Origin: an uncultured Colwellia sp.
Lineage (GTDB): Bacteria > Pseudomonadota > Gammaproteobacteria > Enterobacterales > Alteromonadaceae
Assembly (NCBI GenBank): GCA_913058395.1
Contig: CAJXQI010000003.1
Span: 62,001-126,000, forward strand
Direction of reading: 5' to 3'
Length of the DNA stretch: 64,000 nt
The notes under the pieces are model-generated. The model saw nothing but the letters and a program-made list of their open reading frames with translations, was not told the DNA's origin and did not search any database. The position numbers and the translations under genes are program-made. Numbering within the stretch: the first letter of the stretch is position 1; every line of letters starts with the position of its first letter. Shown here piece by piece: positions 1 through 64,000 of this stretch.

Positions 1-486
1 TAAATCGGATAAGCGTGTGGCAATTTCACCGTATCGTTTTTGGTCTTGCTCGTTAAGTGCAATACCTGATAACTTGAAATCTCTTAAGGCGTTGGTGATA
101 ACTTTTTGTTCAGCAGTCGTTAATGCTTTAAATTCATTACTTTCACTCAATTGTTGGTAGGCAGCAAATAACCCAGAATGCTGACCAACAAAAGTGCCGT
201 ATTCAGATAAAAGTGGTAAACATGATTCATAAGCTTCACGCAGTTCATCACTATTGACCACTGAATTCATATGTGAAACCGGAGACCAAAGTTTACCTAA
301 TACATCATCAACTTCATCAATAGGTGCAACTAAGTTTTCCCAAGTAAATTGAGTGTTGCTAGCAAGTACATCAGCAATAGCTGTTTTACAGTTTGCTATA
401 GCTTCTTCAACCGCAGGCTTGATATGTTCTGGTTTGATTTTAGAAAATTGCGGAAGTTGGGTGTTTTGTAGTAATGGGTTTGTCAT
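1..486 (-). CDS. prlC: Oligopeptidase A (M3 family), 5' part only
   Basis: This is the N-terminal 162 codons of a cytosolic zinc metallopeptidase that degrades short peptides, including cleaved signal peptides; the gene runs off the left edge. The ATG is at 486-484. The translation begins MTNPLLQNTQLPQFSKIKPE and contains WENLVAPIDEVDDVLG and LWSPVSHMNSV, which match oligopeptidase A as I remember the E. coli protein. The HExxH zinc site lies in the missing C-terminal part and cannot be checked. In enterics prlC sits close to gor; here gor is at 5.5 kb, with one large signalling gene between them. Confidence 0.9.
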   Translation of the reverse strand, partial: MTNPLLQNTQLPQFSKIKPEHIKPAVEEAIANCKTAIADVLASNTQFTWENLVAPIDEVDDVLGKLWSPVSHMNSVVNSDELREAYESCLPLLSEYGTFVGQHSGLFAAYQQLSESNEFKALTTAEQKVITNALRDFKLSGIALNEQDQKRYGEIATRLSDL

Positions 487-726
487 TGCAGGCACAACTT
501 ATCAATAAATATTGTTAATAGAGGTAGGGACAAATTTACTAAATTCAAGTGCAGTTTCTGATACTAAGTACATCATGCGATTGAATAGTTTACTAAGCAC
601 TCAAAAAAAGGAGAGATAGATGTCACTTTTTCAATATTGTTACACTATTTTAACATTTAAAGTGCCATACTCAGTTTTGACGTATTTTGTTACATATAGA
701 TTAAATCAGCGGTATAAGGTCGATAT

Positions 727-3700
727 TTGATAGCTAGTAAATGTAGTTTTCTGTACTTTTCAGTTTTATTATTAATGGCTTGCTCTTTTTTAACAGAAGC
801 AAAGCCTAATAACACTGTTCTGGAAAGGATTACGGTTGAAGATGGTTTGTCACAAGCAAGTGTTTTGGCTATTGCACAAGATAAACAAGGTTACCTGTGG
901 TTTGGCACCGAAAATGGGATTGATATTTATGATGGTTATACAATATCTCCAGTTGCTGGTCCTGACGGCGATTTTAATAAGTTCACAGCAAATAGCATTT
1001 ATACCGACAGCCATGGTTTGGTTTGGATCGCATTATTTGGTAAAGGATTATATACCTACGATCCGGCAACAAATACTTATCAAAAAATAATTAAAAATGA
1101 CCCAGAAAATCAAGACCTTAATATTTGGCAGGTTGTTGAAGATAAATCACGCGACTTATACTGGTTTATTACTGAAAAATCAGCACTTAGTTATGATTTA
1201 TCTTCGAAAAAAGTCCAAGGACGTATAGATTTCTCTAAATATTTCAATAATATAGATGTGCTGTACAATGTTAAAATGCTCCATGGAAGGCTGGTGTTTC
1301 TAACGCGTGTGGGTACTTTTATTTATGATGCTAACCTTAAGCAGTTAACGCAACTCCCTAGGCTGAAAGAGTCCGATATTCCTGAATATAAATTTAACGC
1401 GACAGAAAGCGCTAAGACGTATGATATCGTACTTGTGGGCGATGATTACTTCCTTGGTACCAATGATGGCGTATTTAATTTCACTGAGCAAAACTTAGCT
1501 AAATTCCTGCAAAATCAATCGACGGATATTCCATACAATATCGCGATCGAAAACATTTCTATTTGGCAGTTAAAGGTGTTAGAAGATATCGTCTATGCCG
1601 CTAGTACTCATGGGCTTTATCGATATAATAAGATAACGAGCACTAGTGAATATTTGTTTAAATTTGGAGAGTATTTTAATACGGTTGCTGATGCTAATAT
1701 TGTTAGTATTTTGTCAGATAACAATGGCCAACTATGGTTAGGTTCACAAAGTTCAGGGGTATACCGTTGGGATCCAAAGACAGAAATAGTTAAAACATTT
1801 ACTTATGACAGTTTCGATAAAAATAGCCTGTCAAACGGGAACATTAGTTCGATTGTTTCAGGTAAAGATAGTCAGTTTTGGGTTGGAACAGGTCAAGGAC
1901 TTAATTTAGTTGATATTAAAACTAATTCTATTAAGCGTTTTTTAGAAGATAAAGAGCAAAAAACTACTTTTACAACCAGCAATATTTATGAGATAGCAAA
2001 AGATTATCTCGGACGTTTATGGTTATCAACAGCTAAAGGTATTCATTTATTTGATACTGAAACGAAAGAACTTATTGCCACAGATTTTCCTGAACCAACT
2101 AAAAAGCTATTAAATGTTGAAAATAGCTGGGCGACAATTGAGAGTATTAATGAGTATATTTGGCTAGTGTCTGAGTCTGGTATACACACTATTCATGCGG
2201 CTACTGGCGAGTTGAACTCTTTGACAAACTTGCCTAATAATTTTGATACGCAATATATTTGGCATGTGATGGCGTCTTTTACAGATGATAAAGATGAAGT
2301 GCTTTTTTCAAGTACGGATACATTATGGCTCTATAATCAAAGAACTAAAAATCTCACACAGATATATCACCAAAAAGGATTGCCTAAAGAAGGCTACAGT
2401 TATGTTGATAATTGGGCGCGGGATGAGCAAGGACTAATTTGGCTCTCATACCCACAAGTAGGGCTAATCGCTATCAGCCCAAATGACTACCAAGTGCAGT
2501 ATTTTTTCAATGAGCACAATAGTATTTTGGATGTAAATATTTATGGTGTTCAGGTTGATAGCGAAAACAATATTTGGGTTTCTAGTCACTCGGGATTATT
2601 TAGACTAAGAGCATCTGATAAACATATGAGGCGCTTTAACAAACTTGATGGTTTAGCTAGTTCTGAATTTAATGATGGCGCATATTATCATTTGGCTGAT
2701 GGTCGTTTTGCTTATGGTGGTATTTCAGGTATTAGTTTGTTTGATCCTATAATTCTAGGGAACAAAAACAGTGCTAGTAGTAATACTGTAAGCATTGTGA
2801 ATGTAAATACATTGTCTCGAGCACTAAATTCGCCGCATATATTACCGAATAACTATCAAATTGAACTTGAACATGACGATTTTGGCATTCGTATAGATTT
2901 TAGTAGTTTTTCATACGACGATAATGAAAGTCCGATGTTCAAATATGGCTTTGTTGATGGTGTTAGCTTTCCTGAAGCACGACAAAATTTTGTTACTTTT
3001 CCGCGTTTAGATTCTGGTAATTATACTTTTCAAGTGCAGGTAAAATCAGAAGAGACGGGGCTTTATTCTGAACCTGCATTTGTGAAAATTAAAGTTAAAT
3101 ATGCGCCGTGGAAATCTCCGTTAGCTTTTGGCATTTATGGTTTTATCATCATCCTTGGAATTTTTATTTGGTTTCGTAGTCGGCAACAACGACAAAAAGA
3201 ATTGTTAGCTGCCCATGAAAAAGTAAAAAATAGAGAGAATAGATTACAGCTAGCCCTTTCCGCCAGTAATAGTGAAGTTTGGGACTGGCAAGCGAGTAAT
3301 AGCCTCATTTTTGCTAAACGTTTAGGGCATGATTTAGGTTATGACGAACAAGAGTTGGCAGTGCCATTCTCTCGCCATGTTGAACTTATTCATCCAGAAG
3401 ATCAGAACAATTTCTCTTTAAAGTGGCGCAGTTTTATTCGTAATGCTGACCCTGATGCCAATTTTGAATGTAGCTATAGATTGAAGTGTGCCAATAAAAA
3501 TTGGTTATGGTATAGAGATGTAGGCAAGATAGTTGCCTTTGATGACTCAGGAGCCCCGTCCAGAATTACAGGGTCTTACACTAATATTACAGAGTCAAAA
3601 GCGGTACAAGAACGTGCTCAATATTATGGTGCAGCATTTGAACAAACTCGTGATTGGGTGTTGATTTTTGATGAAGCTTTTGAAGTGGGTCGAGCAAATA

Positions 3701-5313
3701 AGTCTATGACTGATGTTTTTGGCTGGTCGACAGAAGAGCTTAAATTGTCTGATGGTTTACGAGGAATAGGGCAAGATAGAATTAATTATTATCGTAAACT
3801 TCTTCCTATCATTCTAGCCAAAGGATATTGGCGTGGTGAAGAGCTTATTGAAACACCTGATGGCAAAGAATATCACGTGATTACCAATATCAGTGTTAGC
3901 GTCAATATTGAGCATCAGCAAAGGCATTTTATATGTGTTTATACTGATATTAGTGCACAAAAGTCAGCAGAAAACGAGCTGCGGATTATGGCTAATTACG
4001 ATCATTTGACGGGATTGCCGAATCGTACATTATTGCTTGATCGCATTGAACATGCGATTGCAGCATCACATCGTAGAAAAGATTCTATTGCATTGTTTTT
4101 CATTGATCTTGACCGCTTCAAACAAGTTAATGATTCTTTAGGGCATGAATGTGGAGATATTCTTTTAAAAGAGGTTTCTAAGCGCTTAGCAAAGTCGTTG
4201 CGTGAGGATGATACCTTAGCGAGAATTGGCGGCGATGAATTTGTTGTTTTACTTGAACGTTTTCGTAGCAATAATGAACTGTCGGGTATTGCCCAAAAGT
4301 TTATCGATATAGTACAACAACCATTCACGTTGAACAGTCATGTAGTTAGCATTGGTACCAGTATTGGCATATCGCTTTATCCAAATGATGCCGAAGACTC
4401 TGAAGAATTGTTTAGGAATGCAGATGTCGCTATGTATCATGCCAAACAGTTGGGACGTAATAATTACCAGTTTTTTACTGATCATATGAATAAGGAAGCA
4501 AAGCAACGCTTAACAAAAGAAACTAACTTGAAACTTGGTGTGGCTAACAAAGAATTTTTTAACGTTTACCAACCTATTATTGATGCGCATTCTGGGAAAT
4601 CTGTTGGTGCGGAACTGTTAATGCGTTGGTTACATCATGATGTAGTTGTTCCTCCTGTTGAATTTATAACACTTGCTGAAGAGCTGGGGTTAATTGTGGT
4701 GATGACAGAACAAGCAATTGCACGCGGTTTTGAGGAGCTTAAGCGCTGGCGCAAATTACGGCCAGATTTTTATCTATCGGTGAACTTTTCAGCTAAACAC
4801 TTCAGCGATAGTCAGTTGATTAATTCAATAAAGAGCCTTTTAGCACAATTTGATTTACCCGCTAAAGCATTGAAAATAGAAATAACTGAAAATGCATTTA
4901 TTTATGAGCCAGAAAAAGCAATCGAAACAATGCACAAATTAAGTGCTATGGGAGTGCTTTTATCTCTTGATGATTTTGGTACGGGCTTTTCTTCATTGAC
5001 GTATTTAAAGCAATTACCGTTGGATATTATTAAAATTGATCGAAGTTTTGTTGATGGTATTGGCGAAGAAAATACTGATGAAGCTATCGTTGATGCGACA
5101 TTGGTACTCGCTAAAAGCCTTAACATGTATTGCATCGCAGAAGGTGTCGAAACTGAAGAGCAACTTAATTATTTAGTTGAAAGAAATTGCCACTACATTC
5201 AAGGTTACTTGTATTATAAGCCTTTATCTGCTGCCGACTTTATAGAAAAATTAGAAGAAAATAGCGTTGAAATTAAAGCGATGGTTATAGGGTCTGATGC
5301 TGCACATAGTTAA
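727..5313 (+). CDS. Hybrid periplasmic-propeller sensor with PAS, GGDEF and EAL domains
   Basis: A 1528-residue c-di-GMP signalling protein. Order: signal peptide (1-25); periplasmic two-component-regulator propeller repeats (about 30-700, many LWLG/IWVS-type blades); Y_Y_Y domain (about 725-790); one membrane segment (about 797-815); two PAS domains (about 840-1085); GGDEF (about 1095-1250); EAL (about 1270-1515). The cyclase motif GGDEF is intact and preceded by an RxxD (REDD) inhibitory I-site at the normal five-residue distance. The EAL signature reads ELL (GAELLMRW), while DDFGTGFSSL and EGVETEEQL are conserved. TTG start at 727 with AAGGT six bases upstream. The large ectodomain implies an extracellular or periplasmic ligand. 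Net cyclase versus phosphodiesterase activity cannot be decided from sequence. Confidence 0.9.
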   Translation: MIASKCSFLYFSVLLLMACSFLTEAKPNNTVLERITVEDGLSQASVLAIAQDKQGYLWFGTENGIDIYDGYTISPVAGPDGDFNKFTANSIYTDSHGLVWIALFGKGLYTYDPATNTYQKIIKNDPENQDLNIWQVVEDKSRDLYWFITEKSALSYDLSSKKVQGRIDFSKYFNNIDVLYNVKMLHGRLVFLTRVGTFIYDANLKQLTQLPRLKESDIPEYKFNATESAKTYDIVLVGDDYFLGTNDGVFNFTEQNLAKFLQNQSTDIPYNIAIENISIWQLKVLEDIVYAASTHGLYRYNKITSTSEYLFKFGEYFNTVADANIVSILSDNNGQLWLGSQSSGVYRWDPKTEIVKTFTYDSFDKNSLSNGNISSIVSGKDSQFWVGTGQGLNLVDIKTNSIKRFLEDKEQKTTFTTSNIYEIAKDYLGRLWLSTAKGIHLFDTETKELIATDFPEPTKKLLNVENSWATIESINEYIWLVSESGIHTIHAATGELNSLTNLPNNFDTQYIWHVMASFTDDKDEVLFSSTDTLWLYNQRTKNLTQIYHQKGLPKEGYSYVDNWARDEQGLIWLSYPQVGLIAISPNDYQVQYFFNEHNSILDVNIYGVQVDSENNIWVSSHSGLFRLRASDKHMRRFNKLDGLASSEFNDGAYYHLADGRFAYGGISGISLFDPIILGNKNSASSNTVSIVNVNTLSRALNSPHILPNNYQIELEHDDFGIRIDFSSFSYDDNESPMFKYGFVDGVSFPEARQNFVTFPRLDSGNYTFQVQVKSEETGLYSEPAFVKIKVKYAPWKSPLAFGIYGFIIILGIFIWFRSRQQRQKELLAAHEKVKNRENRLQLALSASNSEVWDWQASNSLIFAKRLGHDLGYDEQELAVPFSRHVELIHPEDQNNFSLKWRSFIRNADPDANFECSYRLKCANKNWLWYRDVGKIVAFDDSGAPSRITGSYTNITESKAVQERAQYYGAAFEQTRDWVLIFDEAFEVGRANKSMTDVFGWSTEELKLSDGLRGIGQDRINYYRKLLPIILAKGYWRGEELIETPDGKEYHVITNISVSVNIEHQQRHFICVYTDISAQKSAENELRIMANYDHLTGLPNRTLLLDRIEHAIAASHRRKDSIALFFIDLDRFKQVNDSLGHECGDILLKEVSKRLAKSLREDDTLARIGGDEFVVLLERFRSNNELSGIAQKFIDIVQQPFTLNSHVVSIGTSIGISLYPNDAEDSEELFRNADVAMYHAKQLGRNNYQFFTDHMNKEAKQRLTKETNLKLGVANKEFFNVYQPIIDAHSGKSVGAELLMRWLHHDVVVPPVEFITLAEELGLIVVMTEQAIARGFEELKRWRKLRPDFYLSVNFSAKHFSDSQLINSIKSLLAQFDLPAKALKIEITENAFIYEPEKAIETMHKLSAMGVLLSLDDFGTGFSSLTYLKQLPLDIIKIDRSFVDGIGEENTDEAIVDATLVLAKSLNMYCIAEGVETEEQLNYLVERNCHYIQGYLYYKPLSAADFIEKLEENSVEIKAMVIGSDAAHS

Positions 5314-5452
5314 AACTAGCCTACTTTATAATTTCATTTTTTTTATTAAATGAAAATCAACAGTCGCTATTGTTTTTTTTAATTTTGTGCTTATTTATAA
5401 TAAATAATCAGATGTTTATATTCTGAAAACTCTAGATATTAAGGTAATACCA

Positions 5453-6805
5453 ATGACACAACATTTTGACTACATTTCTATTGGCGCAGGCAGTGGCGGT
5501 ATTGCTTCAGCAAATCGGGCAGCACGTTTAGGTAAAAAAGCGGCGGTTATTGAAGCAAAACATATCGGTGGTACCTGTGTAAATGTAGGTTGTGTGCCGA
5601 AAAAAGCTATGTGGTATGCCGGACAAATTGCTGATGCTTTGCATTACGCTAATGACTATGGTTTTAAAGCGCCATTACAAGGTTTTGATTGGGGGACACT
5701 AGTTAAAAACCGTGAAGCTTATATTGAACGCATTCATGCTGCTTATGCGCGTGGCTTTGCCAGTAATGACGTTACTGTTATCAATGGTTTTGCAAAATTT
5801 GTTAACAAAAACACCCTTGAAGTTAATGGTGAGCTTTACACTGCTGATCACATTACGATTGCAACCGGTGGTCGCCCTAGTCGTCCAAATATTGAAGGGG
5901 CAGAACACGGTATTGATTCGGATGGTTTTTTTGCCTTAACAGAGCAACCTGAAAAAGTAGCAGTTGTTGGCGCTGGTTATATCGCTGTCGAGCTTGCTGG
6001 CGTTATGCATGCATTAGGTAGTGAGTCACACTTACTTGTGCGTAAAGAGAAACCATTACGTGGTTTTGACGATATTCTTAGTGATACATTGGTAGAGCAA
6101 ATGGCCAAACATGGCCCAACATTACATACTATGAGTGTACCAACACGTGTTGAAAAGCATGCTGACGGCAAACTAACAATTCATTTAGAAAACGGTAAAT
6201 CGATTGGGCCTGTTGATACTTTAATTTGGGCAATTGGCCGTGAACCAGCAACTGATAACATTAATATTGAGGCTACTGGCATTGAACTGAATGAACGTGG
6301 TTTTATTCCAACTGATAAATATCAAAATACCAATGTAGATGGCATTTATGCGGTGGGTGACAACACCGGACGTGCACAACTAACACCTGTTGCTGTAGCG
6401 GCAGGTCGTCGTTTGTGTGAACGTTTATTTAACAATAAACCTTACGAACATTTAGATTATTCGAACATCGCAACCGTTGTATTTAGTCACCCAGTAATTG
6501 GTACAGTCGGTTTATCAGAGAAAGAAGCGATTGCTGAATACGGTGAAGAGCAAGTTAAGGTTTATAAATCTCAATTTACTGCTTTATACCAGGCAATCAC
6601 AGAAGATTACCGTGATCCAACTCGTATGAAGTTGGTATGTGTTGGTAAAGAAGAGAAAATTGTTGGTATACATAGTATTGGTTTTGGTAGTGATGAATTA
6701 TTACAAGGTTTTGCTGTAGCAATGAAAATGGGCGCTACTAAGGCTGATTTTGATAATACCGTAGCTATTCATCCTACTTCGGCAGAAGAGTTTGTTACTA
6801 TGTAG
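5453..6805 (+). CDS. gor: Glutathione-disulfide reductase
   Basis: An FAD-dependent homodimeric enzyme that reduces oxidised glutathione with NADPH in the cytoplasm. The N-terminal FAD-binding GAGSGG, the redox-active disulfide [13 protein letters not shown] (about residues 38-50), the nucleotide-binding [11 protein letters not shown] and the C-terminal catalytic HPTSAEEF are all present. Length is 450 residues, as in E. coli Gor. ATG start with AAGG upstream. It is transcribed alone, since an inverted repeat follows directly. The opposite strand converges on it with a serine hydrolase. Confidence 0.96.
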
Positions 6806-6813
6806 TACTTAGG

Positions 6814-6852
6814 TATTTCCCTCTAACCATTTTATTTAGTTAGAGGGAAATA
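6814..6852. terminator. 14-bp hairpin between convergent genes
   Basis: The arm TATTTCCCTCTAAC (6814-6827) and its exact reverse complement (6839-6852) enclose an 11-base loop. It lies between the end of gor and the end of the minus-strand serine hydrolase, so it probably ends both transcripts. A long T-tract is missing on either side. Confidence 0.75.
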
Positions 6853-6859
6853 TTGGTAA

Positions 6860-8056
6860 TTACTCGATAAAGGCAGGTACAACCCGCTCTGAAATTTGAG
6901 TAAATATTTTATCTTCTCGGTCATGGCCTGTGATCACAATAATCAAATCAAGCGCTGCGACAACAATGATACGTTGTCCACCTCCGCCCCAGGCAAATGT
7001 GGCATTATAGCTTTTATCGCCAACCGTAATGTCAGTTTGATACCAAAAATAGCCATAGCGAAAATTATCAGGCATCCAATCTTCGGTAGGTTTAACAAGA
7101 CTACTAGTGGCTTTAACTAGGTAGTTTGCTGAAATAAGCTGTTCGCCTAGCCACTTACCTTTGTTGAGAACAACAGTGCCTAATTTGACCATATCACGAG
7201 AGGTCATATTCACACCCCAGCCAGCTTCTGGAATACCGCTAACGTGAGTTTTCCAGGTGTAGTTTGTAATGCCTAATTTATCGAGAATCTCTTTTTTAAG
7301 GAAGTTCTCAGCGCTGCCTGGCACGACAGCATCAATGACCGCCATCACTAATATTGGATTGTAGTTACCATATAAGTATTGTTGAGACTCAGAGGTAATA
7401 GGCGCACTAAGTTCAAGCAGAGACTGAACCATGAGTTGGCCTTTGACCGCCGCAGGTTTTTTCTCAAGTTCTTGCCATTTACCACTATCGACACTAAGTC
7501 CACCGTGCATGGTCAATGCTTTATGCAGTGTGATTTTTTCTGAGCCCTCAGCAAGTTTTGACGTATCTAGGTCTTTTAGAAAACTAATCAGTGGTTTTTG
7601 CAAATCGGCCATCGTCAGATAGCCCAACTGGATAGCTCGACCTAGTGCCATGCTGGTGTAAGCTTTAGTAGCCGAAGCTTGCCCATGATGTAAGTTGACT
7701 CGGCCTCGTTTGTAATAAGATTCAAATAACAATTTCCCTTGGTGAGAAATAAGCATGCTATCGTAGAGGCCATGTTTGTCATTGGCGATTTCTTTGGCTA
7801 ATTTGATAATCTCACCTTTAGTTCCACCATCAATGCCTAATTCTCCAACCACTAGTGCGTCTTTCCTGATTGCTGGCGTTATATCAATAAAGCTTTCTTG
7901 AAGATAAGGTAAATCCCAGAAAGAAATTTTTGCATCCTCGACAGATGCCATGGGTGCAAGCGTGGTGCTGTCTAACGTATTCGCTGCAACTACACTGCTA
8001 ACAGTGCTAAATAGCGCAGCAGCAATGAGACTTTTAAATTTTGTTTTAATATTCAT
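6860..8056 (-). CDS. Secreted serine hydrolase, beta-lactamase/penicillin-binding fold
   Basis: About 398 residues. The start is placed at the ATG at 8056, where a clear signal peptide begins (MNIKTKFKSLIAAALFSTVS..., cleaved after VVAA); the longer frame to 8122 would overlap the upstream gene by 38 bases. Catalytic features of the class C beta-lactamase/esterase B family are visible: the SxxK tetrad SATK, a YGNYNP tyrosine motif, and a WGGGGQ strand motif near the C-terminus replacing KTG. The family covers beta-lactamases, D-aminopeptidases and esterases, and the substrate is unknown. It is the last gene of a three-gene minus-strand operon with a PD40 protein and an esterase, divergent from a CadC-like regulator. 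Confidence 0.8.
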   Translation of the reverse strand: MNIKTKFKSLIAAALFSTVSSVVAANTLDSTTLAPMASVEDAKISFWDLPYLQESFIDITPAIRKDALVVGELGIDGGTKGEIIKLAKEIANDKHGLYDSMLISHQGKLLFESYYKRGRVNLHHGQASATKAYTSMALGRAIQLGYLTMADLQKPLISFLKDLDTSKLAEGSEKITLHKALTMHGGLSVDSGKWQELEKKPAAVKGQLMVQSLLELSAPITSESQQYLYGNYNPILVMAVIDAVVPGSAENFLKKEILDKLGITNYTWKTHVSGIPEAGWGVNMTSRDMVKLGTVVLNKGKWLGEQLISANYLVKATSSLVKPTEDWMPDNFRYGYFWYQTDITVGDKSYNATFAWGGGGQRIIVVAALDLIIVITGHDREDKIFTQISERVVPAFIE

Positions 8057-8084
8057 AAATGACTGTAGTTCCGTTTGGTTAGGT

Positions 8085-8939
8085 TTATGATTTTGCTCTA
8101 AGCGTTTCGATAATTTGTGCATCTACCCAGTACATACCGGCATTTTCATCATTAACAAATCTGTTAAATAAAAGGTACTTTCCGTCTGGTGTCACGATTG
8201 CTCCACTTTCAGAGACCGCGCTATTTATTGTCTCTCCAAAATTAATGGCCGATCCCCAGCTGCCATCTTTCTGTCGAAAACTAATAAAAAGATCAGCCTT
8301 TCCATATCCATTCTCTCCTTGTTCATCCCAAATTAAATAGGACTCATCTGGTGCAATAAAGGGATGTGCGTTCCAGTCACCAAAATCAATATCTACCGCT
8401 TTTGGTTTTGTATATTTGCCATTTATTAAGCTTGAGTAATGAATGGGAGTTGATTCATTTACGTCATCGAAATAGTAAGTTCCTGCCGCAGAAGACATTA
8501 GGCGCATAATACGAAAGTCTTTAAAATAAGCGCCTAGGCTTTTGATTTCTGACCAGCCAGTTTTGGTTCTCTCCATATAGTGTTTGCCCAAATGCATAGT
8601 ATTACCATCAGGCGTGGTAATAGGACGGCCTACTCTAGGCCCCACCAAAGACTCGTGCCATTGATTATCTTCCAATTTGAAAACGCGTAACGACCATTTG
8701 CCATCTCTGTTGTTTCTTCGCGTAAAATAAAAACTTTTCATATCAGGCGTGAAGAAGCCACTATGATCACGATGTGCTGGCGACCGTTTACTGGGCGCAA
8801 AAGCCATAGGAGTATCACCGGGTGGTGTTTGTCCAACATAAGGCCCTTCAAGAATTGGGGCTTTATTATTTCCGTAGCTATTAGCGCTTAGCGTTGCCAT
8901 GAAAATAAAAAGCGCAGTTAGCAGCATACTTAATTTCAT
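8085..8939 (-). CDS. Secreted PD40 (TolB-like) beta-propeller protein
   Basis: About 284 residues. Start chosen at the ATG at 8939, which overlaps the TAA stop of the upstream esterase by one base (TAATG) and has AAAGGAG upstream; a signal peptide follows (MKLSMLLTALFIFMATLSAN). Repeated propeller blades of the PD40 type are visible: FFTPDMKSFYFTRR, ITTPDGNTMHLG, FIAPDESYLIWDE and VTPDGKYLLFNRF. Such domains bind peptides or sugars and no catalytic residues are evident. Translational coupling to the esterase suggests joint function. The same fold forms the sensor half of the divergent regulator at 10046. Confidence 0.75.
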   Translation of the reverse strand: MKLSMLLTALFIFMATLSANSYGNNKAPILEGPYVGQTPPGDTPMAFAPSKRSPAHRDHSGFFTPDMKSFYFTRRNNRDGKWSLRVFKLEDNQWHESLVGPRVGRPITTPDGNTMHLGKHYMERTKTGWSEIKSLGAYFKDFRIMRLMSSAAGTYYFDDVNESTPIHYSSLINGKYTKPKAVDIDFGDWNAHPFIAPDESYLIWDEQGENGYGKADLFISFRQKDGSWGSAINFGETINSAVSESGAIVTPDGKYLLFNRFVNDENAGMYWVDAQIIETLRAKS

Positions 8940-9799
8940 TATTTCACTCCTTTTTCTTGTAAGTTTGATAACCATTTTATGCCTTTAACACCTAACATCG
9001 GGAAGGAGTCGCTATGGCCAGAGGAGTCGATAACGATGTGTTTGAGCGAAGAGACTGCTTGATAGTTTTTATCTTTTAGTTGGCTAACAAAGTCTTCAAC
9101 ATGTGGCCGCAATTCTTTTTCAAGTTCGCCATAGGAAATAAAGATGTTAATTTCTGGCTGAGCACTATTTAAACTTGCATTTGCTTGGGCAAAAAGCTCA
9201 GTGCCGCTACTCCATATACTTGGGCTACCAAGAATATAATTTTTAAACATATCGGGTTGTGTCAGTAATGCATAGGTGCCGAAAAGGCCACCAGCTGAAA
9301 AGCCTAAATAGCTGCGATTGCTTGGATCAGTTCGGTAATTTTTTTCGATCATCTTGAAAACATCGTTGCGAATAAAAGAAAGGTGATTGTCGGCTTGTCC
9401 AAATTTTATTTTTGGATGTTTAGGGTTAATTCTTTTCTTGAATGAGTAGTCGCCAAAACGGCTGAAATGCGCACCATATTTTTGCTTGAGCTCTTCTGAA
9501 ATATCTTTTCGCCATGAGATCCCGACTAAAATAACGTCTTCCATTATATAAGCGGTGGCAGCAGACAATAGTTCGATATGCCAAACTGCGTCGGTAAAAT
9601 AGATGACAGGATACTTTTTGCTTTTATCTTCGTCATATTTTTCAGGCAGTTTAACGAGCAATTCGTACTGCTTATTAGATTGCTTATCCGTGATCGGAAG
9701 AACATGTACGCCTGGCATTTCGTAAGGTGATTGGTCAGTGTCAGCAAGTGCCAAAAAAGGGATTAGCACTACAATAAGTAAGATTATATTTTTTATCAT
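8939..9799 (-). CDS. Secreted esterase D/IroE-type alpha/beta hydrolase
   Basis: 286 residues with a signal peptide (MIKNIILLIVVLIPFLALA). The nucleophile elbow is GFSAGG (about residue 168), preceded by a core YPVIYFTDA strand, and a candidate catalytic histidine is in SSGHSDSFP. This resembles the Fes/IroE/esterase D family, which hydrolyses siderophore esters, S-formylglutathione or unknown acyl esters. It is the first gene of the operon continuing into the PD40 protein (one-base overlap) and the serine hydrolase. The 246-bp region upstream carries an inverted repeat and three 11-bp direct repeats and is shared with the divergent CadC-like regulator. Confidence 0.82.
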   Translation of the reverse strand: MIKNIILLIVVLIPFLALADTDQSPYEMPGVHVLPITDKQSNKQYELLVKLPEKYDEDKSKKYPVIYFTDAVWHIELLSAATAYIMEDVILVGISWRKDISEELKQKYGAHFSRFGDYSFKKRINPKHPKIKFGQADNHLSFIRNDVFKMIEKNYRTDPSNRSYLGFSAGGLFGTYALLTQPDMFKNYILGSPSIWSSGTELFAQANASLNSAQPEINIFISYGELEKELRPHVEDFVSQLKDKNYQAVSSLKHIVIDSSGHSDSFPMLGVKGIKWLSNLQEKGVK

Positions 9800-9827
9800 G
9801 ATTACCTCGGTGATTTACTCTGAGCAT

Positions 9828-9861
9828 TTAAGGTTGAATAAAATGTGAGTATTCACCTTAA
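9828..9861. promoter_or_regulatory. Bulged 12-bp inverted repeat in the esterase leader/promoter
   Basis: TTAAGGTTGAATA (9828-9840) pairs with TATTCACCTTAA (9850-9861) with one bulged T and a 9-base loop. It lies just upstream of the minus-strand esterase start. It could be an operator or a leader hairpin. Confidence 0.5.
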
Positions 9862-9891
9862 CGAATAGCGAGCAATTTACTTGAGGTTGCA

Positions 9892-9924
9892 CTGATTTTT
9901 AGCTGATTTTTATCTGATTATTAA
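9892..9924 (+). promoter_or_regulatory. Three tandem 11-bp direct repeats, likely winged-helix regulator site
   Basis: Units CTGATTTTTAG (9892-9902), CTGATTTTTAT (9903-9913) and CTGATTATTAA (9914-9924) follow each other without gaps. One-turn (10-11 bp) direct repeats are the usual binding pattern of OmpR/PhoB-type winged helices. They sit between the esterase operon and the divergent CadC-type gene, the obvious candidate binder. Confidence 0.65.
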
Positions 9925-10045
9925 AAAACTAATAATTATCAAATGTTTACAATGTTGAGTTTGGCCGTTCAGGCGTTTATGCTATACCATTCATCTTGTG
10001 TTGATTTAATTTTTAATCGCAAACTTTAGTGGTACCAGGGGATTT

Positions 10046-12289
10046 ATGGCAGAACAGTATTGGATTGGCGGATTTTTTATCGATTTATCTCGAAATCAAA
10101 TCACCCAAAATGACCAATCAAAAACACTCGCTCCAAAAGCATTGGCTGTTCTCACTCATTTGGCTGAGCATCAAGGACAAGTAGTTAGTCATGAAGCCTT
10201 GTTAGCTAAAGTTTGGCAAGGAACTGTTGTATCCCCTAATTCACTGCAACGCAGTATTGCGCAATTAAGAAAAGCATTGGGTGATGATGGGAAGGTTCAA
10301 GTTTATATCAAGACGCATGCTAAACAAGGATACAGCTTAGAGTGTGATGTTAGGTGGCATGACGGTGTCGGTAAAAAAGTATTTGAAGTAATTACTAAAG
10401 ACAACGCCACAAATGAACCTTCTGATAGCGAGGGTGCGACTAACGTTGCTGATGATAGTGCTGTCGGTGAAGAGACCAACCGCAGCGAATTACCAGCAGG
10501 CACTGTTGCTAAATCGAAACGGTTGAAATCTAACTTACTGCCGATTGCGCTTATTTTTGGCATCATGATGCTTGCCGCAATTAGCTATCAATTTACGGCA
10601 CCTAAGCAACCGGAAACACTATCTATTGGTGCGCTGCGCTTATTAACAACGACAGATAATAAAGAACATTCAGGTATTTATTCACCTAATGGCGAATATA
10701 TTGTTTTCAATCGTTATTCAGACGAGTATTGCGCTAGCAGTAACATTTGGGCAAAAAATATTAAAACGCAGAAAGAAACCCAATTGACGAACAATATGGG
10801 GAGATACGGTAGTCACAGTTTCTCAAAAGATGGGAAAAAATTGGTATTTATTAAAATTGAAAACTGCGATAAACCGATTAATCAAAAAGACTGCTATAAA
10901 CTAATGACCTTGGATTTTGATAAAGCATTAAAATCACCGCAAGCGCCAAGTTTATTAATGGAATGCAAAAACTCTATAATTACTAAATCTAAATGGTTAA
11001 AGAATAATAATATTGCTTTATTGCAAGAGCTTGCTAATCATTGGAAATTAATTAGTTATTCGATAGAAGACAATGAAAGCACCGATATTTACTCGCTAGC
11101 AGGCGGTCAGGTTATTGATTATGATTATTCTGTTAAAGATGACATTATTGCTTTAATTAGCGTGCACAATGACGGTCAGAACTATATTGAAATTATCAAA
11201 TCTACGGGCCAATTACTGTCTAGTTATCCAATTGAGTATCCGCCAGAGATAACGAATTTAAGTTATATTTATCCAAACTTTTCGCCATTAGACAACCAAC
11301 TTATTTTTAGCACGGGCCGACAACTCTTCACACTGTCTTATCAAGGTAAAATAGCTAAAGTTAGCCTTCCTCTTGACGAGCCTGCAGGCTCACCAACATT
11401 TCACCCAGATGGTAAACGAGCGCTGATGATAAAAGGGCACTGGGATAGTGATATTGCGATATTTTCCATTTCGAAAGTTGCCAACTCAAACTCAACAGAA
11501 ATAGCAGCTGTTCATTCGGTAACTGAGAAAAATGGTGATGTATTACCTATTTCTAAGATAATTTCACGTTCAACACGTGAGGAAGATAGTGCTATTTTCC
11601 AACCTGATGGCAAGTTAATCGCTTTCAAGTCTGATCGCTCTGGTGAAGATCAAATTTGGCTAAACGATGACAATGAACTACAACAGCTCACTAATTTTCC
11701 AATAGACACGCGGATTTCGGGATTGGATTGGGCTGCTGATGGAAAAGGTATCCTAGTAAACGCCAATAACGTACTCGTTAAGGTTAATCTCGATGCGAAG
11801 CAAAAGTCCTTTCCGATTGCATTCCCAGTTGCGCAACTGTTCCATTGGGATAGTGACAATAACAGGGCTTTATTATTGATACGAATTAAAGGCATTTTAA
11901 AATTTGTTGAGTTCAATATGAATGATTTAAGTTTTAAAATCATCACGGATAAGAAAGTTAATTGGGCGTTGAAAAGTGAAGATGGCCGATTAATTTATAC
12001 CGATCACATGGATCGATTTTGGCAACCAGGGCCAGCGGAAGACCAAATGATTGAAGTGTTAGAAAATCAAGGTAGTGACAAACGATATATTGTCAAGAAT
12101 AACGTAATTTATGGCATTAACGAGGACTACCAACTGTGGTCTTATGCGCTTAACGATGGCACATTTAAGATCCTCGGTAATATACCGGATAAAATTGATT
12201 TTATTACCGACATAAATCAGAACGAGCTGTTAATGACCACTCGAGTTTCAGCAAAAAAAGAAGTAGCCGAGCTGACATTAAGTGAATAA
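10046..12289 (+). CDS. CadC/ToxR-like membrane transcription factor with PD40 sensor
   Basis: 747 residues. An N-terminal OmpR/PhoB-type winged helix (about 8-105, ending in YIKTHAKQGYSLE) is followed by a low-complexity linker, a membrane segment at about 168-185 (LLPIALIFGIMMLAAISY) and a periplasmic domain with PD40/TolB-like blades (SPNGEYIVFNRYS, FQPDGKLIAFKSDRSG). The DNA-binding domain is cytoplasmic and the propeller senses the periplasm, as in CadC and ToxR. There is no receiver domain. ATG start with AGGGG upstream. It is divergent from the esterase/PD40/serine-hydrolase operon, which it probably controls through the 11-bp repeats at 9892-9924. The gene at 34782 has the same architecture. 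Confidence 0.88.
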   Translation: MAEQYWIGGFFIDLSRNQITQNDQSKTLAPKALAVLTHLAEHQGQVVSHEALLAKVWQGTVVSPNSLQRSIAQLRKALGDDGKVQVYIKTHAKQGYSLECDVRWHDGVGKKVFEVITKDNATNEPSDSEGATNVADDSAVGEETNRSELPAGTVAKSKRLKSNLLPIALIFGIMMLAAISYQFTAPKQPETLSIGALRLLTTTDNKEHSGIYSPNGEYIVFNRYSDEYCASSNIWAKNIKTQKETQLTNNMGRYGSHSFSKDGKKLVFIKIENCDKPINQKDCYKLMTLDFDKALKSPQAPSLLMECKNSIITKSKWLKNNNIALLQELANHWKLISYSIEDNESTDIYSLAGGQVIDYDYSVKDDIIALISVHNDGQNYIEIIKSTGQLLSSYPIEYPPEITNLSYIYPNFSPLDNQLIFSTGRQLFTLSYQGKIAKVSLPLDEPAGSPTFHPDGKRALMIKGHWDSDIAIFSISKVANSNSTEIAAVHSVTEKNGDVLPISKIISRSTREEDSAIFQPDGKLIAFKSDRSGEDQIWLNDDNELQQLTNFPIDTRISGLDWAADGKGILVNANNVLVKVNLDAKQKSFPIAFPVAQLFHWDSDNNRALLLIRIKGILKFVEFNMNDLSFKIITDKKVNWALKSEDGRLIYTDHMDRFWQPGPAEDQMIEVLENQGSDKRYIVKNNVIYGINEDYQLWSYALNDGTFKILGNIPDKIDFITDINQNELLMTTRVSAKKEVAELTLSE

Positions 12290-12345
12290 CATCAGCTGAT
12301 GAATGCATGCTTAATTTATTGAGTGAGTAAACAGGGAAAATTACC

Positions 12346-12813
12346 ATGAAAATTTTTGCAAAACTTATGATAACTGTACTGCTAGGAGTATTTATGTCAT
12401 TGGTTATAGCGGCGGAAGAACACCGTCATGACCATGGCAATTCAACCGAAAAATTGTCGTTAAATCAAGGTGAAAAATGGCAAATTGATAACAGTTTGCA
12501 CCTTGGTATGAGCAATATTAATAAAGCCGTGCAGGCTAAACTCAATGACATTCATTACGATAAGTTTTCTAGTGAGCAATACTTACAATTGGCGACTCAG
12601 GTTGATCAGCAGATAGCCTACTTATTTGAGCATTGTAAATTACCACCACAAGCTGATGCTCAGCTACACCTATTGCTTGCCAAAATAATGCGCGGTAGCA
12701 GCATGATGAAGGAAAATAAAACCCCAAAGCAGGGTGCTATTTTTGTTATTCAGGCCTTGCGTGATTATCCTACTTACTTTAGCGATATGGATTGGCACGG
12801 GCTCGATCATTAG
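12346..12813 (+). CDS. Small periplasmic protein with histidine-rich N-terminus, unknown
   Basis: 155 residues with a signal peptide (MKIFAKLMITVLLGVFMSLV), then EEHRHDHGNS at the mature N-terminus, a possible metal-binding tail. The rest is predicted helical and contains two cysteine/histidine-bearing stretches (FEHCKLPPQAD, DMDWHGLDH). It is 56 bases after the CadC-like gene and may be cotranscribed with it. The family is not recognised. A cytochrome c-prime-like or metal-binding four-helix fold is possible, but there is no CxxCH. Confidence 0.7.
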   Translation: MKIFAKLMITVLLGVFMSLVIAAEEHRHDHGNSTEKLSLNQGEKWQIDNSLHLGMSNINKAVQAKLNDIHYDKFSSEQYLQLATQVDQQIAYLFEHCKLPPQADAQLHLLLAKIMRGSSMMKENKTPKQGAIFVIQALRDYPTYFSDMDWHGLDH

Positions 12814-13428
12814 TTGTGTTTTAGTCGTAATCATATTTTCATGAACTTTGCATACTCGATAATATTTTTTGATTAATTTCTTTTGCTCCGTAATGTTTCA
12901 CTAAGGAAATTGACGCAATGCTGCCATTGTGATTTTTCATTTTTGAATAACGATTAAAGCGAGTGTAAAAATAAAATTTTTATGAAAGTTTATTGACTGA
13001 AATAGAGCTAGCCCTTGCCAATTCTCGCTTATGTTTTTTTGTTATTTACAGGTGTAATAAAACGGTAAAAATAATTTAATAATTGTCTGGTAATAGGGCT
13101 GTTTTCTGTTAATCTCTTAGCTCGCTAAAATTTATTGCTCGTTAATTGAACAGCAAAGTTTACGCGCGGACATTTATTTATCCACATTATAAAAAAATAA
13201 TAATAAATATGTGAAAAGGATTTCAGTCTCACCTTTTTTCAATACTTACAATTAGTTATGCTTAAGTTGCCGTAAAGTTCACCAGATCTTTATGGTCTTT
13301 CCTCGTGCTTTTCAACATACTTATCCACAATTATCGTCATTTGATGTGACTAAATATAATGAAGTGCTAGAGAGAATTTGCCGATTATGGCATGCTTAAC
13401 CAATCTTTCTCCCAGTCAAAAAATTATC
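12814..13428. other. AT-rich intergenic region upstream of polA
   Basis: About 600 bases without a convincing gene. It holds two perfect DnaA boxes, an AT-rich stretch between them (around 13187-13215) and a TATAAT at 13355-13360 that could be the polA -10 element. The frame is open from a TTG at 13378 into polA. Confidence 0.6.
13178..13329 (+). promoter_or_regulatory. Two perfect DnaA boxes upstream of polA
   Basis: TTATCCACA occurs at 13178-13186 and again at 13321-13329, same strand, 143 bases apart. The second is immediately upstream of where the -35 region of the TATAAT at 13355 would lie. DnaA control of polA is the simplest reading; a replication origin is not supported because neither dnaA nor mnmG is nearby. 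Confidence 0.6.
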
Positions 13429-16179
13429 ATGCCAACTTCTGACCAATCACCGCTTATTTTAGTCGATGGTTCATCCTATTTATTCCGTGCATATCACGTG
13501 CCTTACTTACAAGCTTTGTCGACTTCTGACGGTCAACCTACTGGCGCTATAACTGGCGTATTGAACATGCTAAAAAGTCTTAAAAAAGACTATCCGAATG
13601 GCAATGTTGTCGTGATTTTTGATGCTAAAGGAAAAACCTTTCGCAATGACATGTACCCAGAGTATAAAGCTAACCGTCCACCAATGCCGGATGATTTACG
13701 CAGCCAAATTGCGCCACTGCATCAAATTATTACTGCAATGGGTTTACCGCTATTAGTAGTTGGCGGAGTAGAAGCGGATGACGTTATTGGTACGTTATCT
13801 AATCAAGCGACTGCATTAGGTATGGAAACGGTTATTTCAACTGGTGATAAAGATATGGCGCAGTTGGTTAATCAACACGTACGTTTGATTAATACCATGA
13901 CTAACGTCGAAATGGATGAAGCGGGCGTTGTAGAAAAGTTTGGCGTTCGTCCTGATCAAATTATTGATTACTTAGCCTTAATGGGTGACAAGGTTGATAA
14001 TATTCCAGGGGTAGAAAAATGTGGTCCTAAAACTGCGGTTAAATGGCTAACAGCTTACCCTACGTTAAAAGAAGTGATGGCTAATGCTGATCAAATTAAA
14101 GGTAAAGTAGGTGAAAATCTGCGTTCAGCTTTAACGCAATTACCGTTGTCGTTTGAATTGGCAACGATTAAGCTTGATGTTGAACTTGAGCAATCAGTAG
14201 CAGAAATAAAGCCTGTTGGCGCCGATTTAGAAACTTTGAAAGCATTATATGAAAAATATGAACTAAGACGATTACTCGCTGACTTAAATAATGGCGATAA
14301 AGCTGAGAAAAGCGATAGCGCGGAAGTTGAAGATAGTAGCGATGATGAAGTTGCTGAAAGTAATATTGATGTTGAGTACGACATTGTACTTAACAAAACT
14401 GATTTTCAAAGCTGGTTAGACAAGCTGACTAACTCAGAGGTATTCGCCTTTGATACTGAAACAACTAGTGTAGATTACCAAAAAGCTGAACTGGTAGGTT
14501 TATCATTTTCAGTTGAAGTAGGTAAAGCCGCTTACGTACCGGTTGCACATGATTATGAAGACGCGCCAGAGCAACTAGACAGAGACTGGGTATTGGCTCA
14601 GCTTAAGCCTTTACTAGAAAGTGAAATACAAAATAAAGTCGGACAAAATTTAAAGTACGACGCTAATGTTTTATCTCATTATGATATTGCGATGAAAGGC
14701 ATTACTTTCGATACCATGATTGAGTCGTACTGTTTAAACAGTGTTGCTACTCGTCATAATATGGATGCTTTAGCAGACAAGTACCTTGGTTATAAAACTG
14801 TGCATTTTGAAGATATTGCCGGCAAAGGTGCGAAACAGCTAACCTTTAATCAAATTGAAATTGAAAAAGCTGGGCATTATGCCGCTGAAGATGCTGATAT
14901 TACGCTACGTTTACATCAAGCCATAATGCCAAAATTAGCCAAAAGCAGTAGTCAACTTTCAGTATTTAACGAGATAGAAATGCCATTGCTACCTGTTTTG
15001 GCTCGCATGGAACAATATGGCGTGTTGATTGACTGCGATATGTTAGATCAGCAAAGTCATACGATAGGTGCACGTTTATCTGAACTCGAAATAGAAGCTC
15101 ATAACATTGCCGGAAAAAGCTTTAACCTTAGCTCTCCTAAACAGCTACAAACTATTCTATTTGAAGAGTTAAAAATTCCAGTATTAAAGAAAACCCCGAA
15201 AGGCGCGCCTTCGACAGCAGAAGAAGTGTTGCAAGAGTTGGCACTTGATTACCCGTTACCGAAAGTGATTTTAGAAAATCGAGGCTTAAGTAAATTAAAA
15301 TCTACTTATACTGATAAACTGCCTTTACTGGTTGACCCTAAAACGAATCGAGTACATACCTCATATCACCAAGCGGTAACAGCAACAGGGCGTTTATCTT
15401 CAACCGATCCTAACTTACAAAATATTCCAATCAGAAGTGAAGAAGGGCGTAAAATTCGTCTTGCTTTTATTGCACCAAAAGATCATAAAATTGTTGCGAT
15501 AGATTATTCACAAATTGAATTAAGAATAATGGCGCATTTGTCTGATGACCCAGGCTTAGTTAAAGCTTTCTCTGAAGGTAAAGATGTTCATAAGGCTACA
15601 GCAGCGGAAATATTTGCTGTGCCATTAGATGAAGTGACTAGCGATCAACGTCGTAGTGCGAAAGCGGTTAATTTTGGCTTGATTTACGGCATGTCAGCAT
15701 TTGGTTTGGCTAAACAGTTAAATGTTTCGCGTCACACTGCACAAGAGTACATGGATAAGTATTTTGAGCGTTATCCAAATGTTTCGCAATACATGGAAGA
15801 TACTCGCCAACAAGCTACCGACACTGGCTATGTTGAAACATTATTTGGTCGCCGACTTTATTTACCTGACATTAAATCTAAAAATGGTATGCGTAAAAAG
15901 GCTGCTGAGCGTGCCGCGATTAACGCGCCAATGCAAGGCACAGCTGCCGATATCATTAAAAAAGCAATGTTGTCGGTTGATGCATGGATACTTGAACAAA
16001 ATGACCCTCGTATCAAAATGACCATGCAAGTACACGATGAATTAGTTTTTGAAATTCATCAAGACATCGTTGAAAGCACGACACAAACCCTAGTTGAAAT
16101 AATGAATAATGCGGTAGAAATGAGTGTGCCGTTAATTGCAGAAGCCGGTATTGGTGAAAATTGGGAACAAGCGCATTAA
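13429..16179 (+). CDS. polA: DNA polymerase I
   Basis: 916 residues from the ATG at 13429, where MPTSDQSPLILVDGSSYLFR aligns with the family N-terminus; in-frame starts at 13378 (TTG) and 13387 (ATG) would add 17 or 14 residues and have no better ribosome site. Domains: 5' nuclease (1-290), 3'-5' exonuclease with FAFDTETT (about 325-520), and polymerase with motif A DYSQIELR, motif B RRSAKAVNFGLIYG and motif C VHDELVFE. All catalytic carboxylates are present, so it should polymerise, proofread and remove primers. In enterics engB follows polA closely; here engB is 15 kb away. It is followed by an intrinsic terminator and then an sRNA gene. Confidence 0.96.
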   Translation: MPTSDQSPLILVDGSSYLFRAYHVPYLQALSTSDGQPTGAITGVLNMLKSLKKDYPNGNVVVIFDAKGKTFRNDMYPEYKANRPPMPDDLRSQIAPLHQIITAMGLPLLVVGGVEADDVIGTLSNQATALGMETVISTGDKDMAQLVNQHVRLINTMTNVEMDEAGVVEKFGVRPDQIIDYLALMGDKVDNIPGVEKCGPKTAVKWLTAYPTLKEVMANADQIKGKVGENLRSALTQLPLSFELATIKLDVELEQSVAEIKPVGADLETLKALYEKYELRRLLADLNNGDKAEKSDSAEVEDSSDDEVAESNIDVEYDIVLNKTDFQSWLDKLTNSEVFAFDTETTSVDYQKAELVGLSFSVEVGKAAYVPVAHDYEDAPEQLDRDWVLAQLKPLLESEIQNKVGQNLKYDANVLSHYDIAMKGITFDTMIESYCLNSVATRHNMDALADKYLGYKTVHFEDIAGKGAKQLTFNQIEIEKAGHYAAEDADITLRLHQAIMPKLAKSSSQLSVFNEIEMPLLPVLARMEQYGVLIDCDMLDQQSHTIGARLSELEIEAHNIAGKSFNLSSPKQLQTILFEELKIPVLKKTPKGAPSTAEEVLQELALDYPLPKVILENRGLSKLKSTYTDKLPLLVDPKTNRVHTSYHQAVTATGRLSSTDPNLQNIPIRSEEGRKIRLAFIAPKDHKIVAIDYSQIELRIMAHLSDDPGLVKAFSEGKDVHKATAAEIFAVPLDEVTSDQRRSAKAVNFGLIYGMSAFGLAKQLNVSRHTAQEYMDKYFERYPNVSQYMEDTRQQATDTGYVETLFGRRLYLPDIKSKNGMRKKAAERAAINAPMQGTAADIIKKAMLSVDAWILEQNDPRIKMTMQVHDELVFEIHQDIVESTTQTLVEIMNNAVEMSVPLIAEAGIGENWEQAH

Positions 16180-16287
16180 CGCTTAAGATAACTTTAAGGG
16201 ATTATTGAACGCAGTTTGAAATTTATTCATTGTTTACGCGTTCTTATAATTAACACCAAATGATCCCTTCAAGGTGTGTTTCTTTAT

Positions 16288-16314
16288 AGGCCTCTACATA
16301 GAGGCCTTTTTTTT
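16288..16314 (+). terminator. Intrinsic terminator after polA
   Basis: AGGCCTC (16288-16294), six-base loop, GAGGCCT (16301-16307), then a run of T. It lies 108 bases after the polA stop and separates polA from the sRNA promoter downstream. Confidence 0.85.
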
Positions 16315-16451
16315 ATCATAAATTTTATTTACCCGTCATTTGACAGTGCCATATCGAACCCAAATTACCTACAGTTAACGCCGCTTTATTAAATGGCTTG
16401 GCTTGTTTGTGATAAAAATACGATTTAATGTAAAAAAATTACAAAATACAC

Positions 16452-16481
16452 TTTACAAACTTAGAGCTCTTACTCTATAAT
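16452..16481 (+). promoter_or_regulatory. Sigma70 promoter of the post-polA sRNA
   Basis: TTTACA (16452-16457) and TATAAT (16476-16481) with 18 bp between. Just upstream is the inverted repeat TGTAA/TTACA (16429-16443), and further upstream a CRP-like half site TGTGA at 16408-16412. The predicted start is the G at 16488, seven bases after the -10. Confidence 0.75.
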
Positions 16482-16487
16482 TGTTTT

Positions 16488-16579
16488 GTTCCTAACACGA
16501 ACGCTTGTTGTAATAATTTGTATATTTTAGCTTTCCTCATAGCTTATAGACCGATAACATTAGTTGTCGGTTTTTTTTT
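16488..16579 (+). ncRNA. Predicted ~91-nt trans-acting sRNA directly after polA (copy A)
   Basis: No reading frame is visible. Predicted structure: 5' hairpin GTTC/GAAC (16488-16502), a single-stranded AU-rich part containing TGTTGTAATAATTTG (16506-16520), a small AGCT/AGCT hairpin with loop TTCCTCAT (about 16529-16544), and terminator CCGATAAC/GTTGTCGG (16551-16570) with nine T. The UUUCCUCAU loop could pair with Shine-Dalgarno sequences, typical of Hfq-dependent sRNAs. The position after polA is that of Spot 42 (spf) in enterics and vibrios, but the Spot 42 5' sequence is not recognisable here. A homologous copy lies on the minus strand at 32982-33071. Confidence 0.75.
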
Positions 16580-16727
16580 GCCTTTAAAAAGCCGACGAAT
16601 GATTTGAGTTGATAGTTAGCAGCAAAAAGAAAAGTATGCATTGATTGGTATTGATGTAATAAAACTACAAGTCATAGCTCATTCGAAACTTAGCGATAGT
16701 CTAATGCAATTAATTTAACACTACTGC

Positions 16728-16919
16728 TTATTCCGGTTTATCAAGTGGGTCAATAATAGCCTCAATTTGCGGCGGCTTACTTCGACCTGACTTGCGTAAA
16801 GCATCACGTAATACGTATTCTATTTGGGCATTTAGGCTACGTAATTCATCGTCAGACCAACGTTGCATAGCGGTCAGTATTTCTTCATTTATACGCAGTG
16901 GATAAGCTTTCTTTGCCAC
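16728..16919 (-). CDS. Arc-like ribbon-helix-helix DNA-binding protein
   Basis: 63 residues: a beta-strand KAYPLRINEEILTAMQRW followed by two helices (ELRSLNAQIEYVLRDALR), the Arc/MetJ-type RHH fold that binds DNA as dimers in the major groove. GTG start at 16919 with AGAGG upstream. It is second in an operon after the SPFH gene, with a 66-base gap. A perfect 10-bp inverted repeat just upstream of the SPFH gene is a candidate autoregulatory operator. Co-occurrence of a short Arc-type protein with this SPFH protein is, as I recall, common in gammaproteobacteria. Confidence 0.85.
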   Translation of the reverse strand: MAKKAYPLRINEEILTAMQRWSDDELRSLNAQIEYVLRDALRKSGRSKPPQIEAIIDPLDKPE

Positions 16920-16985
16920 GATTAACCTCTAATTAATGATTTACCAGTTGGTAGTTGGGCTCGCGTAAAGCGAGCGCCGTACATT

Positions 16986-17861
16986 TTAATATAAACTGCC
17001 AGCATTAACGATAGGTTGTGCGGCTTCATCAGAACAAAGTACAACAAGTAAGTTGCTCACCATTGCAGCTTTTCGTTCAGCATCAAGTTCAACAATATTG
17101 CGTTCATCTAAGTTGTGCAGTGCCATTTCTACCATGCCTACAGCACCTTCAACAATTTTTGCACGAGCAGCGATAATTGCCATTGCCTGTTGTCTGCGCA
17201 GCATAGCATTGGCAATTTCAGGTGCGTAAGCTAAGTGGCTAATTCTTGCTTCAATAACGTTAACTCCCGCTTTGCCTAAACGGTCTTGCACTTCACCTTT
17301 TAGTGCTTCAGAAATTTCAATAGGGTTACTGCGTAAAGAAATACCTTCTTCTTCGTGATGATCATAGGCATAGCTTGTGGCTAAATTACGCAAAGCAGAT
17401 TCACTTTGTATTGAAACATAGTCTTCGTAATCGTCTACTTGAAAGACAGCTTCTGCAGTATCTACTACTTCCCAAACAATAACCGCGGCAATTTCAATTG
17501 GGTTACCATTTTTATCATTAACCTTTAATTTACTGCTTTCAAAGTTTCTTACTCGTAGTGAAACTCGCATTTTTGTATAAAATGGATTTGCCCAGCGTAG
17601 CCCTGATAAGTGCACGGTACCGGCATATTTACCAAAAAGTTGTAAAACTCGACCCTCTTTTGGATTGACCATAAAGAAGCCAAACCAACCAATAAAGATA
17701 ATGATATTGGCAATTAACCCAAATATTGTCAGAGCAGGATTATTGGGTAATGAGTAAATTGTTAGGCTTAATGCACTAAGTTGTACGAAGAATAGAATAA
17801 AAATAAATCCAATACCATTTGGTGCTTTTACTTCTTTTTCTGTAAACATATCGTTTTCCAT
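16986..17861 (-). CDS. SPFH/band 7 (stomatin-like) membrane protein
   Basis: 291 residues. Two N-terminal hydrophobic segments (about 15-35 and 42-65) precede a band 7 domain: [18 protein letters not shown], then [18 protein letters not shown] and IAAVIVWEV. An alanine- and glutamate-rich coiled region (about 190-250) is typical of flotillin/stomatin oligomers. These proteins form membrane-bound cages or microdomains and often partner with proteases or stress responses; no NfeD partner is present here. The start could also be the ATG at 17849, which has GGA at good spacing. The first gene of the operon with the RHH protein. Confidence 0.87.
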
Positions 17862-17874
17862 TAATTATTTATCA

Positions 17875-17897
17875 TGTGATATCATTTTGATATCACA
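17875..17897. promoter_or_regulatory. Perfect 10-bp inverted repeat upstream of the SPFH gene
   Basis: TGTGATATCA (17875-17884) and TGATATCACA (17888-17897) are separated by TTT. The centre lies about 25 bp upstream of the SPFH start. The size and symmetry fit an operator, and the RHH protein in the same operon is the best candidate ligand. Confidence 0.6.
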
Positions 17898-17999
17898 ATT
17901 GGTTTTTTGCAAGTTTATTTTTAGAATATGTCGGTTACCAGAAAATGCATAAAATATAATCGTTTATTAATCAGTGACTAATACGGGTATTATCAATTG

Positions 18000-18015
18000 T
18001 GTGATTTTGATCAAT
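18000..18015 (+). promoter_or_regulatory. CRP/FNR-like half-consensus site
   Basis: TGTGA at 18000-18004 with TCAAT six bases later, within a TTGATCAA context. It lies upstream of the cysteine-rich microprotein at 18072. It matches 8 of 10 CRP core positions; which family member would bind is unclear. Confidence 0.3.
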
Positions 18016-18071
18016 AACGGGATTTTTCCAACTGATATTATCAACACAGATTTAAACAGCGGAGAATTATT

Positions 18072-18167
18072 ATGGGATGTTGTGGTCAATGTGGTGGCGA
18101 AGGTCACGAGCCAGTAGCAGAGCAAGAACAAACTGAAGAAACAGTAGAAACGACTGAAGAAGATTAA
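18072..18167 (+). CDS. Cysteine-rich 31-residue microprotein
   Basis: The frame reads MGCCGQCGGEGHEP followed by a glutamate/threonine-rich acidic tail of 17 residues. The ribosome site GGAG is seven bases before the ATG, and an intrinsic terminator follows 25 bases after the stop, so it has the marks of a self-contained transcription unit. Three cysteines in CCGQC plus a histidine could bind a metal or act in redox chemistry; this is inference. No family name is known to me, though similar CCGxCGG micro-ORFs may exist in related genomes. Confidence 0.65.
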   Translation: MGCCGQCGGEGHEPVAEQEQTEETVETTEED

Positions 18168-18191
18168 TCTTTCTTAGCGTTACGATAAAAG

Positions 18192-18215
18192 AAGCAGCAA
18201 TAGGCTGCTTTTTTA
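18192..18215 (+). terminator. Intrinsic terminator of the microprotein gene
   Basis: AAGCAGC (18192-18198), loop AATAG, GCTGCTT (18204-18210) and a T run. Confidence 0.85.
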
Positions 18216-18226
18216 TTGCCTGAAAT

Positions 18227-19684
18227 TTAGCTCTTATGAGAGAGCATGGTTAGTGACAAATTTAAATGTTCAATTAAAGCGCTACAATGATCAAAATCGC
18301 TTAAAGATACGACTTTGTCAGCAATAAAAACTTGCGCAGTAATTACACCTATCGCTTTATGACCAACTTTTACTGGCATAATTAATACCGCACCACTACC
18401 AATGTAATCAGCAATTTCCCCAGTAATATATTGATACCATTGTTTGGCTTGCTTATCGTTAATCAGCACTGCTTGGTCTGTGTTCATAACATGACTAAAA
18501 ATATTCATGCTTTTGATAAGGTTGAACTTTCTATTGTACTCAATTGGTTGGCTGTTGATGTCAAAGCTAAACCTAGCCTTCATCGCTGATTTGTCGTCAA
18601 CCATCATGAAAAATGTACATTGTTCAAAAGCAAATATTCCGGCAGTAGCTTGTAGGGTTGCTTGAATGTAAGTAGAAAAGTCAGTCGTCGTTCTAAGTAG
18701 CTTATTCATTTGCATACAAGCAGTTAAAACTTCACTTTCTTTATTGGGGTTATATTTTAGTACCTTATGAGCAATATCATTAAAGTCTTTAGCTTTTGGT
18801 AAAGGTTTTATGTGCTCTATTAACGCCTTGGCGCCGTAGGAGGTTAGCAACTTGCTGGCTTGTTCGCGTATTATTTCAATTTTGGCAGTCAATTGTCGAA
18901 TATTTAAACCGGTAATCTTGGCAATATCGCTTAATAATTGCTGAAACTCTTCAACACTTCCCGTTGGATTTGCTATGCAATTACTTAATTTGTCAGCAAA
19001 GTAAATAATTTGGACTTCTATTGTACGGCTTTGTGGTTGGTCTAATGCTTTGAGAAGTAAATCACTTAAACTCCATGTTTTTGCTAATTCGCCACTGAGC
19101 TGTGTAAAGTCACCTCCAAGCTCTTTATGACATTTCTTTTGAAAAATCGCAGGAGTTGTATCAACAAAAGTGGCTAAACTTTTAGCTGAGTCGCCACCGA
19201 CACCCCAAAATGCAGTTTCGCCAATACGATATAGCATTGCCGCTAGGTAAAGTTCTTCTTGGGTATCTTCGGCATATTGTGGCGCCATCATTTTTGCTAA
19301 TAAGCCCGCGTGAAATGAGTTAGCCATTGATTGGGTTAATTGCTGATGTACATGAACGTCGAGATCTTTGTTGGCCAGTAAACCTTCCACTAGCCGAGAA
19401 GTTAAACAAATATTTTTGACCGCTTGAATGCCTAATACCACTGAAGCTCGCGAGACGGTACTGACTTTATTCACACTTAAATGTTGCACGCTATTGGCAA
19501 CCTTTAATAAGCAAGAGGCAAGCGCTTGGTCGTGTAATATTGCTTTGCTTAGCTTAGGCAGTGACGATTTATCATCATTATTAAACTTATCGAGCATTTT
19601 CGCCGTTGAGGTTATTGCGGGTAATTCACTTTTGGCGATAACATCAACCCAATACTGAATTAGATGCGCTTGTGCATCATGCAT
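18227..19684 (-). CDS. HDOD-GAF signalling protein
   Basis: 485 residues, no signal peptide. The N-terminal half (about 15-275) is an HDOD domain (HD-related output domain): SKAILHDQALASCLLKVANS, then ASVVLGIQAVKNICL and ELYLAAMLYRIGETAFWG. The C-terminal part (about 320-480) resembles a GAF domain (STYIQATLQATAGIFAFEQC, VLIMPVKVGHKAIGVITAQV). HDOD proteins lack HD phosphohydrolase activity and usually relay signals in regulatory networks. It stands alone; the neighbouring M16 gene is divergent. Confidence 0.85.
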   Translation of the reverse strand: MHDAQAHLIQYWVDVIAKSELPAITSTAKMLDKFNNDDKSSLPKLSKAILHDQALASCLLKVANSVQHLSVNKVSTVSRASVVLGIQAVKNICLTSRLVEGLLANKDLDVHVHQQLTQSMANSFHAGLLAKMMAPQYAEDTQEELYLAAMLYRIGETAFWGVGGDSAKSLATFVDTTPAIFQKKCHKELGGDFTQLSGELAKTWSLSDLLLKALDQPQSRTIEVQIIYFADKLSNCIANPTGSVEEFQQLLSDIAKITGLNIRQLTAKIEIIREQASKLLTSYGAKALIEHIKPLPKAKDFNDIAHKVLKYNPNKESEVLTACMQMNKLLRTTTDFSTYIQATLQATAGIFAFEQCTFFMMVDDKSAMKARFSFDINSQPIEYNRKFNLIKSMNIFSHVMNTDQAVLINDKQAKQWYQYITGEIADYIGSGAVLIMPVKVGHKAIGVITAQVFIADKVVSLSDFDHCSALIEHLNLSLTMLSHKS

Positions 19685-19936
19685 ACTTGGCTCCGAGAGG
19701 ACAAATTTTGTGTTATTTTTATACGTTTAAATTAGCGTAACACATTCATGGTCAATTTCCTTGTTCACGCAGGGTATATCGATCGAAGGTATTAAATAAT
19801 CGTTGCATGGTCGCGAACTTTTACATAAAAGTTGTAGTCTACAGGTGAATAAAGCCGTTAAGCTATTGTGCTTGTTATCAATGTAGATAATATTATCTAA
19901 AGCTAAAAACATCGAAATTAAATCGAGGAAAATATT

Positions 19937-22777
19937 TTGAATAAATGGACGTTACCACTGCTATTAACTTGTTTAGTGGCTTGTGAAAATACTAACACCA
20001 CAATAATAAAAGCACCCATTGCCGGTATGACTTTTGTTGAAAAAGTAGAGGCAGAAGCCGGAAAAACGGTGATCCCATATCAAAAATATATCCTGGATAA
20101 TGGTTTAACGTTAATTTTACATCAAGATAACTCTGATCCCTTAACACACGTTGATATGACTTATCATGTTGGCTCTGGCCGTGAAGATATTGGTAAGTCG
20201 GGCTTTGCGCACTTTTTTGAGCATATGATGTTTCAAGGCTCTGAACATGTGGGTGATGATCAGCATTTTAAAATGGTCACAGAATCAGGCGGTACCATGA
20301 ATGGCACCACCAACAGCGACCGTACTAATTATTTTCAAACCGTGCCAGCTAGCCAATTAGAAAAAATGCTTTGGTTAGAAGCCGATCGTATGGGCTTTTT
20401 AGTTGATGCCGTCACGCAAGAAAAATTTGAAGTACAGCGTGAAACTGTAAAAAATGAACGTGGCCAAAGTTACGAAAATCGCCCTTATGGTTTATTACGA
20501 GAACGTGTAGCGCAGGCAATGTATCCTGTAGGTCACCCATATTCTTGGCAAACAATCGGCTATATTGATGACCTTAACCGCGTGAATGTTAATGATTTGA
20601 AGGCGTTTTTCTTACGTTGGTACGGACCTAACAATGCCACCTTAACTATCGGTGGCGATATTGATGTTGAAAAAACTTTGGCGATGGTGAATAAATACTT
20701 CGGTAGTATTCCTCGTGGCCCAGAAGTTAAAATGCCAGAAAAACCAAGTATCACTATTGATGTTGACCGTTATATTTCACTAGAAGATAATGTTCATTTA
20801 CCTTTGATTTATATGTCGTATCCGACAGTAAGCGTTCGACATGAAGACGAAGCGCCACTTGATCTACTCTCAAGTATTCTTGGTGGTGGTAAAACCTCAC
20901 TACTTTATAAAAATTTAGTCAAAAACCAACTTGCCGTGCAAGCATCGGTAAGCCACCCATGTGCTGAATTGGCTTGTACTTTTAATATGCTAGCGCTACC
21001 AAATCCAGCTTCAGGTAAAACTTTAGCAGATATGGAAAAGGTTATTCGTGACACCTTAGTTGAATTTGAAGCCCGTGGTGTAGAAGACGACGATTTACTT
21101 AAAGCTAAAGCTGAAATGGAAGCAGGTTTTATTTTTGGTTTACAAAGCGTTGCCGGCAAGGTTAGCCAACTTGCCGCTAATGAAACGTTTAAAGGTAATC
21201 CGAATTATATTGAAAAAGACATTGCTCGCTATGCCAATGTTACAAAAGCTGATGTAATGCGTGTATTTCAAAAATACATCAAGAATAAACATGGCGTTAT
21301 TATGAGTATTGTGCCGAAAGGTAAGCCTGAGCTTGTTGCTGCACAAGATAACTTTAGCCCGCAAGAACGCATCATACCTGAGCAAAAAGTAACATCGGAT
21401 GCTGATTTGCATATCCGTAAAGCAAAAGACAACTTTGACCGCAACATAGTACCTGCTGCTGGAGTTAATAAAGCGGTTGAAGTGCCAACAATGTGGCGAG
21501 AAACCTTTGCCAATGGCATGGAAATCCTTGCCACCCAAAGTATTGAAACACCAACGACTTCATTGTTAATTAAAATTCCTGCTGGGCATTATTATGAAAG
21601 CAAAGAGAAAGCGGGAACTGCGTCTCTGTTAGCTGCAATGTTAAATGAGTCAACCACAAAACGTAGTGCTGAAGACATGAGTAAAGCACTGCAAAAATTA
21701 GGTTCTTCAGTCGGTATTTACGCGAGTAATAGTTACTTAACGGTCAATGTAGACACGTTAACAAAAAATTTAGACGCAACATTAGCACTGACTTATGAAA
21801 AGCTTACCGCACCAGCATTTTTGGCAAGTGAATTTTCTCGCAATAAAAACAATGCCATTCAAGGCGCAATTAACGGTAAAAAAGATGCCGGTTATTTAGC
21901 CTCTAATGCTTATCGTCAATTGCTCCATGCTGACAATATTGCGGCAACATCTAGTCAAGGCTCAGAAGCTTCATTGGCTAACATTGAACTTGCCGATATT
22001 AAGGCGCTTTATCAACAACAAGTTAAGGCGAGTGACAGCGAAATAATACTGGTTTCAGACTTAGATAAAAACCAAGTACTAAAGTCGTTGAGCGTTTTTA
22101 AACCTTTAGCTGGCGCTGGTAAAAAGCTTGAATTGAATTTACCTGCTTCAAGTGCAAAATTGGGCGTGATTTACTTAGTTAATAAAGATAATGCTGCACA
22201 ATCAGCTATTCGTATTGGTAAACGTTCACTTACTCAAGATATTACCGGTGAATATTATCGTGCTTATTTGATGAATTTTCCTTTAGGTGGTGCTTTTAAT
22301 AGTCGCATTAATTTAAACCTACGAGAAGATAAGGGCTACACCTATGGTGCTAGGTCATACTTCTATGGTGATAAATTCTCAGGTGCATATACCGCTAGTG
22401 CTGAGGTACGCGCTGATGTGACTGATAAATCGATTGTTGAATTTATTAAGGAAATTCAAAACTATGCCGACAATGGCATTAGCGATGAAGAGTTGGTATT
22501 TATGCGTAATGCGATTAATCAAAAAGACGCATTAAAGTATGAAACACCAGGTCGTAAGTTAGGCTTCTTAGCTCAAATCTTAGAGCATAATTTAACCGCT
22601 GATTTCGTTAAGGAGCGTAGTGAGATTGTCGCAAATATTAGCAAAGAAGAAATAAATGCCTTAGCGAAAAAGCATTTAGATTTAAGCCAAATGTTGATGG
22701 TAGTTGTTGGTGACGCTAAAACGCTTAGACCACAATTAGAAGCGTTAGGTTATCAGGTAATAAACTACGAGATATAG
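19937..22777 (+). CDS. M16 family zinc peptidase, predicted lipoprotein
   Basis: 946 residues, two M16 halves. The inverted zinc motif HxxEH is present in the N-terminal half (HFFEHMMF, about residue 93) with the distal glutamate region VKNERGQSYENRP. The corresponding position in the second half (about residue 550) lacks HxxEH, as expected for the inactive partner domain. The N-terminus MNKWTLPLLLTCLVAC carries a lipobox with cysteine 16, so it should be anchored to a membrane facing the periplasm. TTG start at 19937 with GAGG upstream. Two-domain M16 proteins of this type degrade peptides in the periplasm. Monocistronic with a strong terminator. Confidence 0.92.
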   Translation: MNKWTLPLLLTCLVACENTNTTIIKAPIAGMTFVEKVEAEAGKTVIPYQKYILDNGLTLILHQDNSDPLTHVDMTYHVGSGREDIGKSGFAHFFEHMMFQGSEHVGDDQHFKMVTESGGTMNGTTNSDRTNYFQTVPASQLEKMLWLEADRMGFLVDAVTQEKFEVQRETVKNERGQSYENRPYGLLRERVAQAMYPVGHPYSWQTIGYIDDLNRVNVNDLKAFFLRWYGPNNATLTIGGDIDVEKTLAMVNKYFGSIPRGPEVKMPEKPSITIDVDRYISLEDNVHLPLIYMSYPTVSVRHEDEAPLDLLSSILGGGKTSLLYKNLVKNQLAVQASVSHPCAELACTFNMLALPNPASGKTLADMEKVIRDTLVEFEARGVEDDDLLKAKAEMEAGFIFGLQSVAGKVSQLAANETFKGNPNYIEKDIARYANVTKADVMRVFQKYIKNKHGVIMSIVPKGKPELVAAQDNFSPQERIIPEQKVTSDADLHIRKAKDNFDRNIVPAAGVNKAVEVPTMWRETFANGMEILATQSIETPTTSLLIKIPAGHYYESKEKAGTASLLAAMLNESTTKRSAEDMSKALQKLGSSVGIYASNSYLTVNVDTLTKNLDATLALTYEKLTAPAFLASEFSRNKNNAIQGAINGKKDAGYLASNAYRQLLHADNIAATSSQGSEASLANIELADIKALYQQQVKASDSEIILVSDLDKNQVLKSLSVFKPLAGAGKKLELNLPASSAKLGVIYLVNKDNAAQSAIRIGKRSLTQDITGEYYRAYLMNFPLGGAFNSRINLNLREDKGYTYGARSYFYGDKFSGAYTASAEVRADVTDKSIVEFIKEIQNYADNGISDEELVFMRNAINQKDALKYETPGRKLGFLAQILEHNLTADFVKERSEIVANISKEEINALAKKHLDLSQMLMVVVGDAKTLRPQLEALGYQVINYEI

Positions 22778-22791
22778 ATAAAGGGAATGAT

Positions 22792-22819
22792 AAAGGCCGC
22801 TATTCCAGCGGCCTTTTTT
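22792..22819 (+). terminator. Intrinsic terminator after the M16 gene
   Basis: AAGGCCGC, seven-base loop, GCGGCCTT and six T. A dispersed repeat begins directly after the T-tract. Confidence 0.9.
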
Positions 22820-22839
22820 ATGTTCAGGATGAACGGTAT
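22820..22839 (+). repeat. Dispersed AGGA-palindrome repeat, short copy
   Basis: These 20 bases, including the palindrome GTTCAGGATGAAC (22822-22834), recur in inverted orientation at 28804-28820, again directly after an intrinsic terminator T-tract. The sequence that follows also contains a GC-rich inverted repeat around CAGGAG (22846-22869). Confidence 0.7.
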
Positions 22840-22927
22840 AACGCGTGCGCACAGCCGCACAGGAGCGCATATATTCAGAATACTTGTATTGCTTAGCGTG
22901 CTCTGCGACTAACCAGCTTAACGCTAT

Positions 22928-23305
22928 CTAGGCGAAACGCTTAACCGTATCAATTAGCTCATCGGCGCAAAATGGCTTAGTTAAATATGCACTGGCGCCT
23001 AAATCAGCGGCTTGTATTTGATCGGCTTCATCGTGAGAGCCAGAAAGAAAAATAACAGGAATGTCGGTGCGAGCGGCGATAGATTTAATACGCTTATAGC
23101 ATTCAAAACCATCCATTTCTGGCATTTGAATATCTAAAATTATCAGCGCTGGTTTAAAAGATATTAATAGGTTTAATGCTTGTAAACCTGATTTTGCCGC
23201 AAAAATTTTGCAACCCAATGGCTGAATAATATTTGAAACAACACGAATGTTGATAGAGCTATCATCTATGATGAGTATATCGCTGTTTAAGTTATTAACT
23301 TCCAT
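22928..23305 (-). CDS. CheY-like single-domain response regulator
   Basis: 125 residues, receiver domain only. The acidic pair DD (15-16), the phospho-acceptor aspartate D58 (LIILDIQMPEMDG), serine 88 in place of the usual threonine and lysine 110 (YLTKPF) are all present, so it should accept phosphate. There is no output domain and no kinase gene next to it, so its partner lies elsewhere. It follows, on the minus strand, the S10 peptidase gene, but a long hairpin separates them. Confidence 0.93.
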   Translation of the reverse strand: MEVNNLNSDILIIDDSSINIRVVSNIIQPLGCKIFAAKSGLQALNLLISFKPALIILDIQMPEMDGFECYKRIKSIAARTDIPVIFLSGSHDEADQIQAADLGASAYLTKPFCADELIDTVKRFA

Positions 23306-23441
23306 GAATTCATTATCTTAATTCCATTGACCTTCATCATATCTACACCATTTGAATTTAACAACTCCGACTTGTTAATAAGTTCATAGATTAAAAATTA
23401 ATAACTTTCAGTATGTTAATGAAGCTCTTTTAAAGTGGCTC

Positions 23442-23486
23442 TTAATAAGGTTGTCGTGCTGTTCATCTTCACGACAACCTTATTAA
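23442..23486. terminator. Perfect 17-bp hairpin between S10 peptidase and receiver genes
   Basis: TTAATAAGGTTGTCGTG (23442-23458) and its exact complement (23470-23486) enclose an 11-base loop. Position just after the S10 gene suggests transcript end protection or termination on the minus strand, but no T-tract follows. Confidence 0.6.
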
Positions 23487-23508
23487 ATTAATACCATTTA
23501 TGGTTGAG

Positions 23509-25032
23509 TTATTTTTTACTTGGGTACTTTGCTGGCGTGGTTTTATTAGGTAACGTTGCTTGCATAAATTGACGAATATCTTGGTTAGCCGCTTCTAAAT
23601 CTTGATAGCGTAAGTACATCATATGGCCACTTCTGTAACCTTTAAACGATAACCTGTCTTGCATCTTTCCGCTTGAGTCAAGTTGCCATAGCGTATATTT
23701 AGCATCAAAGTAATTGGTTGCTCCATCATAATAACCTGACTGGATCATGACATTTAAGTATGGGTTTTGCGCCATTGCTAAACGTAAGTTTTCACCGGTT
23801 TTATTTTTGCTTCTATCCCAAGGGTGAACATTACCGAACATGTTATATTTAATATCGGTTTTATAGTTAAGTTCTTCACGTAAATAGTAATTAATGGCAG
23901 GTGTGAAGCTATGAAGCCATGAGGTTAATTCAGCGTTGTAATCTGGACGACTGCCGGTAACTTTTTCATCAATACCTAAATATCGAGAATCTAATCGACC
24001 AACGGTTTGTTCGCGGTTGCGTAGTATTTCTTTCCAGAAATAAGATGCTTCAATGTCTAAATTACTACGTAAGACTTCTTGAATAGATAAGCCTGAATAT
24101 TTTGCAACTTGCTCAGCAATAGCTTGTTTTTCTTCAGTAGAAATAAAGCCACCTTTGGCTAAGGCAGGCAAATATTTTTCAACGGTAAATTGTTCTACTT
24201 CAGGTAGTATGTCGAGTAAATCACGGTTTTGTAACTCACTGGACAATGCTTTGTGGTACCAAGCTGTTGCCGCGAAATAAGGTAAGCGGTTAGCTGCTTT
24301 TACAGGGCCGTCTCGTTTAATACCAATATCTGTTGGTGATACGAGTATCACGCCATTTAAATACATCCATTGACGTGATTGCAGTTCTAAAGCCAAGCCT
24401 GAAACACGTGTGGTACCGTAACTTTCACCTATAAGGTATTTTGGTGATTGCCAGCGATTGTTGCGCGTGACAAAAGTATTAATCCACTCTGCTAAGTATT
24501 TCACATCGGCATTAACGCCAAAAAACATTTTCTTTTGCTCTGCTTTTGTTGGCATTTTTCCGTCTTTTTTCGGCAAAACACGCGAATATCCAGTATTAAC
24601 AGGATTAACAAAGACAATATCAGCGGTATCTAAAATAGAAAAGTCATTAGCTTTTACGCCATATGGTTGCAATGGAAAGCCTTCGCTGTCTACGTTAAGT
24701 ACTTTCGGACCTGTATAAGCGACATGCATCCAAACAGATGCTGAGCCAGGACCACCGTTGAATGAGATGAGTAGTGGTCGAGCAGCTCTATTTTTTACTT
24801 TTGAGCGTTGGTAATAGGTATAGAAGAGTGTTGCGGTTGCATTTCCTTCTTCATCCCATACCGGTTGCGTACCGGTTGTTGCACTGTATTCGAATGACTT
24901 ACCATTGACCTTAGCTTGGTGGCTACTAGTGGTACTTTCATCGATGGCAATTTTGCGCTCAAATTCTGCATTGGCAAATGGAGACAAAACTAATAGTAGG
25001 CTAACCAATGGTATTAAATGCCTAATATTCAT
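23509..25032 (-). CDS. Secreted S10 family serine carboxypeptidase-like peptidase
   Basis: 507 residues with a signal peptide (MNIRHLIPLVSLLLVLSPFANA). The oxyanion/substrate loop FNGGPGSASVWMH, the nucleophile GESYG (about residue 205), the acid in YYDGATNYFDAKY and the histidine in KGYRSGHMMYL form the S10 set, all intact. These enzymes trim peptides from the C-terminus, here probably in the periplasm or outside for peptide nutrition. Transcribed alone. Confidence 0.92.
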   Translation of the reverse strand: MNIRHLIPLVSLLLVLSPFANAEFERKIAIDESTTSSHQAKVNGKSFEYSATTGTQPVWDEEGNATATLFYTYYQRSKVKNRAARPLLISFNGGPGSASVWMHVAYTGPKVLNVDSEGFPLQPYGVKANDFSILDTADIVFVNPVNTGYSRVLPKKDGKMPTKAEQKKMFFGVNADVKYLAEWINTFVTRNNRWQSPKYLIGESYGTTRVSGLALELQSRQWMYLNGVILVSPTDIGIKRDGPVKAANRLPYFAATAWYHKALSSELQNRDLLDILPEVEQFTVEKYLPALAKGGFISTEEKQAIAEQVAKYSGLSIQEVLRSNLDIEASYFWKEILRNREQTVGRLDSRYLGIDEKVTGSRPDYNAELTSWLHSFTPAINYYLREELNYKTDIKYNMFGNVHPWDRSKNKTGENLRLAMAQNPYLNVMIQSGYYDGATNYFDAKYTLWQLDSSGKMQDRLSFKGYRSGHMMYLRYQDLEAANQDIRQFMQATLPNKTTPAKYPSKK

Positions 25033-25212
25033 AGCACTATCCTTAATAAATAATTGTAAACTGTGATTTCAGCCTACGTTAGCATGAAGGAAAAGTCATA
25101 ATTAAAAGCTAGAAAGGCTGTTTCTAGCGATTAATAACTTGTACTTTCATTCACATGTTAATTATCAGAGATACTTTTAAGAACAGTTGCGCAAGCTACG
25201 CGTTATAACTAA

Positions 25213-25791
25213 TTAGTTACAATGAGTCAGGTAAACAATAATAATATTTTCGCCGCTGATGGCAGCAAAGCCATTTTTAACATCAGTAATTTTCATCAAA
25301 TGACCTGCGGGTAAGTGTTTTATCTCTGAACTATCTGTGAAGCTAAGTTCTGCACTTTTAAATAGACTATAGATAAAGCAAATATCACTTTGTTCGATTG
25401 CAACATGCTCTGCTTTTTTCTGACAATTAATCTCTGTGTTGTAACGTGAGGTGCGGGCAATAACATTAAAATCTGTTATTTCGCCAGTATGTAAGTTACC
25501 CACGGTTTTATCACCGCCGTCAAAAGTGGCGTAGTCGAGTAAATTGCTCAATTTATCTATTTTACTATCGTTGTGTTGCAAGTTTATGCCGTCACCAGCA
25601 ATTAATATTAGGTTGCGGGTGTAGTCAGAGAAGTTAGAAAATACACCGTCTTCAACTACACTCGCCATACTTAAACGCCAGTCAAATTCATTTAATGTGC
25701 CGCCCGAATTGATGACCATTTCAATGGTTTCACCCTTACCATTTTTCCATGGTACGGTTTTAAATTTTGTTGGCTCAATTACTTCTATCAT
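25213..25791 (-). CDS. HutD/Ves family cupin protein
   Basis: 192 residues. The conserved HutD start FKTVPWKNGKGETIEM and the block WRLSMASVVEDGVFSNFSDY followed by R-N-LILIAGDGI are visible. HutD proteins are bicupins thought to bind formylglutamate or a related metabolite and to limit histidine use; E. coli Ves is a relative. No other hut gene is in the window, so this copy is an orphan and its role is uncertain. Confidence 0.82.
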   Translation of the reverse strand: MIEVIEPTKFKTVPWKNGKGETIEMVINSGGTLNEFDWRLSMASVVEDGVFSNFSDYTRNLILIAGDGINLQHNDSKIDKLSNLLDYATFDGGDKTVGNLHTGEITDFNVIARTSRYNTEINCQKKAEHVAIEQSDICFIYSLFKSAELSFTDSSEIKHLPAGHLMKITDVKNGFAAISGENIIIVYLTHCN

Positions 25792-26050
25792 TACAGGGAC
25801 CTTGGATATTGTTGTTCGTTGAATTGATTACTTTTAGATCATAGCTTGAATGTTAGTCGGCTGTCAGTGCTTTGTTCGGGTTATTTTTATGTCATAGTGT
25901 CATCGCTCGGCTTAGAACTGATACGATAATTCATATTTTGTTACGCTTCTATATCTGTAATAATAGGTTTAACAATTGATTAACAAAAAGCGCTTTGCTA
26001 GCATGCGCGCTTTCCAATGTCTGTTTTACAAATAATAAAAGGATATTATT

Positions 26051-26599
26051 GTGTTCAAGAAGTCATTAATTGCTCTTACCCTACTAACTTTACCGTTAAC
26101 CGCTTCTGCTAATTGGTCTGCCGGTGCTGGCTATGCAAATATATCAGACAATGAAGATGGTGTAGAACTGTCTTTAGGTGCTATTTATGGCTCTGTTGCT
26201 TATGAATTTGCTCAAGAGAATAGCCCGTTTTCATTTGTCTCAGAATTCCGCATAGGTACAGGCGTTTCGGATGATGAAGGACGTTTACTGTTGGAAGAAG
26301 GTGAATTTGCTATTCCTGAGTCTGCCAACTTTAAGGTTGAAGTTGAGCGTTTTACTGCCTTGTCTGTGCGTGCACAATACAACTATGACAATGGCGTATA
26401 CTTATACGTTATGCCTTCGTATGCAAACTTGGATGTTAAAGTCAGCTCTATGTATGGATCTGACAGCGATGACAGCTGGGAATTTGGTCTTGGTGGTGGC
26501 GTAGGTAAAAAAATCACCGATAAAACAAGTGTTGAAGCATCGTACGAAAGTTATGATGGCACTGATGTTCTAACAATTGGTTTTAAATACACTTTCTAA
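26051..26599 (+). CDS. Small outer-membrane beta-barrel protein
   Basis: 182 residues. Signal peptide MFKKSLIALTLLTLPLTASA, then alternating hydrophobic strands (VELSLGAIYGSVAYEFA, VYLYVMPSYANLDVKV, SVEASYESYDGTDVLTIGF) and a C-terminal aromatic (KYTF) as recognised by BamA. It resembles the eight-strand OmpA-like barrels (OmpX/Ail type). GTG start with AAAAGG upstream, followed by a strong terminator. Ligand or adhesive role cannot be told. Confidence 0.82.
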   Translation: MFKKSLIALTLLTLPLTASANWSAGAGYANISDNEDGVELSLGAIYGSVAYEFAQENSPFSFVSEFRIGTGVSDDEGRLLLEEGEFAIPESANFKVEVERFTALSVRAQYNYDNGVYLYVMPSYANLDVKVSSMYGSDSDDSWEFGLGGGVGKKITDKTSVEASYESYDGTDVLTIGFKYTF

Positions 26600-26623
26600 T
26601 TCGTATTTTATTCCTGTTTAGAA

Positions 26624-26650
26624 AAAGGGAAGCATTAGCTTCCCTTTATT
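26624..26650 (+). terminator. Intrinsic terminator after the barrel gene
   Basis: AAAGGGAAGC (26624-26633), loop ATTA, GCTTCCCTTT (26638-26647). Confidence 0.88.
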
Positions 26651-26728
26651 ATATTTAAGCCTTTCTCAGACACTTTATTATTCAAGGCATTAACGTCTAT
26701 ATAAAAGTGTGCTTATATTATTTATATC

Positions 26729-28399
26729 TTAATCGCCAAGCACATTCATAGTATTAACATAAAAGTTTGCATCGACTTTCACTTGGCTATTTTTAACTTC
26801 CAAGCTCATTTTTTCCCATTGACTAGTAGGTGACAACCACTGAGTTTTGCCTGCAAAGGTTACCTTAATCGGCATATCAAAGCCGTCAATAGCATTACCC
26901 CAGCGATATTGCATTTCATTGTTCTTAACAAAATATTCTAACGTCGGAATACGAACATCTCGTAAGTATTGGTCGAATATTTTACTAAAATCTTTGCCTG
27001 CTTGTTCGCTTATATAGTTTTCAACTTGTGCAGAATCGGTAATGCCGTGGTAAAACTTTTTGTTTAAGCCACGCAAAATTCCACGCCAGGTCTCGTCGTT
27101 ATCAATAATCTGTCGAATGGTATGTAACATGTTGCCACCTTTATCGTACATGTCACTAGAGCCTTCCTGATGAACACCATATTTACCGATAATAGGGCTT
27201 TTGTTTTGAATGTTTAAACGCTGACCACGAATGTATTCAAATGCTTTTTCTTGATCAAAGTGGTACTCCAAAAATAAGCTCTCGGAATAGTTAGTAAAGC
27301 TTTCGTGGATCCATAAATCAGCAACATCATTATGGGTTATGTTGTTGGCAAACCATTCATGACCTGACTCGTGCACAATAATAAAATCGAATAGCATACC
27401 AGGGCCAGCTTGACTTCGGTCTTTGCCTAAATAGCCATTTTGATAACCGTTACCATAAGTAACAGAGCTTTGATGTTCCATGCCTAAATACGGCGCTTCA
27501 ACTAGTTTAAAGCTGTCTTGATAAAATGGGTATGGGCCGAACCAATGTTCGAATGCTTCTATGGTACGTTTTGCGTCTTTAAATTGTGTTTTGGCTTTTT
27601 CTAAATTATCGCGTAAGACATAATAATCCATATCGAGTTGACCTAATTCACCCGCGTATTTTTCACCAAAATGTACGTAGTCACCAATGTTGATATTGAT
27701 GCCGTAGTTGTTAATTGGGTTTACCACTTGCCAGTGATAGGTTTTGGTTTTTGCTTGTTTATTATGATCAACCTTAATTAAACGACCATTGGAAACGTCC
27801 ATTAAATGTTCAGGCACTTCAACGCTAATCAAGGCACCATTATTTGGTTCGTCGTAAGCATGATCTTTATTTGGCCACCAAATACTGGCACCTAACCCTT
27901 GGCAAGTAGAAGCGATAAAGTCTTTGCCGTTATCATCTTTTGCCCAAGTAATACCACCGTCCCAAGGAGCACGAAGGGCTTCATGAGGAATACCGGAAAA
28001 ATGCATGGTCAGTTGATATTCTTGACCAATTTCTTGTTCCGCTTCTAGCTTAATAAAATAAGAATAACCTAACTGTTCAACACTAAGCACTTTGCCATTT
28101 TGTTCAACTTTAGTGAGTTGCATTGGTGGCTGTAATTCAATTTGTAGACGCTTACTCTCAGACAACACTTTGTATTTCATAGTGTTGGTGCCAGCAATAC
28201 TTTTACTTTCTGGATCAACAGCAATATCAAGGTTGTAGTGAGTTAAATCCCACCATGCGCGCTCTGGCGTTATTGTACCTCTAAATATATTTTGCTGATG
28301 ATCATCGATAGCACGTTTAGGGAATAGCTCTGCGCTAGCACTATTGGTAGTAAGCAGGCTAGAGATGATAATTATTGAAGAAAGTAAAGTCTGTTTCAT
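26729..28399 (-). CDS. Secreted M1 family aminopeptidase
   Basis: 556 residues. Signal peptide MKQTLLSSIIIISSLLTTNS. The zinc site is HESGHEWF (about residue 343) with the third ligand in IHESFTNYSE, and the N-terminal exopeptidase region includes GMEHQSSVTYG in place of the GAMEN motif. It lacks the long C-terminal helical domain of PepN (870 residues), so it is a short M1 form. Probably a periplasmic peptidase feeding on peptides, like the S10 and M16 enzymes nearby. Confidence 0.9.
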   Translation of the reverse strand: MKQTLLSSIIIISSLLTTNSASAELFPKRAIDDHQQNIFRGTITPERAWWDLTHYNLDIAVDPESKSIAGTNTMKYKVLSESKRLQIELQPPMQLTKVEQNGKVLSVEQLGYSYFIKLEAEQEIGQEYQLTMHFSGIPHEALRAPWDGGITWAKDDNGKDFIASTCQGLGASIWWPNKDHAYDEPNNGALISVEVPEHLMDVSNGRLIKVDHNKQAKTKTYHWQVVNPINNYGININIGDYVHFGEKYAGELGQLDMDYYVLRDNLEKAKTQFKDAKRTIEAFEHWFGPYPFYQDSFKLVEAPYLGMEHQSSVTYGNGYQNGYLGKDRSQAGPGMLFDFIIVHESGHEWFANNITHNDVADLWIHESFTNYSESLFLEYHFDQEKAFEYIRGQRLNIQNKSPIIGKYGVHQEGSSDMYDKGGNMLHTIRQIIDNDETWRGILRGLNKKFYHGITDSAQVENYISEQAGKDFSKIFDQYLRDVRIPTLEYFVKNNEMQYRWGNAIDGFDMPIKVTFAGKTQWLSPTSQWEKMSLEVKNSQVKVDANFYVNTMNVLGD

Positions 28400-28527
28400 G
28401 TGAGCAGTACTACCCTAATGGCATAATAAAATTTGCCTTTGATAGTAGCAATGATCAAAGACTTAGCACAATGGTATATTGTATTTAATTTGTGCTTGTT
28501 TAGATAAATGTGAAGAATTGAGAGAAC

Positions 28528-28819
28528 TGTACATGGGTACACAGAGGCCTCAAAAATAGAATATCTTTAAGAAATCAGACGTATACGCTCTGGTGGCCGG
28601 GTTATTGCCTACATGGATGTAGGTACTTAGTTTTTGTCAGGAACCAAAAAACTGACCGTGCTTCGACGTGCATGTTCTTACAGGATGTAAGTTATTAGAG
28701 TAATGCAGGAGCAATTACCGAGATGTACTAATGCCTCGAAAGACAGGAAGTCTGTGAGAGGCCTGAACATCGTCACTCTTTCACATCCATGTGATCGTGA
28801 CATACCGTTCATCCTGAAC
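28528..28819. repeat. Array of small palindromes with AGGA/TGGA cores
   Basis: A run of short inverted repeats in about 290 bases: TGTACATGGGTACA (28528), CCTACATGGATGTAGG (28608), an AGTTTTTG/CAAAAAACT pair around TCAGGAAC (28629-28653), CTTACAGGATGTAAG (28677), GTAATGC/GCAATTAC around AGGA (28700), AGACAGGAAGTCT (28741), TCACATCCATGTGA (28781, inside a GTCAC/GTGAC pair) and GTTCATCCTGAAC (28807). In most the loop holds AGGA or TGGA on the plus strand; the last two carry it on the minus strand. There is no reading frame. The last element recurs at 22820-22839. The layout resembles CsrA/RsmA-binding hairpins, but an intergenic repeat element is equally possible. Confidence 0.65.
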
Positions 28820-28821
28820 AT

Positions 28822-28845
28822 AAAAAAGCAGCGATAAACGCTGCT
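28822..28845 (-). terminator. Intrinsic terminator of the diheme cytochrome c4 gene
   Basis: On the minus strand, AGCAGCG, five-base loop, CGCTGCT and a T-tract (28827-28822). Directly followed by the palindrome repeat array. Confidence 0.85.
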
Positions 28846-28891
28846 CATTCTGAATAACTTTGCTAAAACGCTAATCGAATAGCGCGAGTTA

Positions 28892-29512
28892 TTATTTTAG
28901 TGAAGACATATATTGTGAAAGTGCGGCAATCTCTGCATCTGTTAAGTTTGCAGCAACACCTTGCATCATGCCGTTCATGTCGTTATTGCGAGAACCATTA
29001 CGGAATTTTTCTAACTGACTTTTTAAGTAGTCGGCGTTTTGGCTAGCAAGAGCAGGGAAACCTGCGCTAGACATGCCGTTGCCGTTAATGCCGTGACATG
29101 CAACACAAGCAGTTACTTCCATTTCAGCGTTACCACCTAAGTAAAGTTTCTTACCGTGTGCATTATCGCTACCGTCACCAGTAGTTGATTTTTGGCTTGC
29201 GTAAAAAGCGGCTACGTCAGCCATGTCTTGCTCGCTAAGTGTCATTGCCATGCCACCCATTACTGGGTCAACACGACCAGATGCACCGCCAGATGTCATA
29301 CCTAATTTAAAATCAGCAAGTTGCTTAACTAAATAGCTAGCACTTTGTCCTGCTAATTTTGGGTACATTGGCACTAAACTATTGCCGTCAGTACCATGAC
29401 AAGCAGCACACATAGCTGTTTTGCCTTTACCAGCTTCGGCATCGCCTTGGGCTGCATTGGCAGTAACTACTGCACTTAATCCTAATAAAACAGTAATGAT
29501 AAGTTTTTTCAT
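28892..29512 (-). CDS. Diheme cytochrome c4
   Basis: 206 residues with signal peptide MKKLIITVLLGLSAVVTANA. Two heme sites CAACH (about 34-38) and CVACH (about 137-141), each in a class I cytochrome domain ending MGGMAMTLSEQDMADVAAFY and MQGVAANLTDAEIAALSQYM, which supply the methionine ligand region. Cytochrome c4 carries electrons in the periplasm to terminal oxidases. A second c4-type gene lies directly upstream on the same strand, and engB is divergent from that pair, as in many gammaproteobacteria. Confidence 0.93.
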   Translation of the reverse strand: MKKLIITVLLGLSAVVTANAAQGDAEAGKGKTAMCAACHGTDGNSLVPMYPKLAGQSASYLVKQLADFKLGMTSGGASGRVDPVMGGMAMTLSEQDMADVAAFYASQKSTTGDGSDNAHGKKLYLGGNAEMEVTACVACHGINGNGMSSAGFPALASQNADYLKSQLEKFRNGSRNNDMNGMMQGVAANLTDAEIAALSQYMSSLK

Positions 29513-29684
29513 GGGTTAGTCTCTGCTTGTCGTTATACGATAAATTGTTTGCTATAAAAAATAGCTAGATACATTGCTTTTGCATTCTACACGAATTTCA
29601 TGATTGTGAAATATTGGTGTTAAAAAAACCAGTTAAATGTTTAATAACACCTGCATAGATCAATAGTAGTTGTAGTAACAAAAA

Positions 29685-29708
29685 AGCAGCGATATTCGCT
29701 GCTTTTTC
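29685..29708. terminator. Bidirectional-looking terminator between the c4 genes
   Basis: AGCAGCG (29685-29691), loop ATATT, CGCTGCT (29697-29703), flanked by A and T runs. Nearly the same stem as the terminator at 28822-28845. Confidence 0.85.
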
Positions 29709-29741
29709 TAATGCTGACTAAATCGGTAATTTTTCACTAAA

Positions 29742-30968
29742 TTACTTCATTGCTGCCATGTATTTCGCTAATTCGTCAATATCGCTTGCTGAAAGCTTAG
29801 AAGCAACACTTTGCATCATGGTGTTGTAATCGTTATTACGCTCACCATTTTTGAATTTCATCAATTGTGCTTTTAAGTATGCTTCGTTTTGCCCTGCAAT
29901 AGTTGGGAAACCTGCTTTATTCATGCCTTTACCGTTCGCACCATGACAAGCAACACAAGCAGTAATTTTGCGTTTAACATGACCACCAAAATAAAGTTTC
30001 TGACCAATATCAGAACCGGCTAAATCTGCAACGACAACTTTTTGCGCGGCAAAATAGCTAGCGATTTCTAGCATGTCTTGCTCGCTTAATGCTGCAGCCA
30101 TAGGTGCCATCACTGGGTCTTTACGTGTACCAGCTTTAAACTCTTGTAACTGCTTAACAATATAGCCAACGCTTTGACCCGCAAGTTTAGGATAAATAGC
30201 AACTGGGCTGTTACCGTCTGCAGCATGACAAGCTGCACATACCGCTGCTTTAGTTTGACCTGCAATAACTTCTGCAGTTACTGCTGCTACTGGCATTACT
30301 TTGCGTGAAACCACGTTAGCAACGGCAGCGGGGTCAGCAAAATAGGCAGCCATGTCAGCAATATCGTCTTCAGTCATGCCACCAGCAAATTGATTCATTG
30401 CGTAGTTAACACGATCTTTATTTTTGAAGTTATTCAACTGCTTAGCAATGTATTCAGGATGTTGGTTAGCTAAGTTAGGGTAAATTAATACATCGCTGTT
30501 ACCTTCACTACCATGACAACCAATACAAGCACCAATGCTACGAGAAGCATCACCTAATTCATATAAGCTTTTACCAGCTGCGGGGTTAGGAACGTAAGCA
30601 ACAGGTGCTACACTCGCGGTTGCACCTGTATCTGCAGCACCACTATCAGCAGTAGCAACACTGCGTGGTAAGCCTGCAAAATATGCCGCTACGTCAGCCA
30701 TATCTTGTTCAGATAATGGCGCAGCCATTGAGCCCATTAAAGGATCTTTACGGTCACCCGCTTTGAACGCTTTTAACTGCTTAACAATATAGTCAGAATG
30801 TTGACCCGCTAAGTTAGGATAAGTATCAGTAGAGCCAATACCATTTGAACCATGACATGCAGCACAAGCGGCTGCCTTAACTTTACCTGCGTCAGCATCA
30901 CCCGATGCAGCCACAGCAATATTAATGCTTAATAGTGTTAAAATTATCGAAGTTAAAATCTGTTTCAT
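29742..30968 (-). CDS. Tetraheme tandem cytochrome c4-like protein
   Basis: 408 residues, twice the normal c4 length. Signal peptide MKQILTSIILTLLSINIAVA, then four cytochrome c domains with heme motifs CAACHGSNG, CIGCHGSEG, CAACHAADG and CVACHGANG. Domains 1 and 3 share KAAxCAACH...YPxLAGQ, domains 2 and 4 share the second-domain pattern of c4, so it reads as a head-to-tail duplication of a diheme c4 joined by an alanine/threonine-rich linker (about 115-125). The last domain is most like that of the neighbouring c4 gene. Expected to be a periplasmic electron carrier with higher capacity or reach. Confidence 0.88.
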   Translation of the reverse strand: MKQILTSIILTLLSINIAVAASGDADAGKVKAAACAACHGSNGIGSTDTYPNLAGQHSDYIVKQLKAFKAGDRKDPLMGSMAAPLSEQDMADVAAYFAGLPRSVATADSGAADTGATASVAPVAYVPNPAAGKSLYELGDASRSIGACIGCHGSEGNSDVLIYPNLANQHPEYIAKQLNNFKNKDRVNYAMNQFAGGMTEDDIADMAAYFADPAAVANVVSRKVMPVAAVTAEVIAGQTKAAVCAACHAADGNSPVAIYPKLAGQSVGYIVKQLQEFKAGTRKDPVMAPMAAALSEQDMLEIASYFAAQKVVVADLAGSDIGQKLYFGGHVKRKITACVACHGANGKGMNKAGFPTIAGQNEAYLKAQLMKFKNGERNNDYNTMMQSVASKLSASDIDELAKYMAAMK

Positions 30969-31165
30969 AACAAAACTCTCAACATGCTTTAGTATTTTTT
31001 ATTGAATGTATTCAATAAGCCGAAAAAATTGGCGACATCATACACTATTCACACACTTTATAGGGGGTTTTAGCGAAAAAATTTGCCTAAAGTCTAATAC
31101 AATTGCATCTTTAGTGAGAAAAAGCGATATAATGCGTTTTTTATTATTATAGTTGGACCTTAACC

Positions 31166-31816
31166 TTGTCATCTACAGCCATTCATCTGACCAAAGCGAC
31201 TTTTACCATTAGCGCACCCGATATTCGTCGTTTACCAGCAGATAGCGGCATTGAAGTGGCATTTGCCGGTCGTTCTAATGCTGGTAAGTCGAGCGCTTTA
31301 AATACGCTTACTAACCAAAGAGGCCTTGCACGTACCAGTAAAACTCCTGGTCGTACACAGCTTATTAATATTTTCGAAATTGCTGAAAACAAACGCTTAG
31401 TCGATTTACCTGGCTACGGTTTTGCTAAAGTGCCAATGGAAATGAAGAAAAAATGGCAGAAAGCTTTAGGCGAATACTTAGAAAAACGTGAATGTTTGAA
31501 AGGTTTAGTGGTACTGATGGATATCAGACATCCATTAAAAGACCTTGATATGGACCTTATTAAATGGGCTGCAGAAGGTGACTTACCAATTTTAGCCCTA
31601 CTAACTAAAAGTGATAAACTTTCTCAAGGTAAAGTAAGCGCGCAAGTATTAGCTGTTAAAAAGCAACTAGCAGACTTAAATGCCAACATTAAAGTACAAG
31701 CATTCTCGTCATTAAAACGCACAGGCTCAGACCAAGCCAATGCAGTTATTTGTGACTGGTTTCATGATGAGAACATTGAACCATTAAGTGAAGAAGAGCC
31801 ATATATTGCAGAGTAG
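31166..31816 (+). CDS. engB: Ribosome biogenesis GTP-binding protein EngB (YihA/YsxC)
   Basis: 216 residues. P-loop [14 protein letters not shown], switch region [12 protein letters not shown]3 [12 protein letters not shown]4 TKSD and G5 near FSSLKR give a complete TRAFAC GTPase of the EngB family, needed for 50S subunit assembly. TTG start at 31166 is supported by GGACC upstream and by alignment with the E. coli N-terminus. Divergent from the cytochrome c4 genes. In E. coli it lies next to polA. Confidence 0.95.
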
Positions 31817-31859
31817 TCACTAAAATAACGACTACTCTTCGAACAATAATTTATTGTTC
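31811..31859. terminator. Two hairpins between convergent engB and msrA
   Basis: GAGTAGTC (31811-31818) pairs with GACTACTC (31830-31837), and GAACAATAA (31841-31849) pairs with TTATTGTTC (31851-31859). The first overlaps the engB stop, the second the msrA stop. Confidence 0.6.
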
Positions 31860-32348
31860 TGGCAATACCCAGTCAGGTCGAGGGAAGTGGCACGTGTAAC
31901 CATAAGGCACGTGCTGCAAATAATTTTGATGTTCTGCCTCTGCTTGCCAAAAGTCTCCAACCGGAGCGACTTCTGTAACCGCTTTTCCTGGCCACAACCC
32001 TGAAGCATCTACATCAATAATAGTCTTTTCAGCGATAGCTCTTTGCTCGGTATTTGTATAGTAAATGGCTGAGCGATAGTTACTACCTCGATCATTACCT
32101 TGCTGATTTTTTGTAGTCGGATCATGTATTTGAAAAAAGAATGCCAAAATTTTTCGATACCCGATCACAGTATTTTCAAATAGTATTTCAATGCCTTCTG
32201 CGTGATCGCCTTGATTGCGATAATTCGCATTTTCAACATTGCCACCGGTATAACCAACGCGAGTTTCTGTAACGCCAGGTAGCTTGCGTATTAAATCTTG
32301 CATACCCCAAAAGCAACCGCCGGCTAAAACTGCTCGTTCAATAGCCAT
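31851..32348 (-). CDS. msrA: Peptide methionine (S)-S-oxide reductase
   Basis: 165 residues. The catalytic cysteine is in GGCFWGMQD (residue 12), with [17 protein letters not shown] and the [15 protein letters not shown] block of the MsrA family. It repairs the S epimer of methionine sulfoxide in proteins. No signal peptide, so cytoplasmic. It follows msrB by 3 bases and is surely cotranscribed and probably translationally coupled. Confidence 0.95.
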
Positions 32349-32351
32349 AAT

Positions 32352-32795
32352 TTACCCTTCTACTTGTGATAAATAAGCGTCGTAGCCTTTAGAAACCATA
32401 TCGTCGCGATGAATAAATTTCAGTGATGCAGAATTAATGCAATAACGTAAACCGCCCTGTGCGGCAGGACCATCTGTAAATACATGCCCTAAATGACTAT
32501 CACCATGAGCAGAGCGTACTTCAGTACGTACCATGCCATGGGTTTCATCTGTTATTTCATTAACGTTAATGCTTTCAATGGGCTTACTAAAGCTAGGCCA
32601 GCCACAACCTGAGTCAAACTTATCGGCTGAGGCAAATAAAGGCTCACCTGAAACAATATCAACATAAATACCGACAGCGGTATTTTCCAACAACTCGCCA
32701 GTCCAAGGGCGTTCAGTACCGCTTTCTTGCGTCACATGGTATTGCTCAGCAGTTAACGCAGCAATAGCTTCGTTCGTTTTTTTATATGATGACAT
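32352..32795 (-). CDS. msrB: Peptide methionine (R)-S-oxide reductase, zinc-less type
   Basis: 147 residues. The conserved FDSGCGWPSF, SHLGHVFTDGP and catalytic RYCINSASLKF motifs are intact. The two CxxC pairs that bind structural zinc in E. coli MsrB are replaced (VDIVSG before EPLF, and RSAHGDSHLG), so this belongs to the form without zinc. It reduces the R epimer of methionine sulfoxide. First gene of the msrB-msrA operon; AAGGAG lies before the ATG at 32795. Cytoplasmic. Confidence 0.94.
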   Translation of the reverse strand: MSSYKKTNEAIAALTAEQYHVTQESGTERPWTGELLENTAVGIYVDIVSGEPLFASADKFDSGCGWPSFSKPIESINVNEITDETHGMVRTEVRSAHGDSHLGHVFTDGPAAQGGLRYCINSASLKFIHRDDMVSKGYDAYLSQVEG

Positions 32796-32981
32796 AAGTT
32801 CTCCTTAGTGGCTTAGTGAACATTTAACAGAATATTGTTGCAGACAATGGAAAAATATTAGCGTGATAATTGCCGCTTAGCAACAGACCGGATAACTACG
32901 GAATAATTCTCGAATATGGAAGCATCACAATATTTAAATGTAAATACGAAATAAATAGCTGTAAAGGTAAATTTTAGGCAT

Positions 32982-33071
32982 AAAAAAACCGATGACAAAA
33001 GGGGTCATCGGTATAGTTAGCTTGGGGAAGCTAGAATACAAAATTAATACAACAGGTGTTCTAACGAGAAC
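32982..33071 (-). ncRNA. Predicted ~90-nt sRNA, paralogue of the post-polA sRNA (copy B)
   Basis: Transcript predicted from the G at 33071 leftward. It has a 5' hairpin GTTCT/AGAAC (33071-33058), then after three bases TGTTGTATTAATTTTGTAT, hairpin TAGCTT/AAGCTA with loop CCCC, and terminator ACCGATGAC/GTCATCGGT (33012-32988) with seven T. The same elements occur in the same order and spacing at 16488-16579, including the three-base gap between the 5' hairpin and TGTTGTA. No open frame. It lies between the esterase gene (33396) and msrB, both on the same strand. Confidence 0.75.
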
Positions 33072-33077
33072 AAATTT

Positions 33078-33107
33078 AGTATAGAGCAACAACTCTACAA
33101 AAGTAAA
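33078..33107 (-). promoter_or_regulatory. Sigma70 promoter of sRNA copy B
   Basis: On the minus strand, TTTACT (33107-33102) and TATACT (33083-33078) with 18 bp between, the same geometry as the copy A promoter. The predicted start G is seven bases after the -10, as in copy A. Confidence 0.7.
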
Positions 33108-33395
33108 GCCTTTGCTCTAAAATAATTTATCTACATGAATAGCGTAAGAATTGTGGTTTGTGGGTCTGTCACTGCGCATAATCGATGGGATTAATCTAAT
33201 GTTCCTGTATGAGCACTAATGTATAGAACAGCCATAATAACCTTAATGGCACAGTAAACCTTAAACATCTATAGAAGTGGTGCCTCTGACTAGCTGTTAT
33301 ATATCAATAGCAGGCATTTAACGTGTCTGCATATCGATAAAAAGTTACACGCTAATTCTAGAAAACTAGGTAATACTGAGTTTGTAATTTCAACA
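33108..33395. other. Intergenic stretch after the esterase gene
   Basis: Nothing beyond the sRNA promoter is recognisable here; no frame or clear hairpin. Confidence 0.4.
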
Positions 33396-34562
33396 TTATG
33401 GTTTGTTAGCCTTAATTAGCTTTAGTAAATTAATCTTACGTGTTTTGTAGGCATTATTTTCAACGTTCTCGGTAATACTTTTTTTAATGACTAAGTTTCT
33501 CATTTTTAAAGCCTTATCAAGCTCCCCATTGGCCTCGTAACCATCTGCCAAACTATCATACGCATCTGCTTTATGGGGGAAGTTATCAACGTTTTCCTCA
33601 AAAATGGCTATTGCTGTAGCAAAGTCTTTTTCTTTTAACGCGTTGTACGCTATCCGATTAATAGCACTGTAGCTTGGCTTTATTTCATAACCGTAAATTT
33701 CAGATTGTCTTTTAAAAAACTCTTTGACTGCTGAAATACCTTTAGCAATAACTTCTTGAGTCGGACGCAATGTAGCGTATAGATTTTGGTAAGCTAAAGA
33801 CTGCCCAGCAAGCGCAGTAGTGTTGTGGCTTTCAGAGGTATCTAAATCAAAATTAAATTTAAATCCTTTTCGATTATGTATATTAAGTAACTCGGTGTAT
33901 TTCTCAAAAGAATGAAGCATATTCCCGCCTTCATTCCCCATATTTACATAAAGATATTTATTTAATTGATCAGAGTTTTTCAAAAATATTTCCGCTTTTT
34001 CGAATATGACTTGTTTGTGCCACCATAGGCTGGGGCTGAATGCGAAATGAGCTTGAAACAATTCCGGCTTTGAATGAAGAGCGTAGATTGAAAGCAGCCC
34101 TCCTAACGAGTGGCCTGAAATGACTTTGAAATTGTTAGCACGATAGTTTTTATTTATAAATGGAATAAGCTCTTTATCAATGAAATCAAGAAAGTTATCT
34201 GCACCACCCGAAAGTCCCCATTCGTTGTAACTTTTATCATAAGTAGGGGTGAAATCTCTGGTGCGATGTGTATTCATTATGGCGACAATAATCATCTCTT
34301 GCGCCATATTAGACTGGTTAAGTAAATCTAAAGTACCTATGGTATGAGCAAAGTTTCTTTGTCCATCCAATAAATAAAGCACTGGGTACTCAAGCATTTT
34401 ATTTTGATTATAGTTATTAGGTAAATGTATCAATAAATCACGTTGTTCTGACAAAACTGTTGAATACAAGCCGTCAACTATTGAACTACCACGTAAATTG
34501 GCACTTACTTTTTCGGAACCAATCAACAATACGAAGATGAAAGCTATTATCTGTTTTAACAT
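33396..34562 (-). CDS. Secreted esterase D/IroE-type hydrolase with C-terminal TPR-like region
   Basis: About 388 residues from the ATG at 34562, which begins the signal peptide (MLKQIIAFIFVLLIGSEKVSA); an ATG four codons earlier is possible. Hydrolase core: YPVLYLLDGQRNF, nucleophile GHSLGG, AFSPSLWWH, and candidate histidine in TSESHNTTA. The last ~110 residues form TPR-like helices (YNALKEKDFATAIAIFEEN, KADAYDSLADGYEANGELDK). Substrate unknown; the family includes siderophore esterases. It is divergent from a CadC-PD40 regulator at 34782, the same arrangement as at 9-12 kb. Confidence 0.83.
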   Translation of the reverse strand: MLKQIIAFIFVLLIGSEKVSANLRGSSIVDGLYSTVLSEQRDLLIHLPNNYNQNKMLEYPVLYLLDGQRNFAHTIGTLDLLNQSNMAQEMIIVAIMNTHRTRDFTPTYDKSYNEWGLSGGADNFLDFIDKELIPFINKNYRANNFKVISGHSLGGLLSIYALHSKPELFQAHFAFSPSLWWHKQVIFEKAEIFLKNSDQLNKYLYVNMGNEGGNMLHSFEKYTELLNIHNRKGFKFNFDLDTSESHNTTALAGQSLAYQNLYATLRPTQEVIAKGISAVKEFFKRQSEIYGYEIKPSYSAINRIAYNALKEKDFATAIAIFEENVDNFPHKADAYDSLADGYEANGELDKALKMRNLVIKKSITENVENNAYKTRKINLLKLIKANKP

Positions 34563-34641
34563 AAAAGAACCCATTATTTTTTAATTACTATTAGAGGATA
34601 AATAATGTAACTAAGACTTTGAAAAAAATAATGAAGTTGTT

Positions 34642-34666
34642 GTGAAAAAAGGTGACGAAAAAGTGA
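34642..34666 (+). promoter_or_regulatory. Tandem GTGA direct repeats, likely regulator site
   Basis: GTGA starts at 34642, 34652 and 34663, each followed by an A-rich stretch, giving 10- and 11-bp periods. Located between the divergent esterase and CadC-PD40 genes, the same place as the repeats at 9892-9924. Confidence 0.5.
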
Positions 34667-34781
34667 ATTTTAAAAATTACTTGCTATATAAAGAGTCGAA
34701 GTTGATTTAGTTTTTAAATGCAACTTCCTGTGTGATATTGTTAAAGAGGACGGATTAACTTTAATTTTATTACAGCGGGTT

Positions 34782-36944
34782 ATGATTAAATTTGGCGAGT
34801 ATATACTCGATGTTGAAGATGTACGTTTACTACACGTTAATGGTAATTCTGAAATACTTATAGAGCCTAAGCTATTTGAATTACTTCTGCTGTTCATCGA
34901 GCGTCCAAATATTGTTATTTCAAGGCAAGATATTCTTGAACACCTGTGGGCAGGTTCTTTAGTTACCGATAATGCCATTAATAAATTAATAGGCAACCTT
35001 CGTAAGTTATTGGGTGACGACGCTAAAAACCCTAGTTACATTCAAACTATACCTAAAAGAGGATACCGTTTAGTTTGTGATGTAGATTCACTGAAAAACA
35101 GCACTTCAAGTCAAAGCAATTCAAACTTAATTGATAGTAAAAGTACGCCTAACAGGACTTCAAACTGCTTTGTTAGAGGCAAATGGAAAACCTATACGGG
35201 GATTTCTTTAGTTGTTATTTTGAGTATTGTCGTAAGTATTTTAATAATGGAAAAGCAGAGTGATAACAGCTTTTCCAGTGTCAGCTACTCAGTAGCATTA
35301 ACACGAGATCAAGGTACAGAATTATCTCCCATAATGCACCCTAATAATAAGCATCTGTATTATTTAAAACTAAGTGATGAACAGTTAAATAATGAGCTAT
35401 GGCTTAAAAACATCGACACATCAAGTACTAAACAAGTAGAAATCAACGCCAATATTAGCCATATTATTTCTATCGTAGAAAAAGCCAAAGATAATACATC
35501 TGTAATTTTTTACCTTGATAGACAGGCAGATAATTGTGGCGTTTATAAAGCCACATTGTCAGCTCTAGCGCAGGCCAATCAGAGAAGCCAAGCGCCACTA
35601 AAACTATTTGATTGCAGTGATAAGAGGGTCAAAGATATAGACTATCATGCTGGTCAGAATACCTTTTATTACGCAGCTCAACCCCAAAATTATTGGCCGA
35701 ATCAAATCTATGCTTTTGATGTTGAAACTAAAGAGCATAGGTTAGTAACTCAAGTGCAACCCAAAGGTTGGGGGCATCATAGTCTTGATATATCCCCCAA
35801 TGGTGAAAAACTTTTAGTTATGAGCACAGATAGCGACTACAAAACGCAGTTGCTTTCACTAAACCTGCTAGATAATAAAATTATAAAGGGTATTAAGTTT
35901 GAAAAACCTGTGTATGAAGCGATATGGCACCATGATTCAGAGCAGATTTATTATTTCTCATCGCCACCTGCTCACAGAATCATCAAAAGTGACTTAAATG
36001 GTGAAAATGCAACTGAAATTATTAACTCGTCAGAAGAGTTACTACCAAAAATTTCTCGGCTACCTGATGGTAAAAATATACTATTTAGTACAGAGAATAA
36101 AAACTATAACAATCGCTGGTTAGTTTCTTCTAAAAAAAGAGAATCTATTGATAATTCATCCGTATTTGATATATATCCTGCATTGTTTCATAAAAGTGAC
36201 CAGTATTTGTTCGTTTCTAAACGAAGTGGACGTATGCAATTGTATCTAGCAAACAGCCAATACAAACACGCCAAAATAGTCACTAATTTACTTAAATCTC
36301 ATTGGCTAAAATATGTATCAATTTCTGAGGATGATAAACATGTTTTACTCAGTGCAGATAATAAGGTTTACCAAATTCCCGTAGATGGACTAAACGGCAG
36401 TGAGTTATTGACTGCATTTAATCAAGAGCATTTAGTTTATGAAAGTAAAGACCCAATTATTTCTTTGGATTGGCTTTCGAATAAAAGTGTGGCTATTACC
36501 ACCGTAAATAACGGTAATCCTGAATTAGTAACAATACAAATTTCTCACAAGAAACAGGTAAAACTTGGCGGAAGATGGGCTTATGGATTAAAGGATAGCG
36601 AACAGCCAGGGCTTATGTATTTAATTGAGCAACAAAGTAACGCCTTGTATCATACAAGCTATTCGCCTCTTAAAGACAACTCATCAACTCTCCAGCGAAA
36701 TTTTATCAATACTCAAATATCCCTACCTACTGATTTTTATCATGCAAAAGTAGATTCGAATAACCTGTATTACGTTAATACCGAAAATGGAAATGAATAC
36801 CTTTACGTCGTGCCCTTAAATAAAAAATATGATAACAGTAAAATTTTATTGAATGACTTTTCAAGCTATGACGTAAGTAAAGGCAGCATAATAGTTAGCG
36901 ACGCAGATAGCATAGAAGGCGATGTTCACCGCACTATGTATTAA
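34782..36944 (+). CDS. CadC/ToxR-like membrane transcription factor with PD40-like sensor (second copy)
   Basis: 720 residues. N-terminal winged helix (about 1-100, IKFGEYILDVEDVRLL to YIQTIPKRGYRLVCD), membrane segment at about 141-157 (YTGISLVVILSIVVSIL), then a periplasmic propeller (HPNNKHLYYLKLSDEQ, SPNGEKLLVMSTDS, FHKSDQYLFVSKRSGRMQLY). Same architecture as the gene at 10046 but clearly diverged. Divergent from a secreted esterase, its probable target. Activity presumably depends on a periplasmic signal rather than phosphorylation, as no receiver is present. Confidence 0.87.
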   Translation: MIKFGEYILDVEDVRLLHVNGNSEILIEPKLFELLLLFIERPNIVISRQDILEHLWAGSLVTDNAINKLIGNLRKLLGDDAKNPSYIQTIPKRGYRLVCDVDSLKNSTSSQSNSNLIDSKSTPNRTSNCFVRGKWKTYTGISLVVILSIVVSILIMEKQSDNSFSSVSYSVALTRDQGTELSPIMHPNNKHLYYLKLSDEQLNNELWLKNIDTSSTKQVEINANISHIISIVEKAKDNTSVIFYLDRQADNCGVYKATLSALAQANQRSQAPLKLFDCSDKRVKDIDYHAGQNTFYYAAQPQNYWPNQIYAFDVETKEHRLVTQVQPKGWGHHSLDISPNGEKLLVMSTDSDYKTQLLSLNLLDNKIIKGIKFEKPVYEAIWHHDSEQIYYFSSPPAHRIIKSDLNGENATEIINSSEELLPKISRLPDGKNILFSTENKNYNNRWLVSSKKRESIDNSSVFDIYPALFHKSDQYLFVSKRSGRMQLYLANSQYKHAKIVTNLLKSHWLKYVSISEDDKHVLLSADNKVYQIPVDGLNGSELLTAFNQEHLVYESKDPIISLDWLSNKSVAITTVNNGNPELVTIQISHKKQVKLGGRWAYGLKDSEQPGLMYLIEQQSNALYHTSYSPLKDNSSTLQRNFINTQISLPTDFYHAKVDSNNLYYVNTENGNEYLYVVPLNKKYDNSKILLNDFSSYDVSKGSIIVSDADSIEGDVHRTMY

Positions 36945-37139
36945 GCGTCCGTTTTCTGTTTGAAGCAAGCTGAAGGTTAATTGAAGCGAATGACCACTGT
37001 GTTTGATGTTCTGCAGTGGGAAAAACGCATAAAGTGACCGTAAATATTACTGATTGAGTCTCAGGTATTACGATTAGTCATAGCTTTGGTCTCTACAAAT
37101 AATGTACTCGGCCACTTATAGCCGAGACATTCAGAATAT

Positions 37140-37343
37140 TTAAGCTTTGATATTTATATTGTGTCCAGCATTGCCTATTGGGCTGTTTGAACCTGTAGAA
37201 GGTGCTGCACTTTCAATTAATTGCAATGCCATTTTCCCTTCTTCTTCCGCGAGCTCTTTTGCTTTAACAGCAACTTTTAAAATTGTGCCATTTCCTCCAT
37301 TTTCAGGAGCAAAGCTTGGGGTGTTATTGATATTGATCGACAT
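37140..37343 (-). CDS. YjfB-like small protein
   Basis: 67 residues. The C-terminal pattern SPIGNAGHNINIKA and the central helix LKVAVKAKELAEEEGKMALQLIES resemble the YjfB family of putative motility-related proteins, which end in a GxNIDI-type motif. GGAG precedes the ATG at 37343. Function in the family is unproven. An inverted repeat CTCGGC/GCCGAG (37107-37126) lies after the stop. Confidence 0.6.
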   Translation of the reverse strand: MSININNTPSFAPENGGNGTILKVAVKAKELAEEEGKMALQLIESAAPSTGSNSPIGNAGHNINIKA

Positions 37344-37643
37344 TATGGTTCTCCGAAGTAAATTACAGCAGTACTTAAGCTCGCTATCGGCAAATATCTT
37401 CAGAGCTTTACATTTAATTTAAGCACACAATATTTTTTAATGAAAGGTTACTAACCAATTGGATAAAACACCTGTTGTTAGTTTAAAACAGAATTACTTG
37501 TCGGGGGAGCGAAAGACTGAAGATAGTCGTGATTTTTTTACTAATGATGAGTTAAAATGGGAAGCTATTTGAACTGTGAAAGTTAGTTAAACTCGCTATT
37601 CAGTCAATGATATTCATCCAAACAGTAAAGGTACTGGTAACTA
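37344..37643. other. Intergenic region between the YjfB-like and PhyH genes
   Basis: 300 bases. It contains a short plus-strand frame (37459-37572, TTG start, 37 codons) with no recognisable similarity; nothing else is apparent. Confidence 0.4.
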
Positions 37644-38432
37644 ATGTTAGATAAACGAAATCAGATAAATAGTGACTATAACGAGTATGGTTACTTTGTC
37701 ATTAGAGATTTTTTTAATGCTGCTGAAATTTCCTCACTGAGAAAAGTCATCTTAAAGTTTCATGAATTATGGAAACAAGACAATGCGGCTTTTTACCGAG
37801 AAGTTGCTTTTAATTCTTCCTTAATTACCGGCAGTAAATACTTAGCAGAGGATGATCGCCTAACGCTCTTCAACTTTATCAGTTCAAAAAAAATAATGAA
37901 TATCGTTGATTCGGTTATTACTAGTAATCCTGCGTTTATGAATACACAGTTATTTTTTAATCCGGTAAACCCACAACTTAAAGATTTTTGGCATCGAGAT
38001 TGTCAGTATGACCATGACGTAGATGTGCAAAAAAAAGTTATTCATGAAACTCAGGTTTTACATCTTCGAGTGCCATTATTTGATGAGCTTGGCATGGAGC
38101 TAGTGCCTGGCACACATAAGCGCTGGGACAATGAAGAAGAGTTTAATGTACGACAAGAAGAAAAAGGCAGGGAAAGTAATGAAGCATTGTCTACAGGTAA
38201 AACAATTCAATTGGCTGCTGGTGATTTGTTAGTTTTTTCAGCTGATATGATCCATCGGGGTTTATACGGCTTGGATAGATTAGCATTGGATATTTTAGTT
38301 TTTGATTCAGCAGGCGACTTTGTTGACTATGTTGATGATGATTGTTTACCAGATGCTTCGATGTTAGAAAATATAAATGACCCAAGGTTATTTATGAATA
38401 CGCTACGTTTAAAAGCTATCAGTAAATTCTAA
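37644..38432 (+). CDS. Phytanoyl-CoA dioxygenase (PhyH) family protein
   Basis: 262 residues. The Fe(II) site pattern HxD is visible in FWHRDCQYD (about residue 117), and the distal histidine with 2-oxoglutarate-binding arginine in ADMIHRGLYGLDRLALD (about residue 200). These are Fe(II)/2-oxoglutarate oxygenases that hydroxylate small molecules or lipids; substrate not predictable. No biosynthetic cluster around it, so a metabolic context is missing. Confidence 0.85.
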   Translation: MLDKRNQINSDYNEYGYFVIRDFFNAAEISSLRKVILKFHELWKQDNAAFYREVAFNSSLITGSKYLAEDDRLTLFNFISSKKIMNIVDSVITSNPAFMNTQLFFNPVNPQLKDFWHRDCQYDHDVDVQKKVIHETQVLHLRVPLFDELGMELVPGTHKRWDNEEEFNVRQEEKGRESNEALSTGKTIQLAAGDLLVFSADMIHRGLYGLDRLALDILVFDSAGDFVDYVDDDCLPDASMLENINDPRLFMNTLRLKAISKF

Positions 38433-38453
38433 CGTTCACCTTATATTGCTAGC

Positions 38454-38481
38454 TGTGTATGCACAAAAGTGTGCATACACA
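38454..38481. terminator. Perfect 11-bp hairpin between convergent genes
   Basis: TGTGTATGCAC (38454-38464) and its complement (38471-38481) around a six-base loop. It separates the PhyH and DUF805 genes; no T-tract, so an operator is not excluded. Confidence 0.55.
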
Positions 38482-38501
38482 TAAAGAACTAATGCTTATA
38501 T

Positions 38502-38852
38502 TTAAGCAAGCTCACCTACTTTAGGGTTAGGACCGTAGTCGTTAGCATCATGGCTGTCTTGTACTGTGAATATAATAAAGACAATAAAGCCGATAAGCGG
38601 AATTAATAAGATTAATTGCCACCAACCCGAACGGCCAGTATCGTGTAATCTTCTTGCTGCAATACTGAAGCTTGGAATAATCATTCCCAGCGTAAAGATA
38701 ATAGCAAGAAAACCCATGCCGACCATGGCGTCTAAAACGCCGACGATTAAACTTAAAATAAAGTACACCAGCATAAACATCCAATATTCTTTTCTTCGTG
38801 CTCGACCAGTAAAATCAGCGTATTTTTTTAATGCTCCGATAAAATAATCCAT
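38502..38852 (-). CDS. DUF805 inner-membrane protein
   Basis: 116 residues from the ATG at 38852, which has AAGGAG eight bases before it. The family signature FTGRARRKEYWMF and RRLHDTGRSGWWQ is clear, with three membrane segments. DUF805 proteins are of unknown function and often lie in accessory regions. It lies just outside the attC-flanked genes. Confidence 0.9.
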   Translation of the reverse strand: MDYFIGALKKYADFTGRARRKEYWMFMLVYFILSLIVGVLDAMVGMGFLAIIFTLGMIIPSFSIAARRLHDTGRSGWWQLILLIPLIGFIVFIIFTVQDSHDANDYGPNPKVGELA

Positions 38853-39066
38853 TGTGGACACTCCTTGTTGTTATAAAACTTTAAATATGTACAAACCTCA
38901 ATAAAAGACGAAAACCATCAATTAAAATGGCAGAGTTGAAACTGCCTATTACAGTTTTTATTCTTATTTATTAGTTTGTTAGTGTACATTATCAAATGTT
39001 AAACCTTTAATATAGGGATATAAAAACTAAATGCTAATGATAAGTCAGCGCTAAACCTTTTATTAC

Positions 39067-39678
39067 TTACAAAAACATCGCCATCCAATTGGCACTATGT
39101 TGTGAAAAAAACAGTAACCAAGTAAATGCACTGATATTTGTAATAACAGTGAGCCAAAAAGTAATTCTAAAAGCTCTTTTTTGTGATTTATGTCTAAGTG
39201 TTTGCTGCGCTACAGCCGCACCTGGCCAACCACCAATTAAGGCCAATAGATGCAATGTGCTTTCTGGTGTGCGCCAAACTCCCCGTTTAGCTTTTGACTT
39301 ATCAAAGGCATAGGCAATAAAAGTAACAGCACTAGCAACGAAATAGCTGAAGGCTATATTTTGAGGCATGAGTTCCATAACTACAGCAATCGGTAATGAC
39401 ATAAGAAACAAAATTGATAATATAATTGAAAACTTACTCACATTTTTAGCCTGTTTCTTCTTTAACTTTTCACCTGAATAAGTCGCATCATTAGCGCAAT
39501 ATCGGCCTTGTTTATCTTTCGCTATGGAAAACGTGATCAACTCATTTATTTGTGGCGTACGTTTGCCATTTGAAAATGCTGTTTTATGGATAAACACATC
39601 ATCGCCACCACAATTAGGGGCAATAAAACCAAAGGCTTTCTCGTTATTCCACTTTAGTAACTTCCCTTTTAAATGCAT
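39067..39678 (-). CDS. Cold-shock domain fused to DUF1294 membrane domain
   Basis: 203 residues. N-terminal cold-shock fold (GKLLKWNNEKAFGFIAPN, DDVFIHKTAF) of about 65 residues, then a linker of basic residues and three or four membrane helices with the DUF1294 signature DKSKAKRG.WRTPE and ALIGGWPGA. The fusion is common in gammaproteobacteria; it presumably ties nucleic-acid binding to the membrane, but the function is unknown. Confidence 0.9.
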   Translation of the reverse strand: MHLKGKLLKWNNEKAFGFIAPNCGGDDVFIHKTAFSNGKRTPQINELITFSIAKDKQGRYCANDATYSGEKLKKKQAKNVSKFSIILSILFLMSLPIAVVMELMPQNIAFSYFVASAVTFIAYAFDKSKAKRGVWRTPESTLHLLALIGGWPGAAVAQQTLRHKSQKRAFRITFWLTVITNISAFTWLLFFSQHSANWMAMFL

Positions 39679-39895
39679 TTACTATTCCTTTAGATATATA
39701 TAACTATCATGTTAATCCAGCGCATGAGTAATGATTATATTCTTATCTGGTAATTGGAGCCGCTAACGCTCATTCTTAACACTAAATATTCGATACAATA
39801 AATACATGCCAAATACTGATATACAGAATGTGAGGGCATTTAAAATAAAACTATTGAACAAAAGCTACTTGTGTTTTTTCTGCTTGAATAGTTTG

Positions 39896-40318
39896 TCATA
39901 CGCATTTTAACTGAGCCAATAGATGATTTTGAATTTTTAGCCACTTAGAGTAATCTTCTGTTTCTTCCCATAGCTCTTTCAATTCTGAATTATTGACTAT
40001 TTTATTTACAGCGGCTTGTGCTTTGATTGCATGACTAGGCTCAATTTTTGGCAATTTACCAAATATAAAGCCTTGTTTTTTATTCAACCAAACCTTGGCT
40101 TCATCAGGTATAACAGAAAAATTTTGGGTTTGATTAGCGGCGATAACTTCTGAAGCAGCTAACGCTTCAGAACAAAGAGGTGACTCTATGTAATCGTCAT
40201 CGTTTAATACATCATTAATAGGCGCTATTAACACATTTAAACCTTTAGATTTTTCTAACTCAAATATCCAATCCAAGGCATCATCATTTCCAAAGTTAGT
40301 CTCACTCCATGCACCCAT
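39896..40318 (-). CDS. DUF4259 protein, likely integron cassette
   Basis: 140 residues from the third of three tandem ATGs (40318), which has AGGGGA at seven bases. The DUF4259 signature MGAWSETNFGNDDALDWIFELE is split between residues 1 and 22. Function unknown. An attC-like site ends about 20 bases upstream of the start (40338), so the gene sits in the first position after an attC in the minus-strand orientation. Confidence 0.8.
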   Translation of the reverse strand: MGAWSETNFGNDDALDWIFELEKSKGLNVLIAPINDVLNDDDYIESPLCSEALAASEVIAANQTQNFSVIPDEAKVWLNKKQGFIFGKLPKIEPSHAIKAQAAVNKIVNNSELKELWEETEDYSKWLKIQNHLLAQLKCV

Positions 40319-40337
40319 CATCATTCCCCTGTATACC

Positions 40338-40434
40338 TATAACGCCCTATTAATAGGCAAAAAATTGTTAGCTAACATTTTGAGAAAAGCAAGCTGCAAA
40401 CTGTTTCATGCGCCTGTCTAATTTCTTGTTAGGT
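40338..40434 (-). other. attC-like site 1 (integron cassette recombination site)
   Basis: In minus-strand direction it begins ACCTAAC (40434-40428, fits RYYYAAC) and ends GGGCGTTATA (40347-40338). Inner arms TTAGACAGGC and GCCTATTAA pair imperfectly, giving the R''-L''-L'-R' layout. It starts 10 bases after the stop of the gene at 40445, typical for a cassette. Confidence 0.7.
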
Positions 40435-40444
40435 GATTTTATTC

Positions 40445-40948
40445 CTATAAAGGTTTATACCAACTTCTCTTGTAATCCAAGGTGATATTAATAAAGTGAG
40501 GATAAATATAAAGGTTTTTCACTTTATCAACTCCTCGAGCTTCTAAGGTTAAATATGATGACTTATATGGATTGTCTCTAAAGTCTGGTGCTGAACGGTG
40601 CAGACCCACCTTAACATTCAATGTATTCATGCCTTCAGAAAGGCTGTACGCATCATCAACGCCAACTTTATTATCAAATTCGCCGCTATTCGCTACGAAG
40701 AATAACCTTGTGTGATCTTCAGCTCCTTTTACGTAGTTATAACTGACTTTAAGTAGTGAGTGACTTTCATTATGACTAATGACTTCTATTTCACAGACAC
40801 TTGTTTTAGTTGAACATTCGTTTTCGTATATAACTCCAGTATCACCTAAATTTACAAATAAACTCCCCGATAATTTCGTTGAGTTTACAAAGAAGTAAAT
40901 ACCGACTAGTAATAGTAAAAAAACAGAAACTATAATAATTTTTTTCAT
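40445..40948 (-). CDS. Hypothetical membrane-anchored or secreted protein, cassette gene
   Basis: 167 residues. The N-terminal hydrophobic segment MKKIIIVSVFLLLLVGIYFF is an anchor or uncleaved signal; the rest is hydrophilic and likely periplasmic, with two cysteines (CSTKTSVCEIE) that could form a disulfide. No family recognised. Bounded downstream by attC-like site 1 and upstream by a degenerate candidate site. Confidence 0.65.
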   Translation of the reverse strand: MKKIIIVSVFLLLLVGIYFFVNSTKLSGSLFVNLGDTGVIYENECSTKTSVCEIEVISHNESHSLLKVSYNYVKGAEDHTRLFFVANSGEFDNKVGVDDAYSLSEGMNTLNVKVGLHRSAPDFRDNPYKSSYLTLEARGVDKVKNLYIYPHFINITLDYKRSWYKPL

Positions 40949-40956
40949 TGGTTATC

Positions 40957-41079
40957 CATAACGCTGATTAAAATTCACATAATGCCCTGAAAAAGACAAA
41001 TTGTTGTTGATAAAATGTTGAGAAACGAAAACACCCAACTGTATATTGCCTCGCTCGAATAGCATGTAATATGTACTCT
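40957..41079 (-). other. Degenerate attC-like candidate site 2
   Basis: In minus direction the spacer contains GGGCATTATG (around 40987-40978) and CAGCGTTATGG (around 40966-40956) just before the gene at 40948, both like attC right ends, but no clear RYYYAAC left end follows the upstream stop. A decayed or rearranged site is possible. Confidence 0.35.
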
Positions 41080-41367
41080 TTACACTGAACTTACGAGAAT
41101 TAGCACAAAAGCCAATAAGAAATACATAGAGCTTTGCTTAGAAAATTTAATATTAGGTTTAAGCCAATCCTTAATCGGAATTGCTAGCAAAGATGGGGAT
41201 AAAAGTAAGCCTCGAAGTAATGACAAAACACCACTAGCTCCTGCTATAGCACCAAAATCCATCACATTGGTTTGATAAAACTGAACTGTTTGCATGATAA
41301 CTACAAGAGCCATAAAACCTTTAATTAAACTCTTGCTACGTTGAATTTTTACCGCGTGATCTTCCAT
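41080..41367 (-). CDS. Small membrane protein, cassette gene
   Basis: 95 residues with two or three hydrophobic segments (SLIKGFMALVVIMQTVQFY, GAIAGASGVLSLLRGLLL, SMYFLLAFVLILVSSV). No family recognised. It lies between attC-like sites 2 and 3 on the same strand as its neighbours, with no promoter of its own that I can recognise. Confidence 0.6.
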   Translation of the reverse strand: MEDHAVKIQRSKSLIKGFMALVVIMQTVQFYQTNVMDFGAIAGASGVLSLLRGLLLSPSLLAIPIKDWLKPNIKFSKQSSMYFLLAFVLILVSSV

Positions 41368-41392
41368 GGAATTTCAATCCTACTTAATACAT

Positions 41393-41469
41393 ATAATGCC
41401 CATTTAAGGGGCTGATAATAATGTGGCGAAGCGAAACTACCGGCAGCCCCACTTGAAACTATGTTAGGC
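41393..41469 (-). other. attC-like site 3
   Basis: In minus direction it starts GCCTAAC (41469-41463) and its inner arms GGGGCTG and CAGCCCC pair perfectly; the right end is CCTTAAATGGGCATTAT. The right half closely resembles the Vibrio cholerae VCR right half as I recall it, except that the core GTT is ATT. It begins seven bases after the upstream gene's stop codon. Confidence 0.7.
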
Positions 41470-41476
41470 ATACACA

Positions 41477-41776
41477 TTACAAATGTGGTCCAATATCATT
41501 GCTGTCCGTCAAAAACTTAAAGCCGGATTCTTCTTTTTTTAATAACGGTAACCTTATAAAAAACTGGTAACCAACATAAGACAATAAAAGAAAAGATATT
41601 GAACCCATAACGATAGTAAATGGATTCTGTTTAGGATGAGAACCCATATCATATGGATTGAAGCAATATGTAAATGCTTGACCATGATGATAAAAGCTCT
41701 CATACATAGCCAAAATGAATGCAACTAAACCTAACAAAAGAATGAAATAGTTCACCCAAATAGAATACTTACTCAT
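41477..41776 (-). CDS. Small two-helix membrane protein, cassette gene
   Basis: 99 residues with two membrane segments (YFILLLGLVAFILAMYESF, IVMGSISFLLLSYVGYQFF). The loop contains HGQAFTYCFNPYDMGSHPK. No family recognised. It is the first gene (5'-most) of the cassette-like run on the minus strand; upstream the sequence AACAGTTAGTTATT may mark the cassette boundary. AGGGAAG lies before the ATG. Confidence 0.65.
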   Translation of the reverse strand: MSKYSIWVNYFILLLGLVAFILAMYESFYHHGQAFTYCFNPYDMGSHPKQNPFTIVMGSISFLLLSYVGYQFFIRLPLLKKEESGFKFLTDSNDIGPHL

Positions 41777-42181
41777 ATCTTCCCTGTAATAAATAACTAA
41801 CTGTTTACTATGGAGGGTTTTTACTTAAATCTGTGCCAAAACTTTATTTAGCTGTCATTAATATCACATAATTTCAAAGCTTTAGAAACCACAAAAAAAT
41901 TAATTCATACTGAAACTTGGATATTATGATTTTTAATATCAATAAATTAAAAGTACGATAACGCGTTTTCTACTAAGGCTTCCCGGTAAAATGGCGATTC
42001 TAGTTGATTAAGATGCGCGTGCAAAAGTAACAGTACACCGTTAATGCGCCTTATAAGCTTAAAGTTACTATATTTCTTTGAATATTTTTAATGCGAATCA
42101 GTGCCCGCTATTAAATTGGCATTTTCATACGCCGCTATTTCCCCTACACTCTAACTATCTGACATTACTTAATATTGTGTT
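41777..42181. other. Non-coding stretch at the edge of the cassette cluster
   Basis: About 400 bases with no convincing gene. A weak GTTAG-type boundary lies around 41798; no integrase gene is present. Confidence 0.4.
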
Positions 42182-43417
42182 ATGGCTGCTGACCGATTCA
42201 TTCCTTATAGAAAACAAGATGTTGTTGAAATGTGTTTACGTGAACTCGAATTCGACGATTCTGGAACATCGTTTAGGCAATTTTGTGAGTTACTCTCAAA
42301 CTCTTTTCATGTTGAATACCACCAAACGTTAGAGTCATTAAAAAATGATTATGCACCGTTAGATCCCAATGCCGATACCAAACAACTTGAACCATATTCA
42401 TCAGAGCAAAAAGCGCAATGCCAAGCTCGATTTGCAGAAAATTTTGCTGGCGTATTGAATGCCGCCAACTTTGAGAAAATTACCGAACAAGATCTGCAAG
42501 AAGCATTAACGGAAGAGTCATTATTTAAAGTCAGACTAGAAGTTGAGTTTGATGATTTTGAACAGGTAGTTTTTTACCGTCGTGGTGAATCGCAATTAAG
42601 TGAATCCATCACGTCGTTTTTTGGTTTACGTAAACAAAGTATTAATTTCACCAACTTTGACCGAGTGGCAGTGTTCATAACCTTTAAGGGTAAAGAACAC
42701 TTTGATCAGAAAAATAAGCCATTACTAGGCTTTGAGCCCGGTTCGACTATAGTAAAGCTATTTCAAAATGTCCCTAAAGCCGATTTAGAGATGTTATTTC
42801 CAAACAGTGAAGTAAGAATGAGGCCGATTGATAAAGCGATCATTGGCGGATCAGCTGTTGTTGGTGGCGCGGTTGTACTGGTGACAAAACTAGGCGCATC
42901 GCTTGTTTTATTAGCTACGCTATTGGCTTTTTGGTTAGGCTGGCGCGAAGAGTCGGTTGAAATGACCCAACAACACTTTATTTCATTTGCTATTGGCATG
43001 GGAGTTTTAGGTGGTTTTGTTTTTAAAGAATGGAGTAAATTTAAAAATAGAAAAATTAAATTTATGAAAGCCTTATCTGACAACTTATATTTTAAAAATC
43101 TCGATAATAATGCCGGTGTTTTTCATACCCTGATTGATGCTGCTGAAGAAGAGGATTTCAAAGAAGCTATTTTGGCTTATAGTTTTTTACTAAATAATTC
43201 CTCAGGGCTAAGTGCTCAAGCGTTAGATAATACCATTGAACATTGGTTTGAAAATAAATATCAATCACAGGTAGATTTTGAAATTTCAGATGCATTAAGC
43301 AAGCTTGAGCGACTGCAGCTGGTTGTAATGAAAGGTGATATTTATCTCGCCGTACCTTTAGACAAAGCGAAACAAAAGTTAGACGCATATTGGGATAACA
43401 TTTTCAAATTTGCTTAA
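42182..43417 (+). CDS. DUF3754 (TMEM143-like) membrane protein
   Basis: 411 residues. The N-terminal RFIPYRKQDVVEMC and the central VVFYRRGESQ match the DUF3754 family, related to mitochondrial TMEM143. Two membrane segments at about 220-270 (IGGSAVVGGAVVLVTKLGAS, FISFAIGMGVLGGFVF), with cytoplasmic N- and C-terminal parts. Function unknown. The start has only a weak ribosome site. Confidence 0.82.
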   Translation: MAADRFIPYRKQDVVEMCLRELEFDDSGTSFRQFCELLSNSFHVEYHQTLESLKNDYAPLDPNADTKQLEPYSSEQKAQCQARFAENFAGVLNAANFEKITEQDLQEALTEESLFKVRLEVEFDDFEQVVFYRRGESQLSESITSFFGLRKQSINFTNFDRVAVFITFKGKEHFDQKNKPLLGFEPGSTIVKLFQNVPKADLEMLFPNSEVRMRPIDKAIIGGSAVVGGAVVLVTKLGASLVLLATLLAFWLGWREESVEMTQQHFISFAIGMGVLGGFVFKEWSKFKNRKIKFMKALSDNLYFKNLDNNAGVFHTLIDAAEEEDFKEAILAYSFLLNNSSGLSAQALDNTIEHWFENKYQSQVDFEISDALSKLERLQLVVMKGDIYLAVPLDKAKQKLDAYWDNIFKFA

Positions 43418-43455
43418 AGCATAACGCTGAGATTAGGCTTTTTAATCTAGATAAC

Positions 43456-43478
43456 ACCTACTAAATTGGTTAGTAGGT
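43456..43478. terminator. Hairpin between convergent DUF3754 and esterase genes
   Basis: ACCTACTAA (43456-43464), five-base loop, TTAGTAGGT (43470-43478), extended by further imperfect pairs. Confidence 0.65.
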
Positions 43479-43501
43479 ATTATCAACTTGCCAGTAATAA
43501 G

Positions 43502-44740
43502 TTACATCAGTTCCCACACTTCCCAGCTTTCAAATTGATATTGCTCAGCTAGCTTTAACGCAACACCTTGATGCTTTTGTGCCAAATCTTGTCTATCAAT
43601 AGCGTCATAATAAACACTCATTTGTTTATGCCAGCCAGGAAAACTTTCACCTTCAGCTTTTACATTCTTTAATAACTGTAATGCTTTTGGATGATCTTTC
43701 TTTTTATTAAAGCCATTGGCAAGATGAATGTTAACCATAGTGTATGACTCAGGAAACTCTGCTTTAATCACCGCTAATATCTCGTCAACTTGCTGAATTT
43801 GTTTTGACCAAAACATGTATTTCGCAAATTGGTAGGCGTGTAACCATTCAAATTGAAAGCCTGCCCAGTTTTTTTGTTGTGCTTTAAAGTGTGCGAATAC
43901 GGCTTTATAGTCGCCAATTGCCAGCATATCAGTGCCATCAATTGCATAATGAGGTGCTAAAAATTGTAAGCCGTCATAAAGCGCAGGTAGGGCAGTAGTA
44001 AAGTGGTTTTCATTAGGGTAATGCTTGTACTGCCACCTTAATGATTTAGCTGCCGACGTTTCAAAAACTTTAACAACCTCATCAACACCCATGTCTTCTT
44101 CATTAGCAAGTGAAATAAATACCGGCGCTTGCAGTTTATTTGCTGCTAATAATGGTGTCAGTTTTTTCGGTAAGCTGTTGCCATCAAACCAAGCACTAGG
44201 GCTCATGGCGAGAAAAGCATTAAATGGCGTATCTTGTTGCATCATACTGTAAAGCGTGAATAAACCACCAAGTGAATATCCTGAAAGTGCCTTTTGCTTA
44301 TTGGAGCGGTAATTTTTATCAATTAACGGCAGTAGCTCTTGGCTAATATAGTGTTGAAGTTTTGCTGCATCACCGAAAGCATCATCATTCTTATCTGGCC
44401 ATGTTGTCGTTTTAAGGTAGTCATTACCGCCTTGATTCGCTATTCCTATCACGATCATCGGCGGAATTTTTCCCATACGGGTGAGGTTTTTTACTACTGC
44501 TGAAACATGTTGAAATTGAAAGTCAGCATCAATAACGTACAGGCTTGGGTAATGGCGCTTATTCATCAAATAACGCTCTGGCAGCGATACCATGTAACGT
44601 CTTTTTTCTGCAAATATTGTTGATGAATGCTGATGTTCGTAACCACTAACAATAGGCTTGCTAGCATGTTCAGCCTCAGCAGCGTAACCAGTAGCACTAA
44701 GAATAATTAACCCGCACAGTACAAAAATTATTTTTTTCAT
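43502..44740 (-). CDS. Secreted esterase D/IroE-type hydrolase (third copy)
   Basis: 412 residues. Signal peptide MKKIIFVLCGLIILSATGYA. Hydrolase core YPSLYVIDADFQFQHV, nucleophile GYSLGG, AMSPSAWFDG and histidine in YPNENHFTT, then a helical C-terminal domain of about 130 residues with TPR-like pattern (HPKALQLLKNVKAEGE). It resembles the gene at 33396. Unlike the other two esterases it has no CadC-like gene next to it, but its upstream region carries 11-bp direct repeats. Confidence 0.85.
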   Translation of the reverse strand: MKKIIFVLCGLIILSATGYAAEAEHASKPIVSGYEHQHSSTIFAEKRRYMVSLPERYLMNKRHYPSLYVIDADFQFQHVSAVVKNLTRMGKIPPMIVIGIANQGGNDYLKTTTWPDKNDDAFGDAAKLQHYISQELLPLIDKNYRSNKQKALSGYSLGGLFTLYSMMQQDTPFNAFLAMSPSAWFDGNSLPKKLTPLLAANKLQAPVFISLANEEDMGVDEVVKVFETSAAKSLRWQYKHYPNENHFTTALPALYDGLQFLAPHYAIDGTDMLAIGDYKAVFAHFKAQQKNWAGFQFEWLHAYQFAKYMFWSKQIQQVDEILAVIKAEFPESYTMVNIHLANGFNKKKDHPKALQLLKNVKAEGESFPGWHKQMSVYYDAIDRQDLAQKHQGVALKLAEQYQFESWEVWELM

Positions 44741-44810
44741 TAACTAAACACCTGAGACAATTTTTTAGATAATTTACATTATCAGAACACATGAAAAAAA
44801 CAGTATAGCT

Positions 44811-44830
44811 TTGGTGAAGAATTGGTGAAG
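44811..44830 (+). promoter_or_regulatory. Direct repeats of 11-bp period upstream of the third esterase
   Basis: TTGGTGAAG at 44811-44819 and again at 44822-44830. They lie 70-90 bp upstream of the esterase start, within a 331-bp region that also serves the plus-strand lipoprotein gene; nothing else is clear in that region. Confidence 0.5.
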
Positions 44831-45071
44831 CTTAGTATTTACTATAAATAATAGTGGTTTAAGTTACTTTTTTTGATGAAGCTTTACTAACTGGTGTTAT
44901 GCTATCAAGGAAAAATCATTGGTATAATTATTAAACAAGAGAACAATTTGGACGATTTGTGATAAGTTTGCGATTCATCAAAGTAAGTTTTTGTGATTGG
45001 TCTAAAATACAAAACCATGGTGGTTTCAAACGTATGTAACCAATTTATATTTCAACTGATTGGATAATAAA

Positions 45072-45443
45072 ATGAAAAAATATCTGCTAGTTTTATCAGC
45101 GTTGTTACTTGTACTTATGGGGTGTAGTAAGTCGGTTGATGTTCAGCTTGATGCCGAAGTTACCGTATTTTTGAGTGATGGCAAGGACACAAAAATACAG
45201 CTTAGCGCACAAGATCCTGAATACATTATGCTAAAAGAATGGTTGGAAGAAAATAAAGCGGGTTGGTTATCTGCATCAGGCCGTTACTCAGGAGGTGTTT
45301 ATCTCACTTCTGGTAACTATGGTATTCAAGTGACTGATAGTAAGGTTGTATTGTATTCAAATATTACTGACAAACCGACTGCCATTTACGCGCAGGAAAT
45401 TGAACGTATCGATTTAAGAGCATTGAAAGACTTAGGTAAGTAG
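45072..45443 (+). CDS. Small lipoprotein, unknown
   Basis: 123 residues from the ATG at 45072. Signal MKKYLLVLSALLLVLMGCSK with a lipobox LMGC, so it should be lipidated and anchored facing the periplasm. The mature part is a compact beta-rich domain (VTVFLSDGKDTKIQL, GIQVTDSKVVLYSNI). Family not recognised; about the size of DUF-type small lipoproteins. Confidence 0.75.
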   Translation: MKKYLLVLSALLLVLMGCSKSVDVQLDAEVTVFLSDGKDTKIQLSAQDPEYIMLKEWLEENKAGWLSASGRYSGGVYLTSGNYGIQVTDSKVVLYSNITDKPTAIYAQEIERIDLRALKDLGK

Positions 45444-45642
45444 CTTTGTAATACGGCGTTTAACTACCCGAAGAAAAACGCCTTCTCTTAATAGTTATTC
45501 GCGCTATGGCAGCATTAAAGCTATACGAGTATGCCGTTGCGCGTACTCTCGTGAAACCTTCTATAATAATACTTAAAATTAGCTTCGTCTTTTTTATCAC
45601 TACTGCGTCTTATGGGCGTAAATCAATTAAATTGAAGTGAGA

Positions 45643-46344
45643 ATGAAGATGCTTAAAATTATTAGTTTTAAAATTTGTCCGTTTGTTCAGCGAGTAACAG
45701 CAGCACTGAACGCAAAAAATATTCCTTATAAAATTGAGTATATAAGTTTAAAAAATAAGCCTGAATGGTTTCTGGATATTGCGCCCAATGGACAAGTACC
45801 AGTGCTAATCACTGAGTCAGGTACCGCGTTATTCGAATCAGACGCAATTATAGAATATATAGAAGATGAATTTGGTGCAATTGAACCCCAAATTACTAAT
45901 GAGCAGCGCGCAAAAGACCGAGCATGGAGCTATTTAGCAACTAAAAATTATTTATTGCAATGTGGCACTATGGCTAGCAAAGAAGAAGCTATTTTCAAGC
46001 AAAAATCAGCAAAATTAATTGCTGAATTTGCAAAAGTTGAGCAGCAACTATCGACAGATAGTAAATTTTTTAAGTCAAATAATCTTAGCAATGTAGATAT
46101 TGCATGGTTACCGCTTTTGTATCGTGCTGCTATTGTTAAAGCGCATACCGGCTGTGATTTCTTATGTGGCTTGCCAAAAATGCAAAAATGGCAAACATCG
46201 TTGTTGAATTCTGGAGCTGCTAAGCATACTACGTCAGATGATTTTGAAGCGCTTTTTATAGACCTTTACCTAACCAATACTTACTTAGGCAATGGCGAAA
46301 AAGAACTAAGTGCCAATGATTGCGATCAAGTACATTGTTGTTAA
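45643..46344 (+). CDS. Glutathione S-transferase family protein
   Basis: 233 residues from the ATG at 45643. The N-terminal thioredoxin fold carries the CPFVQR active-site cysteine (omega/DHAR-like) and the glutathione-site PNGQVPVL.T and ESDAIIEYIED; a helical C-terminal domain follows, ending CDQVHCC. A cysteine at the active site suggests thiol transferase or dehydroascorbate reductase chemistry rather than conjugation. It lies 86 bases before a SigZ-type sigma factor on the same strand, with a hairpin in between. Confidence 0.85.
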   Translation: MKMLKIISFKICPFVQRVTAALNAKNIPYKIEYISLKNKPEWFLDIAPNGQVPVLITESGTALFESDAIIEYIEDEFGAIEPQITNEQRAKDRAWSYLATKNYLLQCGTMASKEEAIFKQKSAKLIAEFAKVEQQLSTDSKFFKSNNLSNVDIAWLPLLYRAAIVKAHTGCDFLCGLPKMQKWQTSLLNSGAAKHTTSDDFEALFIDLYLTNTYLGNGEKELSANDCDQVHCC

Positions 46345-46382
46345 TAATTATATGCTTAGTCAATGGGAAGTTGCGTAACCCC

Positions 46383-46411
46383 ATACTAGTCGAAGCTTAT
46401 TTGGCTAGTAT
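46383..46411 (+). terminator. Hairpin between GST and sigma factor genes
   Basis: ATACTAGTC (46383-46391) pairs with GGCTAGTAT (46403-46411). No T-tract; may be a weak terminator or an attenuator before sigZ. Confidence 0.4.
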
Positions 46412-46430
46412 AAGTAACGGAGTGTAGTCA

Positions 46431-46973
46431 ATGAAAGTGGAATCCATATGGCGAGAATACCGTGCTAGCTTAAAGCGATTTTTGCATAAGCATGTAGCAG
46501 ACAGCGATGATGTTGATGATTTATTGCAAGATATTCTTATTAAAAGTTATCAAAACTTATATACGGTAAAAGACATCAAAAAAGTCAAAGCTTGGTTATT
46601 TCAAATTGCCAACAATACTATTATTGATTTTTATCGAAAACGAGGGAAGGCAGTTAACGTTACCGCGGAAGAACTTTGGTACGAACAACCTGATGAAGAT
46701 GTAGTAAAGCAGCTATCACATTGCATTGTGCCCTTTATAAACGCTTTACCGTCACAAGACGCTCAGTTGCTCACTGCGATCGAAATTAATGGCGTGTCAC
46801 AAAAAGCCTATGCCCATCAACATAATATAAAATATTCGACATTGAAATCACGAGTACAAAAAAGTCGTGAATTGCTGCTCGGTCTATATAACGACTGCTG
46901 CGAACTCTCGATAGATCAACAGGGTAATTTGATGGAATTTCAAGAAAAATCAGCTAACCGTAAAGACTGTTAA
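46431..46973 (+). CDS. sigZ: ECF-type RNA polymerase sigma factor SigZ
   Basis: 180 residues. Region 2 DVDDLLQDILIKSYQNLYTVKD followed by WLFQIANNTIIDFYRKRGK and region 4 (VSQKAYAHQHNIKYSTLKSRVQKSR) are typical of SigZ. The C-terminal extension has the DCCEL...DQQGN pattern of this family. There is no anti-sigma gene beside it; the C-terminal cysteines could sense metal or redox state (inference). GGAG precedes the ATG. Regulon unknown. Confidence 0.87.
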   Translation: MKVESIWREYRASLKRFLHKHVADSDDVDDLLQDILIKSYQNLYTVKDIKKVKAWLFQIANNTIIDFYRKRGKAVNVTAEELWYEQPDEDVVKQLSHCIVPFINALPSQDAQLLTAIEINGVSQKAYAHQHNIKYSTLKSRVQKSRELLLGLYNDCCELSIDQQGNLMEFQEKSANRKDC

Positions 46974-47001
46974 CTGACGTAAAATGTTGTGACTGAGTAT
47001 T

Positions 47002-47937
47002 TTAATTTAACACGCCAGCGTCCAAAATTCCTTTATCAACCAATTGCTTTAAAATGCCATTACACTTAGCGCGAAAAGTATCACGTAATAGCCTTACTGC
47101 GGGGGTAATTGACTGTCGACTTGGGCAAATAATCCATAGCTCGGTATAAGTGGGTTGGTAGTCAGGTAAAACACTGACTAAGTTGCCTGCTAGCAAGTCT
47201 GCTGCAACATCTAATGCTGATTTAGTCGCTAAGCCTTTCCCTGCAACACACCAACGCCTGACTAAATCACCGTCATTGCCGGCGCGGTTACCACTCATCT
47301 TAATTTTAAACTTGTTTTCTTGATGGGTAAAATCCCAAACATCGTGAATAATGTCGTGAAGCTGATAGAAAAGGCCATTATGTGCCGCCAAGTCATGAGG
47401 ATGTTTCGGTGTGCCATGCTGGTCTAAATAACCTTGTGTGGCACACAATAAACGTGGCACGTTACATACTTTAAAGCCAAACATGCTTGAATCAGTAGGA
47501 GAGCCATAGCGGAGAGCAATATCGACTGAATCACGATAGAAATCTATGTTGCTATCACTTAAATTTACTTTCAAGCTAATGGCGGGGTGAGTTTGCATAA
47601 ATTCATCAAGCCAGGGCACCACAACATTTCGCCCTAAATCAGAAGAAATTCCAAGACGCAATTCACCGTCAACAATAGCTAAATCATCTTTAACATTTTG
47701 CTTGGCTTGTTCAAGCATATCGAGTGCTTGCTGACAGTGAGGAAGATAGCGCTCTCCTGCGCTACTGACTTTCAAGCTGCGAGTTGTACGAGTAAAAAGC
47801 TCAACACCTACACTGCGCTCAACACGCTTAACAGCAGCGCTAGCGGTTGCTGTTTGCATATCTAAGCTGGCGGCAGCTGCAGTGATACTGCGAAACTCTG
47901 CCACTTTTAGCACCACTCGAAGATCTTCTAACTGCAT
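47002..47937 (-). CDS. LysR family transcriptional regulator
   Basis: 311 residues from the ATG at 47937 (MQLEDLRVVLKVAEFRSITA), preferred over the TTG at 47967. Winged helix with AAAASLDMQTATASAAVKRVE, then a periplasmic-binding-like effector domain. Divergent from the zinc-type dehydrogenase at 48063, which together with the monooxygenase-like gene is its probable target. Confidence 0.9.
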   Translation of the reverse strand: MQLEDLRVVLKVAEFRSITAAAASLDMQTATASAAVKRVERSVGVELFTRTTRSLKVSSAGERYLPHCQQALDMLEQAKQNVKDDLAIVDGELRLGISSDLGRNVVVPWLDEFMQTHPAISLKVNLSDSNIDFYRDSVDIALRYGSPTDSSMFGFKVCNVPRLLCATQGYLDQHGTPKHPHDLAAHNGLFYQLHDIIHDVWDFTHQENKFKIKMSGNRAGNDGDLVRRWCVAGKGLATKSALDVAADLLAGNLVSVLPDYQPTYTELWIICPSRQSITPAVRLLRDTFRAKCNGILKQLVDKGILDAGVLN

Positions 47938-48062
47938 ACTTTCAATTATTTTTTGATAATGTTTCAATTATTATGCTGTTTATTGATGGTAAATCAAGCG
48001 CTATCATTCATTTCAAGTTAAGACCCAAAGCAAGTTAACCAGTAAATAATTAAGTGAGAAGC

Positions 48063-49106
48063 ATGATGAAAGCTATTGGATATACACAATCGTTACCAGT
48101 TACCAATCTACAATCTTTAATGGATATTGAACTACCTCAACCGATTGCTGCCGGTCGTGATTTACTAGTGAAAGTAAAAGCAATCGCGGTTAATCCAGCC
48201 GATTATAAAGTGCGTTTAAATGCTGTACCCGCTGAAGGTGAATATAAAGTGCTAGGTTGGGACGCTGTGGGTGAAGTGGTTGCTGTAGGTGAAAATACTA
48301 GTCACTTTGCACCCGGTGATATCGTTTATTATGCTGGTGACATTACCCGCCAAGGTAGTAATGCAGAATATCAGTTAGTGGATGAACGTATTGTTGGTAA
48401 AAAACCAAAAAGCTTATCTGATGCTGAAGCCGCAGCCTTGCCATTAACCGCAATTACCGCTTGGGAATTATTATTTGAACATTTAGGTATTAAGCAACAA
48501 TCGCCAAATAATATTAAAAAATCAAATGAAGTTATTCTCGTTGTTGGCGCTGCTGGTGGTGTTGGTTCAATATTACTACAAATAGCTAAAGCGGTTACTG
48601 GCGCTACTATTATTGCAACAGCCTCGCGTGAAAGCTCAAGGCAATGGGTGAAAAAATTAGGCGCAGACTATGTAGTGAACCACAACCTACCATTACAACC
48701 ACAAATTGATGCCTTAATTGCTAATGAAGGTATGGGCCAAGTTACTCATGTTGCAAGTTTAAATAGCACAGAGTCTTATTTTGAAACTTATACTGAGTTA
48801 TTAGTGCCATTTGGCAAAATTGCCATGATTGACGATCCGAAAACACCGCTAGATGTAATGAAGCTTAAGTCTAAAAGTTTATCGTTTCATATCGAGTTTA
48901 TGTTTGCTCGTTCAATGTTTAATGCGGCTGATATGCAGGAACAAAGTCACTTGTTAAACCGTGTTGCTGAGCTAATTGACCAAGGTTACGTGCAAACGAC
49001 TATTGGTAAAAATTTAGGTGCGATTAACGCTGAAAATTTAAGAGCAGCGCATCAAGAATTAGAAGCAGGTAAGTCAATTGGTAAGCTAGTACTACAAGGT
49101 TTTTAA
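48063..49106 (+). CDS. Zinc-type alcohol dehydrogenase/quinone oxidoreductase family (MDR)
   Basis: About 347 residues; start at one of two adjacent ATGs (48063/48066) after GAG. GroES-like N-terminus with VNPADYKVR and LGWDAVGEVVAVG, and Rossmann motif VVGAAGGVGSILLQIA. The catalytic zinc cysteine and histidine ligands of true alcohol dehydrogenases are absent, so it is more like a NADPH:quinone reductase or enone reductase. Followed by a small ABM-type monooxygenase gene in the same direction, an arrangement suggesting quinone or electrophile detoxification under control of the divergent LysR. Confidence 0.87.
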   Translation: MMKAIGYTQSLPVTNLQSLMDIELPQPIAAGRDLLVKVKAIAVNPADYKVRLNAVPAEGEYKVLGWDAVGEVVAVGENTSHFAPGDIVYYAGDITRQGSNAEYQLVDERIVGKKPKSLSDAEAAALPLTAITAWELLFEHLGIKQQSPNNIKKSNEVILVVGAAGGVGSILLQIAKAVTGATIIATASRESSRQWVKKLGADYVVNHNLPLQPQIDALIANEGMGQVTHVASLNSTESYFETYTELLVPFGKIAMIDDPKTPLDVMKLKSKSLSFHIEFMFARSMFNAADMQEQSHLLNRVAELIDQGYVQTTIGKNLGAINAENLRAAHQELEAGKSIGKLVLQGF

Positions 49107-49173
49107 TCAGCCTGTAAGACTATCGAAAGCAATATTATTAATGAATAAAATAACTTAAAAGTGAGAAATTATT

Positions 49174-49464
49174 ATGGCTACATTAACCATAGTTGCCAAC
49201 ATTAAAGCGAATGCTGACAAAGTTGCGCTAGTAAAAGCTGAATTACTAAAACTGATTGAAGTGACACAAGCAGAAACTGGCTGTATTAACTACGACTTAC
49301 ATCAAGACAATGAAAACCCGGCGCATTTTATGTTCTATGAAAACTGGCAGTCACGTGAATTATGGCAAGCACATATGGCTAACCAACATTTGCAAGATTA
49401 TATGAAAGCCACTGAAGGTGCCGTTGCAGAGTTCACATTGAACGAAATGACGCAAATAAGCTAA
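49174..49464 (+). CDS. Putative quinol monooxygenase (ABM domain)
   Basis: 96 residues, a single antibiotic-biosynthesis-monooxygenase ferredoxin-like fold: LTIVANIKANADKVALVKAEL, ETGCINYDLHQDNENP and FMFYENWQSRELWQAH. YgiN-like proteins of this size oxidise quinols. It lies 67 bases after the MDR oxidoreductase and is probably in the same operon. Confidence 0.88.
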   Translation: MATLTIVANIKANADKVALVKAELLKLIEVTQAETGCINYDLHQDNENPAHFMFYENWQSRELWQAHMANQHLQDYMKATEGAVAEFTLNEMTQIS

Positions 49465-49558
49465 ATTTATACGTAGCAAGCAATAAAAAAATCTCTCAGG
49501 AATGGGGGATTTTTTGTTTCTAATTTATTGTGAAAGTAGCTTTTAGCGGGGAGAGTTT

Positions 49559-49810
49559 CTATTGAAGAGCAAAAAATTTCATGACCTGTGCTTTAAAAGA
49601 TAGCTGGCTTGGCTCTGACACTAAATGCCGACAAGCTTGCCACCAAGCATTAACCACTTCAATGTTGAGTGATTCAATTGTTTTAGGATGCTCATTTTCA
49701 ATAGCAACCACAGTTTCACGGCTGATACCGACTTTTCCAGCGAGTAACTTTTGTGTAAAGCCCGCTTCTTTTCTTAATTTTTTTAACTCTTTTCCAGAAA
49801 AATGTGACAT
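49559..49810 (-). CDS. XRE family helix-turn-helix protein
   Basis: 83 residues. The Cro/C1-type helix-turn-helix is in KELKKLRKEAGFTQKLLAGK and VGISRETVVAIENE. The remaining 30 residues are short, with no effector domain. No toxin gene is next to it. A perfect 12-bp palindrome TGACATTTGTCA overlaps its start codon and could be its own operator. Confidence 0.85.
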   Translation of the reverse strand: MSHFSGKELKKLRKEAGFTQKLLAGKVGISRETVVAIENEHPKTIESLNIEVVNAWWQACRHLVSEPSQLSFKAQVMKFFALQ

Positions 49811-49816
49811 TTGTCA
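49805..49816. promoter_or_regulatory. 12-bp palindrome over the XRE start codon
   Basis: TGACATTTGTCA is a perfect dyad (TGACA/TGTCA) that includes the ATG at 49810-49808. Binding here would block translation start or promoter clearance. Confidence 0.45.
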
Positions 49817-50020
49817 TTGATCAAAATTAATACAGTTAGCTTAATTCTAAGAAGTAATCATGATTAGGGCAATTAATTAACTTTTTATTTACAAAAATAA
49901 TTACCGATATTTTGGTGGTTTTTTTCTTTTTGGTTTAAAAGCAGAAAAAAGTTATTGCTAATGTTGTGATATGCTACCGCCTTAGACGAAATACATTATT
50001 GGTTTATTTGGAATTATTAC

Positions 50021-51076
50021 GTGACTTTACTTTTTATTTACCTGGGCGTTGCTATTGGCGTGTCGTTTTTGTGTTCAGTGTTAGAAGCGGTATTATTATC
50101 CGTAACGCCTAGCTTTGTTGAGCAAATTAAAACAAAAAAACCGAAAGCAGGTGCGGTATTAGCGAATGTTAAAACTCGTTTAGATGAATCGCTTTCTAGT
50201 ATTTTGATTTTAAATACTTTTGCTCACACTATGGGCGCTGCAGGTGTTGGCTCGCAAGCCATTCAAGTATTCGGCGAAAAATGGGAAACCTTAATTGCCG
50301 TACTCCTTACGCTAGCGATATTATATTTTTCAGAAATTATACCAAAAACCTTAGGCGCAACGTTCTGGCGTGGCTTGGCAACGCCTTCTGCCTACGTTAT
50401 TACCTGGTTGGTGAGATTAGTTTATCCACTGGTATGGATTTCAACGCGTCTTACACGCCTATTTAAAACCGGTAAAGAAAATGAAATTACCCGTGAAGAA
50501 ATTATCGCCTTGGCGTCATTAAGTCATAAAGATGGCAGTTTGTTTTCGCAAGAAAATGAATATTTATCGAATATATTGAAACTGCGAGAATTACGTACCG
50601 GACAAATATTTACCCCTCGCACCGTCGTGCATATGTTGCACCAAGACGTTACGGTAACTGAGGCATTAAATCATGAAAAAGCTTCTCAATTTACCCGTAT
50701 GCCGATTTATAACAAAACTGTTGATGATATGACCGGTAAAGTGATCAAAGGTGACTTGTATGAAGCCGAGCGCAATGGTCATGGTGATGAACCAATTGTT
50801 AACTTTAGTATTCCGCTAAAGCGAGTATCTGAAAAACTGCCAGTACAACAGTTATTAGACATGCTGATTAAAAACCACATGCACATGGTTTTAGTTGAAG
50901 ATGAATACGGTCAAACCTCTGGCGTAGTGACGTTAGAAGATGCCATTGAAACCTTGCTTGGTCGTGAAATTGTTGATGAAAGTGATGCTGTAACTGATAT
51001 GCAGGCGCTTGCTCGTGATAAATATCGTGATCGACTACGAGAAATTAAACAGCACGAAGACGAGCAATCTGATTAA
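50021..51076 (+). CDS. CNNM/CorC-type transporter-associated protein (DUF21 plus CBS pair)
   Basis: 351 residues. DUF21 membrane domain with four helices at the N-terminus (FLCSVLEAVLLSVTPSF, FSEIIPKTLGATF), then two CBS domains (FTPRTVVHMLHQDVTV; HMHMVLVEDEYGQTSGVVTL) ending at the acidic tail. Family members handle magnesium or other cations. The C-terminal CorC/HlyC transporter domain is missing, so this is the short form. GTG start. Placed alone. Confidence 0.88.
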   Translation: MTLLFIYLGVAIGVSFLCSVLEAVLLSVTPSFVEQIKTKKPKAGAVLANVKTRLDESLSSILILNTFAHTMGAAGVGSQAIQVFGEKWETLIAVLLTLAILYFSEIIPKTLGATFWRGLATPSAYVITWLVRLVYPLVWISTRLTRLFKTGKENEITREEIIALASLSHKDGSLFSQENEYLSNILKLRELRTGQIFTPRTVVHMLHQDVTVTEALNHEKASQFTRMPIYNKTVDDMTGKVIKGDLYEAERNGHGDEPIVNFSIPLKRVSEKLPVQQLLDMLIKNHMHMVLVEDEYGQTSGVVTLEDAIETLLGREIVDESDAVTDMQALARDKYRDRLREIKQHEDEQSD

Positions 51077-51205
51077 CGCTTGTTGTTATCAGCGAGTACT
51101 TTGCTTACTCGCTGAGTAATATTTAATTGACTTATGTGCGTTAAATACCGCACAGTGCTGTCTTTCCGATCAATTCAATAACACTTGTTGACCACCTTTT
51201 CCTTT

Positions 51206-52549
51206 ATGATGACACTATTTTCCAATAAAAAATGCCTTGTACTATTCGTTTTACTTTCTATTACCGCTTGTCAGCAAACCCCTAAAGTAAATAATGCAGA
51301 ACTTGCCACTAATGACCATTTAGCAACACCAAATGCTATTGCTCAATCATTAATGTCATCAGCCGAACCGCTTATTTCAACGCCAATAGTACATGACGAT
51401 ATATGGCAGCGTATTCGCAGCCAATTAAGTATAACTGTGCCGGATAACAAAGAAGTTGCTAAGTGGCGTAAGTACTATTTGCGTCACCCTAATTTTATGG
51501 TGACTATCTCTGAGCGTGCTGAGCCGTTTCTTTATTATATTGTTGAAGAAATAGAACGCCGTAATATGCCAATAGAGTTAGCTTTATTGCCAATAGTGGA
51601 AAGCTCTTATTTACCTTATGGTGTTTCTAATCAGAGTGCTGCGGGTTTATGGCAATTTATGCCAGTGGCGGCGAAACGCTTTAATTTAGAGAGAAATTGG
51701 TGGTATGACGGCAGACGCGATGTTGTTAGCTCAACTAACGCTGCTTTAGACTATTTTCAATTTTTTCATCGTACATTGGGTCAAGACTGGCTAAATGCCG
51801 TGGCAGCATTTAATTCTGGTGAAGGACGAGTTGGCCGTGCTATTGCTAAAAATAAACGAGCAAACAAGCCTTACGATTTTTGGTCGCTAGATTTACCACG
51901 AGAAACTACCGCTTACGTACCTAAACTTTTGGCCATAATCGATATATTGCAACGAGCAGATGAACTCAACTATGTTTTCACTCCGATAAAAAATGCTCCT
52001 GCAGTTGCTGCTATTTCGTTGGAAAACCAGTTAGATATTACCTTAGCAGCGAAATGGGCAAATATTGAAGCCAAAGAGTTAGTCAGACTTAATCCTGGTT
52101 TAAATCGCGGTGTCACGCCTCCAGATACGGAACACTTACTATTAGTGCCGGTTGAAAGTGCTGAAAAAATACAAAGTAAAATGGCCTCAACCAAGAAAAA
52201 AGACTGGTTACGTTGGCATAAATATACCGTCAAATCAGGCGATACCTTAAGTGAGATATCGACGAAACATACCGTTAAAGTTGCAGCAATTAAACAGCTT
52301 AATCAATTAACCTCAAGCAATATTCGTATTGGTCAAACGTTAGTATTACCACTAACAAGTCATATTGTTGACCTCAGTGATTTTACTCGATATGGCACGA
52401 AAAGACGCTATCATGTAGTTAAAAACGGCGATAACTTATGGGATATAAGTCGTAAATATAAAGTGAAATTACAAGACTTAGTACGTTGGAATAAGCTCTC
52501 AGGTAATTCATTACTACAGCCTAAGCAAAGGCTAAAAGTATCGCTTTAA
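51206..52549 (+). CDS. mltD: Membrane-bound lytic murein transglycosylase D-like lipoprotein
   Basis: About 447 residues from the ATG at 51206 (another ATG follows directly). Lipobox in SITACQQ. Lytic transglycosylase domain with catalytic glutamate in LPIVESSYLP and QSAAGLWQFMP, plus VAAFNSGEGRVGRAI; then two LysM domains at the C-terminus (KYTVKSGDTLSEISTKHTV and RYHVVKNGDNLWDISRKYKV), which bind peptidoglycan. It cleaves glycan strands with 1,6-anhydro product formation. Two LysM repeats match typical MltD. Confidence 0.88.
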   Translation: MMTLFSNKKCLVLFVLLSITACQQTPKVNNAELATNDHLATPNAIAQSLMSSAEPLISTPIVHDDIWQRIRSQLSITVPDNKEVAKWRKYYLRHPNFMVTISERAEPFLYYIVEEIERRNMPIELALLPIVESSYLPYGVSNQSAAGLWQFMPVAAKRFNLERNWWYDGRRDVVSSTNAALDYFQFFHRTLGQDWLNAVAAFNSGEGRVGRAIAKNKRANKPYDFWSLDLPRETTAYVPKLLAIIDILQRADELNYVFTPIKNAPAVAAISLENQLDITLAAKWANIEAKELVRLNPGLNRGVTPPDTEHLLLVPVESAEKIQSKMASTKKKDWLRWHKYTVKSGDTLSEISTKHTVKVAAIKQLNQLTSSNIRIGQTLVLPLTSHIVDLSDFTRYGTKRRYHVVKNGDNLWDISRKYKVKLQDLVRWNKLSGNSLLQPKQRLKVSL

Positions 52550-52572
52550 GTAACTTGCTATTCAGATGCTTT

Positions 52573-53451
52573 TTAAAACATTTGCCAGATTTTTTTTGCG
52601 ACAGGGCCAAGGTTTTTCTTGCTTAGCTTTAGCAAGTGATAATCCACTGTTTTCGTCGTTTGAAAGTCATTTAATTCTAGCCTTGAAAGTTCGTTATTGG
52701 TTATAAGGTCTTTAACTAGGCTCATAGGTAGTGTTCCCCAGCCCATACCTTGCTTGATCAATAACAACTTCGCCTCAAAGTTATTTACATACCAAATGCG
52801 TTGGCCTTGTTGAACACCTATATCGATATTTTCAGTTTTTGTACCTGAATCTTTAACAACAATTTGGTATTCATTGATCAATTCATTGACGCTATTGATT
52901 GTAGTGAGCTTGGTTAAAAATTTAGGAGAAGCAACGCAAATAAATTGTCCTTGGTTGATAAACTTCATTTCAACTTTACCCGTTGGGAAGTAGAGCGAAC
53001 TCATTGGTGAAATGGCAAAATCAGCTTGCTCCATCATAAGCTTTTCAAATGCACCAGACATATATTCCTGCTGAAGTATGATTTGCGTTGATTTGTAATG
53101 TGTTTGAGCATATTCAAGCACAGCTAATATGCTTGATAAGTCAAACGAAGCTTCAATTGCAATGGTAATTAGCGGCTCATTACCAATACGTATTTGCGTG
53201 GCAAAATGCTTTATTTCATCCTCGGTAGCGAGCAACTTAATAGCAAGTTGATAGACTTTGTTACCAACGTCGGTAAGCTGCATCCGGTATTGATCACGGT
53301 TAAACAGTATAACCCCTAAGCTTTGTTCCATTTTTTTTATGGCGGAGGTCACCGTGGGTTGAGTTTTGAATACTTTCTCTGCGGCTTCACGTAATGAATT
53401 ACTTTCGGCAACTGCGACAAACATACGATACTGTTCAATTGATGGCATCAT
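52573..53451 (-). CDS. LysR family transcriptional regulator
   Basis: 292 residues. N-terminal winged helix (SIEQYRMFVAVAESNSLREA, KTQPTVTSAIKKMEQSLGV) and a LysR substrate-binding domain. Divergent from the DoxX gene, which is 96 bases away and is its likely target. Confidence 0.9.
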   Translation of the reverse strand: MMPSIEQYRMFVAVAESNSLREAAEKVFKTQPTVTSAIKKMEQSLGVILFNRDQYRMQLTDVGNKVYQLAIKLLATEDEIKHFATQIRIGNEPLITIAIEASFDLSSILAVLEYAQTHYKSTQIILQQEYMSGAFEKLMMEQADFAISPMSSLYFPTGKVEMKFINQGQFICVASPKFLTKLTTINSVNELINEYQIVVKDSGTKTENIDIGVQQGQRIWYVNNFEAKLLLIKQGMGWGTLPMSLVKDLITNNELSRLELNDFQTTKTVDYHLLKLSKKNLGPVAKKIWQMF

Positions 53452-53547
53452 TGAAAAACTCTATGAAGTTAATACAAATTAATAATTATTTTAAATCATT
53501 ATGGCTAGGTACTATGGCTTTATCAAATAGATATATCGAGAGTCATT

Positions 53548-53922
53548 ATGAATAGCATTAAACATTTTTTACCTAAGTTACCGAGATTTTTATTAGCGAT
53601 ACCTATGATATTGGCTGGTTTTGCCAAACTAGCTGGGGTGCCTGAATTACATCAAAGCTTTTCTATGATGGGGTTACCTATGTGGTTTGGTTACTTTATT
53701 GGGGCTGCGGAATTAGCAGCGGGGATTGGCTTATTTATTCCTCGTGTGTCGGTTGCTGCAGCGGTGGGATTAATGCCGATAATGCTTGGTGCGGCATATT
53801 TTCATATCGTTTATGCTGTTCCTTCTGCCATTCCTGCATTCATGCTTTTCATATTGAGCATCTTTGTCATCTACATCCAAAAAAAGCACAATTGGTCAAC
53901 GTCGGTAACTAACGTTAACTAA
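53548..53922 (+). CDS. DoxX family membrane protein
   Basis: 124 residues with four membrane segments (FLLAIPMILAGFAKLAG, WFGYFIGAAELAAGIGLF, AAAVGLMPIMLGAAYFHIV, AFMLFILSIFVIYI). The FAKLAGVPE and GAAELAAGIGL blocks are typical of DoxX. These are electron-transfer-associated proteins of unclear function. Followed by a strong terminator. Confidence 0.87.
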   Translation: MNSIKHFLPKLPRFLLAIPMILAGFAKLAGVPELHQSFSMMGLPMWFGYFIGAAELAAGIGLFIPRVSVAAAVGLMPIMLGAAYFHIVYAVPSAIPAFMLFILSIFVIYIQKKHNWSTSVTNVN

Positions 53923-53970
53923 TCAAGATTGCTACTTATAAGTTTATTGTAGTAGCCTAAATTATTGAAA

Positions 53971-53994
53971 AAGCCTCTATTGTGAGGCTTTTTT
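53971..53994 (+). terminator. Intrinsic terminator after doxX-like gene
   Basis: AAGCCTC (53971-53977), six-base loop, GAGGCTT (53984-53990), T run. Confidence 0.9.
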
Positions 53995-54101
53995 GTTGCC
54001 AAAATTATACAGAAAAAGCTCGTTACACTTAAAAATAAGCTGTAAGTGGCAGTTATAAATAAATAGGATAAGATAGGAAAAGCTTTAGAATAAGGATAGT
54101 T

Positions 54102-55463
54102 ATGAAAAATATTACAATAAAAAAAGTTGCTTTAGCGGCACTCATGCTAACGGCACCATTACTGCAAGTAAATGCGGTAGAGCTAAAAGAATACGACACG
54201 GTTTTAGAAAAATATATTGATACCACTGGTCCTGGCGTTGCGGTTATTGTCACTAAAAATGGTGAAACGCTTTATAAACAGGCACGGGGTTTAGCGAACA
54301 TTGAATTACAAGTACCGATTCAAACCAACACGGTATTTCGCTTAGGCTCAATCACAAAACAGTTTACTGGCGCGGCTATTATGATGCTAGTTGAGCAAGG
54401 AAAATTATCTTTATCAGACAACCTGCATAAATATGTTCCTGACTTTCCAACTGAAGGTAATACGGTCACCATTAAACACTTATTAACTCATACTTCTGGT
54501 ATTGCAAATTATACGCAAGATGAAAAAATCATGGAAAAGGAGTTAAAAACACCCATCACATTAGACGCTATGATCAAGCGCTTTACTGAACATCCAATGG
54601 TACTAAAAGTAGGGGAAGCGAATCGTTACTCGAATACCGGTTATGTGCTACTAGGCAAAATTATAGAAGTGGCTAGTGGTAAAACTTATACAGAGTTTAT
54701 TGAGCAAGATATTTTTGCCAAACTAGCAATGAAAAACAGTCGTTTCGGTGGCTTACAACTTATTCCTAATCGCGCTAGCGGTTATTCTCAAGGTGAGAAT
54801 GGTTACGTTAATGCTGGTTACATTGATATGATGTGGCCACATGCTGCAGGTTCATTATTATCAACGGTTGATGATTTAAATATATGGTTCAGCGCATTAC
54901 GTAATGGCAAACTTATTTCTAAAAAGAGTTATAAGTCGATGACCTCAGCAGTTAAATTAAATGACGGCAGTATGTCAAATTATGGTTTTGGTTTAGGTAT
55001 GTTTAAGTTTAATAAATACGATGGCATAGGACATGGCGGTGGTATCCATGGTTTTGCCACTGATGCTTTATATATTCCTTCGGAAGATCTTTATGTAGCG
55101 GTACTGAATAATTACGATTCCGGCAATCCTAGCGAAATAGCGCGAATGTTAGCAGCTGTGGCCCTCGAAATACCTCTACCTAAATTTGAAACAGTTACCT
55201 TAAGTAAAAAACATCTCAGTGCAATGATGGGAGATTACAAACTGGACTCAGGTGACATAAGAAAGATATTTATCGAAGGAGATAATGTTTTTTCCATGCG
55301 CGGAGATGGCCATAAATGGCAAGTTTATCCTATGTCGGATAATGGCTTTTACTATGATAACAGCTTGAGTTATTTCACTATTGACAAAAATACTCAAGGC
55401 CAGCAGGTGATGAATTTTTATCGTAATTTATCAGCTACACCGGAAGTTGCAGTTAAACAATAA
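54102..55463 (+). CDS. Secreted serine hydrolase, beta-lactamase family with C-terminal domain
   Basis: 453 residues. Signal peptide MKNITIKKVALAALMLTAPL ending VNA. The SxxK motif is GSITKQF (about residue 85), the tyrosine motif YSNTGY (about residue 175) and the third motif GHGGGIHGF (about residue 308). The last 90 residues form a lipocalin-like or DUF3471-type beta domain. Function: probably hydrolyses D-amino-acid peptides or esters; true beta-lactamase activity is not indicated. Followed by a strong terminator. Confidence 0.85.
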   Translation: MKNITIKKVALAALMLTAPLLQVNAVELKEYDTVLEKYIDTTGPGVAVIVTKNGETLYKQARGLANIELQVPIQTNTVFRLGSITKQFTGAAIMMLVEQGKLSLSDNLHKYVPDFPTEGNTVTIKHLLTHTSGIANYTQDEKIMEKELKTPITLDAMIKRFTEHPMVLKVGEANRYSNTGYVLLGKIIEVASGKTYTEFIEQDIFAKLAMKNSRFGGLQLIPNRASGYSQGENGYVNAGYIDMMWPHAAGSLLSTVDDLNIWFSALRNGKLISKKSYKSMTSAVKLNDGSMSNYGFGLGMFKFNKYDGIGHGGGIHGFATDALYIPSEDLYVAVLNNYDSGNPSEIARMLAAVALEIPLPKFETVTLSKKHLSAMMGDYKLDSGDIRKIFIEGDNVFSMRGDGHKWQVYPMSDNGFYYDNSLSYFTIDKNTQGQQVMNFYRNLSATPEVAVKQ

Positions 55464-55486
55464 CCAGCTAATTAGGCGATAAAAAT

Positions 55487-55524
55487 AACGCTGTTATTGA
55501 TGCTTATCGATAACGGCGTTTTTT
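55487..55524 (+). terminator. Intrinsic terminator after the serine hydrolase gene
   Basis: AACGCTGTTAT (55487-55497) and ATAACGGCGTT (55510-55520) pair over 11 positions with one G-U, then T run. Confidence 0.85.
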
Positions 55525-55640
55525 GTGTTTTGTCTTAAAGTAGCAGTCAGTAAATTTAACTACTTGATATTAATCCTGAAACGTTCATTTACATTTAACA
55601 ATATTCAAATATTTGCGCAAGGTGTGTTGGTGATGTATAA

Positions 55641-55650
55641 CACTATAGTG
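55641..55650. promoter_or_regulatory. 10-bp palindrome upstream of the GntR gene
   Basis: CACTATAGTG is a perfect palindrome 27 bp before the start and next to a possible -10 element. A candidate autoregulatory site for the YtrA-type GntR protein. Confidence 0.45.
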
Positions 55651-55676
55651 AATAAAAAGTAATCAAGGAAATAATA

Positions 55677-56039
55677 ATGCCGACACCATGGGATCCAGAC
55701 ACGCCGATCTACATTCAGTTGTACCAGCAAGTGGTCACACGAATTTTAGATGGTTATATCACTGAAGGCGAACCGCTACCTTCTGTGAGAAAAGTTGCAG
55801 CGGAATACAAATTGAATCCAATAACTATTTCTAAGGCGTATCAAATGCTACAGGATGAAAACATTGTAGAAAAACAACGTGGTAAAGGCTTGTTTGTAAA
55901 GCATGGTGTGCAAGATATTATTCTAAACCGTGAACGAGAAAGCTTTCTCTCTTCTCAATGGCCAAAAATTCTTCAACAAATTAATCGTTTGAAGCTTTCA
56001 GCTGAAGATTTATTACCATCAACATTGGAGACTAAGTAA
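55677..56039 (+). CDS. GntR family transcriptional regulator, YtrA type
   Basis: 120 residues. Winged helix with PIYIQLYQQVVTRILDGYI and LPSVRKVAAEYKLNPITISKAYQML, followed only by a short dimerisation tail, which is the YtrA subfamily layout. It is the first gene of a three-gene operon (GntR-ATPase-permease) with one-base overlaps between stop and start. Such regulators usually repress their own ABC operon. AAGGAA precedes the ATG. Confidence 0.92.
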   Translation: MPTPWDPDTPIYIQLYQQVVTRILDGYITEGEPLPSVRKVAAEYKLNPITISKAYQMLQDENIVEKQRGKGLFVKHGVQDIILNRERESFLSSQWPKILQQINRLKLSAEDLLPSTLETK

Positions 56040-56896
56040 TGACAACATTAATCTCTATTAATGGCTTAACTAAAAGCTATGGCAGTAAAAAAGTTGTTTC
56101 CGATGTTAATTTAACCGTTAAAGCAGGACAAATTTTAGGCTTGGTTGGACCAAATGGTGCGGGCAAATCTACCTGTTTACAATCACTATTAGGCTTATCA
56201 AATTTTAGTGGTGATATTGATGTACTAGGCTATAACCCTCGTACTCAAAGAACCGAAATGCTGAGTGAAGTAGCCTACATTTCTGATGTTGCGGTATTAC
56301 CTAAATGGCTTAAAGTTGAACAAGCGCTGACTTATATGGCGGATATTCATCCTAATTTTAATCGCGAGAAAGCAGAACATTTCTTAGCAAAAACTAATAT
56401 TGAACATGCTGCAAAAGTGAAAACCTTATCAAAAGGTATGGTAACGCAATTACACTTAGCCTTGATACTCGCCATTGATGCGAAAGTACTAGTGTTAGAT
56501 GAGCCGACCTTGGGCTTAGATATTCTCACTCGCCACCAATTTTACAATCACTTACTTGAAGATTTCTATTCTGAAGAAAAGTGCATCATTGTCACCACCC
56601 ACCAAATTGAGGAAATTGAGCACATATTAACCGATGTGGCTTTCATTCAAAATGGTGAATTGGTACTCAATGAAAGTGTTGAAGATATGCGTGAGCGCTT
56701 TAAATTACTCGCGGTAACTAACGAGCACTTAACGCAAGCTAAAGAGTTAAAACCAATACATACCAATAGTTTAATGGGCTTAACGACAATGTTATTTGAT
56801 CATCTAAGCACTGAAGATCTGCAAGCTTTTGGCAGTATTAGTTCACCGAGCTTAGCCGATATATTTGTTGGCATCATGACCAAGGAGGCCGTGTAA
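56039..56896 (+). CDS. ABC transporter ATP-binding protein
   Basis: 285 residues. Walker A GPNGAGKST, signature LSKGMVTQLHLAL (divergent LSKGM), Walker B VLVLDEPTLGLD and H-loop TTHQIEE are all present. It overlaps the GntR stop and the permease start by one base each (TAATG), showing translational coupling. Probably energises the export or resistance transporter made with the next gene. Confidence 0.92.
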   Translation: MTTLISINGLTKSYGSKKVVSDVNLTVKAGQILGLVGPNGAGKSTCLQSLLGLSNFSGDIDVLGYNPRTQRTEMLSEVAYISDVAVLPKWLKVEQALTYMADIHPNFNREKAEHFLAKTNIEHAAKVKTLSKGMVTQLHLALILAIDAKVLVLDEPTLGLDILTRHQFYNHLLEDFYSEEKCIIVTTHQIEEIEHILTDVAFIQNGELVLNESVEDMRERFKLLAVTNEHLTQAKELKPIHTNSLMGLTTMLFDHLSTEDLQAFGSISSPSLADIFVGIMTKEAV

Positions 56897-57804
56897 TGAA
56901 CCTTTCACTATTAACCATGAGCGTTAAAAAGGAATTATGGGAATTCAACAAGTTATTATTTTGGGTACCCATTATTATTATAGCTATGATGGTTGCAGCA
57001 CCTTTATTGCAACTGATGATAATAGAAGACTATCAATGGAATGGTATTATTGATGGCCTAACACGACTGCAAAACCAAGAGGTAACACAAGAGCTAGCGC
57101 GAGTATCATTTGCGGCAATATCTGGGCTATTTATGCCATTTATGATGGTGGCACTTTTGATACAGCTTTATTATTTTTTGGTGTGTCTATTTGATGAAAG
57201 ACGTGACATGTCAATCTACTTTTGGCGCTCAATGCCAGTATCAGATGCTACCGCAATATCGACAAAACTATTGACCGGAGCATTAGTGATTCCTGGCATA
57301 TTTATGTTGGCTGCAACGGTAACTTTGGTGTTGGCTTTAGTATTAGCCTTTATCGGCTGTATTGCACTGTCAATCGGCTATGATATTTCTATTTGGCATG
57401 TATGGGGTAGTTTAGAATTATTTACTAATGTTAGCTTAGTTTGGTTGAGCTTAATTCCTTTCGTATTATGGCTTTTTCCATTGTTTGCTTGGTTAATGCT
57501 TATGTCGATGTTTGCCAATAAAGCGCCGTTTTTGTGGGCCTTGCTACCGATTATTATACTGGTGTTAGTGGAAGCTTTTGTTGTGCACTATTTTGATTTG
57601 AACTCGTCATTTTTTATTCAAATACTAACTGACTACTTCGGCATCAATGAAGATACGCTACAAAATAATTTTAACCACGAAGCCAACATGCGCTTAATGC
57701 CAATTAAAGTCTTAATGTCGAAAATCAGCGTTGTTGCTATCGCCGTTGGAGCTGGGTTGATGTACTTAACTTATTGGTTACGAGTTAATAGAAGTCACGC
57801 TTAA
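56896..57804 (+). CDS. ABC transporter permease
   Basis: 302 residues, about six membrane segments (LLFWVPIIIIAMMVAAPLL, FMPFMMVALLIQLYYFLV, LVIPGIFMLAATVTLVLALV, SLVWLSLIPFVLWLFPLFAW, ALLPIIILVLVEAFVVHYF, SVVAIAVGAGLMYLTYW). The region DERRDMSIYFWRSMPVSD after the second segment is typical of ABC-2 type permeases. Substrate unknown; in YtrA-type operons the transporter often handles cell-wall-active compounds. Confidence 0.88.
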   Translation: MNLSLLTMSVKKELWEFNKLLFWVPIIIIAMMVAAPLLQLMIIEDYQWNGIIDGLTRLQNQEVTQELARVSFAAISGLFMPFMMVALLIQLYYFLVCLFDERRDMSIYFWRSMPVSDATAISTKLLTGALVIPGIFMLAATVTLVLALVLAFIGCIALSIGYDISIWHVWGSLELFTNVSLVWLSLIPFVLWLFPLFAWLMLMSMFANKAPFLWALLPIIILVLVEAFVVHYFDLNSSFFIQILTDYFGINEDTLQNNFNHEANMRLMPIKVLMSKISVVAIAVGAGLMYLTYWLRVNRSHA

Positions 57805-57832
57805 TACTTCACAATTAAAGATAAAAATATCA

Positions 57833-57875
57833 GCTAAAGTTGAATACTTTTATAAGTGTTTAACTTTAGCTTTTT
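57833..57875 (+). terminator. Intrinsic terminator of the ABC operon
   Basis: A stem of about 17 bp with two G-U pairs (arms starting GCTAAAGTT and ending AACTTTAGC) and a short loop at 57850-57853, then five T. Confidence 0.8.
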
Positions 57876-58029
57876 ATTTCCATTTCTACTTCCACACGTT
57901 ATCTATTCTGCTGCACCATACTTGAACCTACTAATTTTATTGCTGAGTGAACTTATTACCTGATAATTACGTAATGATTTTTAACGTCTAATACCCACTG
58001 GTATAAGTATTTAATAGAGAATCATATTG

Positions 58030-58557
58030 ATGAAAAAATTTGCACTAATTATTGGCTTACTATTTATCACCGGCTGTAGCACGGTATACCCAAATAAAGA
58101 TATTACCGGTTTGGCCTTTCCTGTAGTGACGGGTCAATCACTAGAAAAAAATACAGTCGCTATTCCAACTGATTTTAAAGATGAAATGACCTTACTATTA
58201 ATTGGCTACAAACAAAATTCACAGTTTGATATTGACCGTTGGTTAATTGCATTAGATATGACGGAAACAAAAGTGAGTGCATATGAAATACCGACTATAC
58301 AAGGCTTGTTCCCGCAAATGTTTAGCACGGTGATTGATAATGGTATGCGAGCTGGCATACCGAAGCCTTTATGGAAAGGCGTTATTACCGTATACAGCGA
58401 CGGCGATAAAGTACAAGCTTTTACAGGTAACGAAAATGCATCGAATGCACGGGTAGTATTGCTAAATAAGCAAGGAAAGGTAGTGTACTTCTATGATCAA
58501 GGCTTTGCTGTTGCAGCACTAAACGAGGTGAGAAGCGAGCTAGCAAGTCAGTCTTAA
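58030..58557 (+). CDS. Lipoprotein with thioredoxin-like/ATP10-like domain
   Basis: 175 residues from the ATG at 58030. Lipobox in FALIIGLLFITGCSTVY, so it should be a periplasmic-facing lipoprotein. The block TLLLIGYKQNSQFDIDRWL and the C-terminal NARVVLLNKQGKVVYFYDQG resemble the thioredoxin-like fold of ATP10/peroxiredoxin-type proteins, but no CxxC is present, so a redox activity is not supported. Function unknown. Confidence 0.7.
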   Translation: MKKFALIIGLLFITGCSTVYPNKDITGLAFPVVTGQSLEKNTVAIPTDFKDEMTLLLIGYKQNSQFDIDRWLIALDMTETKVSAYEIPTIQGLFPQMFSTVIDNGMRAGIPKPLWKGVITVYSDGDKVQAFTGNENASNARVVLLNKQGKVVYFYDQGFAVAALNEVRSELASQS

Positions 58558-58586
58558 GAAGAATAATTTATTAGCTAACAAAATAT

Positions 58587-58615
58587 AAGCGAGTATTAGA
58601 AAACCATACTCGCTT
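58587..58615. terminator. Hairpin between convergent lipoprotein and yqhD genes
   Basis: AAGCGAGTAT (58587-58596) and ATACTCGCTT (58606-58615), perfect over 10 bp, with TTT after it on the plus strand. Confidence 0.8.
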
Positions 58616-58652
58616 TAAATCAGCATTCATTTATCACTAAAGCTTGTTCAGA

Positions 58653-59801
58653 CTACTTAACTGCTAATTCTAGTATTTCACGACTTTGCGTTAAGGTAAT
58701 CGCTTGGTTTTCACCTAGTTTTACCATGTTGTGAGCGGTTAATTGTCCGATGATTTTATCAATAGCTGCAGCCTTGTCTTCACCATGCTCTGTCAATTGT
58801 GTTGCAACATTTAAGCCGTGATAAAACGCTTCTATCGCAGCGATAGTACGCTCAGCTAAATCGTCGCTCGCAGGTAAGGCAAATACATTGCTACCTAACT
58901 GTTCTAACTTAGCTTTTTTAACCACTAATTGGTTGCGTAATAATGACGGCTGTACAATGGCAAGTGAGCGTGCATGGTCAACACCGTAAAGTGCTGTTAA
59001 TTCATGCCCAATCATATGGGTAGCCCAATCTTGTGGTACGCCTGTACCGATTAAACCATTGAGTGCTTGGTTGGCAGTCCACATTAGGTTTTCACGCCAA
59101 TTTAATGTTTCGCGTTGGTCGTATTGTTCCGCTAATACTAATAAGTTCTTTAATAAGGCTTCCGCGTAACCGTCTTGTACCATTGCACCTGTCGGCATTG
59201 TTAAGTATTGCTCACAAATATGTACCCAAGCATCAACAAGACCATTAATTAATTGGCGCTCTGGCAAGGTTTTCATGGCATCGGCATCAAGCACGGCAAA
59301 CTTCGGTTGTACTGCAGGGGAGAAGAATGGCAGTTTATCTTGGGTTTCAGCACGGGTGATAACTGACGCCGCATTCGATTCTGAACCTGTTGCAGGCAAG
59401 GTAAGTACTGCGCCAATAGCTATCGCCTCTGTAACGGTATGCTTGCCTAATAAAATATCCCAGCCAGCACCGTCATAACATGCAGCAGCGGCAACATATT
59501 TAGCGCCATCAATCACTGAACCACCACCTACAGCAAGTATGTAGTCAATTTCTTCAGTTTTTGCGATAGCGACGGCTTTATCTAAGGTTTCCATGGTTGG
59601 GTTAGCTTCAACACCTGAAAACTCTAACCAAGTGTGATTTGCTAATGCATCTTGCACTTGCTGGTAAACACCATTTTTTTTAATAGACCCGCCACCGTAT
59701 ATAACCAGTACTTTGCTGGTACTTGGAATAGCGCTACTAACACTGGCAATTTTGCCTTGACCAAAATGAATATGAGTAGGATTAACGTATGAAAATTCCA
59801 T
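58653..59801 (-). CDS. yqhD: Iron-type alcohol dehydrogenase YqhD
   Basis: 382 residues. N-terminal FGQGKIASV and nucleotide-binding AVGGGSVIDGAKYVA, then TLPATGSESNAASVI. Metal ligands appear in DAWVHICEQY and HMIGHELTALYGVDHARSLA. It belongs to the YqhD (NADPH-dependent aldehyde reductase) branch that reduces glyoxal and lipid peroxidation aldehydes. AAGG lies before the ATG. Divergent from an AraC-type gene, as yqhC and yqhD are in E. coli. Confidence 0.92.
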   Translation of the reverse strand: MEFSYVNPTHIHFGQGKIASVSSAIPSTSKVLVIYGGGSIKKNGVYQQVQDALANHTWLEFSGVEANPTMETLDKAVAIAKTEEIDYILAVGGGSVIDGAKYVAAAACYDGAGWDILLGKHTVTEAIAIGAVLTLPATGSESNAASVITRAETQDKLPFFSPAVQPKFAVLDADAMKTLPERQLINGLVDAWVHICEQYLTMPTGAMVQDGYAEALLKNLLVLAEQYDQRETLNWRENLMWTANQALNGLIGTGVPQDWATHMIGHELTALYGVDHARSLAIVQPSLLRNQLVVKKAKLEQLGSNVFALPASDDLAERTIAAIEAFYHGLNVATQLTEHGEDKAAAIDKIIGQLTAHNMVKLGENQAITLTQSREILELAVK

Positions 59802-59958
59802 GAAACACCTTTATATTTTATCTAATGAAAAAGCACGCTTACTTTTGATGTGTTGCATATTAATGTAGTTTTAACTAATGAAATAGCCATGTTTGTCGAT
59901 ATTCATTGCCTATTTGTGTAAAATCAACAAAGTCTTAAATTTTCTCCTCGGATAAACT

Positions 59959-60852
59959 ATGCCAATGTTAGCGTCATTAATGCAGTCTTTTTCAGATTTG
60001 AAATCATTAAATGAGCTCAATGGCGACTATCGTACGGTGATCCCCGGCGTAAAATTTTATCGTGCTAGCAATAGTAGTGATAAACAACCTTTGCTTTATC
60101 AGTCGGGCATTATTGTTATAGGGCAAGGACGAAAACATATTCATATTGCCGACAATTGTGTGCAATATGGCCCCGGTGACTACTTGGTACTTGGCGTACC
60201 TATGCCATTAGAATGTGAGGCGTTTGCTGAAAATGGTCTGCCAATTTTAGGTCTAGCCATTGATGTTGACTCTCATACTTTACATAAAATTGTTGGCCAG
60301 ATTGAAGCACAAAGTAAAGCTGTGAACCATGCCAATCAACAGGATAAAAGTATTCTCGATTTTGGTGTTAAAGCTAATACCTTATGTGAAGACTTCAATT
60401 ATACGGTAACTCGATTACTTAAGGTTTTACACAATGATAGTGAAGCCACCATTTTAGGCCCTGCCATTGTGGAAGAAATTGTTTATCGTGCGCTAATTGG
60501 AGAAAATGGTCATATCTTGTTTGATTTAGCCCATCATGATGGCCATTACGCAAGAATAGCGCGGATTCTTGATACCTTGCATAACAAATATGCTGAACTA
60601 ATCTCGGTGGAGAGTTTGGCTGAGCAGGCACATATGAGTGTCTCAGGGTTCCATCGCGCATTTAGGCAAGTTACCAGTGAAACACCTTTGCAATATTTAA
60701 AGAAAATACGTTTAAATAAAGCTAAAGATTTAATTGTCACTGATGGTAAGCAGGCAACAGAAGCTGCTGCCTTAGTGGGTTATAGTAGTCCATCTCAATT
60801 TAGTCGTGAATTTAAGCGTCACTTTAATGCTACGCCGAGATCTATTGTTTAA
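59959..60852 (+). CDS. yqhC: AraC family regulator, YqhC-like
   Basis: 297 residues. N-terminal AraC-type cupin (YQSGIIVIGQGRKHIHIA, YGPGDYLVLGVPMPLE) and C-terminal double helix-turn-helix (ISVESLAEQAHMSVSGFHRA, AAALVGYSSPSQFSREFKRH). Divergent from yqhD with 157 bases between; in E. coli YqhC activates yqhD in response to aldehydes. The assignment to yqhC rests on this arrangement and the family match. Confidence 0.85.
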   Translation: MPMLASLMQSFSDLKSLNELNGDYRTVIPGVKFYRASNSSDKQPLLYQSGIIVIGQGRKHIHIADNCVQYGPGDYLVLGVPMPLECEAFAENGLPILGLAIDVDSHTLHKIVGQIEAQSKAVNHANQQDKSILDFGVKANTLCEDFNYTVTRLLKVLHNDSEATILGPAIVEEIVYRALIGENGHILFDLAHHDGHYARIARILDTLHNKYAELISVESLAEQAHMSVSGFHRAFRQVTSETPLQYLKKIRLNKAKDLIVTDGKQATEAAALVGYSSPSQFSREFKRHFNATPRSIV

Positions 60853-60879
60853 CGTTATCAAAGATAAAAAACCAAAAGT

Positions 60880-61335
60880 CTAAGACTCAGTGAGCAATCG
60901 GCTACGCACATGAGTCATCAACATTCCACACAATACTATGGTAACAGCGCCAATGAGCACTGGTGTGATCAAAAAACTCCAACTTTGTCCTGTCATCATA
61001 ATGAGTAACGGATTTGCCCCCGCAGGTGGATGCGTGGTTTTACTCAGCAACATTGCGCTAACTCCTAAGCCCGTTGCCAATGCTAATGTTAGTGGTGTTA
61101 CGCCAACAAATGAAATGAACGTTAAGCCAACAATCGCTGTAATTAAGTGACCAAAAATAACATTTTTTGGTTGTGCTAACGGGCTAGCTGGCACACCAAA
61201 AACCAATACTGCAGTTGCGCCAAAGGGGGCCATTATCAAAAGGTAGTCACTTTGATTGCTATCGAGAAAGGTCAATATACCGATTGCTAATGCGCTACTC
61301 AAACCTGCAAATATTGCTGAATATAGGTTTTTCAT
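60880..61335 (-). CDS. HPP family integral membrane protein
   Basis: 151 residues from the ATG at 61335 (AGGA upstream). About four membrane segments with the family signature THPPAGANPLLI and APFGATAVLVFG. Related HPP proteins are linked to nitrite transport in plants and cyanobacteria, but the bacterial role is unproven. Divergent from a TetR regulator with two operator-like palindromes between them. Confidence 0.85.
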   Translation of the reverse strand: MKNLYSAIFAGLSSALAIGILTFLDSNQSDYLLIMAPFGATAVLVFGVPASPLAQPKNVIFGHLITAIVGLTFISFVGVTPLTLALATGLGVSAMLLSKTTHPPAGANPLLIMMTGQSWSFLITPVLIGAVTIVLCGMLMTHVRSRLLTES

Positions 61336-61361
61336 CACTTCCTCGCTATCTAATAATTTAT

Positions 61362-61406
61362 GGAGACAAGTTTGTCTACCTTTGCATGGTAGACAATTCG
61401 GTCTCC
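61362..61406. promoter_or_regulatory. Tandem TetR operator candidates
   Basis: AGACAAGTTTGTCT (61364-61377) is a palindrome with arms AGACAA/TTGTCT. A second, weaker copy AGACAATTCGGTCT lies at 61391-61404. The two half-units are also inverted to each other around TTTGCAT. They fill the gap between the divergent HPP and TetR genes. Confidence 0.65.
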
Positions 61407-61442
61407 TTGTGTCAAGGTTGTTGTGAAAATATAAGGAATGAT

Positions 61443-61994
61443 ATGAACGAGAAAAAGCATTTACTGACGATGACTGCCTTGGATTTATTTTATAAAAACG
61501 GCATAAATTCTGTTGGTATTAATGAAGTTTTAAAAGCCTCTGGTGTCGCAAAAAAAACTTTATACAATCATTTTGTTAGCAAAGACACGTTAATTATTGC
61601 GACTTTGGAATACAGGCATAATGTCTTTTTGCACTGGCTGAAGCAAAGCTTGGCTAATTCGACAACAAATGAAGACCTAGTCAGATATTTGTTTAACGCT
61701 TTAACACGCTGGTTCAATAATGAAGTGCCCGAACTAACAAGTTTTAATGGTTGTTTTTTTATTAATGCCGCGGCTGAATGTGTTGGGCAAAGTGAAGAAG
61801 TTATCACTTATTGCCGATTTCATAAGGCGCAAGTGCGACAGTTAATAGCAAGTCATATGCAAATTATTGATGAACAGTTGTTAGATATGATTTGTTTACT
61901 TAAAGAAGGCGCAATTACCTCAGCTTACGTCAGTCAAGACCTGCAAGCAGCTCAAAAATGCTTACCTTGGTTAATGAGTAATATGAAAAAGTAA
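61443..61994 (+). CDS. TetR family transcriptional regulator
   Basis: 183 residues from the ATG at 61443, with AAGGA upstream; a longer open frame upstream is not credible because it crosses the divergent promoter. Helix-turn-helix in DLFYKNGINSVGINEVLKAS and GVAKKTLYNHFVSKDTL. The C-terminal domain has the CFFINAAAEC segment and resembles the TetR_C of AcrR-like regulators. Likely represses itself and the HPP gene. Confidence 0.9.
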   Translation: MNEKKHLLTMTALDLFYKNGINSVGINEVLKASGVAKKTLYNHFVSKDTLIIATLEYRHNVFLHWLKQSLANSTTNEDLVRYLFNALTRWFNNEVPELTSFNGCFFINAAAECVGQSEEVITYCRFHKAQVRQLIASHMQIIDEQLLDMICLLKEGAITSAYVSQDLQAAQKCLPWLMSNMKK

Positions 61995-62065
61995 GCCATT
62001 GAGCACTAATGACTTACTTATTCTAAAGCTTGGAAAAGCATGTTGGGATGTAGATTGAATCTCTA

Positions 62066-62443
62066 TTAAGTATTACTTCGTAATTGCCAAACACATGCCA
62101 GCGTAAGCAGAGCAAAGAAAACAGGGTCTGACCAACCCAAGCTAGAAAACGTACCAATAAAGCAGGCGTATGTAGTAATAGCAAAACCTATGCTGTTAGT
62201 TAATGCCAAACTTAGTAGTAACTTTTTAATCGCCTGACTCTTTGCTTCAATCTCGCGAAACATAAAGGCTACAATGCCTATTCCCGCAAGAAATATACTG
62301 TTGTGTTGCGACAAAAAAAGTGAATATTTGTCGTTAATTTCTAAGCCATATAATGGCCACAGTAGCGTAGGAATAAAAAATAAAGCAAAAGCAAAGATAA
62401 AATAAATTGTGCTATGTATGGTCAAAAATGTTTTGATGCTCAT
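62066..62443 (-). CDS. Small four-helix membrane protein, unknown
   Basis: 125 residues with about four hydrophobic segments (FLTIHSTIYFIFAFALFFIP, SIFLAGIGIVAFMF, LLLSLALTNSIGFAITTYA, PVFFALLTLACVWQL). AGGAG precedes the ATG. It follows the YdhR-like gene by 42 bases and is probably cotranscribed. Family not recognised. Confidence 0.7.
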   Translation of the reverse strand: MSIKTFLTIHSTIYFIFAFALFFIPTLLWPLYGLEINDKYSLFLSQHNSIFLAGIGIVAFMFREIEAKSQAIKKLLLSLALTNSIGFAITTYACFIGTFSSLGWSDPVFFALLTLACVWQLRSNT

Positions 62444-62485
62444 TTGCTGCTCCTGTTTAATTTTGTAGATAAACCAGCAAAAAGG

Positions 62486-62791
62486 TTATTTAAATGCACC
62501 GTGGTTGATGCTAGTTAAACTTTCATTTACATCAAAAATTTTACTGATAACTTCATTAACGCCGAAGCTTTTAAGGCGAGCAGCGTGCATGGCTAAATAT
62601 GCCAAAGCTGTTTCTTCACTTTCAAATAAATAGATACCGCCGCCTTCTTTATCTTTTTCACTTTCTGTCCAAATTTTCCAAATAAAGCCTGGTTCTTGAT
62701 TAATAGACTCGGCAAGATCTTTTAAAGTGCTTGCCATTTCATCACCAAATGGGCCGTTAAATGCGAAATGTAGTTGTAGTAATTTTTTCAT
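62486..62791 (-). CDS. YdhR-like putative monooxygenase
   Basis: 101 residues. The block [37 protein letters not shown] and [16 protein letters not shown] match the YdhR family (ferredoxin-like small monooxygenase). YdhR substrates are not settled. AGAGG lies before the ATG. First gene of a two-gene unit; a LysR gene is divergent and may control it. Confidence 0.88.
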
Positions 62792-62907
62792 GGTATTGCC
62801 TCTATTTGTCTATGTTGAGTAACGTCGTTTTAATAAACACCATTTTACTCGTAAAAAATGTACAATAAAGTTCATAATTTACTGCTTATATGTGGAAAAA
62901 ATAGACC

Positions 62908-63810
62908 ATGAGATTAAAGTCAACAATCGACCAATGGCTAACATTAATTGAAATAGATAATGCTGGTAGCATTCAAGCGGCAGCGTTACGACTCAATAAA
63001 AGCCATACCACGCTAATGTATGCGGTAAGAAAGTTAGAAGCGCAAATGGGCGTAAACCTACTTTATATTGAAGGCCGAAAGTCGGTACTTACTGAACATG
63101 CTCAAACTCTGTTGCGTCGAGCGAAGCCGATGATAGAGCAAGCACGAGAGCTTGAAGTAATAAGTAAGCAATTGTCACAAGGTGTAGAAGCAGAAATTAT
63201 TATAACGATTGATCATTTGTGTTGCCGAAGTTGGTTATATCAGCCACTTCAGCAGTTTTTATCAGTTAATAGTGCGACATCAATTCAAATTCGTGAAACT
63301 TCTTTAACGAGTACTAAAAATGCGGTAATTGAGAAAAGTGCCGATATTGCGCTTGTTAATATTCCGGTAGCAAATCATTTAGCAGAGGCGTTTGGTATTG
63401 TATATATGGTGCCTATTGTGGCGCGAACTCACGCACTCGCGTCTAAGCCAAAGGTTTGTAATGATGACCTATTAGTTGAAACGCAAATTGTTGTTCGTGA
63501 TTTGGGGGCTGATAACTCGAATGAAGAAGAAAATGCAGGTTGGTTGAAGGCTCAGCGTCGAATTACTGTTGATAGTTTTGATCATGCCATTACCGCGGTT
63601 TTATCTGGTTTAGGCTTTTGTCGGGTACCCGAACATATGTTAGAAAAGCTGAATAATAAGGTAACGGCGTTGGAAATTCAGGGCGGCTCTCGCTTTCAAA
63701 TTCCGGTGCATCTTGTCGCGCCAAAAGAAGCGAGTACGGGGATTGCTGCCAAGCAGCTTTATGAAATTTTACTCGCCGATGCAAGAAAACGCTTAGCGTC
63801 TGCCGATTAA
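62908..63810 (+). CDS. LysR family transcriptional regulator
   Basis: 300 residues. Winged helix with WLTLIEIDNAGSIQAAALRL and NKSHTTLMYAVRKLEAQMG, then an effector domain. Divergent from the YdhR-like/membrane-protein pair (116 bases apart), its likely target. No sequence evidence for the inducer. Confidence 0.9.
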   Translation: MRLKSTIDQWLTLIEIDNAGSIQAAALRLNKSHTTLMYAVRKLEAQMGVNLLYIEGRKSVLTEHAQTLLRRAKPMIEQARELEVISKQLSQGVEAEIIITIDHLCCRSWLYQPLQQFLSVNSATSIQIRETSLTSTKNAVIEKSADIALVNIPVANHLAEAFGIVYMVPIVARTHALASKPKVCNDDLLVETQIVVRDLGADNSNEEENAGWLKAQRRITVDSFDHAITAVLSGLGFCRVPEHMLEKLNNKVTALEIQGGSRFQIPVHLVAPKEASTGIAAKQLYEILLADARKRLASAD

Positions 63811-63895
63811 ACGTTACCGCTATCTGGGCAATATTTAATTGCTTAGTAATGGACTGAAAGTAAAGGCAAATTGAATGGTATAGATAAACATAAAA

Positions 63896-63918
63896 AAGGG
63901 ACGCAATTAACGTCCCTT
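63896..63918 (-). terminator. Intrinsic terminator, minus strand
   Basis: On the minus strand AAGGGACG, seven-base loop, CGTCCCTT and a T run (63897-63892). It ends a gene entering from the right edge. Confidence 0.8.
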
Positions 63919-63948
63919 GGTCATTTTATGGTTTATTCATTGGTATTG

Positions 63949-64000
63949 TTAAGGAAAGGTGATCAGGGTATTGCCTTTAGAAAAGAAAAAGCCACCACCG
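63949..64000 (-). CDS. C-terminal end of a gene entering from the right
   Basis: The minus strand holds 16 codons ending SKGNTLITFP and a TAA at 63951-63949, followed 30 bases later by a terminator. Too short to identify. Confidence 0.35.
   Translation of the reverse strand, partial: GGGFFFSKGNTLITFP

Follow-up and report, generated by a model that had tools for sequence, protein, structure and literature searches.

Spot 42 (spf; RF00021) is among the best-studied bacterial sRNAs, and the slot that it occupies is assumed to be conserved. The RNA runs from a hairpin through an unpaired stretch to a second hairpin and a terminator, an order shared by the copy A described below. In E. coli, Spot 42 is repressed by CRP-cAMP (PMC3295665). 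In Aliivibrio salmonicida, the glucose-repressed RNA VSsrna24 (~60 nt) lies 262 nt behind spf and has been termed limited to Vibrionaceae (PMC3295665). ErsA of Pseudomonas aeruginosa folds into three stem-loops, SL1 and SL2 being separated by domain II, which is unpaired and rich in U (PMC8575079). For HexR, a consensus of TGTAATTAAATTACA has been given and binding upstream is viewed as activating (PMC11906056); HexR targets comprise zwf, central carbon and glutamate synthesis genes, and the HexR regulons of Shewanellaceae and Vibrionales include central glycolysis and glutamate biosynthesis (PMC5343134).

The window (the whole stretch of 64,000 nucleotides that was analyzed, from an uncultured Colwellia sp.) contains two homologous predicted sRNA genes, copy A and copy B, which carry the same order of elements on opposite strands: a sigma70-type promoter, a 5' hairpin, CYTGTTGTAWTAA, a hairpin with a pyrimidine loop, and a Rho-independent terminator. 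Features are listed below, with scores from two covariance models: R1, built from 25 sequences, and R2, in which homologues from genomes G084 and G032 were added.

13378 to 16179, plus strand: polA, upstream of copy A
16429 to 16443, no strand assigned: HexR-like palindrome TGTAAAAAAATTACA, starting at -59 of the predicted start of copy A, 13 of 15 positions matching the HexR consensus
16452 to 16481, plus strand: sigma70-type promoter of copy A, TTTACA-18-TATAAT
16462 to 16477, plus strand: dyad TAGAG-N6-CTCTA of copy A, within the spacer and -10
16488 to 16579, plus strand: copy A, predicted 92-nt sRNA (R1 107.4 bits, R2 102.8 bits; member of both models)
16488 to 16502, plus strand: 5' hairpin of copy A, GTTC/GAAC
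16503 to 16528, plus strand: unpaired AU-rich stretch of copy A with the conserved CTTGTTGTAATAATTT
16529 to 16544, plus strand: hairpin AGCT-TTCCTCAT-AGCT of copy A, with the proposed seed loop
16548 to 16579, plus strand: Rho-independent terminator of copy A, stem and nine T (16571-16579)
16655 to 16669, no strand assigned: second HexR-like box TGTAATAAAACTACA, past the end of copy A; taken as the highest-scoring match within 410 nt, without a shuffle control
31166 to 31816, plus strand: engB homologue (GTPase; MMR_HSR1 match), convergent with copy B beyond msrB and msrA
31851 to 32795, minus strand: msrA and msrB, downstream of copy B
32982 to 33071, minus strand: copy B, predicted sRNA with loop CCCC (R1 73.5 bits, R2 78.7 bits)
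33078 to 33107, minus strand: promoter of copy B, TTTACT-18-TATACT (9/12 in the promoter scan)
33097 to 33082, minus strand: promoter dyad TAGAG-N6-CTCTA of copy B
33103 to 33120, minus strand: upstream element TTAGAGCAAAGGCTTTAC of copy B (B-type), resembling the element upstream of Spot 42-side homologues

Homology of the two copies is well supported. Their local alignment scores 58, as compared with a best score of 28 among 2000 mononucleotide shuffles and a best score of 28 among 4255 scanned windows, those overlapping copy B set aside. Given these controls there is little doubt about the pair, and the copies are homologous rather than similar by chance. With R2, whose alignment includes copy A (locus L001) and the B copies of a relative but not copy B itself, the next best match in the window after the two copies reaches only 18.7 bits; copy B is a member of R1, and its R1 match spans 32980-33071. 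Both copies fold better than shuffled sequences, with z-scores of -2.69 (copy A) and -5.20 (copy B).

In copy A, the -35 element TTTACA (16452-16457) and the -10 element TATAAT (16476-16481) are separated by an 18-nt spacer, the predicted start is the G at 16488, and TGTTGTA lies three bases past the GTTC/GAAC hairpin; CYTGTTGTAWTAATTT stands after this hairpin in both copies. A promoter scan recovers the copy A promoter (11/12), and the copy A terminator is recovered as well. Copy B differs in its -35 (TTTACT), its -10 (TATACT), its loop (CCCC, not CCTC), and its run of seven T. Both spacers are 18 nt long, and in both copies the dyad TAGAG-N6-CTCTA overlaps the -10; across the genome this dyad occurs with at most one mismatch only at copies A and B, and with two mismatches at six further places. 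The features of an Hfq-type sRNA (own promoter, unpaired AU-rich stretch, and Rho-independent terminator with a U tail) are thus present as predictions, and the AU-rich stretch of copy A may be an Hfq site, a second seed, or both, a possibility inferred without binding data. On the small-ORF idea, copy A contains no ATG; 55 of 96 family transcripts do contain one, and reading frames were not compared.

The original prediction had given this layout for copy A, from promoter and start G through the hairpins and TGTTGTA to the nine T, and had placed the same order at 32982-33107 on the other strand. Both claims held as described, with the differences of copy B having gone unmentioned. Its further statement that copy A lies directly after polA held with a qualification, as a different terminator-like element intervenes (stem 16288-16307), for which some relatives have similar sequence. 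The stretch 16220-16315, between polA and copy A, reads as a CACC..GGTG hairpin followed by a GGCCTC terminator with eight T; a similar element is found in G001, G009, G011, G014, and G138 and was not seen in several other genomes compared. It is possibly a third small RNA.

Copy A lies behind polA, as Spot 42 does. The GTPase gene at 31166-31816, which we take to be engB (the name draws on polA-engB synteny in relatives), is 15 kb off here, but an adjacent polA-sRNA-engB arrangement is found in G023. The block engB-msrA-msrB-copy B (31166-33107) is inverted relative to polA, at a distance of ~15 kb; in G017, G028, and others, engB is found a few hundred bases past the sRNA.

The sRNA family is not confined to this genome. 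A blastn search with copy A was positive in 22 of 60 genomes, own included, and R1, searched across the family-level group, returned 96 matches spread over 52 of 147 genomes and 18 of 52 genera; 42 of the positive genomes hold two copies, nine hold one, and one holds three. One of the 96 matches (G118/L230) does not begin like the family, and was kept among the rows but dropped from the tree. In a class-wide sample searched with R1 under strict filters, only 2 of 185 genomes were positive, our own and G017. Within the order, model matches place the family in f1, f6, and f15, three groups at family level. A promoter-plus-hairpin pattern recovered 33 stretches in named records, from Colwellia, Cognaticolwellia, Thalassotalea, and Thalassomonas, from several MAGs labelled Alteromonadaceae, Colwelliaceae, or Gammaproteobacteria, and from one record labelled Endozoicomonas sp. 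G2_1. In genus g76, the sRNA also stands in two tandem copies at L225 (G152) and in three at L228 (G175).

Scanned against Rfam, first at gathering and then to a limit of E = 10, the two copies gave weak matches only. Among these, SdsR_RyeB for copy A (22.4 bits) and Qrr and Hrs13 for copy B (20.5 and 19.3 bits) were rejected as far below their cut-offs. No title or abstract in the open-licence literature searched describes this sRNA family, and the main text of PMC5471319 contains no Spot 42, polA, or engB.

Compensatory changes back the predicted structure, chiefly the terminator. In an alignment of 57 distinct sequences, 97.7% of cells pair, and seven pairs show double changes as compared with 3.7 in shuffles; all seven sit in the terminator. 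With the two deep homologues added, the number of double-changed pairs rises to 11, of which hairpins 1 and 2 contribute two apiece. These counts are flattered, since both alignments had been fitted to the structure; inside the clade the first two hairpins are nearly invariant, and the double changes there come from few deep members. Four genomes of genus g76 (G091, G125, G152, and G175) supply another paired change, with a first hairpin resembling ATTCC/GGAAT rather than GTTC/GAAC.

That the best-covarying part is the terminator could be taken to favor a different explanation, in which these elements merely belong to polA or msr transcripts, as terminators or 3' UTR fragments that do nothing in trans, or else form a protein-titrating RNA. 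We consider this very unlikely. Each copy has its own promoter, conserved across 25 aligned loci; CYTGTTGT is conserved, unpaired, and outside the terminator; the family occupies two slots in two gene contexts; and neither copy A nor copy B contains a GGA hairpin loop.

The two slots differ in the loop that they carry. Counting as behind polA any copy within 1200 nt, and as engB/msrB-linked any copy facing engB or preceding msrB, 36 of the 96 matches lie behind polA only, 27 are engB/msrB-linked only, and five (in four genomes, G023 and members of genus g76) lie between polA and engB; for the remaining 28, neither gene is in the fetched stretch, and these are left unassigned. The loop is CCUC in 32 of the 34 readable polA-only copies (CCCC in two, two unread) and CCCC in all 26 readable engB/msrB-linked copies (one unread), as well as in all five copies between polA and engB. 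Unassigned copies divide into 19 with CCCC and nine with CCUC. Members of genus g76 have one to three CCCC copies and no HexR-like box, except for one G175 copy at 12/15. In the gene tree, the 35 polA-only copies used form one group with nine unassigned CCUC copies and one unassigned CCCC copy (G146/L222), and all other copies fall outside it; support for this group is 0.0.

These data bear on the remaining claims made at the outset. The inference of an sRNA family with at least two members in this lineage held, with 96 R1 matches in 52 of 147 genomes and compensatory changes among them; an absence of such changes among homologues, which would have counted as refutation, was not found. The proposed complementarity of a UCCUC loop to the Shine-Dalgarno sequence fits the polA-side copies, and the engB-side copies have CCCC. 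A covariance model searched over relatives and a comparison with Rfam Spot 42 had also been suggested; the former found the family, and RF00021 remained unmatched. The relation to Spot 42, which had been left open, is answered as far as sequence allows: a separate family, with copy A in the slot of Spot 42.

The evidence for this separation comes from genomes that retain Spot 42. RF00021 has no match in our own genome, and none in the window at gathering; across the order it matches in 68 of 148 genomes, 41 of them above the cut-off. Reading the region behind polA in 30 genomes revealed many with a plain Spot 42 gene (GTAGGGTACAGAGG...), and some in which an additional sRNA-like unit separates Spot 42 from engB. 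When R1 was run without filters on 27 of these 30 loci (L091, L103, and L104 omitted), the top two matches were the units behind Spot 42 in G084 (28.2 bits) and G032 (27.6 bits). The third match, L099, was as good at 27.3 bits, so R1 alone does not single out deep homologues. The G084 and G032 units have a GTCTT..AAGAC hairpin, ACCCTGTTGATTTGAAATT, a hairpin TAGCTTCTCCCC, a terminator, and a promoter element TTTTAGAGCAAATACTTC.

R2, run on the same 148 genomes of the order, placed weak same-strand matches 81-183 nt past Spot 42 in 10 genomes, as compared with ~0.002 expected; G084 was in R2, and the other nine were not. This count used 65 of 74 Spot 42 rows, omitting G232, G246, both rows of G277, and the second or third Spot 42 matches of G036, G054, G183, and G200, together with 100 R2 rows, omitting those of the R1-positive G000, G017, G027, G069, and G078. 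Eight of the 10 tandem units were read, and every one combines a promoter element of the TAGAG type with a hairpin reading TTAGCTTCTCCCC or TTAGCTTTCCCC; tandem-partner loops read UCUCCCC or UUUCCCC. Most other weak R2 matches in this search were scattered and are likely due to chance. Units of this kind were also recognized in G186, G054, and G033, by eye alone. Because homologues coexist with true Spot 42, the sRNA family is a tandem partner of Spot 42 and not Spot 42 itself. A TTAGAGYAAANRCTTTA-like element is also observed upstream of the tandem partner in several family-level groups (33103-33120, L068, L069, L106, and L171-L178).

Alternatively, copy A might be an orthologue of Spot 42 that has diverged strongly, with copy B derived from it later. 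The shared slot behind polA (directly between polA and engB for the copy in G023), the common order of hairpins, unpaired stretch, and terminator, and the similar position of the promoter box described below favor this reading. Against it stand the tandem occurrence of a homologue with true Spot 42, in 10 genomes by model and also in G032; the lack of an RF00021 match in our own genome or in the Rfam scans of either copy down to E = 10; and the five copies between polA and engB (G023 and g76), which have no HexR box of 12. We therefore regard orthology with Spot 42 as unlikely.

Membership in VSsrna24 is a further alternative, one that we judge very unlikely. In its favor are the same intergenic region, a pyrimidine-rich stretch before the terminator, and the glucose repression of that RNA. 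However, VSsrna24 is only ~60 nt long (PMC3295665); the Vibrio-like f21 loci, in a partial reading by eye, mostly show TTTCTCTCCC and a terminator before engB; no R2 match falls within 400 nt behind Spot 42 in f21 genomes; and L066 and L067 show both a TTAGAG-type promoter element and the TTTCTCTCCC element. VSsrna24 seems to be a separate neighboring gene, a view formed by eye and not fully tested. Inspection by eye of loci just before engB or behind polA (L075, L076, L077, L081, L087, L095, and L102) also showed, in several Spot 42-bearing relatives, a sigmaE-like GAACT..TCT with a stretch of the TTTTCTCTC or TGTGTGTCCC type and then a terminator behind it; judging from their position and promoter, these units could be ErsA-like or VSsrna24-like RNAs.

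Spot 42 itself is likely gone from the Colwellia-type clade. Its exact 5' end (GTAGGGTACAGAGG) is present in 59 of 147 family genomes, including a single R1-positive genome, G160, where the match is the start of an open frame (MAVNDIPPQ...) with no Spot 42 sequence after it. With this match read and excluded, the 5' end occurs in 0 of 52 R1-positive as compared with 58 of 95 R1-negative genomes. The evidence for absence is an exact 14-mer, supplemented in five R1-positive genomes by the Rfam model, and a diverged Spot 42 could escape the 14-mer: 37 R1-negative genomes also lack a match, and in at least one of these, G024, there is a Spot 42-like gene whose 5' part is altered. As the genomes are related, the pattern probably reflects one loss event and not 52. 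Two Spot 42 5'-end matches per genome were observed in G022, G076, G128, G155, and G177, which may be duplications.

The promoter of copy A carries the HexR-like palindrome at -59, one of two perfect TGTAAW5TTACA sites in the genome, a number that is no excess over the reversed-pattern control. A box of at least 12/15 at -63 to -43 is found in 29 of 36 polA-only copies (seven thus lack it in this strict window), 3 of 27 engB/msrB-linked copies, none of the five copies between polA and engB, and 6 of 28 unassigned copies; for -95 to -38, the corresponding counts are 32, 4, 0, and 7, with shuffled letters giving 1.2-1.9%. The perfect consensus occurs at -59 in G107 and G144, and at -58 at the Spot 42 gene of L095. 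Among 50 Spot 42 promoters read, the best box reaches at least 12 in 22, at least 11 in 37, and at least 10 in 41, and boxes of at least 11 are placed at -56 to -60. Many of these promoters, including enteric- and Vibrio-like ones, reach only 11, and nine of the 50 (L059, L078, L086, L087, and L171-L175) have no box of even 10. The downstream box recurs at a similar distance, with 13-14 of 15 matches, in G001, G009, G011, and G014, for five genus members in all counting G000; it is absent in G003 and in G019, which belongs to another genus.

A hexR gene is present in the genome, between zwf and pykA (PRK11302, 520.7 bits; cut-off 296). Sites within two mismatches of the HexR consensus lie upstream of zwf/hexR, gapA, gltB, and icd, and two more flank copy A. 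Genome-wide, the motif is not in excess, with 44 rows as compared with 50 for the reversed pattern, and single HexR-like sites can therefore be due to chance. Of the motif places, 28 were examined and 15 had a gene start within 350 nt; proteins were scanned only at the four carbon/glutamate genes and not at the other 11 sites. No sRNA is named as a HexR target in the relevant sections of PMC11906056, PMC5343134, and PMC3223726, and a search of open-licence literature for Spot 42 together with HexR turned up only papers on Neisseria.

The box might instead be a CRP site, an A/T-rich promoter element, or the site of an unknown regulator, with the sRNA pair remaining real; this is possible. The lack of genome-wide excess favors it, as do the CRP-cAMP repression of Spot 42 in E. 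coli and a related box (TGAAAAAAAACTACA) at the same place in enteric-like Spot 42 promoters, for which the position of the E. coli CRP site was not compared. Conversely, the palindrome has the length of a HexR site and reaches the perfect consensus at G107, G144, and the L095 Spot 42; the motif is found near zwf/hexR, gapA, icd, and gltB; and copy A is followed by a further box in five members of the genus, though not in G003 or G019. Given the Spot 42 promoters that have no box or reach only 11, the protein could be another one, CRP included.

By a modest margin, we favor the interpretation that copies A and B are paralogues encoding trans-acting sRNAs of a family other than Spot 42, and that copy A took over the slot and operator of Spot 42. 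Homology, structure, positions, box, and loop split are shown; there are no RNA data of any kind. In related bacteria, the order is polA, Spot 42, an sRNA of the copy A/B family, and engB. Copy B would keep the old engB-side place of the family and its old upstream element, and copy A would occupy the place of Spot 42, with a -59 box of the kind and position seen at many Spot 42 promoters, which in the Colwellia-type lineage resembles the HexR consensus. Both copies are inferred, without transcript data, to be transcribed by sigma70; Hfq would bind the AU-rich stretch and U tail, for which there are no binding data. The loop, UCCUC in copy A or CCCC in copy B, may pair with ribosome-binding regions of mRNAs, where it could cover GAGGA or GGGGA, respectively; no target data exist, and CYUGUUGUAAU is perhaps a second pairing region. 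If HexR controls copy A according to KDPG, an inference likewise without binding data, copy A would report sugar use via the Entner-Doudoroff route. From a HexR box placed upstream one would expect activation without sugar, with the sign remaining open. Copy B would answer to whatever reads the TTAGAGYAAANRCTTTA element.

A bolder reading, that the regulatory RNA was swapped under a preserved operator, is one that we lean slightly against when taken jointly with the seed split. In an ancestor of the clade, the tandem neighbor would have overwritten the transcribed part and core promoter of Spot 42, with the -59 box staying in register; the Spot 42 input, perhaps HexR/KDPG, would have passed to another RNA whose seed is not that of Spot 42, and the siblings would then have diverged in seed, UCCUC as compared with CCCC. 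If true, a clade dropping Spot 42 for a neighboring sRNA would show network rewiring with the input kept and the output changed. The apparently undescribed family also offers a candidate HexR-controlled sRNA, pending any binding data, and its siblings are natural material for the study of seed divergence.

Among known systems, the HexR regulon shares with the genome of copy A the consensus box and sites at zwf, central carbon, and glutamate-synthesis genes. VSsrna24 differs from the copy A/B family in that the f21 loci, as read by eye, lack the unit of 5' hairpin plus CYTGTTG. ErsA resembles the family in its location in the polA-engB intergenic region (PMC8575079); ErsA is driven by sigma22, whereas copies A and B have sigma70-type promoters instead. 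Spot 42 shares with copy A the slot behind polA, the size class, and, in many promoters, a box at about -59; in contrast, copies A and B show no sequence match to Spot 42, do not have its GTAGGGTACAGAGG 5' end, and belong to a family whose RNA coexists with Spot 42 in relatives.
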